The notes under the pieces were generated by a model. It saw only the letters and a program-made list of their open reading frames with translations. It had not been told where the DNA came from and searched no databases. 64,000 nt of DNA from Datnioides undecimradiatus (Eukaryota > Chordata > Actinopteri > Lobotiformes > Datnioididae), in assembly GCA_008933995.1 (NCBI GenBank), contig WARS01000007.1, positions 6,754,923-6,818,922 of the forward strand, written 5' to 3'. The translations under genes were made by a program, and so were the position numbers. Every line of letters starts with the position of its first letter. The stretch's first letter is position 1. Shown piece after piece: positions 1 to 64,000 of the stretch.

Positions 1-1271
1 GCTAGCAGGCAGATAAAATAAAAACAGTTGCCCTGACATGGGTCGCTCATCTGCTGTGGGGCCTCACTGGAGCTCTTTGGCAGGTTACAGCTGATATATA
101 GAGATATCTTGAGTCTCTAAGGTGAGGAGGTCTGCCAACATCTACCTGCTTCCATCTCTCTTTGTTGCTAGGAAACCTGGCAATACATCTGTGTTGAATA
201 AATTCGTTCTCCAAGGGAGCGACATTCAGAGGAGAGTGAGAGCAGAATGAAGTGAACAGTATTGAGCTCAATTAAGGAATGTGACGTTTGCTGGCATGTG
301 AATATGTTGTTTTTGGCCGCTGATGTGAACATGACAGGAGAGTTACCTACAGTCTGATTGATTCTTGCTTTGGCAGTTAAGGACTGATTTCAGCTTTTCG
401 TTCCACACCCCAGCATTAAACTTACATTTGTTCAGCCCTCCAGTTGAGAAGCTGATAGAATATCTGGAGCTGAGCGATGACGCCTGTAAGATAGGTCTGA
501 AGGAGCAACGTATTTTCCCCTAACTCTCTGGATGAGAGGTAAACAGAGGCTAATCTATCTGCCTGACTCTCTCTACAACCCAGCTGGACAACTCTGACCT
601 GGACCCTGACCTCTGACCTCAGTCTAGGTCAGCTGCTGCCTGTGGCCAAGTGAGCTAGCGTGGCCAGAAAGTGAGAGTAAAACAGTGAGAGGTGTCAAGG
701 GTCACAAATGGAGGTAAAAGGAGTGGAGAGAGATAATGGCTATGAACAAGTTTAAAAGACAACCACTGACCTTAACAGGCTTCAAACCATAGTTATACTT
801 AATGATGACATGTAAGGTTTAGGTTTCATGTTTTGCAACACATAATTATGGTATTTATAGATATATATCACACTCACAGTCCATGCATTTGTAATGACTT
901 TGGTACGGATTTTGCTCCACGCCTACTGTATCCACAATGCAACAAACTCTAACTATCACAGCAGCTTTACAAAGAAAAGATTAAACATTATTCAACCTTT
1001 CCCGACACCGAGGTAGGACATGAAAATTCCATCACAGGTAAACTCATTTAATAAGCAAGTCTTGCCAGTCGTTATGTGAAATACTACATGGACCCTGGTG
1101 GATTGACAAAGTGGAGAAGTGTCAAAATGATGGATCTTTTTTCCCCCCAACATTTTGTTTTTGTCTTGGCAAGTCATTGTTTGACAAGTTTTATGAAAGA
1201 GGGGTCTCCAGAGATCCGAGTGGAAACACTTGGTTGTGATAGGATATGGAGCAAGGAATATAACGACCATG

Positions 1272-1299
1272 AGTGTGTGTGTGTGTGTGTGTGTGTGTG
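1272..1299. repeat. (GT)n microsatellite
   Basis: About 14 uninterrupted GT units, followed by a short CT-rich run at 1309-1322. Confidence 0.9.
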
Positions 1300-1516
1300 C
1301 ATGCCTCTGTCTCTCTCTCTTTCACTCTGACGGATGCAGCTTACAGGGATCAAGTGTAAACGGTGTTTTAACTATTTATAAAACTGAAAGCCTTAAGACA
1401 AACTGGATTCGCTCTCGTGGCGAAGCTCAGTGTAGAAAAAACAATCAAACTCGAGCTCCGCCCTCGCGTTCTGAAACACGTGCATACTGTATATGCAAGA
1501 AAATCCACATACGCAC

Positions 1517-1518
<2 letters not shown>

Positions 1519-1550
<32 letters not shown>
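1519..1550. repeat. (AC)n microsatellite
   Basis: About 16 uninterrupted AC units, in opposite orientation to the GT array 220 bp to its left. Confidence 0.9.
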
Positions 1551-1551
<1 letters not shown>

Positions 1552-2567
1552 ATTAAAGAGCTGTCTGATCAAGAGCCAATATTCTGATCAGTGTCAAAAG
1601 CGCAAATAAAGCTGCATTTAATCAACTGTTTAGTTTTCCAGTTAACTGCCTAATTGTCCAATCATTAAAATGTCTGACAATAATAAACTGGCCTTTAATT
1701 GTTAACTGATGTCTTCATATAACTTGTTTTGTTTGATTCAGCTTTGAGTGAAATCAGTGAAAGAATAGCAGCAAATTTTCACATTTAGACAAGTGAAAGC
1801 AATGACTGTTCGGTATTCATGCTTAAGAAATATCTTAAAGTATAGCGATACGTGCTACAACTTACAGGTTTACTCTGTCTAACACAGGGCATGTTGATTA
1901 TGAGGGTTCAAAGCCACCTACATACTCTGGAGGTCATAACTCTGGCTTTGTACTTAGATGTTTAGCTAGGGTCCCTGACCTCCAGGAGTGTTTAACATCT
2001 TGGTGCACATTGGAGGAGCTGTAGATTAACTGGGCGAGTGCCATGTCTCTAAAGAGAGCACCTGTCAAGGGAGCTCGTGGACCCAGACAGGATATGCATC
2101 AAAGTCAGGAAAGCCCAACCACGCAGCCCCGCAGTCAGAAACGTTATGCTTCAAAGACGAAAGCAGCAGACCTTAGCGAAAGAGAAATAGATCGTGCTAA
2201 TGCAATCGGGGTTTTTTTTTAAATTTTATTTTATTTTTTTCTTAATATACTCATTCTGAGGAGAGCCAGAGACAGGGCGACTGTGCCTTCACAGGTCTGC
2301 TCTGTGGATTTAATGAGAAACAGGCTGAAAGAAAAAAAGTGATCCTGTCCAAAAATCACTCCTTCATTCACTTTTTTTTCCACTTATCCTTAAGATATTT
2401 GATTTAAATGTTTAAAAAAAACCCACAAACAAACGCCAACAGAAGCTGGGACACACTTTTAACATTTTTAACTTGGTGGTGTTTAAAGGATTGGACAGTT
2501 TGCAAAATACACTTTTTTTTTGTAAACACTACTATGGTGTGTGTGTGTGTCTATGGTAAAAATGTAG

Positions 2568-2650
2568 CTGGACCAGGTAGCTTATTAGCTTAGCTTAGAT
2601 AAAGACAGGCATAGTGAAAGCAGGAGAAAACAGCTGATCTGTCTCAATCA
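2568..2650. repeat. dispersed fish repeat fragment (CTTAGCTTAG type)
   Basis: GTAGCTTATTAGCTTAGCTT followed by AGATAAAGACAGGCATAGTG and GAGAAAACAGCTGATCTG is a diverged copy of the family at 51395-51480. It lies in the last visible intron of the TSPN gene. Confidence 0.45.
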
Positions 2651-4561
2651 CAAGGTGAGAAAATCAGCCAACCTGCACCTCTGAAACTCATCAATTACCA
2701 TTAATATCTCTAATAATGGATACTGTGATCTGAATTCAATGCAAATTCAGTAAAAATAACCAATCTGCATCAACTCCGATCAATCTTAATGCATGCAATC
2801 TGGTGCATTTGCTAATGAGCTTATTGACTGGATGACTTTCAGACAATGAAAAGTCACAAGACACTCAGCTGCACAGACAGACAAAGACACAGAGATGCAG
2901 AGACACAGAGACACACGGGCATGGAAAGAGACCAGAGGAGGAGACCCATTCAGACGCAATAAAAACCAGAAAAACAGAACCAGATGAACGGACAGAGAAA
3001 GATAATGAGAAAGAGATTTCAGTGACTATTACGACAGATCTGGTGCAGCTTGTTCCTGCAAACACTTTCAGCAACACAAAACAGCAGGAGAGCTCCTCAT
3101 CATGAGCATCATCACAAAGGCATCCCAATGCCATCCCGATGGAGATGCTCAGTGCCCGATGGGGCTGGCACTGCATGGTATGGTCTGCCGTGTTTTACTC
3201 CCTGCTCCTGCTGGCTGTACACTACTGTACAGTGTAAAAAGAACCAGATCCCCTGACATTTTGCATACACATGAAAATATAAATTCAAGCCACCTTTGCC
3301 TTTCCTTTTCAAAACACACGCAGATTCCAGCACCAGGGGTTTATTCTGTAAGTGCCAGTGTAAACAGCTGTATGCATACCAGGACCAGTCCATTGTTTGG
3401 TCCGAGAGATTAAACTGCAGTGTGTGCAGTCATAACAAAATGGATTTCTGAGTGTACAAGCTAGCTCTTTGTGGATTCAGATGTACTGCTCAGTTTAATA
3501 TGTTCATCAGATCAAAACTTCAATTAACCAACCATTTAAATGTATTTTTTAATTAAATTTGAATTATATTTTTCTTATTTTTTTTGCTTCATATGTCCTT
3601 AAAGGTTACTGAACAAGTAACGAGCAACAATGAAAGAAAATGGACAATGAAGTGATGATCACCACACACTACAGTAGGTTTGCTTAGGACAGCTGAGAAA
3701 CTTTGGTTCTAGTTTTGGAGCAGGGCAACAAAAACAGGGAGTCACAAGAAGACGAACCAGTGATGATCATACACCCTGTAAATAATCAAAAGGAAAAATT
3801 ACAGTGGTTGTGTTGCAAAATGTATTGGTTTATGTTTGGTTTTTCAGATTTTTCTTTTACTCAATCCTTTAATATTCAAAATATCACCACAAATAAATTC
3901 CATGATTGCTTATTTTCCCATAAACCATAAGAAATGTGCTCAAGCTATAATTAATCCAAACAGCCTTTTAGCTTCAGCACCCAGATGAACCCTGTTCAGG
4001 CCACAACAAAGGCCAGTGAGCAGACACAGATTGATGGACCAGAATGCAGACAGGTCAGGCACACAGACGTCTCACAGGACACACACACACACACACAACC
4101 TCACTCTCATATACACAAATGCATGTGCAAAGTGGACCAGTCAGCCAAGGACAAGAGGTGGGACGGCTGGCTGGTGCCTCTGACGCCTGAGGCTCTGCAC
4201 CGCAGTACTAATTAATGACAGACGCTGGCCTGGTGGTTTCACAGACACTGAAGGGAAAAAACTGAAGCCAGTGAAACCAGACCAGTGGTTGGTACACACA
4301 ACTGTAGCTGCCTGTCTGTCCACAGCTGGATGTAATCACCATGACGACTGGTCAGCGGCCCACACTGTCTAAGTACAACTCCAGGACACAGCTGTGAAAC
4401 CAGGCAACTGTGTGTTTTGTGTGTGTGGGGAGGTGGAGAAGCCTGGATACATGGTGTGAGCTCCGGCAAGTGAACGTCTGGGGTTCTTGTTGTTTGTTTG
4501 TTTGTTTTTGACGCTGAAATGTATGAGGAATTATCAGCACAGCAGTTTAGATCCTACTTAC

Positions 4562-4642
4562 GGTACTGCCGAAGCTCAAAGATGACTCATCCTTGGGATT
4601 CCTCAGCAGGTCCTCCAGGTCATTCGAGGACAACAGTATATT
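4562..4642 (-). CDS. TSPN gene exon 6: linker after the domain
   Basis: Eighty-one nt, phase 0 both ends, encoding NILLSSNDLEDLLRNPKDES then SLSFGST. The acceptor is TTTCCACACAG and the donor ACC|GTAAGT. It is an acidic linker with no recognised fold; the short leucine spacing (LEDLL) could be the start of a coiled coil. No further exon is recognised between here and position 1. Confidence 0.72.
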
Positions 4643-7600
4643 CTGTGTGGAAACAGAGGGGACCGTTTCTAAATATGAAAACCACAAACAAATACAGTGC
4701 AAAGTGAAAGCGATGAACAATCAAACACTCACACAGTTGTTAAATTCAGCAGACTGGATCAAAAACCACAGAGGAGTCAGTGCAGGTTTTGTTTTAATAC
4801 TGCGATGATCTTTTATCATGCTTCATAGTATTTAACAGGTTCTGCTGTAAAAGTATTAACTGCAGGAGTCACAGTGTCTGGGCTGTGGGCTTCACCTTAA
4901 AGTCAAAGGCACAATATGACAAAATTTTCCTGATTGCATGTGTGCGTATAATAAAACAGACTTCATGTCTATGTTTTCTCTCTTTTTTTCTTTTCCATTC
5001 ATCTTTCCTCACCTGCAGGGCGGAGTTGGTGCGTGAGGAGCGATGCTGTTTGGAGGTGGCCTCGCCACAGCGGGGTGGGTGGTGGCTGCACTGCAGCTGG
5101 GCGGCGTCTGGGTCGCTCATCAGGAAGGTCAGCTGTCGGAGATGACCCTGCAGAGGCGGAAATATTAAATACAGTTAAAGTGGTCGCACACACAAATCAC
5201 CTGAATGTAGCAAATGAAAATAAATTTATATGCCCCAAATTACAGCTGTAAAACGTGTGTGTGTCTGTGTTAGTGTGACGTTTGACATAAATGTCGGTTA
5301 AACAAGGAGAAATAAAAACTCATTTCAACAAGATGTTTGATCACTTTCTCAAATCACATCCCAAAACAGTGAGATTAACTCAAAGAAAACCATCTGAGAA
5401 GTATTTTTTTTTTATCTGATGCAGACATGGATCGCCGAGTATGGAAAGATAACATTTCAGAGATGTTTAATGTTCACTGAAAAACGCTGTGCACCTCTGC
5501 CAAGAAAATCCTTTAATCCCCTGACTCAAATCAAATTCAAAACATGTCTGCTAAACACAGTCATCTACTGTATATTTTCATGTTAAAATGCTGGTGATTT
5601 ACTGAATGATTGTAGTACTTCCTCCTGAGCTAGATGGCACTAAGTCTTACACACTCAGTCTCTAAAAGCCGCTTCTGTAAAAGTATTGAAGAAGGTTTTA
5701 TTCTCATAACAGATTTATTATTATCCATTAAAAAATAAAATTCTCAGCATGTCCCCTGCTAAATATTACATGACTTAAAAACATTTACATCTAATATGTA
5801 ATGTTAAACAGTGCAGAAACACTGTGTCAAGTAGAAACCAGTAGCAAACATAAAATGACACTGTCCACGGATCTGCTGTCCCATTGCATGCTGGATAGGT
5901 TCCAAACACACCTCTGTAACTCCAATCACAAGATGATAAATGTCACGTTCAATGTCAATCATGGGTTTTTTTTTCTACTTTTCATTTAATTGAATACGAT
6001 GCATAAACTGCTTTCAATAAACCGCTTAGGCTGGGTTAAAATAAACAGGATCATTCTGGCCTGATCACTGCATGATAGTGAATTACTGAGGCTGGGCCCA
6101 GGTCTGGCTAAATCATATTTTGGCCATGCTACAGTGGAGTGGTTGACAGTAAGAGTTATAGATAAAAGCAGAATACAGTATTGTGTGGATTAGCGTTGCC
6201 TAACACCAAAGAGCATCCAGAGACGAGACTGTCACCACCTCAGAGCGTGGAAGTGCGCCGTCCTTGGAGCTCAGTAAAAAGCTGTCACCGGGGGAAACAA
6301 GGCAATGGAGAATCCATTTTATCTGGCACTAAGAGCAAATCCAGATGCTGCCTCTATAACTTCTCCTGCACACCCCCTTTGTGATACAGTCACAATGCCC
6401 GCTTGCATCCTCGGGCTACATGAGTGCTCATGTTGTAACTGGGACGGCATGTCCACAGCACCAATGCAGTACAGGCATTCAAAGTCTGCATTTAATAGAA
6501 CAGGTTGGCTTTGTGAGAACAAGGACCATACCATGGAACATAATGATGTGCACTTTGCATTGCCACACAATGTTAATGTAACATTGCCTAGAATTAATAC
6601 AGATTTGGTATTTATCTGTGACAGAGCCCACAACATGGGTACATTTACAGAGTCTATGAATAGATTATATATAAATTAGGGGTGGGACTCGATTAAAAAT
6701 ATTAATCTAATCAGTTAGAGGCTTTGTAATTAATTAACCTCGATTAATCGCATTTTAATCGCATAACTATATTTGCCCCAAAAAGCAACATTTTTTAAAT
6801 TTAAATGGATTTTAGTGGACGACTGCATCAAATCATATACACAGACATGAATATTGTAAACTCAAGCTCTTTTAATGTCTGGAAAAATGCATTTAATTGC
6901 ATTTCAATTCAAAACAACAGAAAAAGAAATGAACAGACCTAAAGTTAAAGTGCCGTTTTAAGTACATTAAGTGCTTTTTCGGAACAGTATTGACTTTAAC
7001 TGGTAAAAAAAACCCCAACCAAACAAACAACAACAATTCAACATGAAGTTTGAATTTCTACTTCTTTCTTCTTCTGGTAAAACAACTAGAAATATAAATG
7101 GTCATTTGCCAGGCTTAAATCTCCTTTAAACTCCAAGTACCCTTAGCACAAATTATTTTGTACATTAGGCTATAACACTTACTAATTTTGGTCCTGAAGC
7201 CAGTCATTTGATCGAGTTTGGGCTGCCGACACCTCTTGTTCGTACTGTGACCGGGACTGCTAGCACTAACGGCTCCGGCGGTTTCTGTGCTCGCTGCAAC
7301 ATTTAGACGGTACCACAGGCTTGAAGTGCATCGGTCCTAGCAACGCGCTTTCATCCGATTCCTCCTTTCTGGTAGCCGTTAGCCGAGCTCTGACGTGTGC
7401 ATCAGTGTAATCGGTGTACTCAGAAATCGCGCACTGACAAAAGTTCCGCGTTGTTTGGAATGCAAACTGTGATTAAATGCGTTCATTTTTTTAACGCGTT
7501 CAATTTTTTGTAATGAATTAATCGTAACTAAAGTCCCACCCCTAATATAAATGTTAAGAGATTTCAAACCATACAATACAAATTAATTATAAACAATTTA

Positions 7601-10600
7601 CTATGAATGGACTAGAAAACCCCTAAACAACTGTAAACACTTGAAATTGGCACCAAAAATGTGAAGTTCGCATGACTTAAGTGCTCAGATGTTCTCCATG
7701 TGAGTTTCCTCCCACAGTCCAAAGACATCCAAGTCTGCTTAACGATAAAGTTAAGTGAAGGGAGATGTGTCCATGTCGGGAGGGGGGTTTTAGGATACTG
7801 AACTCATCCTCTGTCCAAACACTCATCAGCGTTTCCTCTGTAATTTTATGTCTCACTGGTGCTTGGAGGGTAATTGAGGCTGTGGTTAGAGCAGGTTATA
7901 GGGATTTCTATGCGTATTTTGTAAAAACAAACACATGGTTTCTAAGCATTACAGGCTACACATCTTTGTATCTGTGATGAAAAGGGAATGGGGATGGAGA
8001 GGGCCATGGGGCTGGAATATCTACTTGTGTGTTCTGTGGTGTGTGTGATGTGTGCGCGTGCGCTTCAAGGATGAGCACGCGTTTCCTTTCAGACTGAATT
8101 CAAATGAACTGGCCGATACACATGTGGCTTATTAGCCAGCAACAGTTGTTTTAAATATCATCTGGCTATTCAATAACCATCTGCTCATCTCTTGTATGGA
8201 TGATAACATACTGATGCAATATAAAATAACACTGAAAAAGCTCTATAGACAGATTTCAAAATCAGATAGGGGCCATTTAGACACTTAAAGATCAACGTTA
8301 AGGTCTGTGGAGAGTCTGACCTTAAGTTAGTTTAATAAAGCTTAATAAATTCAGCTTCTGGGTATCCTGTAAAAGAAAGAAATGAGGACCGTGTCGACAA
8401 AATTATATTTTTTATTTAAGTTTCCAAATTATCCACGAGCCACATGCCACTTCTTCCTCATTCAATCACAAAAACCTAAATATTGCGGCTGGCTGGAGGG
8501 AGATGCCCTGGTCTAAGCTTGATTGCGCAGCTGATTGGCACATCATTTGTAAACACGATGTAGCAGACAAGCATATTTAAAGGATTCAGTGTGGACCGAG
8601 CATCTGATGTGATGCAAGTGCAATATATGTGATGGTCTAAAGAGCCGGGTTGCTTTTATCTGTCTTGACGTCTCTTTTTATGATTACTGGGAAAATAAAA
8701 TGACGAAAAAAAGACCAGTCGCAGAGTCACTTACTTCAAAAGGAGTCTCAAAGGCCTCGATGATGCCGCCCACCATGAGAAGCCCGTCGGTGCTGATTCC
8801 CATGCCGTGTTGCACCCAGTCCACGCTCTCCAGCAGGGAGCAGTCCACATACAGTGCCAGACGCTTAGCAGAGACACTGACAGCCACATGGTGCCACTTT
8901 CCATCAGACAGACCGCTGACTGGGAACCTGACAGAGACACAGGTGGGTCATTTTGTTATCACCTGTCTTTGGTTTTGTGTACCTTTAGCAGGACGTCTGC
9001 ATGACATGATGATTGATTGAGGATTGAGACGTCACTCTAATGTCTCTGGGACCTCTGATGTCTGAATGCAGATGGGAGTTTAGAATTTAATTAATTAATT
9101 TAATATTATCAAAGAATAAATATGTTGTGATAATTGTGTTTATTAGCACTTATCAGCACACAGCTACACAACCAACAGCAACTATTCAATTCCTAAAAGT
9201 TTAGGTGTGTTATAATTGTGTTGGCAAATGTAGCCTTGAGCCACTAGCAGAATTATCAGTGTTTTGGTGACTGAATGCCAATTTAGGGATCCATCATATG
9301 ATTGAGGGCCACATAGGAAAACTCATGAACTTGATGTGGGGTTGTCATTGGTCTTATTATGACTTTGTCACTTTTCCATGTTGCCTAAACACTGAAGTGC
9401 ACAGTCATCCACCAGAAATCACTGACTCACTTGTTAGGCGGGCACAGTTAGACACGGAAGCAAAGTAGCATGTTAAATGTAGGATACTGATGCAATGGAA
9501 AGTTAGGGAAATGGCTCATTGAAATATGATGCATGACCTTTAAGTCACATTTGGGGCCATAACAACATTTTGCTAGAGGCCACCTTTGGCCAGCAGGCTA
9601 CACTTTAAGAAACTGCACTAACCTCTGGCAAAGATTAGGAGCGGAATAGAAGTCTGACTATTTCATTTGTTTCATACTTGTATTTATCAGCTACAGCAAA
9701 CCTCAGCAGCGGTCTGTTGTACCTTTTTAGTTTTAGATATGTGAGACTTCATGCACTTCTCTTAACTTTCACATGTGTGCAGTAAAACTTCCTAACATCT
9801 GTTAACAGACTTGGATGTGTAAAATCAGTGGGGTTCACCTTTATTATACAAATTATTAAACTGTAGAGGTCAAACTGGGCTCTAGACCCTACTGAACCAA
9901 CATGCTTGATAACATGTTGCCTTAAAGCAAAAACAAAAGTAAGCAAAAGGTAAAAAAGTAAAAAAAAAAAAAAAAAAAAACTCAACCATGAGGGAACAGT
10001 AGGAGAAAAGTACAGTATCTGTGTGTGTCTATCTTTTGGCCCAGTTCTGTCTGCCAGTTGCCTTGCAGTGATGAATTGCTTCGAGCTCTGTGGCAAAACC
10101 TGCTAAGAGACGCCTAATAAATCATGTCACCAAAGAGAGAGCCAAACACAATTTACAGACAGACAAATACGCACACACACTGCAAACATGTACACAGAGC
10201 CGTCCTTTGGCTTACACACCCATTTGCATGCACTTCAGCCAAGAAGCAGGATTTGGCATCAGTGGCCCTCAATTACCTGAGATGGATGTTGTAATAACCC
10301 TCTGACATCTGGATTTTTTTTGGAGAATGGTAATAAATAAAAGAAAAAGCATGTGCTTAGTCCTTTAACCAGGGGGGTTTGAACAATTTTAGCTGACTGA
10401 TCATGAATAAAAGCTTCTTAAATCTGCCAAAGAGTTTTCACAACACTCAATAGATAAATAACTCAATTTTCATTAATATGGTACTGGAAAGGAAGAGAGG
10501 AAAAACAAAAAATCTGTGTGTGGCCTCACTCATAGTGTCGTTGCTGTGTTCCTATGAAGATGACGGCGTAAGCACTTATCCGTAGCTGCAGCATAACGTG

Positions 10601-13600
10601 GCTGTTGGGGCTGAGCATGGTGAAGACACTGCGTTCATCCCTCTGAAGACTCCGCAGCTGCACCAGCAAACTGAACTCATCTGCAAACCTAAACACAAAC
10701 ACAGACACACACACACACGTCATCACAAGGCCTTTTTATATGACTGACTAGTTCACTGACCAGTGATCAAAACTGCTATTCATAAAAGAGCTATTGTACT
10801 TCAAATTACAATATATTGTCGAGATGTAAATGAAACCATACCCATCAGTGAGGAGCTGTTGGAGCGGGAGAGCCAAGGTGGAGTACTGTCCCACCTGCAG
10901 GACGGGACACCTGCTGTCGTCCATCGTCATGGAGGTGTTGCTGCTGTTTGACAGCTGAAGAGAGAGCTCCTGCAGAACGTTCACCTCATCTGTAATGAGA
11001 CAGTTCAGGAGAAAAGTACAGCTGAAACGCTTAAGAAGCTTTGTGTCATATACAAACATCATGCAGGCGTTTAACACCATACTTGAGCTCCAGAGCACTG
11101 CGACGTTTCTGTGTGCTTGTATGAAAATCCAGCCCTGGATTCACCCTCATGACGTTTATGAATGTTTCTACAAAATGTCCGTTTAAATGTGACTTACAGT
11201 AATGAAATCCGAACTTTTATATTGTGTGTGATCTCACGGACTCCAGCAAAGGTGCACTTATGTAACAGGTATCAATCCCCACCATCCCACTGGAGAGATG
11301 GAATGGTGTTTCAGCATATGAACCTGGGCCACTACGACCTCCGCCCCTGTCATATTAAGTCTCCTTAAAACCAACATGTATGCAGAAATGTAGTGAAACA
11401 AAGTGATTGAAGACCGAGAGGGAGAACTTTCCTTGATCTGACTAACTAATGTTAGCAGAAGCCTCATAAGCCTCAGAGAGTCATTAAACCAATTTCAGAA
11501 AGCCATAGGAGAGGCCATATTGAAGGGAAATTTCAAAATTACAGCATGCAAATGAGTTTCCTTGACAGCTTTGTTGCAGCAGTTACATAAAGTCATGTCC
11601 AAAAAGGTTTGTACAGGTATTGGATGAGGTTTATTAACATCATCCAATACCTTTGGGATGAGCATGAACACCAGCTGTGAATCAGATCTTACAACATCAG
11701 TGTTGAACCTCACTAATGCTCCTGTGTCCTGTAGCAACAAAACTTTGCAGCGAGGTTCCTAAATCTGGTGGCCAAAGAGTGGAGGCTGTTTTAGCAGCAT
11801 TAGATTAATGTTCATGGTTCAGGCATCCAGATACTTTCGGCCATGCAACGTATGTTCTGCAACCTTTCAGGATTAGAGGACCAAAGCAGCGACCATCTGC
11901 AGCAACCAACCCAAACATTCCTCTGCTGGCACTTAGGAAAAACCATAACATGCTGTGAACAGACCACTGATGGCATTGCTGAAACCGGAAAACCATTTAT
12001 GGGGGGCCGTTGCCTTTGAAAGCTACAGAGGGCTGCCACAAATTCCGTGACCCTACCCACTGTTTTTTCCCCCCACATCATTAGATGTAAGTTAAAGAAG
12101 AGTCTTAATTTTTACTCCTTGTGAGCAGGTAAAATGTTATTCATCATGTCCTGCCCACAGCTGGATTTTCTTGACTAATACCACACTTTTACAACTCCCC
12201 TTGAGGATTAGGAATAAAGCTTGTCATCATATTTTGGGGAAAGTGAGTCACCACTCAGAGACTGGCATTGTTGTATATTGTTCACCCTCTAACCTGGGAA
12301 CTGACTGAGATCATCCCCACCTTAAATGTCAACGTCCTTATGAAAGATTTTAATAATTAATTAGTCTGTCAGAATGGGTGCATTTAAGTACCATGCAAGA
12401 TGAAAAAACGTTTTTAATTAAAGAATAATCATGTTGGAGTGGTGAACATGAGCAGCAGGGTGCCCAATGATTACAATAGCACCAGTGAAGCGTGAACCTG
12501 TGGGATTCAAGTGCTATGAACATGTCTCAGATGGCCTCAGGAGTTTTTCCAAAGATATAGGATTGCTCAAGAAGATTAAACCCGACTCCTCTCAGGCACT
12601 TTAATAAATGAAGCCATGGCTGTCAGCCCTTTAGAGACCAGTTTGTTCTCTACACTCATCCTGACAGCAGTGCCAGACAAATCACTAATCTACACAGAGC
12701 CGTGTGGTCACACTCTGCTGCCCCGAGGAACGGCACTGAGGGAACAGATCTGGTGTCGCACTAAAAATTCCAGCATACCAGCCTTCCAGGAATCCTTAAA
12801 GATATATGGACAAGAGCCACTTAGAGAGAAGAAATGATTTGAATAATGGTTTGCTTTGCACTTTTCACCTTTAGTTAACAGCCGTGAGGGATGTGAGGTC
12901 AAATAGTTTGCTAAGCAGGTAAACAAGTCTTTTAGGTGCTTTTATTTTTAAATCATGGGGCTCAGAGTCACAATAGCGAGTAAAGGACAGACAAGTTTTA
13001 TTCATCTCATCAAAACATCTGCACACTTCAATTTCAGACTTTAATCTTATAATTTGCTGCTAAAGCCGTTTTCAAAACAGAGACATGAGGTCAGTGAATT
13101 CGGCCTTGGGATTTTGAGGACACAAGATGCAAACCATGCTTGTGTTCAAGCAAGCATCTGCATTCGACATGAGGAGCACTGCTCTGCCTGTGGAAACAAG
13201 CCAGAATCTAATGTTGTCTCAGGGGCATGTTTCCAGCACACCCTGAGGTGGGGGCTATGTTCTGTCTTTTCTAGATCTAGTATGGAGCTCAACAGTTTCA
13301 AACAGAAAGTCTGAGTCACTTTAGGTTTGGATTTTGTGACTTTTTACCTGCAGCTGAGCAAGGTCGGATTAAAGATGCTCGAGCTGCATCATGGGAAATG
13401 TAGGATCTTCTGGCCTGTGGATATTCTCATTCATCCAGGTCATAGTTATCTCAAGGAAATTACTAGTCTAGCCTAGTCCGATGAGCATGAACTGATGAAG
13501 CCTCTTGGATGAGAGGCAAAACAAGACATATAACCAAGTCCAGTTGCGTTCGATTCAATTTCCTTAAGGTAGGATCTTCTGCTTTTAAGCTTTGCATATA

Positions 13601-16600
13601 CAAGAGACTAAAACTAAGGTCATTCCAACCTCTACTGCAGCAATTTAAATTTTTTTTTTTGTCTCTCGCCAATTGTCCAGCTTTGTTGAAGTGCAACACT
13701 TAATCACTTGGATCTAAGATCATCCCTGCTCAAGAGGCACTCAAATTAAAATGAGTATCCATCGCAAGGATATATAAGATCATATGAATGGTTGTTTTTG
13801 CATTGTTTAAAAACTAAGGTCAAGAGATTTCATTTCAATTTTAACAAAAAAAAAAACCAAACAGATTTTTTTATACTTAAGAAACTTAAGTATAAAAAAA
13901 TATATACTTGCCACAGCTGTAACAGACAGCAGACTCCATTAAGTCAACAGACAGGCTGATCAGCTGCGAGCACCTGCATGAATATGATTAGACATTATTA
14001 GTCAGTGGGCGGCCAATAACCAATAAATGTGTTTATGTAATGTTCGCTTCCAGTAAGCACTATTAACATGGCAGGTATAATGTTATGTGACTGTCAATTG
14101 TCAGAAACACAAATATTATAATATTTTACCCTAAAGTTCAAATATATGAAGGAGCATTAGAGCCCAAAGATCAGCCAACTGTCCATAATTAAATGATATT
14201 CAGTTGACAATATAAAACCAAGCAGCTAAAATAATCTTGCCAGTTGTTTTTCTGTTAATTAGTCAGTCTGGTAATGAAATACAATGTGTAATTGGGCGGG
14301 TTCTCAAGCAAAACAAAAACAAAAGACGTCTGCTGTTTTTATTAAGTACATCAGAGGGATAAACTAAATACAAAAGTCACCTTCCCCCAGTCAGAATTCT
14401 TTCAGTGTTTATTGGTCATGAGGTTCTTACAGGAAGCCAAATTAAACGGAAAGGTTTCCTGCTCTTCAGGTCATGATTAAAACCAACAAAAATAATGAAT
14501 AAAAGCTGTTTCATTTTAATATGAGTGTTTCTTCATTACAGAGACATGATGTTCAGGAGAGGCTGTCAGCCACCCTGCTGTTCAGGTTTGCTCTGTTCGT
14601 TTCTCTCATAACCTAAGATCTGGATGTCCAATGACTAAAATCGTTAATTTGATTAAAGTACAGAGGAAAATAAAACAAGATTTAAATGGGGTATTGCAAA
14701 ACAATGTGGTTTAAACCTGAATGAAAAACCAGTGTAATGCAGTTTCTGGCAGACGGCCACAACGCTGTCCCCTGTGCAAGGAAATAATGACGGCACTAAC
14801 AGGTGACCAAACCAAACCAGTAACGGACCGTTATCTTTAACAAAATTATACAGTGTCTGGTACATTTTAGACATTTTAATGTACAAATGTGACATATTGT
14901 GAGTATAAACTAATTCATTATTAGGGGCACTGGTTTTCAAATCTCTTTGTAATGTGTGTTTAGATCACTATAGGTGTCAGATGTCCATTCAGTATAGCTA
15001 ATAAAAAAAAACCTTGATTTCTCAGCCGTTGTTTAGACCCACAATTACACAAGCTTCAAACAATTTACAAATTGCAATGAACCATAATAACGTCATTGAC
15101 ATCAATCACACAGTCCACAATCTCCGCTGTCATATGTAGATTTGTGTGTGTGGGGCTGCTGATAGTACAGTACCTTAATGACTAGCCATTTACAGCCTCA
15201 GGAACATGGAAATGTTCTCACACACTTACTGCTGCTAATGCTCTGATGGTCTTTATTAAGCCCCACTTGTGCGGGAGTATTCATGAAAGAACATTTCATG
15301 TGCCAACGCTGTGCCCTCAAGGAAAACTTGGGAACATACTCCCAACACTATAATCAAAGGATCAAGCCATTACGAGGGATGGAGGGGGGGGAGCGGGTGC
15401 CAGTCATGCCTGTTCAGTTTCCGGCAAAAGCAAAACAGATGTTTGAGTCGTGCTTCAGAGGAAATGTGTGAACAGTAAGGACTTAGCTCAGTCTTTGGGT
15501 AATTTTGCCATTTGTCCCATTTACCCACTTTTTATCCAAAACATTACTACCTGACACAACAAGCTACATATAATTTAAAGAGGAAGGCTCTTGTGTAAAC
15601 TGTTATCTACTAGCTAAACTGATCACAAAACATCAGTATACATGAGGATCTAGGTGGCTTAACAATGTTAAGAATCAATGACCTGGAAAAAAACAACAAC
15701 CCTGCGATACTGTACCTGTCAGTCTCAAGTCAATCATGCAGGTACCAATGAAACCAGGAGCCATGTTTCTGGATAGCTAATGTAATTCCAGGATTCTCTC
15801 TCAGCTCTGTTTTTGGTTTAAACCAACTCCAGACAACATTGTCGGCTGTGATTTGGTGCTGAGCAGGTACATGTCAGGCTGTTGTCTGAAAACAGCTGCT
15901 TGCTGTGGACAAAAAACAACAAGCTGAGAGAAGTGAGAGTGAGTAAAAAAAACAGTATAGTTGTGGGCTGAAAACTCACAATAAAAGCTCTAGCTGCAGA
16001 TTCAGGTGATGATTTAAGTTCATCAGCAGTAGCACATTGCTTTTGATGTACCTTCCAATTTGTCCTTTTGGGGATCATGGAATAGCTTCTGTATGACACT
16101 GGTTGTGCAGAAGTTCCCAAATGTCAAAGTTATTACAATATGTAGTCATTATGTATGTATGTAATAACAACACTAAATATTGCATGCATTACTGTTTCTA
16201 AGCAAGAAAAGAAGCACCAGCCATTAGAGACATTAACACAGAGAGTCACAAACGGAGTCCAGCACATCAGGCAAAGGGTACAGAAAATCACAAACACAGA
16301 CAACAGCTGTGCATGATCATCTTTAAATGCCCCCTGGTCACTGTAAAGCATCTCGTCTCCTTTTGTTATCATGACACGCACTGATCCTTTCCACAAATCT
16401 CCTCTGTCGTCTTCTGATGAGGGAAAGTGATAATCTGTGTAACATGTGGAGGCCTTAATGATGAGCCACTATTGTTATAACAAAGAATACAAAAGCCTCT
16501 GGAGAAATATGCAGACAAATAGTAAAAAGGTTTCAGTAATTCTATGTTTACTGTACTTCAATCGCTACTACAACTGCTGTTTGCCAGAACAACTTTGATT

Positions 16601-19600
16601 TAGTTGAGAGTTAAACACTCTGGGACAGCTCGGTGGGTGACGACAGTGGGTATCTAACAATGGATAAAAGTCAGTTTTAGATGACAGTGAGTTAACAACT
16701 CTGTTCTCAATGATGATCCTCCAGAAATAGACATGTTTGTAGTTTAAAGACAATGCAGAGATAATAATCTGGGAAAATCTCTCTGACAGCACGATCATAT
16801 GTAACTCATATATGATCTTTTGGACAGTGGGATTGTTTATGAGACACACATATGGTTCTCATGCATTCTGCACTGCACTGTGAAGCTACATGAATTCCAC
16901 CGTTCACCATGATTTCTCCACATGTCAGAGACCGGGGGTTGGTGGCTCACTGTCTTTGTGCTTTTTTTAATCTTTTACCTGAAGAATTTTTAAGAATAGG
17001 AAGTCAAGAATTAACCGAAACATTGATTGTTTAATGACTAACATGACAGGCATAAAACTAATCAGGACATGGATAAGTTTAGTTTTTAAACAGCTGATGG
17101 AAGTTACACACTAGAGGATTTCTAAATCCTAACTGTTCTGAAAAAAAAAAACAAAAAACACGAGACCACAGACATAAATTGAACATGAGTGATAATAAAT
17201 ATGATCCTAAAAATGAAAAAACAAATGAGAAGAAAGGAAAGGAAAACACACTAAACAATTTCTGAGTGGGATTTGCAGCACAGGCCACAGGTCAGTAACA
17301 ACAACATCCAGTTCAAGACACATGCTTGATATTTAGGATTAAAACTCAAATCTAGTTTGGGAGATTAAGATTATGACTGTAAATCCCAATTGTGGAGAGG
17401 CGTAAATTAAACCCACTATCTGCCCGACTGTGACATTTCAGCACATTTCAGCTTTGTCAGTCTCTGCAACGTACAGTTGCCCAAAGAAACCCAAATTCTC
17501 TCAGGAAATCTTTGTCTTTACAGAAATATAATTCCTACTTCAAAAGGAGCAATCAGCAATTAAGACTGTGATTGGCCTTGTCTTCAGTCACTGTCAGGGG
17601 TAGATAATGCAGAAGAGACTGAGTAAGATGAAAGCGCAATAATCTTTCTCTCTTTAACACCTGGAAAAGCCACTCCCACTGTCACTCTCTACTGCACACA
17701 ACTGAAAGTTTAACGGAAGTACTTGGATACTTTTAAATTGTATTAAACGTGTCTCCTTTTCAACAGCAAAACAGGACAAATGTCCATCTATCTACATATC
17801 ATGAAGTAAATGAAGGAACCTAATTACTTTCCCGTGAAAGAGAATCTGATACATCCAGTTGTATTTGTGAAATCAGTTCCCTTAGACCCAACACACAAAT
17901 TGATGGCAATTCCTTTTCGACAGACACTCAGCAAACCCACCTACAGATGCTCTCTTCCACCCAGGACTGCAGAGCTGTGAGGCATTTAGGAACTCAGCCT
18001 GAACAGCTGAATACCGGAATCGAACACGCATATGGTGGACTGATGCAAACAAGGCCAGTATGCACTAACCAAATGCTGCTGGCTACACTCTATCCAATCA
18101 CTTCTCAGTGACCGCAGCATATAAATCATCTATAGACTGTACCCACCTAATTAGCCTCAAGAAAAGGGTACTGTCTTACAATGCAGTCATACATCCTTTG
18201 GTAAAAAAATCACCCTGACAGCAGTGAAAAATGATTCGTCGAAACATTCAACAGATGGAGCAATTTAAAACCCGAAATGTTTTACATGAGTGGAAGAAAG
18301 AAAAGCTTTGAACGTGTTCTGCATTTTCCTGCGTGAAAAACCTCAAACATTCAAATCTTCTCATTCCAGAGGGATGACGTTTCAGTGTGAACATGAACAC
18401 AACTGGAGCAGGATTTTCTCTGGAACTGCGTTTTGCGTCACTGAGCAGTGTGAGGCCAAGAAGGAAAGTCTGCCTGTGTAAAAAGCATCGAGCCATGGAC
18501 TGGCTTCTCTTGATTGTGCTAATTTCTTCTGGCTCAGACAGGAGTGAGGCATGTAAGGAGCTTACAGCCTTTCTGTCAGACTGTTACAGCAGGTACCAAA
18601 GCTCAGGTCCACTGTGAGCCAACAATAGAGAATGGCAGGAGGCCAGAGCAGAGCCAGTCTACGCTTCCTCTATTTCTGTAAGTCTTAAGAGTTAGAGCAA
18701 TTATGGGCCTTGGCTGATACCCAGGTCTGAGTCAGTCCGGTCCAGGCAATTTGAAGGGGAGGAAAAACCAGCTTGTGAGAGAAAGCGGGTGCCAGGTTGG
18801 ACAGAAGGGTCACAACCAATCAGTCAGAAAATCAGTGGTAACGTCTGAAAAAAACATTAAAGAGCTCACTGTTTATGATCGTTTAAGACTGTACACCAAT
18901 GTAAACAACAGTATTTATGATGTTTCATTATATGCATCACAAGGAAAAATAGAATTTATTTGACAAATTACAGAAAAATAATGTAGAGTGACACCAGTAG
19001 AGTTACTGACTGGGTTACATAACACAAAATGTGAAAGAGACAAACATGTAATTACTGCAGCAACTAACAATTATATTTAATTTGGATTGATCTACAAATT
19101 ATTGAATTTACAAAGTCACATTTACAAGCTACAGATTGTTAACAGGCCTTTAAAGACCAACAGTCAGAACACAAATATATTTAGTTCACTTGTACAGAAG
19201 AAGGAAATGTTAACAAATAACAAATGGTGCCATTGCTTTTTTTGCTTAAAAATGACTTTAATGTTTAACAGAATCAAAAACTCATTGCCAAATTTCCACT
19301 ACCTGATAACTAATCAATAACTAATTGATGCTTATATAAAACAATGTTAGTGTATCAAAGTAACATTTGAGCTCTTTGCAATGGAAACTAAAGATGCTGT
19401 ACAATATTTGACAACTATTTAACATTAATTTAATACTACTGAATATTCTTAATCTGTTCTGTTCCTCCAGTCAGACAAGATCTGCAGGTAAGGCAGTGAG
19501 GGTCACAGCTGGTGTCCAGGGGACCACTGAGGGTCACTGATTTGGGACACAAACAGTGAAGCTTCTTCATGGCACACTGACTTTGTGAGCTGATCAGTGG

Positions 19601-22600
19601 GGCCTGTTTCCTTCTTAAACACAGACAGGCACGTTTCTGCTTCACAGTGTGCAAACCTCATGGGAGAATGAGAGAACGGAGCTCCGAGTGTTTATTAATT
19701 TATGGTATACATAGTGTGAGTTAAGGGATTCTTGGGACTAAAGATGGTTGAGCATCACAGGAGCTGTAAATGGAGAATGATTTAGGACTTTGGAGGGGTT
19801 AAAGGAGCACAGGTGGAGAGTGCACCATAACTGGACTATTATCTGATCCCTGTCAGTTACCTATACACAGTATGTTTTAACCTGAAACATAGTAAAAGCC
19901 AGGATGATGTGCTCCACAAATATTGAGCCTCAACAGCAAACTAATCGATCCTGACCCTGAGACATGATTAAAGCTTAATAATTTACAATAAAACAAATTA
20001 TTAGGGCTGGCCAATATGCTGATTTTAATTTGCTTTTTTAAACTTATGAGACAAAGTGATCTCATCTGCAAACAGGTGACTTCAACAAGGAACTAGATGT
20101 TTAACTCCTCAATGATATACTGTCTCCTAATGTGGCCCAACATTAATATTTGCTTTGAGTCATTTCGAAGCAGAAGTGTGTCCTTTTTCAACATATGTGG
20201 ACCTCACTCTAAAACATGCTTTTGTGTGTGGCGCACCAGAGGTTTTTGGTGGCTAGTGACCGCAGTGGTAACCACAGGGATGTGATAACACATCCTCCCT
20301 CCAATCTAAATCAAACTGCAGCCCCTCCAGCCCACCACTGCCTCCTGGTCTGGCCGACCTCCAGCAGCCGTAATCAGGGGAAGTGTAGCCGGCTGCCGCG
20401 CCGTCCTGTGGTGGGATCACATTACTTTAATAGTCTGAGACGGACCAACAGATAGCTCAATTACTGTGCTGGTACAATTACTGGGGTCTCTGCTGTGGTA
20501 GAGGGGCAGCCCAAATAGGCAGAAGATTAAAGACTTCCACCTGTCCTGGTGGAAAACGTGGTGGAGGGAGTGGGGGAAACACCGGGCCAGATAAGTAGGA
20601 AATGAGCGATGGAAAGTTGGAGGGAACACAGGAAACATAAGAAACGCCGTGTTCCTAAACATCTCAATCAGTCATTCATCAACAAAGCTTTGAGTGATGA
20701 GCACACCTACTGCCACACTAAGCTTTAAGTGAACAGCAGATTGTGAAACGCTCACAGATGCAGCACCTAATGGAAATACCTTCTGTCAGTGAAGGCTCCG
20801 ACTGTCGACTTTATGAGGTCTGGCTATCAGAGAGCAACAGATCTGATGTTGGGATATTATTTCAAGGGGTGTCCCTTACAGAGGATATAGTGAGCTTACG
20901 TAAAAATCTGTGTTTGTGTGAAGACAGGCTCGTTAACTGGGCCTATAGCCCAAAGAAGGACACAGAGGGAATTAAGAGGACTGAATGGATATAACAGTTC
21001 AGCTGTGTGGCTTTGTGTAACAAGGCCCTGTGACTGGATCAGTAGGACACAGCAGATACAGGCCCTGGTCTTAAAAACCTACAACATTTCCTCATCTGGA
21101 AAAGCAGGAAATATGTGTACTCTGGAGGGGGGAATTACCCTGCCACGAGGAGTATGTTTAGGGGGAATGATGTTAAAAAGGTACAGCTAGAGGAGCAGGA
21201 GGGGTCTCAACACAGATTGAAGCCAGAGTTGTAGCAGTAGCAAGTAAAATGACATGTAGTCTATAATCCATTCTTTATAATGTGAACTTCTGGAAACAGT
21301 AAATTTTGGTTCAGTCTGCTTTTCCTCCAGTCTACTCCCACTAAAAACATCCACATAAACTCCAACACTATATGACCACTTTTGTTTCTTTTCTGCACTA
21401 AAGAAAACTTAAAGCACATTTGTCCTCCGTTGGATGGACATGTAGGCCCACAGGACTGGTTCTCTTCCTCCATGGACGTAGAGTGCTTATCCACAGCAAC
21501 TAATCACTCAGTCCTGGAGGGTTGAGGCAGACATAAAAACTTCCTGTGCTGTTTCTCTCTCACTAAACTGCTGTTGTAATCCCTTCAAAGAGGGTCTTAA
21601 GAACACTGGAGCCAGTCATCAGCAAAGTAAATTAAACATTATGGTGGTATACGTTTAGGGGAGGAGAGGGAGAGTCCCTGCTTGATGCTTAACGCTCAAA
21701 GGAGCTTTACAACTGCAGGTTCCTGTATTATATGTAGAAACTGTAAACCGTGCCACAGTGAAAGAGATTTAACAGTACTTTCTGAAGAATAGAGTTATTT
21801 AGTGTGGACGCCTATTTTATTAAAGTATAGTGTTTAAATTTTACTACTTTTAAGGTGCAATTCAATTTGAAATGATTAAAACCAGGGGCAGTGATCACTG
21901 TAGACCTCAAGTTGGAAACACTGTCATTAGATATGAACTTGGCTTTTTCATTAACATGTTTATTATTTAATTTTATTTATACATTTTATTGTATTCAAGT
22001 TTTACTCTTTATCCATTTGATTATCTTTTATCTATTCTGTCTCTTCTGTCTATTGTTTTTATCACTTCATTTTCATATTATTTTATTCCTCAAGTTACTA
22101 GCAGCTAATTATATTTCTTATTATTAGCTTGTTTGTCATCATGTAAAATACTTTTGGCTTGATTCGTCATCCGTCCCCCAGCTGTTTGAATTGCACTAAA
22201 CTGTATTAAAGAAACTATAGAAATAAAGTTTGATAGAAACATTGTTGTTGAGCTTTAACACAACTTTTTGATGTCCGAAGGATCCTACATGAAATTCACT
22301 TGATCTTCATTGTATCAAGTTGAAGACAGACATTCAAGATATGACAGTCTTGAAGCCTTGACATAGAAATCTAAAGCAACTAACACCCATTTGAACTTGA
22401 ACAATTGGTTTTCCTTGTTCATGTCAGAGTCCGCCACACAGTCTGAAGGCAATCAGATCATTTACCTTCACATGAGGGTTTCAGAGAAAGTGATGTGAAG
22501 TGTCAAGTGTGAAAATTCCACTGTACGTTGCATGAAATCAGGTCACAATTGCTCATGACGTGATGGAAAAAGGTTTTATGGATGAGCTATGTGACTTTGT

Positions 22601-25600
22601 TCTGCTGTGCTGTAAGTACCTACACACTGTTACAGTCAGAAACATCTAAAGCTCAAGTGAATAATCTCAGATTTTGCAGGTGAAATCATACAAACAGATT
22701 TCATTTTTAAAAATAAACCAATATGGGGATAATTAACTTCATTTTTTTTTCATGCCATGCCCTCTTGAACATTTTCTCATTTCCTCTCTTGGGATGAATA
22801 ATATTTAAGTGTGACCCAGGGGTGTGGCCAATCCAAACACTTTTTGTTAATGTCTGAATGCCATTTTACGGCAGAGTGGATCTGTGGTGAAAAAACACGG
22901 ACTCGCTTACGGACTCGCTAAAGCTTTCAACACACAACAGCTTCAATGGGACAATGGCAGAGTTTCTCCAGGATGATTTTTTTTTTTTCTTAAGGGAGAG
23001 GAAACGTAGAAGAGCACGAGTCAACACTTGCCCTGGTCTGTTTCTACACTCGCCTGTTGAAAAATTCATCAGAGGACTCCAAAAGGAAGTGGATGAAGTG
23101 ATGAACATGCCCTCGGGTCAAATTCCCTGCTGTTTTCGCAGGAGTGAATAGCACTAATGATATGTTCGTGGTCCTGTAGAGCTTGGAGGTATTTCTGAAA
23201 ATCAAAAATATGCAGATGGCGGGTGTCAATGTCAAATATTCACCATATTTTTTTTTCTTTCTTTAATGTACTGACAGGTAGTGAACATGAGACGTTAAAA
23301 CAGCCAAATGTGATAGCCCTGGCAGCGTAACAACAGCTTCTCATGTTAAGCGAATGACATGAGGGCAGAGGGCAGGAGAGTGAGAGTGGCGAGCCGGTCT
23401 GACTGTGGGGAATCCAGGCCATCCATCACAGGTTTGTTCCACTGTTTGACACATCCCCCCTTAAGCATGATGACCCTCAGCTCGGTGAGGTTAAGGTCAC
23501 TGTTAGAGGGACTATGCAGACAAGCAGAGATGATTTTAGATTTAATGAAAACACCTTAAATGGTATGATGGGCTGATATACAGCTGCACGACTGGTTGTC
23601 CTTGAAGCTCCTCACTCTGCAGTTTAAAGTCCTGATTAGGGATGGGTATCACACTGACTGTCTTACTCTTTTATGGCTGATCAATCTTAGCTGAAACAAT
23701 CTCATATGAACTATATATAGGTTATATACATTCTCGAGTAGCAACTACAACAACCTCATTTTAAACCGATCACCAATCAATCATATTTCAGACTGTAATG
23801 GGGAAAGTGACAGTAAAATACATAAAACCTTAAGTAAATAAAACTCTTTGAGACTAGAGCTGTGAATTTCTCAGGAACCGTTCGGGTAATGCTCTGACTA
23901 CTTCAGACTGAATTCACGAACGCACTAATATTTTTAGCTTGATGACTGGCTGGGCAGCTAGGCTGTTGACAGCATGATAACTGACGTCGGTGGGACAATG
24001 AGGGATGAACTACGAGCACAGCAGACAAAAACCACATCTGTGCTTTAACGTGATGTGCTTTCACCAGATGTTTGGAAAAAATTGCTTGCTTACATGCAAA
24101 ACACTTGGTGCACTTGTGGCAACGAGCATTTACTGTATTGTCTTCAATAATTTAGCTTGTGGGCTTGTTAAAAAAAAGCTGATAACAGATTAACTGATTA
24201 AGTCATTAATTAATTGTTGCTCTCGCATAAAGCTGTGACTAGGCAATATCAGCAATTTGATGAATTTGAGATCTTTTTAATAACACAGCACACTAATAGC
24301 TAATAAGCCAATAAAATGTAGGCTGATAAATCAATAATGACAATTACTAAGTTGCAGCTCAACTTAAGGTGCTTTACTACTTGTACGGGACCGTCATGCT
24401 GAACTGTCTTTGTAGATTCAGGGATTTCAGCAAAAGCAAATAAGCTGCGTGTTTTCACAGATGTGAGCCTGACAGTTTGCTTTGCATGAGAGACATTTCA
24501 TTTCTCACAGAGACAGGCACAATGCACATCCAGCTCCTGGGACGGGATCCATCGCTGGACCCCACCTATGGAGGCTGCAGAACAGATGAAAGAGGTGAAA
24601 GGGCCTGAGCAGACAAGCTCCAAGTACATCTGGAGAAACTGACTTTGCAAACAGTCAGTCCCCGAAAAGCTGGGCTCTGACCAGGCACACAAACAGCACC
24701 TCTGGTAATCCACTGGCTGAGGTCCTACAGGCAACATGAGAAGTTCTTTAACCATGTCAAGCAGGGTATTTAGTGAGATTTATTTAAAGCTTTAGCTTCA
24801 CAACCACAGAAATGTAGCAATATGAGGCAATTATTGGTGATTACATAGTCATTAACACTATTGAACTTGATTGTTTCTTCTTTGCCATGTTCTGAGCACC
24901 TTTTTGCAAGAACCACACAGGCAGATGAGGAATGCGACAGCTGAACATGCAAACAGATGGGGGGAAGGCAGCCTTTGTGCTACATGTGTCTTACACACCA
25001 GTTAGAAAAACAAAGCTGCAAAGGGCGGGGAGGGCAGAGCAGCCTGTAAATTAGTATTTTACATGAGATGAGAAAAGCAGAGAAGGGGCTTTTTGGACGG
25101 CCGAGGGACTTGGTGAGTCGGGTAATGAGCCTGCTGGAACACTGGAGAAGAAAGACATCTCAACTGGAGTGGAAATGCAAGGAGGAGAACAAGGTGTGTG
25201 CAGGACAGGAGACAAACCACCAGATCCCAGCACCCACTGAGAGATGGCCAGAAGATGGGGAAAAAATATTTTCCAACTACAAGAGGCCGCTCTATTTCCA
25301 CAGAAAACATTAATATCAGCGTCAAACACTCTCTCAACAGTATTGAATTAATTTTTAATTTACAGCCCCCTTAGGTTTGTTGATTTATTTTCATGATTGT
25401 TGCTGTTACCTGTGAAACGTAGAGCCATGAAACTCAGTAGAAAAACAGATCAGAGTTTCCCAATTACATAACTGATACTGTATCGTCTTTGTTTCACGTT
25501 ATATCTCTATGTAACCAAAGTGACTCAAGCGCCTTCTTTTCAAGCTGGAACATGAATGTGTTTTCAGGCTGACAAATTAAATAGGATCCAGGCCTATCAG

Positions 25601-28600
25601 TGTATGGGAATAGCACCATGATACTGGCAGAGCACCACTCAGAGTGCTGCTGCTGCTGCTGTCACCTCTGTACAAACAGTTCAATTGCACCGCGTCTGTC
25701 TTCATGTGGTTAACTCTCCAGAGTTAAGTGAAACTTTGTGTGAAAAAGAACCAATCAGTGTCAAATAATCATAATGCTGCTGTCGGGAGAAAACTTTCAT
25801 ATGAAGTAGGAATTACCAACCTTATTAATGGTTACAGGCTTTGTATTTTCATATACAACATGCATTTTAGTGTTTATTCATTGTCCCGATACTTTATATA
25901 CTACACAAAATATATGCAAACCCACCAACAGTCCCGTCAGCCTCAGCTGAGCTTTTCTTTTTGTGCCAAATGGCAAATGTTACCTTGCTAACACACTTAG
26001 TGTAATGATGAATATGGTGAAGATCCCACGTGCCAATCATTATGTCGACATTCATTGTTCCATGTTAGAATGCTGACTTGCATGCTGCATTTAGCTCAAA
26101 GCACCTGCGCGCCTCAGTCCAGCTTGTCAGAGCCACGTGCAATGTGGCTTTTAAAACTGTAATTTAAGTTTAAATACAGAAAAAAGAGAAATGTCTATTC
26201 CAAAAGGTAATTGAGCTGTAACAATGGTTAATATATCAATCAACATAAAATGGGTTTTTGATAATGAATGAAAACACTTTAACGATTTGAGGTTTTTGTC
26301 GTGTATCATTGCCATTGCCTTTTTATTTTAGTGACTTCATTAATGTAGTTTATAGAATTTAAAGGTGGAAAATTGTGATGGGCAGTTGTCCTCTGACATT
26401 TTTCGAATTAAATTTAAATCTACCTTAAAGCTCTAAATAACATAAACTCGGACTGTGAAAGAACCAAAGAGTCCTGCACACTGACAATCACTTGTACTTC
26501 ATTCACAATGTTTTGGTTCAAAAATCACTCAAAACGTGTTTGCCAGTGTCTTGGATATTTAGTGCTTTCACGGTTTTAAACCATTCAAAGATGCACTTTA
26601 ATTTAATACAGAACAATGGCCGAGTGAGACCTCATGACCACAGAAGTCGTCACTACCCTCATAACCACTGACCTGTCTTGTCAAGGTCATTATTATCACA
26701 CCGACCACAGTGGATGAGGTAAGAAAACACCATAGTTGTATTGACAAAGTCATTAAAGTGCTTGTAAAAAACTCTTGTAAAAGACTTTACAAGACTGGCT
26801 CAGCTCTGTCAGATGGCCCCGTGCTGTATGGATCCTGACCCTGAGTGTCAAGTTCAGTTGAGTTGGTTACTCTTAAGGACTCCAGTAAACCAAAGGCTGG
26901 CTGAGAGGGCGTATCAGTGGGGGAAATTAATCACATGGAAGCCTAGAACGTGGCTGAAGCAAAACATCACAGTAAAAAGCCCATTGCTCTTTTCTGTCAC
27001 TCCCTGTGTTCTGTGAGTAAAGCAGTGAAGACGTCTGATTCAACGTGAGAACTCAAACCTTAAGTCCAACCTGCAATGTCACATCTATGCTTATGTTTTG
27101 AAACCAATCCAATCGAGCTGTGAACGCTACTGCTTGGTCATTTTCATGTTGTTCTCCATTGCCGTCAACTTTGTTGAACGGTGTCAACATGCTGGAAACG
27201 CCTGTCTTCAAGTATGATGGATTGGACTCAATGTAACATGTAATGGTCTGTCATTCTGACAGAGACTGGCCAACAATGGAAAAAGCCTTCTCACATACAG
27301 TGTGTCCTCAGTCTGACCTGTTCAGCATAGACTGAGGGAAGCTCAACCTAGACCAAGTCTGAGCCCTGCAACGCTGTAATGACAGCCACACTCAGACATC
27401 CTGACAGACATACGGCTGTTTGTAAGGGCGCCAGCAGCACATATACTGGTGGTTTTCTCTTCATGTCTGTCAGCAGCAGCGGCCGAAGCAGATTACGTCA
27501 CTTTCACCTAATCAGCAGAGACGAGAACAGAGCTGGGTCACGAGAACCAGGTTATCCTCACTTCACTTAAGAGAGAGAGGGAAGCAAGAAAATGAGGAAA
27601 GAAACAAAGGCAGTGACAAGAAGATAAAGACAGTAATGAGGAAGTTATCCATGCATCACAAAACCGTAATGCGTACCTAAACTCTCCATGTAAACGGCAT
27701 CCTATGAACCAATCAAAAACAGCTTAGTGTTGGTTGCGATCATGGTGGACGGACATGAATGACCAGAGATGTCACATCAAATTCTGTCATGAGACCGAAG
27801 ACGTACTGCTGACACATATCAACGAAGAAAGCGACAGACATTCAATTAAGGCTCTGTAAGATTTAAACTTTGAAAATCCAACACCTTGAGACATCACCAC
27901 TGTCTCTTCAGGTCTGGACAGATAAAATGGAAAATTGTACTACGCATTATGTGGAAAAGGTAAGTGCAAACTGCAAATTCAAAGCCCATGACCTTGAAAA
28001 TAAGGCCAATTACATTTTTGAATATTGCATATTGAAATATAGGCTTTAGAGGATTTTCATTTTAGGGGCTAATTACTTCCATGCTTGAGTAAATTCAAAT
28101 AAAATAATTTACATACTTTGTTATTTTCACACCTCCCCAAAACTACAGTGGTTACCAGACTCTACTAGACTCTATAAACCTACATTATATTGTAGAGAAC
28201 TGGGAAGCAGTAAAGTGTTGCAATGGGAACCAAAACCCAACACTATGGGCTGTAGCTAATATGCATTCATGTACAATTGCAAAAACCTTGATCTTCCTCA
28301 ACTCCTCCATATTGGAATGGTTCACCACATCTTTCATTCTGTCTCTTCTCCTGTCTGTGAGTGCACGCGTGTGTGTGTGTGTGTGTGAGTAAAAAGGGTT
28401 AATATGGATGTAAATTAAAGCTTGTAAAAAGTGTGACAGGAATGCAGCCGGCTGAGCCTTTATCTGTAACATGTCAGTCTGCAGCCGTACAATCTCACGT
28501 CTCTCGAGAATGCACTGCGGACTGAGAGGCTGAAAGCATTACAATCAGCTGCATTGTGCACATCACCCTCTGTCTTTCTTTTGTTCATTGTTCATAGGCG

Positions 28601-31600
28601 GCTTTTGCCAGCATGTGTATGTCCACATTTACTGTGCAGTTAAAGACAGTGCTGTTATACTTATGAGGTCGCTGCATGAGACGAGAGGCAAAGAATCCAA
28701 TTACAAATTTAATGAATAGGAAAACAGCTGCAGCTAGTACTTCATGTTAACTGAAGTGGCCGTGATGGCATGTACTTACCGTACTGTCTTCAGTAATGTA
28801 ACGTGTCTATGTTAATGAAAGATACAAACCTAATGTGAAAAATATCCGTATCAAATCTTTTGTCGTTGTATGTATAGAAGGAATTTGTTCTCACCTGCAG
28901 AAACGTTTAGGAAAGCTGATTTGAACTAAAATAGTTCTTTATTTATGTCAAGGCTTTTAGGACTCATTTTGGAACAAATGAATTGATGAATTGAATTCAT
29001 TAGATAATGATTTTATTGTAAGGTGCCTGTGGTGTTTTTAATGACTTGACTACCTGACTGTGCTGACAGTGATCATCTCTAACCCTGGCAGAGTAGCCTG
29101 AGAAAAAAAACACAACGGCACAAAAATATAGTTAACGTCCTTTTGGGAGGAACAGTTTTGATCGGGGTGGCACAGCGCCATGCAGGCGATGAATGAAGAA
29201 AGGCGGACAGAAAGAAAGCCTGAGGTCCCCAGAAACAAGTCCTCCGGGGCAGATAAACCTGAAGCAGTCTGGGCTAAAATGTGAGCCGTGACACACTGGA
29301 CTGAGACCAGACTTCAAAACAAATCAATCACTTTAAAGTAAACAAAAGCTTAACAGGTCGTGCGGGTCCTGACAGACGGAGGCTGGTGGGAGTTTAAAAG
29401 TGAGGGCATGGTTCACACACGCAGACAAGGAAAAAAAAAAAAAAAAACAGAAAACAAAATTAATGCACAGGCTTTCCCCCTGGCTGTCTCGTGTGTTAAG
29501 TTCTGTTAGTCATAACACAGTTGTCACCTCGGGTCCTTTATCAGTCAAGTTCAGCCAAACCAGCAAAGATAAGCATTGGCACATGTTCATCATCATGGAG
29601 GTCGATCATGAACGTGTCAGGGCCTGTTCATTTCAACCTATCACGCTCTTCATTTGAACATATCACACTATTTCAACTTATCATACCATTCACTTTAAGA
29701 CCTGTGCATTTCATCAAGCAGGGTCATTCTTTTAAGAGACCAGGTTTCAAAATTGTGGAAGGCTCCAGCAGTGACTCCAACTCCAAAACCAAGAGATGGT
29801 GTTATATAGTTCAGTTTATCACATTTGCGTGTCAGGGATCATGTACAAAAACACTATTCCTATAAACTGAAATCAACATTTTTTCGCCAAAAATGTCTGT
29901 TGCAAAATCCTCTTATAAAGTAATCCATGACTTTATCCTACAGAACTGTATTGTCTTCCCAAAAAACATAACAGCCATGCTCTTGCACTTGACAATTTCT
30001 TCATCGCAAGGACTGAACCAGGTGGAGTTTAACCCAAAACGACTAGTTAATAACAACCACACTTTATTAAGTGCGCAGGCTTTATCACATCAATGTGTAA
30101 TTACAAACAGAAAAATACAAGACTGATTTGTTCCTGCTTTTTTTCCCCCATTTTAATGAAGACACACATTAGAAAATGCACTGGGGAGTTGACTGAAGTG
30201 GGGGTGTGAATGGCATTTTAAGTGCTGTTTAAGACCACGTGGTGCACCTTGCTGATGTCATACGCAGGCCAATAAAAAAAGCAGATAGAGTACAGAACAG
30301 TCCGTCTGTGTGAAAGTCACAAAATTATGTTTAAAATGTCGTTAATTTCTTATGTGGCAAGAAAAACAATGTCCCTTTACTCTGAAGTAAAACAGGAGAG
30401 TGTGTGGCAAGGACAAGAATTAGGTCTGTGTGCGTGTGTTTCGCCGGTATGAAACAACATTGCATCACCTGGCATCTGTTTTGTGGAACACAAGCGTATT
30501 AAGGCAGTTACACATGTCACAGCTGCGGCAGTTAAAACTGGCCTCCTGGCTCCACCTTGACTTTTTTTTTTTTTTTTTTTTTAATGATGAATTACAATAA
30601 TATGATAGTTTTAATGTGTCCCACAGGGCAAATGGTTGCCAAATAAAGTCAGGCCCTGCTATTAGACACCAATGTGCACCAGATTTAGGTCTGCATGCCT
30701 GCCAGGACTGAAGACACCCAGCCAAACATGTGCCAAGTGCTGTTACTGAACCCTCTGCCCATAACCATTGTCTGGAGACAGCAGGAACGCATGGCTGCTA
30801 CTCTGAGAAGACAAGCAGTACAACAAGACTAAACAACAGTTCACACAACACATACACTCACAAACTAACAAAACCCTACCGTGGTAATCACCTTTATAAA
30901 AATTCCATGAAATATGATCAATACTGTGAGAGTAACTTATCATGGTACCATGGTTACCCTAGCAGTGCATTGCAAACAGCTATAATATTATGTTTATAAT
31001 AACACTGTATCAGATGACAATGTGAAAACAATGTGATCATAGTAATGAACCTACAGAGAATTATCACATGAATCTGCAGCTCAGCCAGGCTGTACAGGGC
31101 TTTATACTGAGTTTTAGTCATGTGAAGGCAACATAAACCAGATGTTTTCCCCTTTCTTCCTAAGATATAAGCCTTGTGTGTGACACATTACAGTTATTTG
31201 TGGTGGAATAAAAAAACCTTTAACTTTATTTTCCAATGTTTATTATTATATATATTTTTAGTTTTTCCCACTGATTTCAGGTAACGTAAGACACTGGAGC
31301 ACTGATGCACTGATCATCCTGTCAGACAGAGAGTGTGTTCTGCTATAGAGCACATAGAGTTACTGCAATTACTGCTGCTGGACAGTGACACACATATAGT
31401 CTACATGTGCATAGAATGAGGTTTGGTCATAGTTGCAGAGAAAGAGATGGATCATGAAGCTTAGTGTAACTTAATACTGTAGTTGTCTGGTTTATCAGTG
31501 AAGTGTAGAAACCTATGCTGCAGACAGGAGTCTCTGTTAACAGTGACAGTTTGTCAGTAGTCTCACAGGAGTGGGTGGATGCACATCAGTAGATCTGTCC

Positions 31601-34600
31601 TATGTATGCTTGTCTCCTGTATGAAACACCTGAATCCTGCATTTTTAGAAACTATGATGAACAGGTCATTAGCCACATCCCAGAGGCGCTGTCTCACCCT
31701 GGTCCTCCCCTCCTTGCAGATTTTATCCATTCGTTCAGTGCTCTTTTCTGTGTAGTTTGTGGTTATGTTAACTCTATCTAATATCATTGTAAAGGTTTTT
31801 TATAATTATTACATATAAACTATCCCGGCCCTTCCAATAAGAGTTGCTCGGCATTTAGCGTGATGTCATTGTATAGAGTTTCTCTCAGCCTTCCCACATT
31901 CTGACTGACTGCCAGCATCCCTGGTTTCAGCTCATTTTTTCCCAGCCGTCTACACAATTTTACTGTTTACTCATAGCATCATATTCGGTCGCAGCCGGCA
32001 GCTGTTGTCAATGGAAAGGGTTTGACCTACTGTCGGTTACCTACCAGCAGACAGGTAGTTCCCTCTAAACAGCTAAAACAGGGTGAATATTGGGCTTTCA
32101 TTCACCACGTGGCCAGAAACATAACCGAATTATAATATTTGATGTGTAAATAAGTAACTGTTTGCTAACAAGTTTGCCAAAACTTAAAATGCGATGACAT
32201 GCCTGTGTTGTATTCACAACTTTTTTTTACTGCGGTAAAAGAGTAAAACCTTACAGATTTTTTTTTTTTTTTTTTTACAAACAGCTTATAGCTCAATTTT
32301 TATTAGAAATCCTGTTTTTAATTGATTTTATTGAGATGTAACTGCCTGTGGTAATGGCACAGTTTGCAATCAGTTTGTTGACACATAACTTTATTTTCTG
32401 CAATGAAAGTTTGAAGCTCTGCTTGCTAACCACAACAACAACAACAACAACAACAACAACACAACAGCAAAGTAGTCTGTTACATGTGCAAAATGTCTAA
32501 TGCGTATCAGTGTTTGAAAGGACTGGTTGATAAGTGAACAATTATGCCTTTTCACAGCGGAAAGTTTGACTTGTCTTAGTAGGAAAAGCACAGGTGTTGC
32601 TAATAACATTAACAACGGCTCAGTTCTTTTCGAGTGTCCCAGTAAATCATGACAGTGAGCCAGCATGAACAACATCAAGATCCTGAAACCAAAGCAGCGA
32701 AATGGAACTCAATCATTATTCATTACAAGACTTATACCTGCCTTTTCCTACTGTGACATGTCAAAATATCTCTGTGAACAAGGCTTTTTGTGAATTGATG
32801 TGCTCCAAATCTGTTAGTCCAGCTGTTTAGTGCCACTTTGCGCCATGCATTTGTTTTTTATCATGTGATTTCTGTGATTTAACAATACTGAAAGTACCCT
32901 GTACCTGTTGTGATCTCTAGATTGCCACTTTAAGGTTGAGTTGCAGACCCATGGTGTAAAAGCACAGAGTAAGAGACATTCACAGTTTACCAGTTGCACT
33001 GTTAAACTAATTGTACGTTACAGCTGCATGGTACTTACATGGGCGAATGTTTTAAATCAAACTAAATATGGTTGTTCAACAAGTAAGAATGCAAACCGAC
33101 ACACACTCAAATAAAAAGGAACATTACTGCTGACAGCTTAAGCAGGTACTACCTGCGACACCAGGTGCACATTGTCACCATTAGCTCTTTTATTACACCA
33201 CAAGGCAGGTGTTTAACATTTGCAAGATACAATGAAACTTCCAAGTGAATGGGCACAATACTGTGTGTCAACACATGAGCCGAAGCTGAACCACAAACAG
33301 CATAAGTTTGGGACAAAACACCAGATCATTAAATTGCCCTTTCCACATAAATCTGTGACTGCATGTCCTACAGGCTGTAATGTGTCTGCAGGCTCTTTGC
33401 GGTGACTGAGCGATGGGAGACACGTTGAAAAACAACACTACAAAAGTGGCCACTGAGGTAACACTGTAAATTTTAAAAAGAAATAAAAATAAAAAGCCCT
33501 TTCTTTCATTCATCTTTAGCGCCAAACATCAGAGGAACTTTGTCTGGACACTATCGACCCACTCTATCTGCCATCTGGTTCCAGTTGGCTTGAGGAGAGA
33601 TTACAGACAGGGAAGAAGGTTCTGGTCCAACATGTGGTTTGCACCTAGCCCTCTCCACCCGCCTTTGTTCACACAAAGCTAACCACAAGCTGTAACCGAC
33701 TCCACACCCAGAACCAGACCGATGACCCTGTGTGTACTGAAGGGAACGTTACACCACGCATGCCGCAGCATGTGGGCCTCCGCCTGGTTAAGACTGGTTA
33801 ATGGGCTCCAGATCAGGGCTCACCACGCACTAAGGCCTGGGATCACGTTTCATTGGACACAGATGGCTGCTTATGGATCTGGCATTATATTGGCAATGAC
33901 ATCATGAGCTCAACCTGCTGGAAGAGCAAGAGTGTCTCAGTGACAATGCTGACACTTTTGATCTGGTTTGACTCGACGGCTTGGTGATATGACATAAGTG
34001 TTGCAAAGTGCACCAAAATGACAGAGACAGGGAAAAAAAACAACTTTCTTGACCCACAGTTTGAAATTCATACTGATGTTCATTTAATGAGTGTTTCAAC
34101 CAAACTGAGCATTTAAATTGTAACTTCTAAACTGCACTGTGCATTACACTAACGATGAAAACATCTCAGATTACCACAGGAAATATCATTAGGTTTTTAA
34201 AATGCTCATCCTTTTGGGAACACGTATCTGATCATTCAGTAACAAAACAATTGGATCAATGACAGTGATTACACAGGGGGAAAGTTGGCTGGTCACTTGA
34301 AACATAAACCTCATATCAAGTCATTTCAATTTGTATGTTTTAGATATCCTTTCATTGACTCAGTGGTTGGTTAAAAAGACATTTCAATCCAAGGGTGGAC
34401 GCTAAAGTTCAGCTTTATGGAACAAACCATTTCATTATCGATTAAGCTGCCAATTATTCGTTTAATGTTTTATCCTATCTGCAGTCAGTTCTCATAAAAA
34501 AAATGCCAGTAATGTTTAGTAACACAATTGCTGCCGAGCAATTTTCTGTCAATCAACTAATCATTAAAGCCTCAGTCAGGATCTCAGCTAAATGTACTTA

Positions 34601-37600
34601 GGAATAATCCTCTGGGGATCATGATCCACATCAAATTTCATGGCACTCTGGCTGGTAGTTTGAAATATTTTCTGATATTTCAAAGGACAGACCATCCTTA
34701 GACTTCACCGCAAGCAGAGCCAAACTTTTTTGAAGTTGGATAATCTAAAGCACATTTATGTCATCCATGGTATACATGATTGAAAATATAAAAAAGGGTT
34801 TACGGCTATGTCTGTGAAATAATGCCCCTCGAAATTCCCAAAGGGCTTGAGAGACATGAAAAGAGTCCACTGACACTCACACACAGAAGGTCAAGAAGGT
34901 TAGTCAGCAATTTCCACTTCTAAGGAGAGTGTGTTAGTGCTGGCACAGCAGTTAAGTAAGTGGATGGGTGATGCTGAGAGGGATGGAGACACACAGGCGA
35001 ACCTCTTTTAAGAATCACAAAACTCTTCCCAACAGCTGCTCTGCATACTGTGCTCTGCTGATGCCCATCTCATAGGGTCAGAGGTTACAGTAAGCTATTC
35101 GTGACATATGGGAGTCACATATCACAGCTAGATATGGCTGACTGGATGGAGGGATGAATGGATGCAAAAGAACAGAAACACCTGATGCTAAAGGTACGGG
35201 GCTAAAGGTCAAAGGCAAAGAGAAGACATCCACATCCTCGACTCACTGACACTACACTATACAGACAATTGCTTGAAGAACACAAGTTCAGAACCATGTT
35301 TTGTCCACCAGGTCACTGGATTAAAGCCAGTTAGGTTATTAGATATCTTCAATAGATGGGGCTAGCCTCGAATAGATCATGGAAAGGGTCCATAAAGGAA
35401 ATAAAGGAAATCTGTCCCCTGGAGAGGACAACTGGTAAAAAAAAAAAAATAAATGTAATGGGAATTCCCCAATTAGTTTTTTACAGTTTTGAGTTAAAGT
35501 GGAGATTTCAACCTGGATGTAGTGTTGAAGGAAAAGCCAAAAACCTTAGGAGTTCTCCTCAGGGGATGTGGATATCCACACGAATTTCAAGAAAATCTGA
35601 CCATTAGTTTTCGATATCTCCTAAGCAAAACAATATCACACCACATTAATTAGGCCTTTATGATCTTGTTGCACATACAGTACCATCTTCTTCCTCAGTG
35701 GTTCCTCAGTCGTGAATGCCATCAACTTCTTGGCACAATGCAATCAGCTCCTAATATCTGTATAACAGCAGTAGATGGTATAATTTCTGATATAATTTGC
35801 CCTACGTGAAATGAAAACCTGGCTACCATCTACAAATCTTCCTCTAAACTAAAGCGTTTAAGCAACTAATCACCATCCTCATGCCACATGGTGGGACAAT
35901 AAAAGTATCCTCCACACACTCGTGTCAGATGGTCTGTACAGATTTATCTATTCTCCACGGGACTTTTTGATGCACGCTGCACTCAGCCCACAAAGATAGA
36001 CTTCAAAGTCGAATCAGAGCTGGTATGACTAATGACAGAAGAGATAAATCACTTGCGTTTTGGGTTAAAAGTCATTATGTGAATGAATGCAGTTTGTCAA
36101 ACCAGAGTTAGGAGGAATGCTTCATGTACAGTATACGTGATTCATTGCAGTCATTTAGGGTTCAAATACAAAGGTGACTGACTCCTGTACAACACAGGAG
36201 GATACTTAGTAGATGCTTCTTTCCTTTTCTTTAAACCTCTCTAATCTAAATATAAATTTGAAAGGTGCTTTGTACAAGCACAATGCTTTTCTGCTGGGTG
36301 CGTCACCATAAGATCTTTCAAACACATGAGAAAAATGCATTTTTAATACTTGATTGGTTTCTAAATGGAGGTATATGGAGTAAAACTGCAGTGACTTCTG
36401 CTAAATTTACAGCAGTTGTTGAAAGGTTGAAATTTATTTCCAAGTCACCAGGAATTGATTTATATTGAAGTTCTAATTGGGTTTTTGCCAATATGCAAAT
36501 AACTTCTCAAAGTCTACCAAGGAAGTTGGCATCTAATCAAATGACTTTGTGAACCAGTCTCAAGACAGTGATGTGGAGCAAGGAAATGTTTAACTGTGGA
36601 AACTACACAATAATGATAAACGCAGAGTAGAGTGCAGCCGTATTACATAACCATCAGCCTGTTCAGTGATATGACAGTTTACACAAGGCTTTCATGCTCT
36701 GCCATCTACAGTAACTCTCTGAAAACACACAAAACGTTCAACAGGCTGGGTTCAATCAACACGCTGCGGGATTTGTCTGTCACCCCACTGGCCTAATCCA
36801 AACTCTCAGCTGGTCCCGTGCCGTCCAGTGTCTCCTGTGTGGCTTTAACATACAGTTGAAGGCAACGTGGAAACGTGACAACGACTGAACTGGAAAATAA
36901 ACAATGTGCAATGCTGTGGAATCCAGACATGACATACACAGGCGCCTGGCAGAGCTCCGATTTAGGATCAATTTCAACAAGCCATGGATGGATTAAAGAA
37001 CCTCAATACAGCTCATAAACCTGACGTGAAGCTACACCATGTACAGCACCGTCGCTGAATCAACAGTCCTGATAAAACAAACAAAGCAGATCCAGACACT
37101 GAAAACACTGATGAGACAACAGTGCTGGCTGTGGAAAACCATGTTGTGATTAACTAAGTCTGCCTGGCAGCTTGAAAGCATTCCATGTGATTTAATAACT
37201 GCAGATACGTTTTGGCTTCAGTTCCCACATGTGTTTCATGCAAAACTAAAGACATTTTGTGTGCATGATGTATGCAGCAAGTCCAAACATCTCTATCAGT
37301 AGAACCGTGGGAGTTCCTTTTTTTTTATCCACCACCAGAGGAGAGATAGATTTTATCTTGGCTGAAGATGATGAAAGACTTTGGCACCTTTGACAATGGC
37401 CAAGTGGTTCTTTTGAAAATTAATTTTCACATTGGAAGGAATGACAGAGGTAATAACAGAAATTTAAGGTTGTTTATGGTTGTAAAGTCAGTGAGGCCTT
37501 TTACAGTGTCAACATTAATGAAACACCTCAGATATTGGTTTAGAGGGCTTTGAATTTAAGAGGGGACTTATTGATGCTGAATAAACATCAGCAGGCTGCT

Positions 37601-38641
37601 AATCTGAAGTACAAAGTGCTCTAAAAACAGTTCTTAATTAGGGCTTTTCTTTCTTCTTTGAGAATCAGTTTTAGTAATTGTAGAATAAGCCATTAAACAC
37701 AATTGGCCTGGAGTGTAAATAGCTAAAGCCTTACAGTTTGACTGTGGTCTGAGTTCAGTCATCCCAGCTTGCCAAACAAAGTCAGCCACTCGGTCTACAA
37801 GTGTTTCGGGCTCACTCTCACAACGGAGAGTGATGAGAGGAAAACATAAAGAGCGCTGCAGCATCCAAGTTGGACAGACTCAGGTCGTGAGGGACGGCTG
37901 CTGGGGAGCCGAAGGGTTTCTTGTGGACACAAACTGCGCTGAACAAATGATGTAATGAGCTCCAGCTGATCTAATCTGACGCGTATGTGTTGTGACTAGG
38001 TGTTAATGAGGAGCCTTCAAAGGTGATGTAGCTCTGTTATTATTAATGGCACGAATGGCAAACTGATCGTTTATGGCTCCTCAAGGGAAAAATAATGATT
38101 TTAGCTTACATGACGGTGAATTTTAGTGGATATTTCTGAAATTAAGTTAACAGGAAAAAAATGCATATTTGCCCAAACTTTCTCTATATTGAAGAGGTGT
38201 ATGGATTTCCATAATGCTTAAAGCAATGAAAGATTTAGTTGAAAGGCAAACAACAAACAAAAAACAGTTGTGGAGTGTTTTGGTGCTTTCTTGCCTCAAA
38301 TAACTGATGACAACCACCATATCTAATATTCAGTTGGTTGCTGGTCAAATAATATCAGTGTTTGTTTTGACTCAGCCCCGTTTCCACTAAAATTAACAAA
38401 GTTTAAATCTAGCCAGATATGTTTTTAACCTTTTCCCAACTTTCCACAAACAAAGCAGCGCGTTTCTCCTTCGCTGACGTTTCACCTCAGGATCTACAGG
38501 TGTGACTTGACTCTTACCTGTCTGCAGCATCCCGGAACCAGACTCGCCTCCAAAATCCACCGGTGCATCGTCAGGTGAGGCGCTGCTCGTCGTGATGAGC
38601 CCGACCAGGCAAACTGTCCATTTTACCAACCAGCAGAGCAT
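4562..38641 (-). CDS. TSPN/laminin-G-domain secreted protein, 5' part, spliced (unidentified)
   Basis: Six exons join in frame (840 nt, 280 codons) with matching phases. Residues 1-22 are a signal peptide (hydrophobic TVCLVGLITTSS), followed by an acidic linker (about 23-42), two N-glycosylation sequons (NSS and NTS at 56-61), and a TSPN domain from about 43 to 236. The domain has WHHVAVSVSAKRLALYVDC near 155-173 and Cys at 69, 173, 228 and 235. That Cys layout and the CxxHxPxC end resemble the N-propeptide of collagens V/XI, while WHHVAVSVSA..L.VDC also resembles NELL-type proteins. No Gly-X-Y repeat or VWC module lies in the window, so the symbol is left open. The gene continues past the left edge and lies head to tail with cacna1b. 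Confidence 0.85.
5013..5147 (-). CDS. TSPN gene exon 5: end of TSPN domain
   Basis: Forty-five codons, GHLRQLTFLMSDPDAAQLQC then SHHPPRCGEATSKQHRSSRT and NSALQ. PFE|GHLRQLTF is the typical last strand of the fold. The pair C-SHHPPR-C closes the domain much as CEHYSPDC does in fibrillar collagen V. After it the sequence becomes a basic, Ser-rich linker. The acceptor is CTCTGCAG and the donor CAG|GTGAGG, both phase 0. Confidence 0.9.
6669..6676. repeat. target-site duplication ATATAAAT, left copy
   Basis: Eight-base direct repeat abutting the left inverted repeat of the hAT-type element, identical to 7545-7552. Confidence 0.82.
6677..7544. mobile_element. non-autonomous hAT-type DNA transposon (868 bp)
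   Basis: The element starts TAGGGGTGGGACT (6677-6689) and ends with its exact inverse AGTCCCACCCCTA (7532-7544), 13-bp perfect terminal inverted repeats. It is flanked by a perfect 8-bp duplication ATATAAAT (6669-6676 and 7545-7552), the target-site size of the hAT superfamily. Both ends are rich in TTAATCG-type motifs. There is no transposase reading frame, so it must have moved with a transposase supplied by another element. It sits in intron 4 of the TSPN gene. The perfect TSD suggests a fairly recent insertion. Confidence 0.85.
7545..7552. repeat. target-site duplication ATATAAAT, right copy
   Basis: Eight-base direct repeat abutting the right inverted repeat of the hAT-type element, identical to 6669-6676. 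Confidence 0.82.
7683..7745. repeat. degenerate dispersed fish repeat fragment
   Basis: The phrase ATGTTCTCCATGTGAGTTTC followed by CTCCCACAGTCCAAAGACAT is the recognisable core of a very common fish interspersed repeat. Only a short, diverged piece is present, in TSPN intron 4. Recognised from memory, not by search. Confidence 0.45.
8735..8927 (-). CDS. TSPN gene exon 4: TSPN domain core
   Basis: The 193-nt exon encodes (E)FPVSGLSDGKWHHVAVSVSA, KRLALYVDCSLLESVDWVQH and GMGISTDGLLMVGGIIEAFE, then TPFE. SDGKWHHVAVSV and LYVDC are the most conserved elements of the TSPN family. The Cys is the second of four. The acceptor is TCTGTCAG and the donor GAA|GTAAGT is perfect consensus. Confidence 0.92.
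8928..10529 (-). other. TSPN gene intron 3
   Basis: About 1.6 kb, AT rich, with an A21 tract at 9960-9980. No coding signal seen. Confidence 0.75.
9960..9980. repeat. poly(A) tract
   Basis: Twenty-one consecutive A in TSPN intron 3. No flanking duplication or retrogene body was recognised. Confidence 0.85.
10530..10688 (-). CDS. TSPN gene exon 3: TSPN domain core
   Basis: The 159-nt exon encodes (G)FADEFSLLVQLRSLQRDERS then VFTMLSPNSHVMLQLRISAY and AVIFIGTQQRHY. F-x-x-EFSLL-x-x-LR is the hallmark opening of the laminin-G-like fold in TSPN collagens. The acceptor is GTGTTTAG; the donor is ATGA|GTGAGG, phase 2. The intron before it is 153 bp. Confidence 0.88.
10842..10989 (-). CDS. TSPN gene exon 2: start of TSPN domain
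   Basis: The exon completes Asp and encodes EVNVLQELSLQLSNSSNTSM, TMDDSRCPVLQVGQYSTLAL and PLQQLLTD plus GG. The VNVLQELSL opening and the first conserved Cys (residue 69) before a beta strand are typical of TSPN domains in collagens and NELL-like proteins. There are two adjacent N-glycosylation sequons, NSS and NTS. The acceptor is CATTACAG and the donor GG|GTATGG. It is 148 nt and follows a 27.5-kb intron. Confidence 0.88.
11590..11848 (+). mobile_element. degraded Tc1/mariner-like 3' fragment
   Basis: The stretch ATCCAATACCTTTGGGATGA, then CCTCACTAATGCTC, GAGTGGAGGCTGTTTTAGCAG and a terminal CAGATACTTTCGGCCATG resembles the last third of fish Tc1 elements: the transposase C-terminal part around LWDE and the end TACTTTTGGCCATG. 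The reading frame is broken by several stops and the 5' part is missing, so it is a dead remnant in TSPN intron 1. Assignment is from memory of the family, without a search. Confidence 0.5.
13395..13580. repeat. dispersed repeat remnant (GATGAAGCCTCTTGGATGAG type)
   Basis: The phrases CTCATTCATCCAGGTCATAG, GATGAGCATGAACTGATGAAG and GATGAGAGGCAAAACAAG, then CCAAGTCCAGTTGC, form a string seen in many fish genomes as an interspersed repeat tail. No coding part is left. The element class is uncertain. Confidence 0.4.
19050..19335. repeat. MITE-like dispersed repeat (GCAACTAA...ATTGATG family)
   Basis: The block starts CTGCAGCAACTAACAATTAT and ends TAATCAATAACTAATTGATG, with internal TTTTGCTTAAAAATGACTTT. 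This is the layout of a common teleost MITE whose ends read AGAGCTGCAACTAATGATTA and TTGATTAATCG-like motifs. Diverged copy in TSPN intron 1. Confidence 0.45.
23637..24240. repeat. possible second hAT-like remnant
   Basis: The block opens with TAGGGATGGGTATCAC, a phrase common at hAT-derived element ends in fish. It contains GTGCTTTCACCAGATGTTTG, CTTACATGCAAAACACTTGG and GTGGCAACGAGCATTTACTG, reminiscent of transposon-derived sequence. No matching right end or duplication is found, so the boundaries are approximate. Confidence 0.25.
28369..28388. repeat. (GT)n microsatellite
   Basis: About ten GT units in TSPN intron 1. Confidence 0.85.
30562..30582. repeat. poly(T) tract
   Basis: Twenty-one consecutive T in TSPN intron 1. 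No attached retroelement was recognised. Confidence 0.85.
32432..32462. repeat. (CAA)n microsatellite
   Basis: About ten ACA/CAA trinucleotide units in TSPN intron 1. Confidence 0.88.
34430..34665. repeat. composite of dispersed repeat fragments
   Basis: TTTCATTATCGATTAAGCTG ... AATTTTCTGTCAATCAACTA (34430-34575) is a piece of the same MITE-like family as 19050-19335. It runs into AATCCTCTGGGGATCATGA and CAAATTTCATGGCA, a separate common fish repeat phrase that recurs at 58145-58200. Confidence 0.45.
38518..38641 (-). CDS. TSPN gene exon 1: signal peptide
   Basis: The start ATG has A at -3 (GGGAAGATGC). It encodes MLCWLVKWTVCLVGLITTSS, then ASPDDAPVDFGGESGSGMLQ and T, with one base left at the donor ACAG|GTAAGA. 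The first 20-22 residues have the basic/hydrophobic/polar pattern of a signal peptide, with cleavage likely near SSA-SP. The acidic Gly/Ser linker after it is low complexity. GC-rich, CpG-containing sequence lies just upstream, as expected at a first exon. Confidence 0.85.
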
Positions 38642-39000
38642 CTTCCCGGTAAATCACCTTTGTAATTAAGGCTTAAACACGTGCAAACGAGGCAAGACAA
38701 AGCGTGTTGCGTACAGAAAAGCAGCTCTAACGTGGCGCTCATCTGTTAAGAGTCAAAGAGAGAAACATTGTTTTTTTTTCCTCATTAACTTGAAGTGCGA
38801 TAAAGCCTAACTTCTCATCCTTCTTCCCCTCTCCTCCTCAGGCTGGAGCAGCTTCTCTCCTCCTGCAGCTGCATCACATCACCGAAGGGCCAAACGAGCC
38901 AACTCAAGCCACGCCCCCCTCTTCTAAAGTGGACCAATTAAAATCCTGCGGGGCCTCCGCCCGTTTTGTTTTACAGCCTGTCTGCACCACCTGATTTGCA
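38642..39000 (-). promoter_or_regulatory. putative promoter and 5' UTR of the TSPN gene
   Basis: Upstream of the start codon the sequence becomes locally GC rich. It contains a GC/CACC-box (plus strand CCACGCCCCCC around 38910-38920), a second GC box (CCTCCGCCCG around 38956-38965) and a CCAAT box (ACCAAT around 38934-38939). A CT-rich stretch lies at 38820-38850. There is no clear TATA box. Such a cluster fits a vertebrate TATA-less promoter. The start site cannot be placed. Confidence 0.4.
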
Positions 39001-42000
39001 AATTGCCCAGCTTTAATTAGAAAGATTGATCCGTCTTTCGGGTCTATAAGAACTGTTTGGAGCTTTCATCATTCCAGCCTGATTATACTGTAGCATGGGA
39101 CAACACATACTGCAGCTGAATGAGGACTCACATAATCTTAATTTCTCTGCTGATTGGTTCCACATGAAAGCTCCCTGTTCAAAGAGAAAACCACTCAAAT
39201 TCATAACACAAGACATCAAGATGAGTGCATGCTGTTGATGTTTGCATAGATCACAGGATTACATTATCACACAACCCTGCTGCATGTTGTATTATCTACA
39301 TAAAGAGCACTCCTGCCATTTACTGCTGTTATTTGCACTTGCACAGACTCCCAGAGCCTGCTGAGGAGCAGCATACCATTTAAGTTTTTAATGTGTGTAT
39401 TCGCACCACTGACAGGAACGCTGAGAGATGTACTGTACGCAGGCTGGCATGATGGTATAGCAACATCACTTCTGTGCAACATACACAAACAGTAAGACGG
39501 GAGACAGACTAATGTTTATCAGCAGGTTTGTCAGTTTGGCGCTCAGCAGGAAGTGGTACAGTCATTTTATGAGCTTTTTGTCCCTGAAGTCAACTTCCCG
39601 TCTCAATCAAAGCCATCATAGGTTAGACGCCCAACAGCAAAACAATAAGCTGAAGTCACTGTAAAGCTGTTGTACTCCTCCCAATCACAGGTAAACTGTT
39701 TAAAAAAATCTGTGGAGTGGCCCTTTAATATCAGATACTTAAGAAGTTCTGCTCTGATCCCGTTTAAATTAATATCAGTTGCAGGTCAAACGTAACTTTT
39801 GCTGCATACTTTGTTCCCACGGAGCAGAAACTTTAAAGTGATATCTAAATTTATATCCATAAGATTTACGGTGACATATGTCATGACGACACCAAGTTCA
39901 CATCTTCATGACAAACACAAACATATGTTTTCTGAGCCTTGTGTAATCCCATCTAAGAGAGAAACTGGATTGGATGTGTTTTTCAACAAGGGGACTCGGG
40001 TTCCTGATTTCATCTGGATCGGTTCCCAGTTGATTAAATGCCAAGATTCATTAAGATTCGAGTCAGATCTGACTGACTTTGAGAATCTTTACATCCTTTT
40101 TCTTTGGCAAAAAGCTATGTTAAGGGAAAGCAGTCATTTACAAAGGAATTATCCAATTTATCTAACACTGCAAAACCTTTAATTCTCCTATATTAAGTTA
40201 TTTATTACACGGATTGCTTAAAAATTGTAGAAGAAGATGAAGTAACAGATTCAATACTCGATTTAGATTCAAATCAAAATGCTATCAAATCCCAAAACTA
40301 ATCACAAGATATTACAATGCACTCTTCAGCAATCTACATCTTGCAATTTCATAATCATACCTCTTTATTCAAGGACTTATATTCATACAAAATCTATAGG
40401 TACAGTCGAAATGACTGCGGGAGAGACAGTCAAGTAACAGATCAGGCAGCGAAGGATTCGGCCACTCCAGAACCTCTTTTCTGAGAAAGAGCCTTGTTTC
40501 CACTTTGGTGGTTCTGTGATAAAATGTTATTCAAGCTCGTATTTTTTTCTTTTCTTTACCTGAAACAGATACATTTTGTGTTTAGATAATCAGAAAATAC
40601 AACCAGGAAACAAATTGTACAAATCATGGATTCAATGAAGTCAAACAATGCCTCTTTTTTGTTTTTGTTTTTTTGTTGTTTCTTTTTTTGCACATGCACA
40701 TTTTCATTTCAGAACATGCAAACAGGACATGTCCATGGGAGGAGGGGCAGCCATAGTAAAACTGTAAGAGGGGAAAAACTTGGCACCCTGTTCATGTCGG
40801 GCTTGTTGGAGGTCTGAAGATGTAGGATCTTTTTTTTTATCTACCAGAGAGATGAACACGGATCTGTGCTCCAATATGGCAACTGACAGACAAGTTTCAT
40901 GATCATAGGACGACAAGCAATCTATCATGTTACCTTTACAAAGAACAGCGACAGGCCTGCAGTTAGACCATGCTGCTATAAAGTCTACAATGTCTCCTTT
41001 TTGATAATCCATCGATAGATTGCACAAATATTAGACAACGGAAGTTAAATTTAAAAAAAAAAAACAACAACAAGGAAATAAACAGACTTGGATCAAATAA
41101 TATTTGCAAATAAAATACTAGTCATAAACTTGCTTCGAGTCAAGTGGGGACAAAACAAAGAGCCACATAAGATTTAGACAACTATTCTGATTTAATCTGG
41201 ACTTATTTAAATATTTATGTATTTATGTATGTATTTAAATACACATAGTGTCAAATGGATCCATTGGCTATATCATCATAAAAATCAATTACTCACAGTT
41301 CCTCTACAATAAAAACATCTGCACTGAACTATATTAACTTGCTCTTCAGCCAAGTCCTAATGTCATCTAAATCTTTAGTTCTTTTTGATAATCAAGCTGT
41401 ATAACTTAATTTGGAGTTTTAGGCTCGTTTGTGTTCCATATTTTTCTTATTTTAACAAATCAAATCAAAACCAACAATGATCTGATCATATTTAAAAGTA
41501 ATGTTTTTGTATCCAAAGACATACACTAGCTTATTTCTCTGCGCCATAGAGCTCCATTATTCTAAAACTAAAACAATGTGCGACTCAGGGTGACATTTTG
41601 ATTAGATAAATCTGAGTAATGTTTAAGAATAACTACAGTCCCCTAACTGTTTCAGCAAATTATTGAGCATGTTTAAAAAAAATGAAAACATACCTGTGAC
41701 TAATTTTCAAATATTGACATCCTCAGTGGAAGCCAATGAGCAGCAGCTTTGTACTCTCGTTTTAGGGCTTTTGTGGAGCTCTAATGACAGAAACATGTTA
41801 TTTCAGCTGTACCTCATACTTTTTAATTCTATTTAGCTGTTTTTTCAAGTAAGTTTTAAAACCACTATTTAAAAATACAACTTGATCCAAGTCTGGAAAA
41901 GGAAAGTTTTATATTTTGGGTGGTTCTAACTGAGTAGGCATCATGCAGTCAACGTGCCAACCTCAAAAATGCCCAGTGATTCACATATATCAGCTTTGAT

Positions 42001-42189
42001 ACTGTTTGTGCCTCGCTGTGTGTTGTCAGTTTACTGTACAGTATAAGATACAATTTACAACTCTTCATACAGAAAATTTGGTCGCAGTCACACTAAAGCC
42101 TGAACCTGGAGAATCCAGAGGGTAAAGCTACAGGGCAGATGAAGTGTCGTCTTGTTGCATAGCCCTACTTTGAGTCAACAGTCAGCAGC
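39001..42189. other. intergenic region between cacna1b and the TSPN gene
   Basis: About 3.2 kb, AT rich. The right half may belong to a long cacna1b 3' UTR if the signal at 40364 is used. A 127-codon open frame at 39799-40182 (+) has no recognisable similarity. No RNA gene seen. Confidence 0.6.
40364..40369 (-). terminator. alternative distal polyadenylation signal AATAAA
   Basis: Minus-strand GAATAAAGAG about 3.1 kb beyond the cacna1b stop, with a T/GT-rich stretch some 50-60 nt further on. It would end a long-UTR form. Support is weaker than for the site at 42203. Confidence 0.25.
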
Positions 42190-42202
42190 AACAACACAAC
42201 TC

Positions 42203-42208
42203 TTTATT
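42203..42208 (-). terminator. candidate polyadenylation signal AATAAA for cacna1b
   Basis: On the minus strand this reads ACAATAAAGAG and is followed at once by a GT-rich stretch (TTGTGTTGTTGCTGCTG), the arrangement expected of a vertebrate cleavage/polyadenylation site. It would give a 3' UTR of about 1.3 kb. Confidence 0.42.
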
Positions 42209-42789
42209 GTACCTGCGGACACAGGTAACCTCGCCTAAACCCTCACACAACACTGCTCTCAGAGGAAAGAGATAAGAAGACAGGAAACCCGTGAAATCTG
42301 GGCAAATATGGCAGAGATGATGTAAATATACTGTATGCTGGAGGAGGCAAGTGTTTCTGAATAGGAGATTTTTTTTTTTTTGTTGATTATAAATTTAAAA
42401 AATGGCACTTTCCATTTAGAGACCATTTCCACCAACTGACTGGCAGTATATTTGAAAGAGAAAGGCAAATGCTTACCACACACCCTTAAGCAAAAGTACA
42501 GACGCTATTTTTTTGACAAGTTCAAGACCCTGGCATGCACTACATTGCTTACTTTGGATCTGTAATTCTGACTCACCTACCACAAGATTCAGTACAAAAA
42601 AAGTTTTTTTTAGTGTTTTTGTTTTTTGCATTCGGTCCATTATACCAGATTCAAACTTTGTTCTCTACACTTTTTCTCAACTGTGTACATACTTACATCC
42701 TCTACTGTATATTCAAGTCCATCTGACCAGGCTGCATCTTAATACATCTTGAAAAACGAGGCACTTAGTAATCAGCCACATAACGTCAG

Positions 42790-42808
42790 AAAAAAAAAAA
42801 AAAAAAAA
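42790..42808. repeat. poly(A) tract (poly(T) in the cacna1b 3' UTR sense)
   Basis: Nineteen consecutive A on the plus strand, which would be a U run in the cacna1b transcript. Confidence 0.8.
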
Positions 42809-43519
42809 TCTGGTCCCTTACGTGCACTCAAAAAAATTTACATCTGGTACAATTTACAAAAATGTGATCTGAAAGCTCGGCTCTAGACCTATTTAAACCC
42901 ATCCAATTGTTGAAGTTGTTTTACATTACTCTCTGTGTCAGCTTGTTTTCCTTAGATCTGGTCAGAATCAGGTGATAACTGATCCGCCAACACTGATGAA
43001 GGAAAAAAATAAACCAAAAGAGAGGAAAAACAATTTGGTGGTAGCATCGACATGATCGAATTGACACTCTTCTCTCACCTGCATGGCAAACGTAAAGAAA
43101 ATGAAACATACAAAAACAAAAACAGTGTTGCGAGCAGTCGTATTAATACCGGGAATGAGGCATTCAGATCAGTCTGAAACACAGTTCATAGTTTCACTCA
43201 AAGACTGAGGAGATTTTGGCTTTTGTCTTCTGCTCCAACACTGATTTTACTGGCCAAGGCAAAATACTTAAGGGTCTTCACGTGTGCTATAACTTCAGTG
43301 CAAGTAAAGGGGGGTAGAAAAAGTCATCAGTGTCTTTTTATCCTTAAAGAGTGGGTGTATAAAAAAAAGGAGAGTAACAAGACAAAGCTGGATTGATTTC
43401 TGATCCCCTTTTACAGCACTTCCCACTAAACTAAACCCACTAAACTTCCTATTAGCTCATTGGACCTGACACAAGCGCTGTACAACATTGACAAGCTGCC
43501 CCGTCAGTTTTCCACCATG

Positions 43520-44089
43520 TTAGCACCAGTCCTCTTCCTCCCTCTCCCTGAGACTTCCTGTTCCTCGGCTCCCAGTCCCAGATGCGGAGTTGACACCGAG
43601 GGTGAAGTGGTACCCATTGGGCACCGCTCCCGCACGGCCCTGTGTGCTGGGCGCTATAACGGGTGCAGCGGCTATGCCGTGTGAAGCTGAGGCAGTGGTA
43701 GAGGCAGTGGTTCTGGCAGAGCGTCCCCCTCCGTGGCTGCTCACAGTATCCTGGAAGTCCTCTGTCTCTTCAAGCAGGGCCTGTTGAGAAGCAACCTGCT
43801 GCTGCCGGTTTAAATTAGGGTCCGAACCGATGCGGGTGACTGGCATCGGGGATTCATCTTGGCCCCCGATTAAGCGGTCATGCTCTGAAAGGCCACGGCT
43901 GAAGCGAGTCTGGTGTCCCGTTGTAACGGTGCTGGCACCGGACGGGAGAGGCGAGGAGTTGGCAGTCTTGTAGGCCACAGCAGGACGAGGGGTGAGGGGC
44001 GTCTGTGGTAGCTGCCTGCGACCGCGGCCTGGAGTGCTCGAACCAGAGGGGAGCGTCCCAGGGCCAGCTTTGACCACACCGATACCATG
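43520..44089 (-). CDS. cacna1b: cacna1b last coding exon with C-terminal PDZ ligand
   Basis: The exon opens after TTTCTATAG with [16 protein letters not shown] and ends in TAA at 43522-43520, giving 189 residues. [19 protein letters not shown] is nearly identical to mammals and contains the ligand for RIM-BP SH3 domains. Also conserved are [22 protein letters not shown]-like [18 protein letters not shown] and the final EEEDWC. The WC end corresponds to the DHWC PDZ ligand reported to bind Mint1 and RIM. These motifs link the channel to active-zone scaffolds. The exon is GC richer than its surroundings. Confidence 0.96.
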   Translation of the reverse strand, partial: HGIGVVKAGPGTLPSGSSTPGRGRRQLPQTPLTPRPAVAYKTANSSPLPSGASTVTTGHQTRFSRGLSEHDRLIGGQDESPMPVTRIGSDPNLNRQQQVASQQALLEETEDFQDTVSSHGGGRSARTTASTTASASHGIAAAPVIAPSTQGRAGAVPNGYHFTLGVNSASGTGSRGTGSLREREEEDWC

Positions 44090-47000
44090 CTATAGAAATA
44101 AATGTAGGGATGTAAAGCTAGTAAACAGGAAGAAGGTCAAATTACTAAGTACTGGAATATGTGAAAAATCTATTCTTTAATCTAATTTTGTTTGAGCTTT
44201 TCCTTAATTCAACTGCAATATTGTGTTTACCCATGTGTCAAGGTATTTCTTCCAACACAGTGGAGTCTGTGAGTGACTGCAGAATTACATTTAAGGACGA
44301 GTTATTCCTGAACTCTAACATTAAAGAGCAACATAGTGAGCAACTCCTCCTGGAAATCTTGTTTTTGACAGTTTGTTATCAGTGACAGAGAAGTGTACTT
44401 CAGGGCGGGGCAGTACACTCTGACATCACTGCTGGGTGTGGTTACGGGTGCAACAGTGCACATGTCTTACCTCACCGATCATCCCTGCTGTTTCAAAAGG
44501 TGAAACAGGCTACTCAGTTCAGTGCTGTAGATTTAATTTAAATAGTCTCGTGTGATGATTGCAGCTGTTATGATCTCAGTTTTACAGTTCAGTTATAAAA
44601 CAATGTTTGGACATACAGTACTTATTTCCAGAAATAGAAAAACACAACAGATATTCAGAGAATTTAACCCTGATTAATTAGAATACACTATAGGTGGTGC
44701 ATATGCAAAGACAAATATAGAGTAGAATAAATGCTATAAATACAGAAAACTCAAATAAATAGTTATAGATCTTGTGACTGATGTATGCAGTCAAGAATAT
44801 GCCACTATTTGGCTGTACAAGCTGCTTTGTTTCCAGTCATTGTCATAAAATTGGAGGCCTCGGCTGTAAAAAACAAATTAAAGGCAGCCATTTCTATGTT
44901 GCTCAACTAGTAAAGATGTGAACACCCTTCAAATAAGGTTTAAAGTCACAATTTAACCTAATAGTGGCTGTTTTTCAGTTCAAATCTGATGCTCTGGAGT
45001 AAAGAGCCAAAACGATGAAACATGTGTCACTGTCCACACACTTACGGACTGCAGGGTGTGCAGGACATGCTGGTCCTTAATCACTGAGCCCCGTGTGGCA
45101 TCGTGGCTCACCTGTTTGAGCAAACCAGCGTCCTGTCCCTCGCCGGGAGATGTTGATCGACTAGGACCGGCTGACTTGGTGTGACACTGCTCCCTGCTGC
45201 CGTAACGCTCGCAGGAGTAGTAGCGCTGCTTCTCTCCTGCGGAGGAGTGGTGCCTCCTCTCGTGCGGCCGACTGCGATCCCGCTCCCTCGCTCGTTCTCT
45301 GGACAAACCTTCAGCTGAAGGGTCAGTGAACGAGCCTGGAGGACAGTAGTGAGACGAGAAAGAGCAGGTAGGAAATACAGTACACCATGTAGCTGTCACT
45401 TTTGTCATTACCCAGCTTACACAGCTTATTCTCTGTTGGTTAAAAAGATGAACGTTTTCTTTAGTTCTACAATGCATCATCAGTTTTGTTCCACAGAAAC
45501 GTCTCTAATTAAAGGCAAATGGCCCACTGGTGCGCATGTGTGTGTGTGCATGTTTCCTTTTAGACTTTGGGTGTGTGGCATAAAGCAAAGCACTGTGGTG
45601 AAATGACTTTCTACAGTACTGGAATAACTCCAGTTTTTCAGATTAAAACTGCGATGACAGAAACACAGAAGCCTATTCATCATTTTAACGTGTCAAATCT
45701 GCCTTGAGAATGACGAGCTTTGAGGAGCGAAACTCTCCTTCATTCTCTTGCTGTTTCTGATGTAGTAAGAGCTGCTGGATGTTCTGCTATCTCACAGAGA
45801 GGTACCCATAAATCCCTGCTGTGGACCTGTCCGTCGTGGCCTTTTATCTCAGCAATAAAGCCCAGCTGCTGCCCTCCAGTGTTAACCCAAAAGACACCCT
45901 GCCACCAGCTCTCAGGCTATAATCACTCTAGCAGACTGAACCCTGATGGCAAACAAAGACTGTGACCACGACACTCTATGCTGAACAAGCATGAAGTTGC
46001 TGTATTGTGTGAAAAGGCTCAAAATCAAATTTTCCTTGCACTACAAAAGTAAACTTGCAACGACTTAGAACTGGCATAAAAAAAGATAATCAATCGTGTT
46101 TCTGCCTTTATTTTTTGTCAAAGTTATGTAAATGTTACTTGCAGATACCAGTGTATCTGGTGCATTTATGGACACAGTGATATATGTGATTTAAGACCTA
46201 AAGGAAAGTTGTCATAGAAATCCAGTCCAGAGTAAAAATAAAATAGTTTTTGCAAAGAAATGTTTTTCTGAAGGTTTGTGTGATAATACACAGGCAGTCT
46301 GCAATGGCTGTCTCAAAAAACCTGCCTGAAATAAAAGAGGAAGTACCACAAGGTTCTCTGCTGGGTCCCTTTTGATTTACACGTATGTACATTTGGTTCC
46401 TCTCTTTATTCTTCTTTATTTTATTTCATTTTCCTTGCCATTTCTGAATAATCTGGACTTTTCAGTTGTATTTTCCAGCTCTAAGTGTGAAATCTGTGGA
46501 CAAATCATTATTCCCTGCCTCAAGGAGAGCTCAGTCTACATTTTCAAAAGTAAAAGCGGGTAAGGTCAGAGGGAACAAAAGGGTATAAAAAAAAGAAGAG
46601 GGGAAGAAAAATCCAGAGCAAAGCAGATTTTCCTCTGAGAGCTAACAACTCTCTGTGTTAATCAGATGGAAAGCCTGACATGTACAATCCCCGGCTGAAG
46701 CGCAGCAGAAACCCCTTCACCTACATAACCCGATCATGGAGCTTTAATCCTATAAAGAATTTCTGCAGCTATGTTAAGACATCCAAGCGATCTGCGAGGA
46801 TAGCCTGGCCTGCTTTCACTGTCACTCTATGAAAGTGATGCCAAGTTTCTACGTGAATATTCTCTGCAACATATTAAATTAATAAATAATGCTGCGTTAA
46901 ATGAAATAATCTGTCAACAACCTAATATATGCCTCTTTAATGGAATTCTCTGTTCACAAGTTTTAGGCTCTATGTGACGACTGATTTATAGAAAAATGAT

Positions 47001-50000
47001 TTACATCTTATTAGGGTTGTAGGTGTGTCCCGAAGGGTGGAAAAGCCCATGAGGCAAGACTTTTGCTGAAGAGCAGCCACTGTGGGAAAAAAGTGGTCAA
47101 TACAGGGTAAGGATGCACTGATTTTCCTTAGTTTCTTAACACTCTTGAGCATGAAACAAACAAACTATATATATATTTAAAATTTGGCAAGATGAGGCAA
47201 GAAGACTCTATTTTTTTTACCAATAGGATTAAAGTTTATTGAATCATAATGCTGCACAGTGTTGCATTTTGTCGCTGTTACATTGTGTTTTAAAAGGAGA
47301 TAAACTGCTGGTTTCATTAAATTGAGTTTCTAGAGATCAGCACTGATGGGGTCAGAAAAAAAATATGATTTAGGGTTCGGTATCATTATGTCCTTTTATG
47401 GAAATACAAAAGTTAGATACTAAATGCCATTAGTTCCAACAAATGTTTGACTTCGTAGGCTGATGACTTTGCTTTTTTTTTTGTTGTTGTCCTCTGTTCT
47501 GTGTCAGCACCTGTCTGTCATTGAAATGAATGAAGCAGCCTCATCGTTTTCATGCAGGACTAATAAACTAACTTATGTTTTTATATTCTGTGCTTAATGT
47601 TATGTTCACTTATCTACTGCTTGTCAAAATCCATTGTGTCAGCTTGAAACGTTCACTCATCATAATATCATAAAGATATACAGGAATGGTTGTTTTCTCA
47701 CCAATAGTGCTGGATGGTTGCACTGATGCTGCTCTATCCAGGGACTTCTGCTTCTTATCTTTGTCTTTGTCCCTGCGTCGATGGCAGCGGTGGTGGTGGT
47801 GATGGTGGTGCATTCTGTCCTGGCCTTGGACTTGCCCTGGTCCTGTCGAGGACTGGGCCATGCCAGGCCGTTCCAGGTCATAGTCTCTCAACCCAACCTC
47901 CTGGTGCTGCGTCAGCGAGGATGCCGAGCGTCTTATGGGACTGAGGTCGACTATCGGCTGAGAGGGAGAGAGAAACGTGGATAAGAGTCAGGATCAAGTA
48001 GCGCAGAGGGTGGCTGTAGTGGTTTTGCCCAAAACCACTTGTGCTGGATCACCAAAACACCCACGACACACAAACGACACAACCGGTGGACGGCAACCTT
48101 TTGTCTTAAGATCGGCGTTCAACCCGTTCTTCTCCAGCCACATGTAAGAAAAGTTTGAGAAGAATGAACACAAATCTGTGATAGATCTTGAATACTTACT
48201 GTTATAAAACACTCATAGTTTGTAAGCTAGCAGACGTCTCTGCTAGTGAACAAAGAAGAGGTGGGGTTTTGACTTTGACCCTTGTGGTACTTTTTCCACC
48301 TTTTCAATATGCTGCTTCTGTCACAACCGACGCTCACTGTCTGTTGGCTTCAAATCTGGCTATGAACAGTTTCTGGCCCTGATTCTCAGAGGGAAAATAA
48401 ACCATTTTCTCAGACGTCATGAAACTCAGGACGGAAGAAGGTTTCATCAATGAGGCTGATGTTGAAATCATTAGTATTGTTGCAGAATAGTTTCTGACCA
48501 CCAGTTATGGTGCTGATCCTACTGCAGCACTCCAGCTGGCTGTGTGAGTATTCAGATGGTTTTTAATGGACACAATGCCCACTGTGCTGGAGTCAGGAGT
48601 GTATTTTGGTTTAAATCTATCTGACAGGAGACATGAACAGCTGTTAAGGACTACTGTTTTTGGTTTTGAGGACATTGACACTCACCCCACCTGATTCTTA
48701 TCTTACTGACCAGAACAGCTATCAGACTACAAACTGATGTTGTAGGTAACTGGAACAGCAGCTAAGTTACCACCCCACCTGCTGGTTACTCTGTAGCTGT
48801 ATCATTTTTGAAGATTTTATTTTCCAATTGTAGCCGCATTTGTCTGGAATGCATAGTATCTTGTGCTAGAAATGTATGTAGTTATGGAATTTCAGGGAAC
48901 TTTGAATGCCTAGCAAGTGATGAGCAGCATGTCCATCAACTTTTAATCAATTGCTCTTTCACAGACAGATTTAGGGTGGTTGAGCAGCTCTTCTCGTTCC
49001 TACCACGCAGCCTAGCCTGTAGCTACAGTCAGGGACAACAATATCACAACATTGCAGAAAAAAACTCATATTATTAAGTCCTTTTATCTGGTGTGCAGTC
49101 TTAAAATCTTACTTTGTAGATCAATGCCATGATAGACTGTTAACATGAAAGAACAAAACGCTTATACATAACCCTTACTTATTTTTTCAAAGAACTAGAA
49201 GAAAATTATAGTGATAGAAAGTAAAAGAATGGGCATAAATCTGCTGTTGTTATCATGTTTTAAAATAAGATTTTAAGACTGAGGTTAACATCAAATGACA
49301 AATAAGGTCGGATGGGGTTTTGTGATGTAGTTAAAAGAAAATAGTTATTCCAAAGCAAGAAAGCAGCCATACTGTCCCTGCCTTGTTTCACAATCACACA
49401 CCGACTCACAAAGAAACAAAAAAGCTACACGCTACTGCACTACTACGTTACTACAAAACGACACTCACATACACACAACCACATTTTACCAAAGAGTAGT
49501 GTAGTACTGGACTGCTGTTGTTAATGGCTGAAAAGCAGGACAGAGTGCTGGTCGTACCCTTGATACACTGGGTACTTTTCCAGGGATGGATGTAATGTAA
49601 ATTTGAGTGTCATGTGACTATTATGAATTTAATGGACCGACCAGTGTACACTGTATATGTAGGAGGGTCACTTTGTCCATGATGGCATGAAGGTGTGAAC
49701 TCTGCACTGAGATGAGAGGAGCACATGGAGGCAAAGACAGACATGAGAGAGGTAGAAGAAAAAAGAGGGGGAGGACAAGAGGAGGAGAGATGAAGAAGAT
49801 AAACAGAGGAAGAAGAGGAGAGAGAGAGAGGTGGCACAACAGGTGGTACATACTGCCAGGTGGGTCCCAGGGGCGTGGCGAGGGTGGCTCCGCTATCAGA
49901 CAGCACACACAAGAGGGAGGTGGGCAAAACATTAGCAGTGGGCATCAAAAATAGGAGAAGGGAGAACAGGAGAGAGGAGAGACTCAAGCAGGAAATGGCT

Positions 50001-53000
50001 GGCGTTGTTCTCTGTGTCTCTTATTGTCAGTGAATCATTCGAAAAGACACAAAACAACAATGTGTTGATCCCACTAACTAAAGTGTTGTGTAGTATCCAA
50101 AGATTGATGGATCTTCTTCCTCTGTGCAAGTGAGCTCCACTTTTGTCCAAAAACTATTAAAAGCACATCAATGAGACAAGCTGTTGCACTGGGAGACATG
50201 TTTATCACACACACGGTTGTTTATCTTGACTCGATCCTCCATACGTACACTGTCCTGCTGCTGTAAATACTCACTAGAGCACCAACTGTGTTTTAATCAG
50301 CTGCTGAAAACAGTCCCTGATACTAATTAGGTCTCTTTTATTAACACTTGATTAAAACTACATTATCCATCTGTGTTATATCATATGTAGCCTTTATTAG
50401 AAATAAAACTGTATTTCTGAATGCATTCTAAAGGAATATGATCTCAGTTGGAACAAAGAGAGGGAAAAAGCTGATGGACTAACACACTGTTGGTTTTGGT
50501 CTTCTCTAACGGGATTTGCAGACAACAAAAACCACATAGAATAATGCCAGCCTCGTCCTTTAGAGAGAAAGAGAGAGCAAGGGATCAAAATGCAACGTAA
50601 ACATAAGGAAAGCACATGTTAAGTGTTGTTGCACAAAGGTGACAGAGAGAGACGCACACAAAAACACAGAGACACGCAAACAGCAAAGCTGAACAGACAC
50701 GATCAGACAGGTGAAACAATCCAGGAAACAGAGAAATGATGGACAGGAAAATCTTCTTGACATGACATCCATATGCAGCGGACAAGAGCAGCTACGGTAA
50801 CTCACAAAATGACAGTTTAAAGTAAAGGATTTGAACATGGATGAAAATAAATGACATTCATAAAAGTTAAAGCTACGCTGTTAGATTCCATCATATCCCA
50901 GGTGAGCGTGAATATTGTTTAAAATATAAAAGATGAATAATATTAAGTTCTATAATCACTGTATTGTTGAAGTTAACCATACACAGCTAAAAATATATTC
51001 AAAATAGCATCTTAATCATTTCAAAGACTTCTGACTTACATGTACAGTAAGTTACATGATGTTGTATCATATTAGTATATTCAAAATCAACATTTAGATT
51101 CAGATACAATAATCGATAAATACAATATCTGTACGCCATCTTTGACTGAATTGACTGTGTCATTTCAACAGGACAGTTAAATATCAGGACTTGTGGATGA
51201 TGACGCTGCAAACACTGTGAATGTTTCTGTTGTCCACAGAATGTATGTGTCAACATTTCCAGATGCAATATTCAGTAAAAATACTGCTAGCCCTTAATTC
51301 TCTTCACTGCATTACTTTGGTCTTTTCAGTGTTTTATATTTGGATAGCAGGGATATACAGAATGTGTTATGTGTATTGAGCTACAGCCAAGAGGTTGTTA
51401 GCTTAGCTTAGCTTAGCTTAGCATGAAACCTGGCAGCAATGAAGAATAGGGTAGTTTGGCTTTGGCCAAAGTTGAGAAACACACAAATGACAACAGTATA
51501 CAAATGTAGAGTTTGTGGCATTAGATGAACTATATGCTACAGTTATTGCTATTTTTTTTTACTTACTTACTCTATTCTATTCTATTCTACTTAATACTGT
51601 AAGCTAGGCTAACTCCTTCCTAGCTCTAGCTCCATCATTAACACAGAGAAGAGTATCAAGGTTTTTATTGAACTCTTAGAAGGAAAAATATTTATATGAA
51701 GGTGGAAAAACATATTGAGGCTGGGGTTAGTTATCGAGACTTACAGGCTCATCTTGGTGACTTTTCTGCAAAATATATACAGTTTATTTCTTTGCAAAAA
51801 CAAACATGCAGCTCAACAGAATGCTCTAACGTCCAAATGGACAACATCCCTAGACTGTTTTGTAAATAAGTAGTTAATAATTAATAATTGGGTTTTGCAC
51901 TGGTTAGTTCTGATAATAGACAAAATCAAACAGTGTGTTATTTTTCTCTGCATGAGACATTTTTTGCGTTTATATGCAGAGATGAATCAACAGGTCTGTG
52001 TTGTCCACTTTGCTGAGTCCATCTCTATCCTGAATTTCCTCCTCTGTATGAATTTGAAATAGTCAGACTGGTGAGGTCGGGGTCAGCAGGATGAACTGAT
52101 GTGGACTGACAGAGAGCGACCCTGCCTCTGTTAGCTCACGGCTGCTTCCAAAAACCGGCTACCACTCAGCGTTATACCAGTCATTTTCAGCCCTTTTCCA
52201 ATGTCTACTCTTTTTTAGCCATGTACCCATTTTATAACTTTACTACTGTATTTCCTGTATTAGTATATTATTTATTTACTTTATTTTACAGTGCAAAAGC
52301 CATTGTTGGATTATTTCATCAAGAAAACTGCACAGTCTGTGCTTTTTCTTGAGAACTTGAGAGCAGAGCAGCTTGAATAAGCCAAATAGATGTTTTTTTT
52401 CTGTGATCTGTAAAACAAGAGTTATGGCACCATGAGCACTAAGAAGCTTACATAGTACTCGGCATTAAGTCGTGGCAGAGAAGCTGCTCTGCAGTGACCC
52501 TCCAGGCTTGGATATCCTTCCGTGTCTGAAATGTTCTCCACCTGCTTCAGTTCAACCAATTCCTAAAATAAAAGAAAGAAGAAGCAGAAGTGGTATGTTT
52601 GGAGGCACCACAGAGGATACACAAAGTCAGAAGGTGAAATGACATTCAGATGAGTTTTCTTGGTGACTGCGTACCTGAGGTCTGGTGGAATATGGCACAT
52701 CCTCTGACCGGCCTCTCTGTAGTTTCCTTCGGCCTTTGGGCCTCTGCGCTGTCTGAGAGACATCTCCAGACTGGGAATGTTTTATGGCACTCCTCTGGTT
52801 TAGTCTGCATAACACACACACACATAAGCTCTGACTGTGATAACGGCAGCTAAAGTAATGAATGATGAAAGTTAACTTTTTGTAATAACCAAGGATTATG
52901 TACATTTTTCCCTGTTGTTAGTGTTTGTAAGAGCTGCAACAACTGGTCAATTCACTGATTAGTCAAGAGACAGAAAATCACTCAGCAGTTGTTGTAATAA

Positions 53001-56000
53001 TCTATTAGTCATTTTCAGGCAACAACATCAAACATTTAATGATTCCAAGCTGTCAAAGGTAAAAAGTTATTTTTAGTTTTCCTTGGTGTAGTAAATTGCA
53101 GATCTTCTGGTTTAGACTGCTGGTTGGACTCTACAGGAAATAGTTTGGGCCTTTTTCACCATTATCTGATGTTGTTTACACCAATTTAAACAATTAATTG
53201 ATGACTTATGGAAATAATTGATAATGAAAGTAAGCGTGAGTTGCAGTCCTAGTGATTTCGTAAGTTCAGTTTTATTCTGCTTTCCAGACAGATACTGGTA
53301 TCTATTCATTGCTGTACAGTATGCAAGTCAATTAGAAGACTGACACTGTATCTATACAGGAGGTATGGCATGAGCAGAACGATAGTGGTGCAGCAGCAGC
53401 AGCTTTAAGTGTATGTCTGTGTCTACACAGTTTGCATTCAGTCACAGTGCTGATTGCAGCTCATCTGTGTTTTGGCAGTGCACAACAAACCTTTTAACAA
53501 CATGTTAGAACCTTAAAAAAATGGGATTGCATTTTTTTAAATATGAAAATCAATAATTAAATGTGTACAATTTGTGTCATTCTTTAATTAAAATTTTATG
53601 GAGCATGTAGTCTTCTACTTAAAGTAACAACAAGAAAAGTCCAACTACAGTAGTATAAGCCAGAGAAGACAGTCACTCACATTGTGTCCCTGTTACCCGA
53701 GGTGGCAGTGGCAGTGGTGATGGTGGTAGTGGCAGTGGTGGTGGTTGTACGCAACGTCTCTGGCCTCACCTCAGCCTCAAGCTGCGGTGGGAGAGGCTGT
53801 TTGGGACTGGAGAACGGTGGCTCTACCTCCAGTATGTGTGTGAGGGGCAGCACAGGGCGGAACAATGCCCCCAGTTTACTCTGCAGGCACATGTCATAAA
53901 TGGAGTCATCACAGACAATTTGACCTCAGCAGCAGCAAAAAGAAAACTATACACACTGAAAGAGCACCATATCAATTTGTATCAAACTTTAAAATCCCCA
54001 TGAAAAATGGATGAAAAAGACTTAAAGATTTCAGGAACTCAGAAGACAATCGGAGCATTATAAAGCTGGAGTTTGGCATTGTGAGTAAATATTGAACTAA
54101 TGATCCTCAAAACAACATTACATTTCTTTCAGTTAAACCTTTTTCAGTGCAGGTCTGAGGACAAGACTACAAAGAATAACCACAAAACTTTTAAATTAGA
54201 CACCTGCTACACAAGGGAAAATCATTTTACATATAAATGATTCCTTGTTTGATTTTAAATCCAAATGAAAACATTTTATATGGAAATTTGACCAACATCG
54301 CGGTTTACCTGAGGCGCCCCTGCAGACTGCTGCTGCTGGAGTCTTTTGGCACGATTCTGCTTATAGTAGTCAAAGATCATTAGGGCTGCATAGACTTTCC
54401 CCACCGTCAGCTCATTGTCTAAGAGGAGGAGAGAGCAGGGTGAGAGATATTGTTTCCATGTGGGCAGTAGATGGCGCCAGATGAGAAACAAAGTACAACT
54501 CCTACTGTCATGTTTACTAGAAAACAGCACTCAAAAGGCCACACTGTAAACACGTAATCTGCACCTAATCAAGTAATCTGTGCATTGTTTGTTACTGGCT
54601 CATCAAAGTGTGTCTTTTTTCTTGAATGTTTCTATACTAGTATGTCTTGAAAGAAAACAAAGCACCACATATTACCACTCTAACATCATGAAAACTGAGA
54701 CTTCTCTGTGGGGATTTTTTCAGTTTTCATGATGCTTTCAGGGCTCTACAACAGACAAAAGAAAAGCCTCTATTTTACAAATCAGGAGAATTTCAAGTCA
54801 TTTTCAGTACAAAACAAATAGTGTTAAAAAAAATGCTAAATGAATATTGATGAATATCTTAAAAGAAGAAGAAAAATCATTGAACTATCAAATGATCAAA
54901 TGGTTAAAGCATGTTAATCTGGAGGGGAAACAGGGTTTAATCATTTCAACAAATAACAGATTTTTCCTTTTAATATTTTGTTTGACTGCTCGGACTCAGC
55001 TGGGTTTCAGCAGAACAAACAGAACCGCGGCTCACATTTATGCGGCGTCACCAGCAGGTTGACAGTCTTCTGTGACAGGTTGGGCCAGACTCGGTTTATC
55101 TCCCTCTTCAGGTCAGCGTCATTCAAACGCTGTGCTAGGACCCCTGCGGACACGCCCACAAACATGTCACATCAAATCTCCACCAGAGCATTCAACCCCA
55201 TTCACATTAACAACAGAGTCGTCAGTCCAGCCGCAAGGGATTTGGGATTTTGTGGTTTCAGTCTCTCACCAGATGCCAGTTTGATCTCCAGGGCCGTGCG
55301 AATCAGCGCCATGAGCGTGGAGGTGAAGTGCACCGTGTTGTCCTCCGCAATGGGCATGTTCATCTTCACCAATCGCTGAGAGGAACGGAAGCAAAGAGGA
55401 GGAGCCATGACCCAGGAACAAATGATCAACAGCTCAGGGAAAAGAGGCCAGATTAAAGGATATGACTACAATTCAAATTGAAGGGCAGTTGTTTTAACAT
55501 CAGGATTCTACGACAAGGTATAGATACATGATTTACAACAACATGAAACTGAGGAAAAAAAACAAAATCCTCACATTTGAGAAGCTGGGTGAAGCAAGCT
55601 TTGGGCATTTTTGCTTGTTAAACGACCATTTCTTTCACACTTTTACTTGATTAGTCAATAAATCATTTCAGTTCATGTGAAGGCCTCAGCCTGTGTGTCC
55701 ACTGTACACACCTTTTTATAAGCTAACAGCACTAAAAAAGATGAGTGCAGGGAGCTCTGTGCCGTTTATGGCTGCTGCTGTTGCTATGAGACTCTTGCAA
55801 ATCGACAGAAATCGCAGCACTCGTGTGTTAAAAGCTAAAAAATGATTAAGTTGTGATCCTGAGCACCGAGCTCGGTGAACATGCTAAGCTCTACATGCTG
55901 CTGGAAACATGCAGCAAGCACATCTCAATTCTGAAAAGAATGAGTTAGAAGCCAGAGGACAAAAGAGAAGTTGCTGACATCAGTATCCTCTTCTAAAAAA

Positions 56001-59000
56001 AAATCAAACATTTGCAGGTTTTAGCTTCTCTAATGTGAGGATTTGCTGCTCAAATGTGTTTTATATCAGTCTAGACTAAATATCTTTAGGTTTTGGACCG
56101 TTGGGTGTACAAGATAAGGGAATTAAAGAGGCCACCTTCAGCTCTGTTTTCACCTTTTCTTACATGTTGGATGAATGAATTAGTTTATTAAACATTTAAA
56201 TAAGTCTAAAATAAGTCTATACCATTAGCAATACATCGTAGTATACCAATTAGTACTAAAATCTAGCAATTATTATGAACAATTTCTTGGTGAGTAGAAA
56301 TTGATCAGCATAAATCCACACCATGCAGGGTTTCTGCATCAATGCTGCAGTGAAAGGATTCATACACACATGCATGTTTGAATGAGTACACCACAATCAC
56401 AGTAAGGCTGAAGGGATGGTAGAGGCAGGTACTGGATAAAGAATTTGTAAGTAAAAGAAAAATTACATAACTGAAAGACAAAATCAAAAAAACAAACAAA
56501 AAAACCCCCCACATAAAGGAACATTTTTGAAAAAGAAAAACTGTAGTTGACGGCTCCCATTTTTTTCAGGCCAAGATAATGGAAAACAAGAGAAAGTATA
56601 TTCACTCCGGGAGCGTGGCGATACAGATGGAGAGATGTGGAGATGAGAGACAAGGAACAGGAGGAGGGGGAGTAAATGCCTCAACTGGAGAGCATCTATG
56701 CATGAAAAGTCTTTTTTCCCAGAAATTTAGAGAAGAATGGCTGCTGCAGACATGAGCATAAGACAGATAAAGAAACACATAATCAAAAAGCACATATGCA
56801 GAGGACACATGCCTGCAGACAAACGCTTAACATGCACGCATACACAGACACACACAGGAACGTGAGAGGGCGGAGAGGATGCAAATCCCTGGAGAGGGTG
56901 AAAGAAAGATCATTCAGGAGAGAGAGTGAAGTGCTGCCTGAAGACGTAACTTAAAACTGGAAACAAGAGGGTAACGGGGACAATCTTGACTGTCAGGGGA
57001 AGATGTGTTCATTAGGAAGGGAGGTTAACAAGGCGCACGATCAACTGCAAAGTTGTGGGAGGGAAAAAATAGAAATAGAGGTGTGTATGGTGGGTGGACT
57101 AGCCTCGCTCTCAAGTGCACTGCTGCTCTCTGTGCGTCTTTGTTCATGTCTTTCTCTGTTGATTCACAAAAACACGAGTTATATTTGGAGATGCGACCAC
57201 GTCAGACCCAGACATTTTTAACTGGGGCAAGGGCAGGACCGCTTTAAATGTGATTCATCTCGACAGCTGTGCATGCACTGGAACCACTCACATTAAGTGT
57301 GCATGCTAAGAGGTGAGCAGCTGGCACGGGGACTACCTGAGGATTGTTGAGCTGTTTACTTGCCTCTCACTTCAACACAAGACAAGTCTCACGGATAATC
57401 ATGGGGTACCATGCCAGGTTCTCCTTCATTCAAGTCGGTGAAGGAGGGCATGACGAAAGTGTTCTGAAATGCTCCATGTGTTGACAAACCCTTCAAAAAT
57501 CCCTGATTAGCATCTAAATTCAGATAGATCCTGAACTATGTCACTTTGGCCAAATGTTAAGCTATAACTCAGTTTGGCAGCTGTAATGCTTTTATTGGCC
57601 AATAGGAGGCAGACAAAACTTGATTTTTCACACCCAGAAGACACAAGCTAACTTTGATTTGGAGTACAGTTTCAGATAAACATTATAAATCTGTCTAATA
57701 ATAACTCTCCTTTTATCTCTACTTTTGGTCTCCTCCAGGCTCATTTGCAAAGTCAGCATCTCATATGATACTGCATGATTCTCAAACATGGGGTTCCCAA
57801 AGCAAAACTTAACATCATAATATGAAGTGTTGGCATGCTAAAATGTAAACTAGCACTAAATCTATTCCATCTGCGCTAATGTGACTAGCAGTTCTAAGCT
57901 GATGGCATTAGCTGTTATATTTGGGCATAAATCACAGTAGTGAAAGTCAAATCCCTACCTTACAAAGGTGCTAAGGACATTTAAGGGATTACCAAACTTA
58001 CTGAAGTTCATCTGGAGGGAATATGAACGTCTGAATTTTATTTCATTGCAATCTATAAATTACTTTTTGACACTTCACTCTAAACTAAATATGTCACTCT
58101 GATGACGGCATTAGATGAAAAGTCAGGAGATCAGTCAGTAGCACAGATCCTCTGAGGATCATGAATGTCTTTACAAAAATTTCATGGGCATCTATCCAGA
58201 CATTGCCATCCCTAAAGCTCTGCCTGTAGCATTGCAAGAAATCAAAACCTTACGTTTTACAAGTTACCCGGCAGGTTGCATCTTCAGAAGGTATTTTCTT
58301 GATCTCTACAGGCTGCCCAGAATAATAAAATAATCACCCAGGGTCCTTGCTGGGTGCTTGTAAAGTGCACTGCATGAGCTTACGGCAGGCCAGAGCAGAG
58401 TCTTTGGAAACACTGGTTTGGCCGTGTACTGACTGTAGACATTTGTGAGATCACCAAAAAAACATTTGAAGGTGCAACCTGGTGCTAGACAACAGGTACA
58501 AGAATAAAGATATTTGCCTCTTGGGTTTGCACTGAGAGTTCACTCCTGAAGTCATAACCGAAGCAAGAATACCCAACACTTTAGCTGCTGTTCCACTTTC
58601 CTCTCCAACTAAGTTCGTAAGTTTGCCTGTTGTTCGGTGTTCTGTAGTACATTGGGTTTGTCACACTTTATTTACTGCAGACACCTGCTCGTTGCAGCTG
58701 GAGACAAAAATAAACATAAAACCAGAGTGCTAAAGCTTCAGCAAAACCAAAACTATGAGCTAAAAGATACTAAAAAGCTCATACAGTGTCAGCAGAAATA
58801 TAATGTCCGAATTAATGAAGAAATTGGGATTTCCATATTTACTTATATTTAACCAGCAGCTGGTGCTGTCATTTTCAACCTCTCCCTAAGATGATTTTCT
58901 GTCTAGATTTTCTGTCTATTCTAGTTTTGCTCATCTCTGCGTTCTATTTTTATTTATCTGTGTTACATGGCCCTCCAGCAGACGATCAGAGTGTACAACA

Positions 59001-62000
59001 AACCCTCACAGAGCAGGACGAGGCCACAGAGCTTCACAGATGAACAGAAAGAACAACAGCACAGCAGGCCAGAAAGATACGGGCTGCGACACACTGAGAG
59101 AAGCCTGAAGATGTTTGACGGGTGGAAGCAGGAAACCAGCGGTGACTGCGAGAGAGAGGAGGGGCAGAGGAGGAAGGAGTAATTCTACCTTATAGGCGAC
59201 TCGGGGGGGACATTTCTTTCCCAAACCTAGCGGAGGCGACATGTCGCGAAGCATCTCGTACATATCGCGGTAAGCCATGCGGCCGCTTCCCGTGGGGAAA
59301 GATGATAGGAGGCCATGGAAGGAAGAATGAAGATTTTCCAGGTGAGGAGGTGTTGGGATTAAAAAGGGGTAGGGGTGGAGTTACATCACAGAAAGAGGCA
59401 AAATCCAAAAGAGAGAATGGGAGGGAGGGGGGAAAAGAGAGGAAAACACAGAAATCCTTGTTAATAAGATTTCCAGGATATAATGATCTGGAATACCATC
59501 CTTGAATTTCAGGATCCCAGAAGAGGAAAGGGGGAGGATGGTCCGAAGGATTCCCTGTGCAGAGATGCTGGATGGAGGGATCCTGGCGGAATATATGTAC
59601 TTGGGAATGCAAGTTAAAGGCTCACTCCCCTTACAATCTTTCCTTTGAGTGTCAAACAGTCACCACCTCCAGGCTTGAAAGATGGCCCCAGTCTCGCAGT
59701 GTAAATACTTCCCAAACTACTCCCCCAAAATAATCCTCATCGGACCCCTAAAAATGCTAATTCATCTTTTTCAAAATAGGTTTTGCAGTTCAGATCCGTT
59801 TTCAAACGTAACAGAGGAGAAGCGGACCATGCTGCAGGAGTGGTTTGAGAGTTTACTCGTTTTTGCAATGACTCTCCAGAATCCAAGAGTCCACGAGAAA
59901 GACAATTTTCCTTCTCGAAGTCACAGCTACAAACTTTTCAGAGCCACCTTTCAAGAGGGGGGTTTATTATTTCAGAGTCAAAAAAGAGATTTTCAGTGGA
60001 GTACTCCTTTAAGATGCCCTCTGTTTCAGCATGCTAAGAGGCATTAGCAGTAACCAAAGTGGAAACAAAGCACACAATGCTCTCTCTTCACTGCCCACTC
60101 TTTCTCTCCTGTGTTCAGAAGCAGGAAAATATCTTAGACATCGCATCTGATGCCTTTTTCGTTTGAGCCTGACTTGCTGCATTGTTTCCCACACTCGCCA
60201 TGGTTACCTGCCAGCTGGTTAGTGGAGGCAGTCGATGCATGTTTATATGCATGTGTGGTCAGGGTCATTCGCTGCCACCGCAGGGAATGAAGGCAGACAT
60301 TTCACAGTCCGAAAACCATCACAGTCCCTTTGAAAACAAAAGGACTGTGTGGGAGTGCAAACCTTATAAGCCACCCTGTTGGGGCACTTCTTCCCCAGGC
60401 CCAGGGGAGGCGAGATAAAACGCAACAATTTGTACATATCCTGATAGCATATCCTCCCGCTGAAAAAGATAAGATATGTTCAAGGGATTAGGTCACAGGT
60501 TATATCATCACATCTTTAGTCTAATATCGGTTAGAGCTTATTAACATTTAGTAAATACTCAACAAGTAGCAACATAAAGAGCACAATATAGGGCCAAGGT
60601 CAGGCTATTTTTTCATGTTTTACCTTTACGACTAAGTCTGCAAGTTTGTTGGTGTTTGTTTTGAATAGCACAGGTTTATGTTTTTCATAGTTGTTTTTAT
60701 TAACTGATAAATATCTGGACATAATTCCCAGCCTTTCAGTGTTTCCTCTGCATCTTACCCTCAAATTACATGTGTAAAGATGACATTTGATTTGAAAAAT
60801 AATGGATTTGGATTTGATTAGAGCTTTTGTAACTTTATTCCACAATTCCCCAAAGTAGAATGGAAAACAGCCCCCTCCAAACTGTCAGGAATAAAGTTCT
60901 GGTGGAAAAGGTAAATCCTGTTTCATCAAGCATATTAAGACAAGCAATAATGAATATTGAATATTAAATAACTAGCATGTGTTTTTTAATTGTAGAATGT
61001 ACAAATCCCTAAAAATTTGCAATAAAGACAAGGAAATGGCAAACGCCTTGTATTTAACTAAAGTACTGATTATCTTCATGCAGCCACTTTCAAATTAAAT
61101 GAAATCAATCTTCTCCTTTTTGAAAAAGAAAATACATGAAAACAAATAAAATCTAAAAACGATGAGTCTTAAATATACTACTTGCTGTAACCTGACATAA
61201 AAATGAGTTAAAGAGGTTAAAATATGCTGAATGTTACTGTAGGCACTTCTCTGAGAGCAGCTAATTTATATTCTAAGGAATAAATAATAATTCCTCCCCC
61301 GTAATGTCTGTCAGGAGATGGCAATTTCATATTTCACATCTCACACCTCTCCTGGAGTCCTGACTCACTGACAAGGCTCCTGTGAAGCCTTCTTTAAACC
61401 TTAATGAGCCTTACATAATCGCAGACAGATTACGCCTCACACTGTCTCACTCTGAACTCGTATTGTGCTGTAGTCAAGTTAAACAGTGCCAGAGCTAGGG
61501 GCAGAGAGGGGGCTGACATAAACCTGCATTGCCCCAATGGATCAATAGAAATAGTTTCTCTTCACACCACAGTGACAGACTGAGGAGCTTTGGAGCACAC
61601 CAGCTTACGGTGGCAAAGAGGGCTGCGCGGACGCCAAGCGGAACGCTGGATTTACATGCATCAGTCCGGCCGACAGGGGGGCTCGTCAGCAGCCTGTGCC
61701 AACTCCGGGTTCAGGCTTAATGTCATTCACCCGCCGCTGCTAAGATGGGATTTTTCCAGTCCCACGTCACAGAGTCATCCTGCTGGAACTCAGAAGCCAT
61801 TCTTACAGTTTGCTGTTTCCGAGTCTATCTCTGAATACAACCTCTCTGTCTCTTTTACGCTGACAGTGGGGGCTACCATGCACCTAAGCTGACAGAGATC
61901 AAGTTAAAGATCAGAGGAAGCACTTACCAGGCAGCAGGGTCATACTCTGCCCACACACGGATGAATTCATCGAGGTGATGAGGCCCCAGGATGGAGGCGT

Positions 62001-62974
62001 CCCTGGTCAAATACTCAAAATTGTCCATGATGACAGCGACAAATAGGTTCAGCATCTGGTGAATGAAAGCACAAGGGTTGAAAATAAGTGAATAATGAAT
62101 AAAAATATATGTTTTTTAAGACTAAAAAAATTAAATATTAAACTTTAATCCGAAAAAGCTGACTGAAGTGTTTACCTAATACTTCAGATTATTCAGGTTA
62201 CATATTGTTGGTATCGCGACTTAATGGGCCATCTTGGTGATTTTGCATATTCTTAGCCCCGAAACTACAAACCAGATATTAAATGCTACTGCTGACCATT
62301 TAGCAAACCCTGAACCTTTAGGGAACCTTTTCAACATGTGGGATGCATCCTGTCAGATTTCAGCCTGTTTAGAACTGCACTGACACACACTGCATGTGAG
62401 AGCCTCCTCGTCCTCCCTGCTTCAGTTTGCAACATGTAGCGCTGCTGAACGTCATGTATTCAGTTTAAGTTTGACAAAGTTCAAACAAGTAGTAAAGGGG
62501 CGATTGAATGCAAAACCTCCAAACTTCTGTATAATTTCAGTCTGTCAGAACACACAGAATGAGAGCAGATGCGACGGCCTTCTGTTTTCCTTCGCACTGA
62601 CCAGGAAGGAGCAGAGGAAGATGAAGGAGACAAAGTAGAAGTAGGCAAAGTCACTTCCACACTCCTTCCCCACAGTTCCTGAGAGTTTATCGCACGGCCG
62701 GTTACTGAGACACGCCAACATGATCTCATGCCACGCCTCTCCTGTCGCACTCCTGAAGCACACACAAATCACAGTAAAGGTACACACAAGAATAAAAAGT
62801 CAATGGAAACACTGCTCATCGATACAAGGGGCAGGGCTTCGTGTTATCAGGAGGTACTTTCAGAATATTGGAGCAGGACTACCTGAAGAGAAGAGTCAAG
62901 GCCTGGAAGAAGGTCTGGAAGTTGTTGTGGTGATTTATTGCGGTGTCCTCAATCAGCTCGATGTTTCCAAACAC
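43520..62974 (-). CDS. cacna1b: cacna1b (Cav2.2 N-type calcium channel alpha-1B), 3' part, spliced
   Basis: This is the pore-forming subunit of the presynaptic N-type voltage-gated calcium channel, a plasma-membrane protein that admits Ca2+ to trigger transmitter release. Thirteen coding segments join in frame (2283 nt, 760 residues plus stop). In order they give the domain IV pore loop with the selectivity-filter Glu (TGEAW, fragment residue 36), IVS6 (about 66-94), the EF-hand region (about 106-156), pre-IQ and IQ (233-249, [17 protein letters not shown]), a basic His-rich tail with [14 protein letters not shown], the SH3-ligand motif [12 protein letters not shown] (596-607) and a C-terminal DWC. 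The [12 protein letters not shown] motif, the His-rich block and the WC end fit Cav2.2 best, rather than Cav2.1 or Cav2.3. The upstream exons lie beyond the right edge. Teleosts can have two cacna1b copies; the sequence alone does not say which this is. Confidence 0.96.
45046..45111 (-). CDS. cacna1b: possible in-frame 3' extension of the preceding cacna1b exon
   Basis: Downstream of the CAG|GTGAGC donor the frame stays open for exactly 22 codons ([20 protein letters not shown] then QS) and reaches a strong second donor, TCC|GTAAGT. Both donors are in phase 0, so either splices correctly to the last exon. The distal donor looks nearer consensus than the proximal one. Residues up to the proximal donor resemble known Cav2.2, whereas the extension does not. 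It is either a true alternative 5' splice site or chance. Confidence 0.35.
45112..45335 (-). CDS. cacna1b: cacna1b exon: Arg/Ser-rich tail segment
   Basis: This 224-nt exon encodes (G)[40 protein letters not shown] and [20 protein letters not shown], ending [19 protein letters not shown] is the counterpart of mammalian EKQRFYSCDRFGGRE. The acceptor is GTCCTCCAG and the proximal donor CAG|GTGAGC, ending in phase 0. A second donor 66 nt further on could lengthen it in frame (separate entry). Confidence 0.94.
45336..47701 (-). other. cacna1b intron, nothing recognised
   Basis: About 2.4 kb between the His-rich and the Arg/Ser-rich exons. AT rich, without repeats or exons I can name. Confidence 0.65.
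47702..47957 (-). CDS. cacna1b: cacna1b exon: His-rich, basic tail
   Basis: The 256-nt exon starts [20 protein letters not shown], matching PVTDASPMKRSISTLAQ of mammalian Cav2.2. It contains [20 protein letters not shown], matching the [20 protein letters not shown] block, here with seven consecutive His. The acceptor is CCCTCTCAG, and the donor ATTG|GTGAGA leaves one base of a Gly codon. The His run is coded mainly by CAC repeats. Confidence 0.94.
49726..49850. repeat. purine-rich tract (pyrimidine-rich in cacna1b sense)
   Basis: About 120 nt almost entirely A and G on the plus strand, including an (AG)n run near 49821-49832. In the transcript it is a CU-rich tract just downstream of the candidate 39-nt cassette, a likely binding ground for PTB-type splice regulators (inference). 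Confidence 0.6.
49854..49892 (-). CDS. candidate 39-nt in-frame cassette exon in cacna1b
   Basis: Between two phase-0 exon borders lies a 39-nt stretch flanked by a pyrimidine-rich acceptor ending TGTGTGCTGTCTGATAG and a GTATGT donor. It reads [13 protein letters not shown] with no stop, so its inclusion would keep the frame. It is GC rich compared with its surroundings. A TGC motif sits just before the acceptor, and a CT-rich tract of about 100 nt lies just downstream. This is a prediction from splice signals only; I know of no matching mammalian exon. Confidence 0.25.
51395..51480. repeat. fish repeat with TTAGC pentamer array
   Basis: GTTAGCTTAGCTTAGCTTAG then CTTAGCATGAAACCTGGCAG: about four and a half TTAGC units joined to a widespread fish repeat that normally reads CTTAGCATAAAGACTGG. 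A weaker copy lies at 2575-2640 (TTATTAGCTTAGCTTAGATA then AAGACAGGCATAG). Intron of cacna1b. Confidence 0.5.
52452..52562 (-). CDS. cacna1b: cacna1b exon: RAASLPRL segment
   Basis: Thirty-seven codons, [20 protein letters not shown] then [17 protein letters not shown]. The GLES-x-GRAASMPRLAAE stretch of mammalian Cav2.2 is clearly recognisable as [21 protein letters not shown] fits a basophilic kinase site, which is an inference. The acceptor is TATTTTAG and the donor TAT|GTAAGC, both phase 0. The next constitutive exon is 4.5 kb away, with a candidate in-frame cassette between them. Confidence 0.9.
52675..52804 (-). CDS. cacna1b: cacna1b exon: variable basic tail segment
   Basis: The 130-nt exon encodes [40 protein letters not shown] and RPQ. 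It corresponds to the poorly conserved region after the IQ domain (NGGAIQNQESGIKES... in mammals) and is rich in Ser, Gln and basic residues. Phase agrees on both sides: one base completes Ile, and CAG|GTACGC ends in phase 0. A 112-bp intron follows. Identity rests on position, phase and composition rather than strong residue matches. Confidence 0.84.
52928..53254. repeat. MITE-like dispersed repeat, near full length
   Basis: The block starts TAAGAGCTGCAACAACTGGT and ends AAATAATTGATAATGAAAGT then AAGCGTGAGTTGCAGTCCT. GAGCTGCAAC and GTTGCAGTCCT act as imperfect inverted ends. The interior phrases are those of the same teleost family as 19050-19335. It lies in the cacna1b intron between the RPQ exon and the Thr-rich exon. 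Confidence 0.5.
53681..53880 (-). CDS. cacna1b: cacna1b exon: proximal tail with Thr-rich tract
   Basis: This 200-nt exon starts [20 protein letters not shown], which lines up with the SLFHPLKATLE segment of mammalian Cav2.2. It continues with a Pro-rich stretch and then a run of threonines and alanines ([20 protein letters not shown]). The Thr run comes from an imperfect ACC/ACT/GCC trinucleotide array and looks like a lineage-specific insert. The acceptor is CTGCAG; the donor ACAAT|GTGAGT leaves two bases, completed to Ile by the next exon. Confidence 0.88.
54309..54418 (-). CDS. cacna1b: cacna1b exon: IQ domain
   Basis: The translation (Y)[20 protein letters not shown] then [16 protein letters not shown] contains the Cav2 IQ domain ([17 protein letters not shown]). 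The IQ domain binds calmodulin and mediates Ca2+-dependent feedback. A Gln-rich run follows the basic NRAKR. It is 110 nt and ends in phase 0 at CAG|GTAAAC. The acceptor CTCCTCTTAG is pyrimidine rich. Confidence 0.95.
55036..55143 (-). CDS. cacna1b: cacna1b exon: pre-IQ to IQ linker
   Basis: The 108-nt exon encodes [20 protein letters not shown] then [15 protein letters not shown], matching the DAELRKEI..VWANLPQKTLDLLVPPHK segment of mammalian Cav2.2. The intron before it is only 126 bp. The acceptor is CCGCAG and the donor AAAT|GTGAGC leaves one base. The first residues (VLAQRLN) differ from the mammalian form, while the core is conserved. Confidence 0.93.
55270..55375 (-). CDS. cacna1b: cacna1b exon: pre-IQ region
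   Basis: The exon encodes [20 protein letters not shown] then [15 protein letters not shown], near identical to the known Cav2 pre-IQ region just after the EF-hand. It is 106 nt, phase 0 at the start, with one base of a Gly codon left at the donor CTG|GTGAGA. The acceptor is CTCAG. If both upstream e37 copies were skipped, joining the 61928-62055 exon here would give Cys-Asp-Trp and then TGA, so one copy must be used. Confidence 0.95.
55545..55670. repeat. MITE-like repeat, 3' fragment
   Basis: CTCACATTTGAGAAGCTGGG, GGGCATTTTTGCTTGTTAAA and TTGATTAGTCAATAAATCAT are the right-hand part of the MITE-like family seen at 52928-53254 and 19050-19335. It lies in the cacna1b intron following e37b. 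Confidence 0.45.
58140..58230. repeat. dispersed fish repeat fragment (CTGAGGATCATGAATGTC)
   Basis: ATCCTCTGAGGATCATGAAT then TTTCATGGGCATCTATCCAG and CATTGCCATCCCTAAAGC is a diverged copy of a common fish repeat, also present at 34605-34660. Located in the cacna1b intron after e37b. Confidence 0.45.
59189..59285 (-). CDS. cacna1b: cacna1b mutually exclusive exon, e37b-like copy
   Basis: This is a second 97-nt version of the same exon with the same phases, encoding [20 protein letters not shown] then [15 protein letters not shown][10 protein letters not shown] matches mammalian e37b, the broadly expressed form, and its position downstream of the e37a-like copy matches mammalian order. The acceptor is poor (CCCCACGGGAAG with a broken pyrimidine tract), while the donor AAG|GTAGAA is better than that of e37a. 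The copies share [11 protein letters not shown] and RVAYK and diverge mainly in the first half. If both copies were used together, reading through this one would end in TAA at its 3' end. Confidence 0.92.
59600..60020. repeat. unclassified repeat-like block between e37a and e37b
   Basis: Roughly 400 bp in the 1.08-kb intron separating the alternative exons. It contains phrases seen in fish non-coding repeats: CTGCAGGAGTGGTTTGAGAG and a terminal CAGTGGAGTACTCCTTTAAG. It is open for 121 codons on the plus strand, but the translation resembles no protein I know. Repeat status is suspected only. Confidence 0.3.
60363..60459 (-). CDS. cacna1b: cacna1b mutually exclusive exon, e37a-like copy
   Basis: This 97-nt exon completes Cys and encodes [20 protein letters not shown] then [12 protein letters not shown]. 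It forms the second half of the EF-hand and the start of the pre-IQ segment. In mammalian Cacna1b the e37a exon, enriched in nociceptors, comes first and contains a DMYSLL-type sequence with a following I before SPPLGLG. This copy is also the first of the pair and has DMYKLLRFI, so I call it e37a-like. The acceptor is strong (TTTTTCAG) and the donor weak (AAG|GTTTGC). It is alternative to 59189-59285. Confidence 0.92.
60460..61927 (-). other. cacna1b intron upstream of e37a
   Basis: About 1.5 kb, AT rich. No exon or repeat recognised. Confidence 0.7.
61928..62055 (-). CDS. cacna1b: cacna1b exon: end of IVS6 and EF-hand region
   Basis: Translation [20 protein letters not shown] followed by [20 protein letters not shown] shows the cytoplasmic end of IVS6 and the first helix of the EF-hand-like domain. 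The exon is 128 nt, phase 0 at the start and phase 2 at the end, leaving TG of a Cys codon. The donor is CTG|GTAAGT. Both copies of the duplicated downstream exon begin with C, completing TGC. This is the upstream partner in the mutually exclusive splice choice. Confidence 0.95.
62602..62752 (-). CDS. cacna1b: cacna1b exon: domain IV selectivity filter and most of IVS6
   Basis: This 151-nt exon completes the Arg and encodes 50 residues beginning [11 protein letters not shown] and ending FLCSFL. The Glu in TGEAW is the domain IV member of the EEEE ring that selects Ca2+. [20 protein letters not shown] is the start of the IVS6 helix that lines the pore. The acceptor is CTTCAG and the donor is CTG|GTCAGT, an acceptable but non-consensus site. 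The loop between filter and S6 ([10 protein letters not shown]) is the variable stretch compared with mammals. Confidence 0.95.
62883..62974 (-). CDS. cacna1b: cacna1b exon: end of IVS5 and start of the domain IV pore loop
   Basis: The exon opens after CTCAG with [20 protein letters not shown] and ends ...TLLF plus AG before GTAGTC. It is 92 nt: 30 codons plus two bases of an Arg codon completed by the next exon. It encodes the extracellular turret and descending pore helix of domain IV. The [14 protein letters not shown] segment is typical of Cav2 channels. A 130-bp intron separates it from the next exon. The preceding exon (S4-S5 and S5 of domain IV) is not found before the right edge. Confidence 0.93.
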
Positions 62975-64000
62975 CTGAGGCAGCAGAAGAGCAGGTGCTT
63001 GTTATTGAATGCCAACCAACAATTTAAAGCCCCGCTCTCATGTTATAATGAATACAGTGATAATATAGTTTTATAGTTCCTCCTGTTCAGCACCTAGTAT
63101 TTACTACCTTTGGATGTGCATGTTTTTGTATGTATTTCTTTCTTTAATCTGTATCCTTTTCATTGGTTTCAGATTACAGGAAAAGCATGATGTCACCTCG
63201 TCTGTGTACTAATCAGGATTTAGTAGCTTTTGAATTAGAGTCTGATCATAGCTGGTGATCAAACCACACCCTCACAACCCTGATGAACGAGCTTATTGAT
63301 TTTTGGCTCCACTGTACTTAATAACATTAGAATCATGACAACAATCGTAATAACAGAAAGAATTTGATGTTTTATCCATAAGTTGTTTCACATGCTGTGT
63401 ATTATGCTTTATCTGGTGTAAACTGTATTAATATATTGTTTCCCTTTAATCTCAGTTTATGCTTGGTCAACATGGTTTAAAGCCAGTAAATCACTATTGA
63501 TTGGAACAGAAACTGAATGGAGAGATACTGAGATAATGTCCCAGTCAAACAACCCCGAGGTGTCTTCTTAAATATTTATTTGCCCCTCAGCATGTCATCC
63601 TGCTGGCCAATAAAACACTGGCTGCTGGGCCCAGGAGACCTCTGACAGCAGTACAGCATGTGCATAGCATCTTGACGCTATATGACAACGGCAACACTAT
63701 GACAATCGCACATACGGGAGGAATAAATAGTTGGGAAAACATAAAAATGTACAATATCATGCAATCCAAGGCAGGAACCATGCAATATATACTTGGTTTG
63801 TGAAATGTATACATTTTTCATTGAGACTATGTCAGAGCTGTGTTAGTTCGGCTTCATTTTAAGGACAGTTGTTTGTGTTGTTGTTGAAAATAATGCAAAA
63901 TCCCAAAAGATTTGAATATGTAGGGTTCACAAAGCTCCAACAGTGTTTCTTACAGGGTTGCTGTGTTGCTTTATCTATATCTAGGGGAGAGAGGGTCTCA
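62975..64000 (-). other. cacna1b intron reaching the right edge
   Basis: No upstream channel exon (domain IV S4-S5 or S5) is visible in this kilobase, so the window ends inside an intron. Confidence 0.7.

Follow-up and report, generated by a model that had tools for sequence, protein, structure and literature searches.

A pair of e37a- and e37b-type exons in a teleost cacna1b gene, placed by sequence comparison before the separation of the CaV2 paralogues

Two similar exons of equal length lie next to each other in a channel gene of the fish Datnioides undecimradiatus, which raises the questions of whether they correspond to the alternative exons 37a and 37b of mammals, how the use of exactly one of them could be secured, and how old the duplication is. 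In mammals, CaV2.1, CaV2.2 and CaV2.3 are described in excerpts of a review (PMC7235277) as carrying such a pair of 97-nt mutually exclusive exons. With a probability of about 0.9, we read the fish pair as the mutually exclusive exons e37a and e37b of teleost cacna1b (CaV2.2 alpha-1), in which the use of both copies or of neither would shift the frame and lead to an early stop. The pair thus read is a known system, and it is real, constrained and ancient. What is added here is its occurrence in each of the two cacna1b-like genes of a fish, a tyrosine in both exons, type-specific splice donors, and an acidic dileucine pattern that, among a exons, is found only in e37a of cacna1b and cacna1a.

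Gene identity and structure of the exon pair

The stretch of DNA that was analysed (the window) comprises 64,000 bases, positions 6754923-6818922 of contig C464 in the 581-Mb genome. It contains the following parts of the gene.

61928..62055, minus strand: e36, the upstream constitutive exon (128 nt); 3' end ...GCTGCCTG, donor gtaagt, two codon bases left over
60363..60459, minus strand: e37a-like exon (97 nt, 32 aa); acceptor tttttcag, donor GTTTGC, acidic dileucine pattern DMYKLL
59189..59285, minus strand: e37b-like exon (97 nt, 32 aa); acceptor acgggaag, donor GTAGAA, phase 0 reading ends in TAA
55270..55375, minus strand: e38, the downstream constitutive exon (106 nt); start at 55375 is CGATTGGTGAAG
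43520..44089, minus strand: open frame containing the end of the coding sequence, for the channel C-terminus (...PNGYHFTLG...EEEDWC-stop); exon start approximate

The two copies have equal phase, are each preceded by AG and followed by GT, and are identical at 64/97 nucleotides and 24/32 amino acids. Introns of 1,468 nt (e36 to e37a), 1,077 nt (e37a to e37b) and 3,813 nt (e37b to e38) separate the four exons. The coordinates, 97-nt lengths, equal phases, homology and spacing of about 1.08 kb that a first-pass annotation had given for the pair were reproduced on the minus strand. When e37a was slid without gaps along both strands of all 64,000 bases, at least 50 of 97 identities were reached only at e37a itself (97) and at e37b (64). 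Within the intron that separates the copies, 90 nt (window 59925-60014) have 77% identity to C467:5230845-5230937 and are possibly an old repeat. About 35 kb beyond the channel stop, the open frame at 8687-8947 (minus strand) matched laminin-G (PF02210, 9.8e-7) and probably represents an exon of the neighbouring gene; a Pfam search of four window frames gave no match in the other three, the channel C-terminus included.

We assign the window gene to cacna1b (CaV2.2 alpha-1), in agreement with the first-pass annotation. This identity is best seen at the C-terminus, which is closest to CaV2.2 among the human CaV2 channels: the joined peptide of e38-e40 and the last exon scored 215 bits against CaV2.2, 137 against CaV2.1 and 117 against CaV2.3, and the tail aligns through the last residue of human CaV2.2. 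Over e36, e38 and e39 the window gene is identical to human 1B at 91/113 residues, to 1A at 84/113 and to 1E at 82/113, while e36-e38 taken by itself is a poor discriminator of CaV2 types (203.5 bits for CaV2.2, 198.8 for CaV2.3 and 196.8 for CaV2.1).

A protein search of the same genome, with extraction of the exons, recovered at least six CaV2 loci. The window gene (C464) and C28 are cacna1b-like, C22 and C481 cacna1a-like, and C312 and C476 cacna1e-like. The weakest of these assignments is that of C28, whose e38-e40 scored 145 bits to CaV2.1 against 139 to CaV2.2; its identity is 93/113 to 1B and 89/113 to 1A, and the tree places it with 1B (support 53/68). Five of the six loci carry the exon pair, each exon 97 nt long and e37a first, so that the claimed likeness to the mammalian order (PMC7235277, in excerpt) extends to every paired gene found here. 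The remaining locus, the cacna1e-like C476 (C476:1738330-1739239), carries the b-type exon only and has lost e37a; the intron before its e37b measures only 353 nt, and the e37b donor is GTAATG, where four other b exons have GTAGA. A remnant of e37a was sought in both introns of C476 with all 11 exons (22 comparisons), and no a exon did better than 33/200 shuffles; the best score was that of a b exon, C312b, in the first intron (2/200 shuffles, one of 22 comparisons). Within the stretch examined, the CaV1 loci, at least seven in number, have one homologous exon each, which is also 97 nt long. At an eighth CaV1 locus, C472, the exon sequence is identical to that of C471, and this locus was omitted from the trees. 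These two contigs are almost equally long and carry that sequence at nearly the same place, possibly as two haplotypes or as a duplicated contig.

Age of the duplication

A DNA tree was computed from the 11 CaV2 and 7 CaV1 exons of this fish genome (97 columns). The protein tree (32 columns) also included three human b exons, taken from PDB alignments, the mammalian side being of b type only. The six b exons lie on one side of a branch in the DNA tree (90/98, not starred), and in the protein tree the nine b exons, six from the fish and three human, form one group (99/95, starred). Forcing the two window copies to be sisters was rejected both with DNA (cost 16.3 log units, p-AU 0.004) and with protein (p-AU 0.042). 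Further constraint tests on DNA rejected the four cacna1b exons (p 0.016) and the four cacna1a exons (p 0.009) as groups. Neither tree unites the a exons in a single group, and their monophyly was not rejected with DNA (p-AU 0.153). Six alignment columns separate all 5 a exons from all 9 b exons.

One feature of the pair would suit a recent tandem duplication or gene conversion within fish that produced it independently of mammals: e37a of fish cacna1b ends in VAYK, as b-type exons do, where the other a exons and CaV1 have VACK. Such an origin is barely credible in view of the rejected sister pairing, the rejected gene-wise groups and the six separating columns, and for human, too, clustering of 37a and 37b by type across CaV2.1, CaV2.2 and CaV2.3 is stated in the excerpted text of PMC7235277. 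The constraint tests reject it. They likewise reject, as far as the b-type side is concerned (human e37b from PDB chains), the phylogeny that the first-pass annotation had named as contrary to its proposal, in which the two fish copies group together and apart from the mammalian exons.

Because fish e37b groups with human e37b and the window copies are rejected as sisters, we place the e37 duplication before the separation of CaV2.1, CaV2.2 and CaV2.3. The first-pass annotation had dated it before the split of fish and tetrapods; its ancient origin stands, but this date is too young. Since the type-wise clustering of the human exons was reported earlier, the idea that the pair arose before the CaV2 split has already been published (PMC7235277, in excerpt). 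In excerpts of PMC9741552, human CACNA1A, CACNA1B and CACNA1E are each credited with one tandem-exon event, and bony-fish orthologues are stated for over 90% of the human events of this kind. The exons 37a/37b of mammalian CACNA1A (EFa/EFb) and CACNA1E would descend from the same ancestral duplication, with clustering by type in this fish as in human, although they belong to other CaV2 paralogues and one fish cacna1e-like copy retains the b type only.

Of 32 residues, the a exons share on average 20.5 with the CaV1 exons and the b exons 16.6, and the e37a form may for this reason be nearer to the ancestral state than e37b. Contrary to this, Drosophila Cacophony is reported to be nearer to 37b in the excerpt of PMC7235277.

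Frame, splice donors and the choice of exon

In the window gene, e37a alone or e37b alone keeps the frame into e38 (RLVKMNMPI...). Joining both copies produces TAA at the last full codon of e37b, and joining e36 directly to e38 gives Cys-Asp-Trp-stop; both outcomes had been predicted at first pass, the latter with TGA as the stop. The same penalty is seen across the genome. In each of the five paired genes, using both exons leads to an early stop, which falls within e37b except in C28, where it lies in e38. Using neither does so in all six CaV2 loci, and in the four cacna1a- and cacna1e-like genes the e36-e38 junction itself reads TGA. With random synonymous codons, however, the window e37b still holds a phase 0 stop 92% of the time, and the six b exons do so in 80-94%. 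The frame penalty, though real, is therefore generic; it does not amount to a special design and leaves the choice between the exons undecided. The term frame-enforced exclusivity used at first pass is overstated to that extent, as such generic stops discard bad transcripts without selecting one copy. A conserved TAT codon at Tyr31 as a guard that supplies the TAA was ruled out, as TAT is present in 4/6 b exons and TAC in 2/6. Either/or use in this fish we infer from homology and frame.

The donors differ by exon type. AAG|GTTTG occurs at all five a exons and AAG|GTAGA at four of the six b exons. A T at donor position +3 is found in 5/5 a exons and in 0/19 others (6 e36, 7 CaV1 and 6 b exons; Fisher p 2.4e-5, the counts not being independent). 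The GTTTG pattern of e37a was not met in the literature searched and may still have been reported. Scored with an approximate matrix, donors reach 73-75 for a exons, 70-84 for b exons and 81-92 for e36. While 37b is called the stronger exon in mammals (PMC7235277, in excerpt), the window donors show no such advantage (73 for e37a, 70 for e37b).

Perhaps e37a is a relic that is no longer spliced in, leaving e37b effectively constitutive in this fish. The loss of e37a from the cacna1e-like C476, the non-consensus donor of e37a and a description of a single e37 for zebrafish CaV2.2 (figure legend of PMC5818475) would fit this. It is nonetheless very unlikely, as e37a has intact splice sites and frame, its GTTTG donor is retained in 5/5 a exons, and the splice sites of the window e37b are no better by eye or by score, the acceptor being ...gggaag. 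Between the window gene and the other cacna1b-like gene, 20 codons of e37a have changed, 5 of them nonsynonymously (P 2e-6), and in e37b 17 codons have changed, 6 of them nonsynonymously (P 3e-4), where a nonsynonymous fraction of 0.76-0.77 is expected without selection. Both exons thus look constrained by purifying selection, e37a included.

Steric exclusion is unlikely as the mechanism of exclusivity because the introns are long (1.1-3.8 kb in the window; 771 to 2,737 nt between a and b exons in the five paired genes), and spliceosome incompatibility is unlikely because the donors belong to the major (GT) class. Splicing-factor words within 300 nt on either side of the exons showed no pattern shared by type, and TGCATG occurred in 0/22 flanks. 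A search for RNA pairing between the introns (55300-62100) found six inverted repeats, one of them a palindrome, with a single weak pair (23 nt, 74%) flanking e37a.

In mouse Cacna1b, CTCF binds e37a and promotes its inclusion (PMC7124252, in excerpt), and the review excerpt states that it also binds e37a of Cacna1a (PMC7235277). The same choice in the fish, with CTCF on unmethylated e37a DNA favouring inclusion, appears unlikely. Neither e37a nor e37b of the window has a CTCF match above shuffles by an approximate matrix or consensus, both applied to fish sequence only: 131/300 shuffles matched the window e37a by matrix (37-146/300 across the five a exons) and 144/300 by consensus. In this the fish e37a may differ from that of mouse. 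CpG counts are 3 in e37a and 11 in e37b, each of 97 nt, the opposite of what a methylation-gated e37a might lead one to expect. Among 11 loci, the best CTCF-like match lies at the start of C312 e37b (~13863318; 11.3 of 26.1 bits, 1/300 shuffles by the approximate matrix and 3/300 by consensus).

Exon choice in the fish would probably rest on competition, under regulation, between two exons whose donors both depart from the consensus (GTTTG in e37a, GTAGA in e37b), backed by the loss of misspliced RNA. Transcripts with both copies or with neither would be destroyed or would encode a truncated channel, and usable mRNAs would hold exactly one e37 copy.

Tyrosine, sorting signals and the function of the switch

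The fish pair resembles e37a/e37b of mammalian Cacna1b in the gene itself, in its position in the EF-hand-like domain, in the 97 nt of each exon, in having e37a first and in the grouping of its e37b with human e37b. It differs at the F-helix. In mammalian CaV2.2, e37b replaces the F-helix tyrosine by phenylalanine, which removes Src-dependent inhibition (PMC5818475, in excerpt), and the human CaV2.2 PDB chain, which is of e37b type, has Phe at this position. Both window exons, and all 11 CaV2 exons of this fish genome, carry tyrosine instead of the mammalian pattern of Tyr in e37a and Phe in e37b. A figure legend in the excerpt of PMC5818475 gives one e37 to the CaV2.2 of zebrafish and of Xenopus, and two to that of chicken, both with Tyr. 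This fish resembles the chicken, a bird compared here by description only, rather than the single-exon description, and a fish pair is present despite that statement on zebrafish. This splicing switch, which has been studied in mammals for its role in pain and in the response to morphine, occurs in the two cacna1b-like genes of a fish alike and would predate the separation of the CaV2 genes. With Tyr in both exons, such a fish is a natural setting in which the effect of the switch can be tested free of the Tyr/Phe difference of mammals.

The sequences [DE]xxxL[LI] and YxxPhi are sorting motif patterns, and adaptor motifs may matter, to judge by the title of a 2015 article by Macabuag and Dolphin. 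All four cacna1b- and cacna1a-like genes have the [DE]xxxL[LI] pattern in their a exon, and so do 6/7 CaV1 exons; it is absent from the cacna1e-like a exon and from all six b exons. Changing from one exon to the other would, in the fish protein, probably alter the surface of the F-helix together with an acidic dileucine-type trafficking signal (DMYKLL, in e37a only), and probably not the mammalian tyrosine/phenylalanine state, since both fish exons keep tyrosine. Taken jointly, these observations allow a tentative reading that we consider possible but doubtful: the ancestral purpose of the e37 switch would not have been opioid or Src sensitivity; in cacna1a- and cacna1b-like genes it would toggle an acidic dileucine-type sorting signal, under type-specific weak donors kept since before the CaV2 split, and the mammalian role in pain would have come later, through one Tyr-to-Phe change in e37b of CACNA1B. 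Each of the 11 CaV2 exons, of either type, contains YxxPhi patterns.
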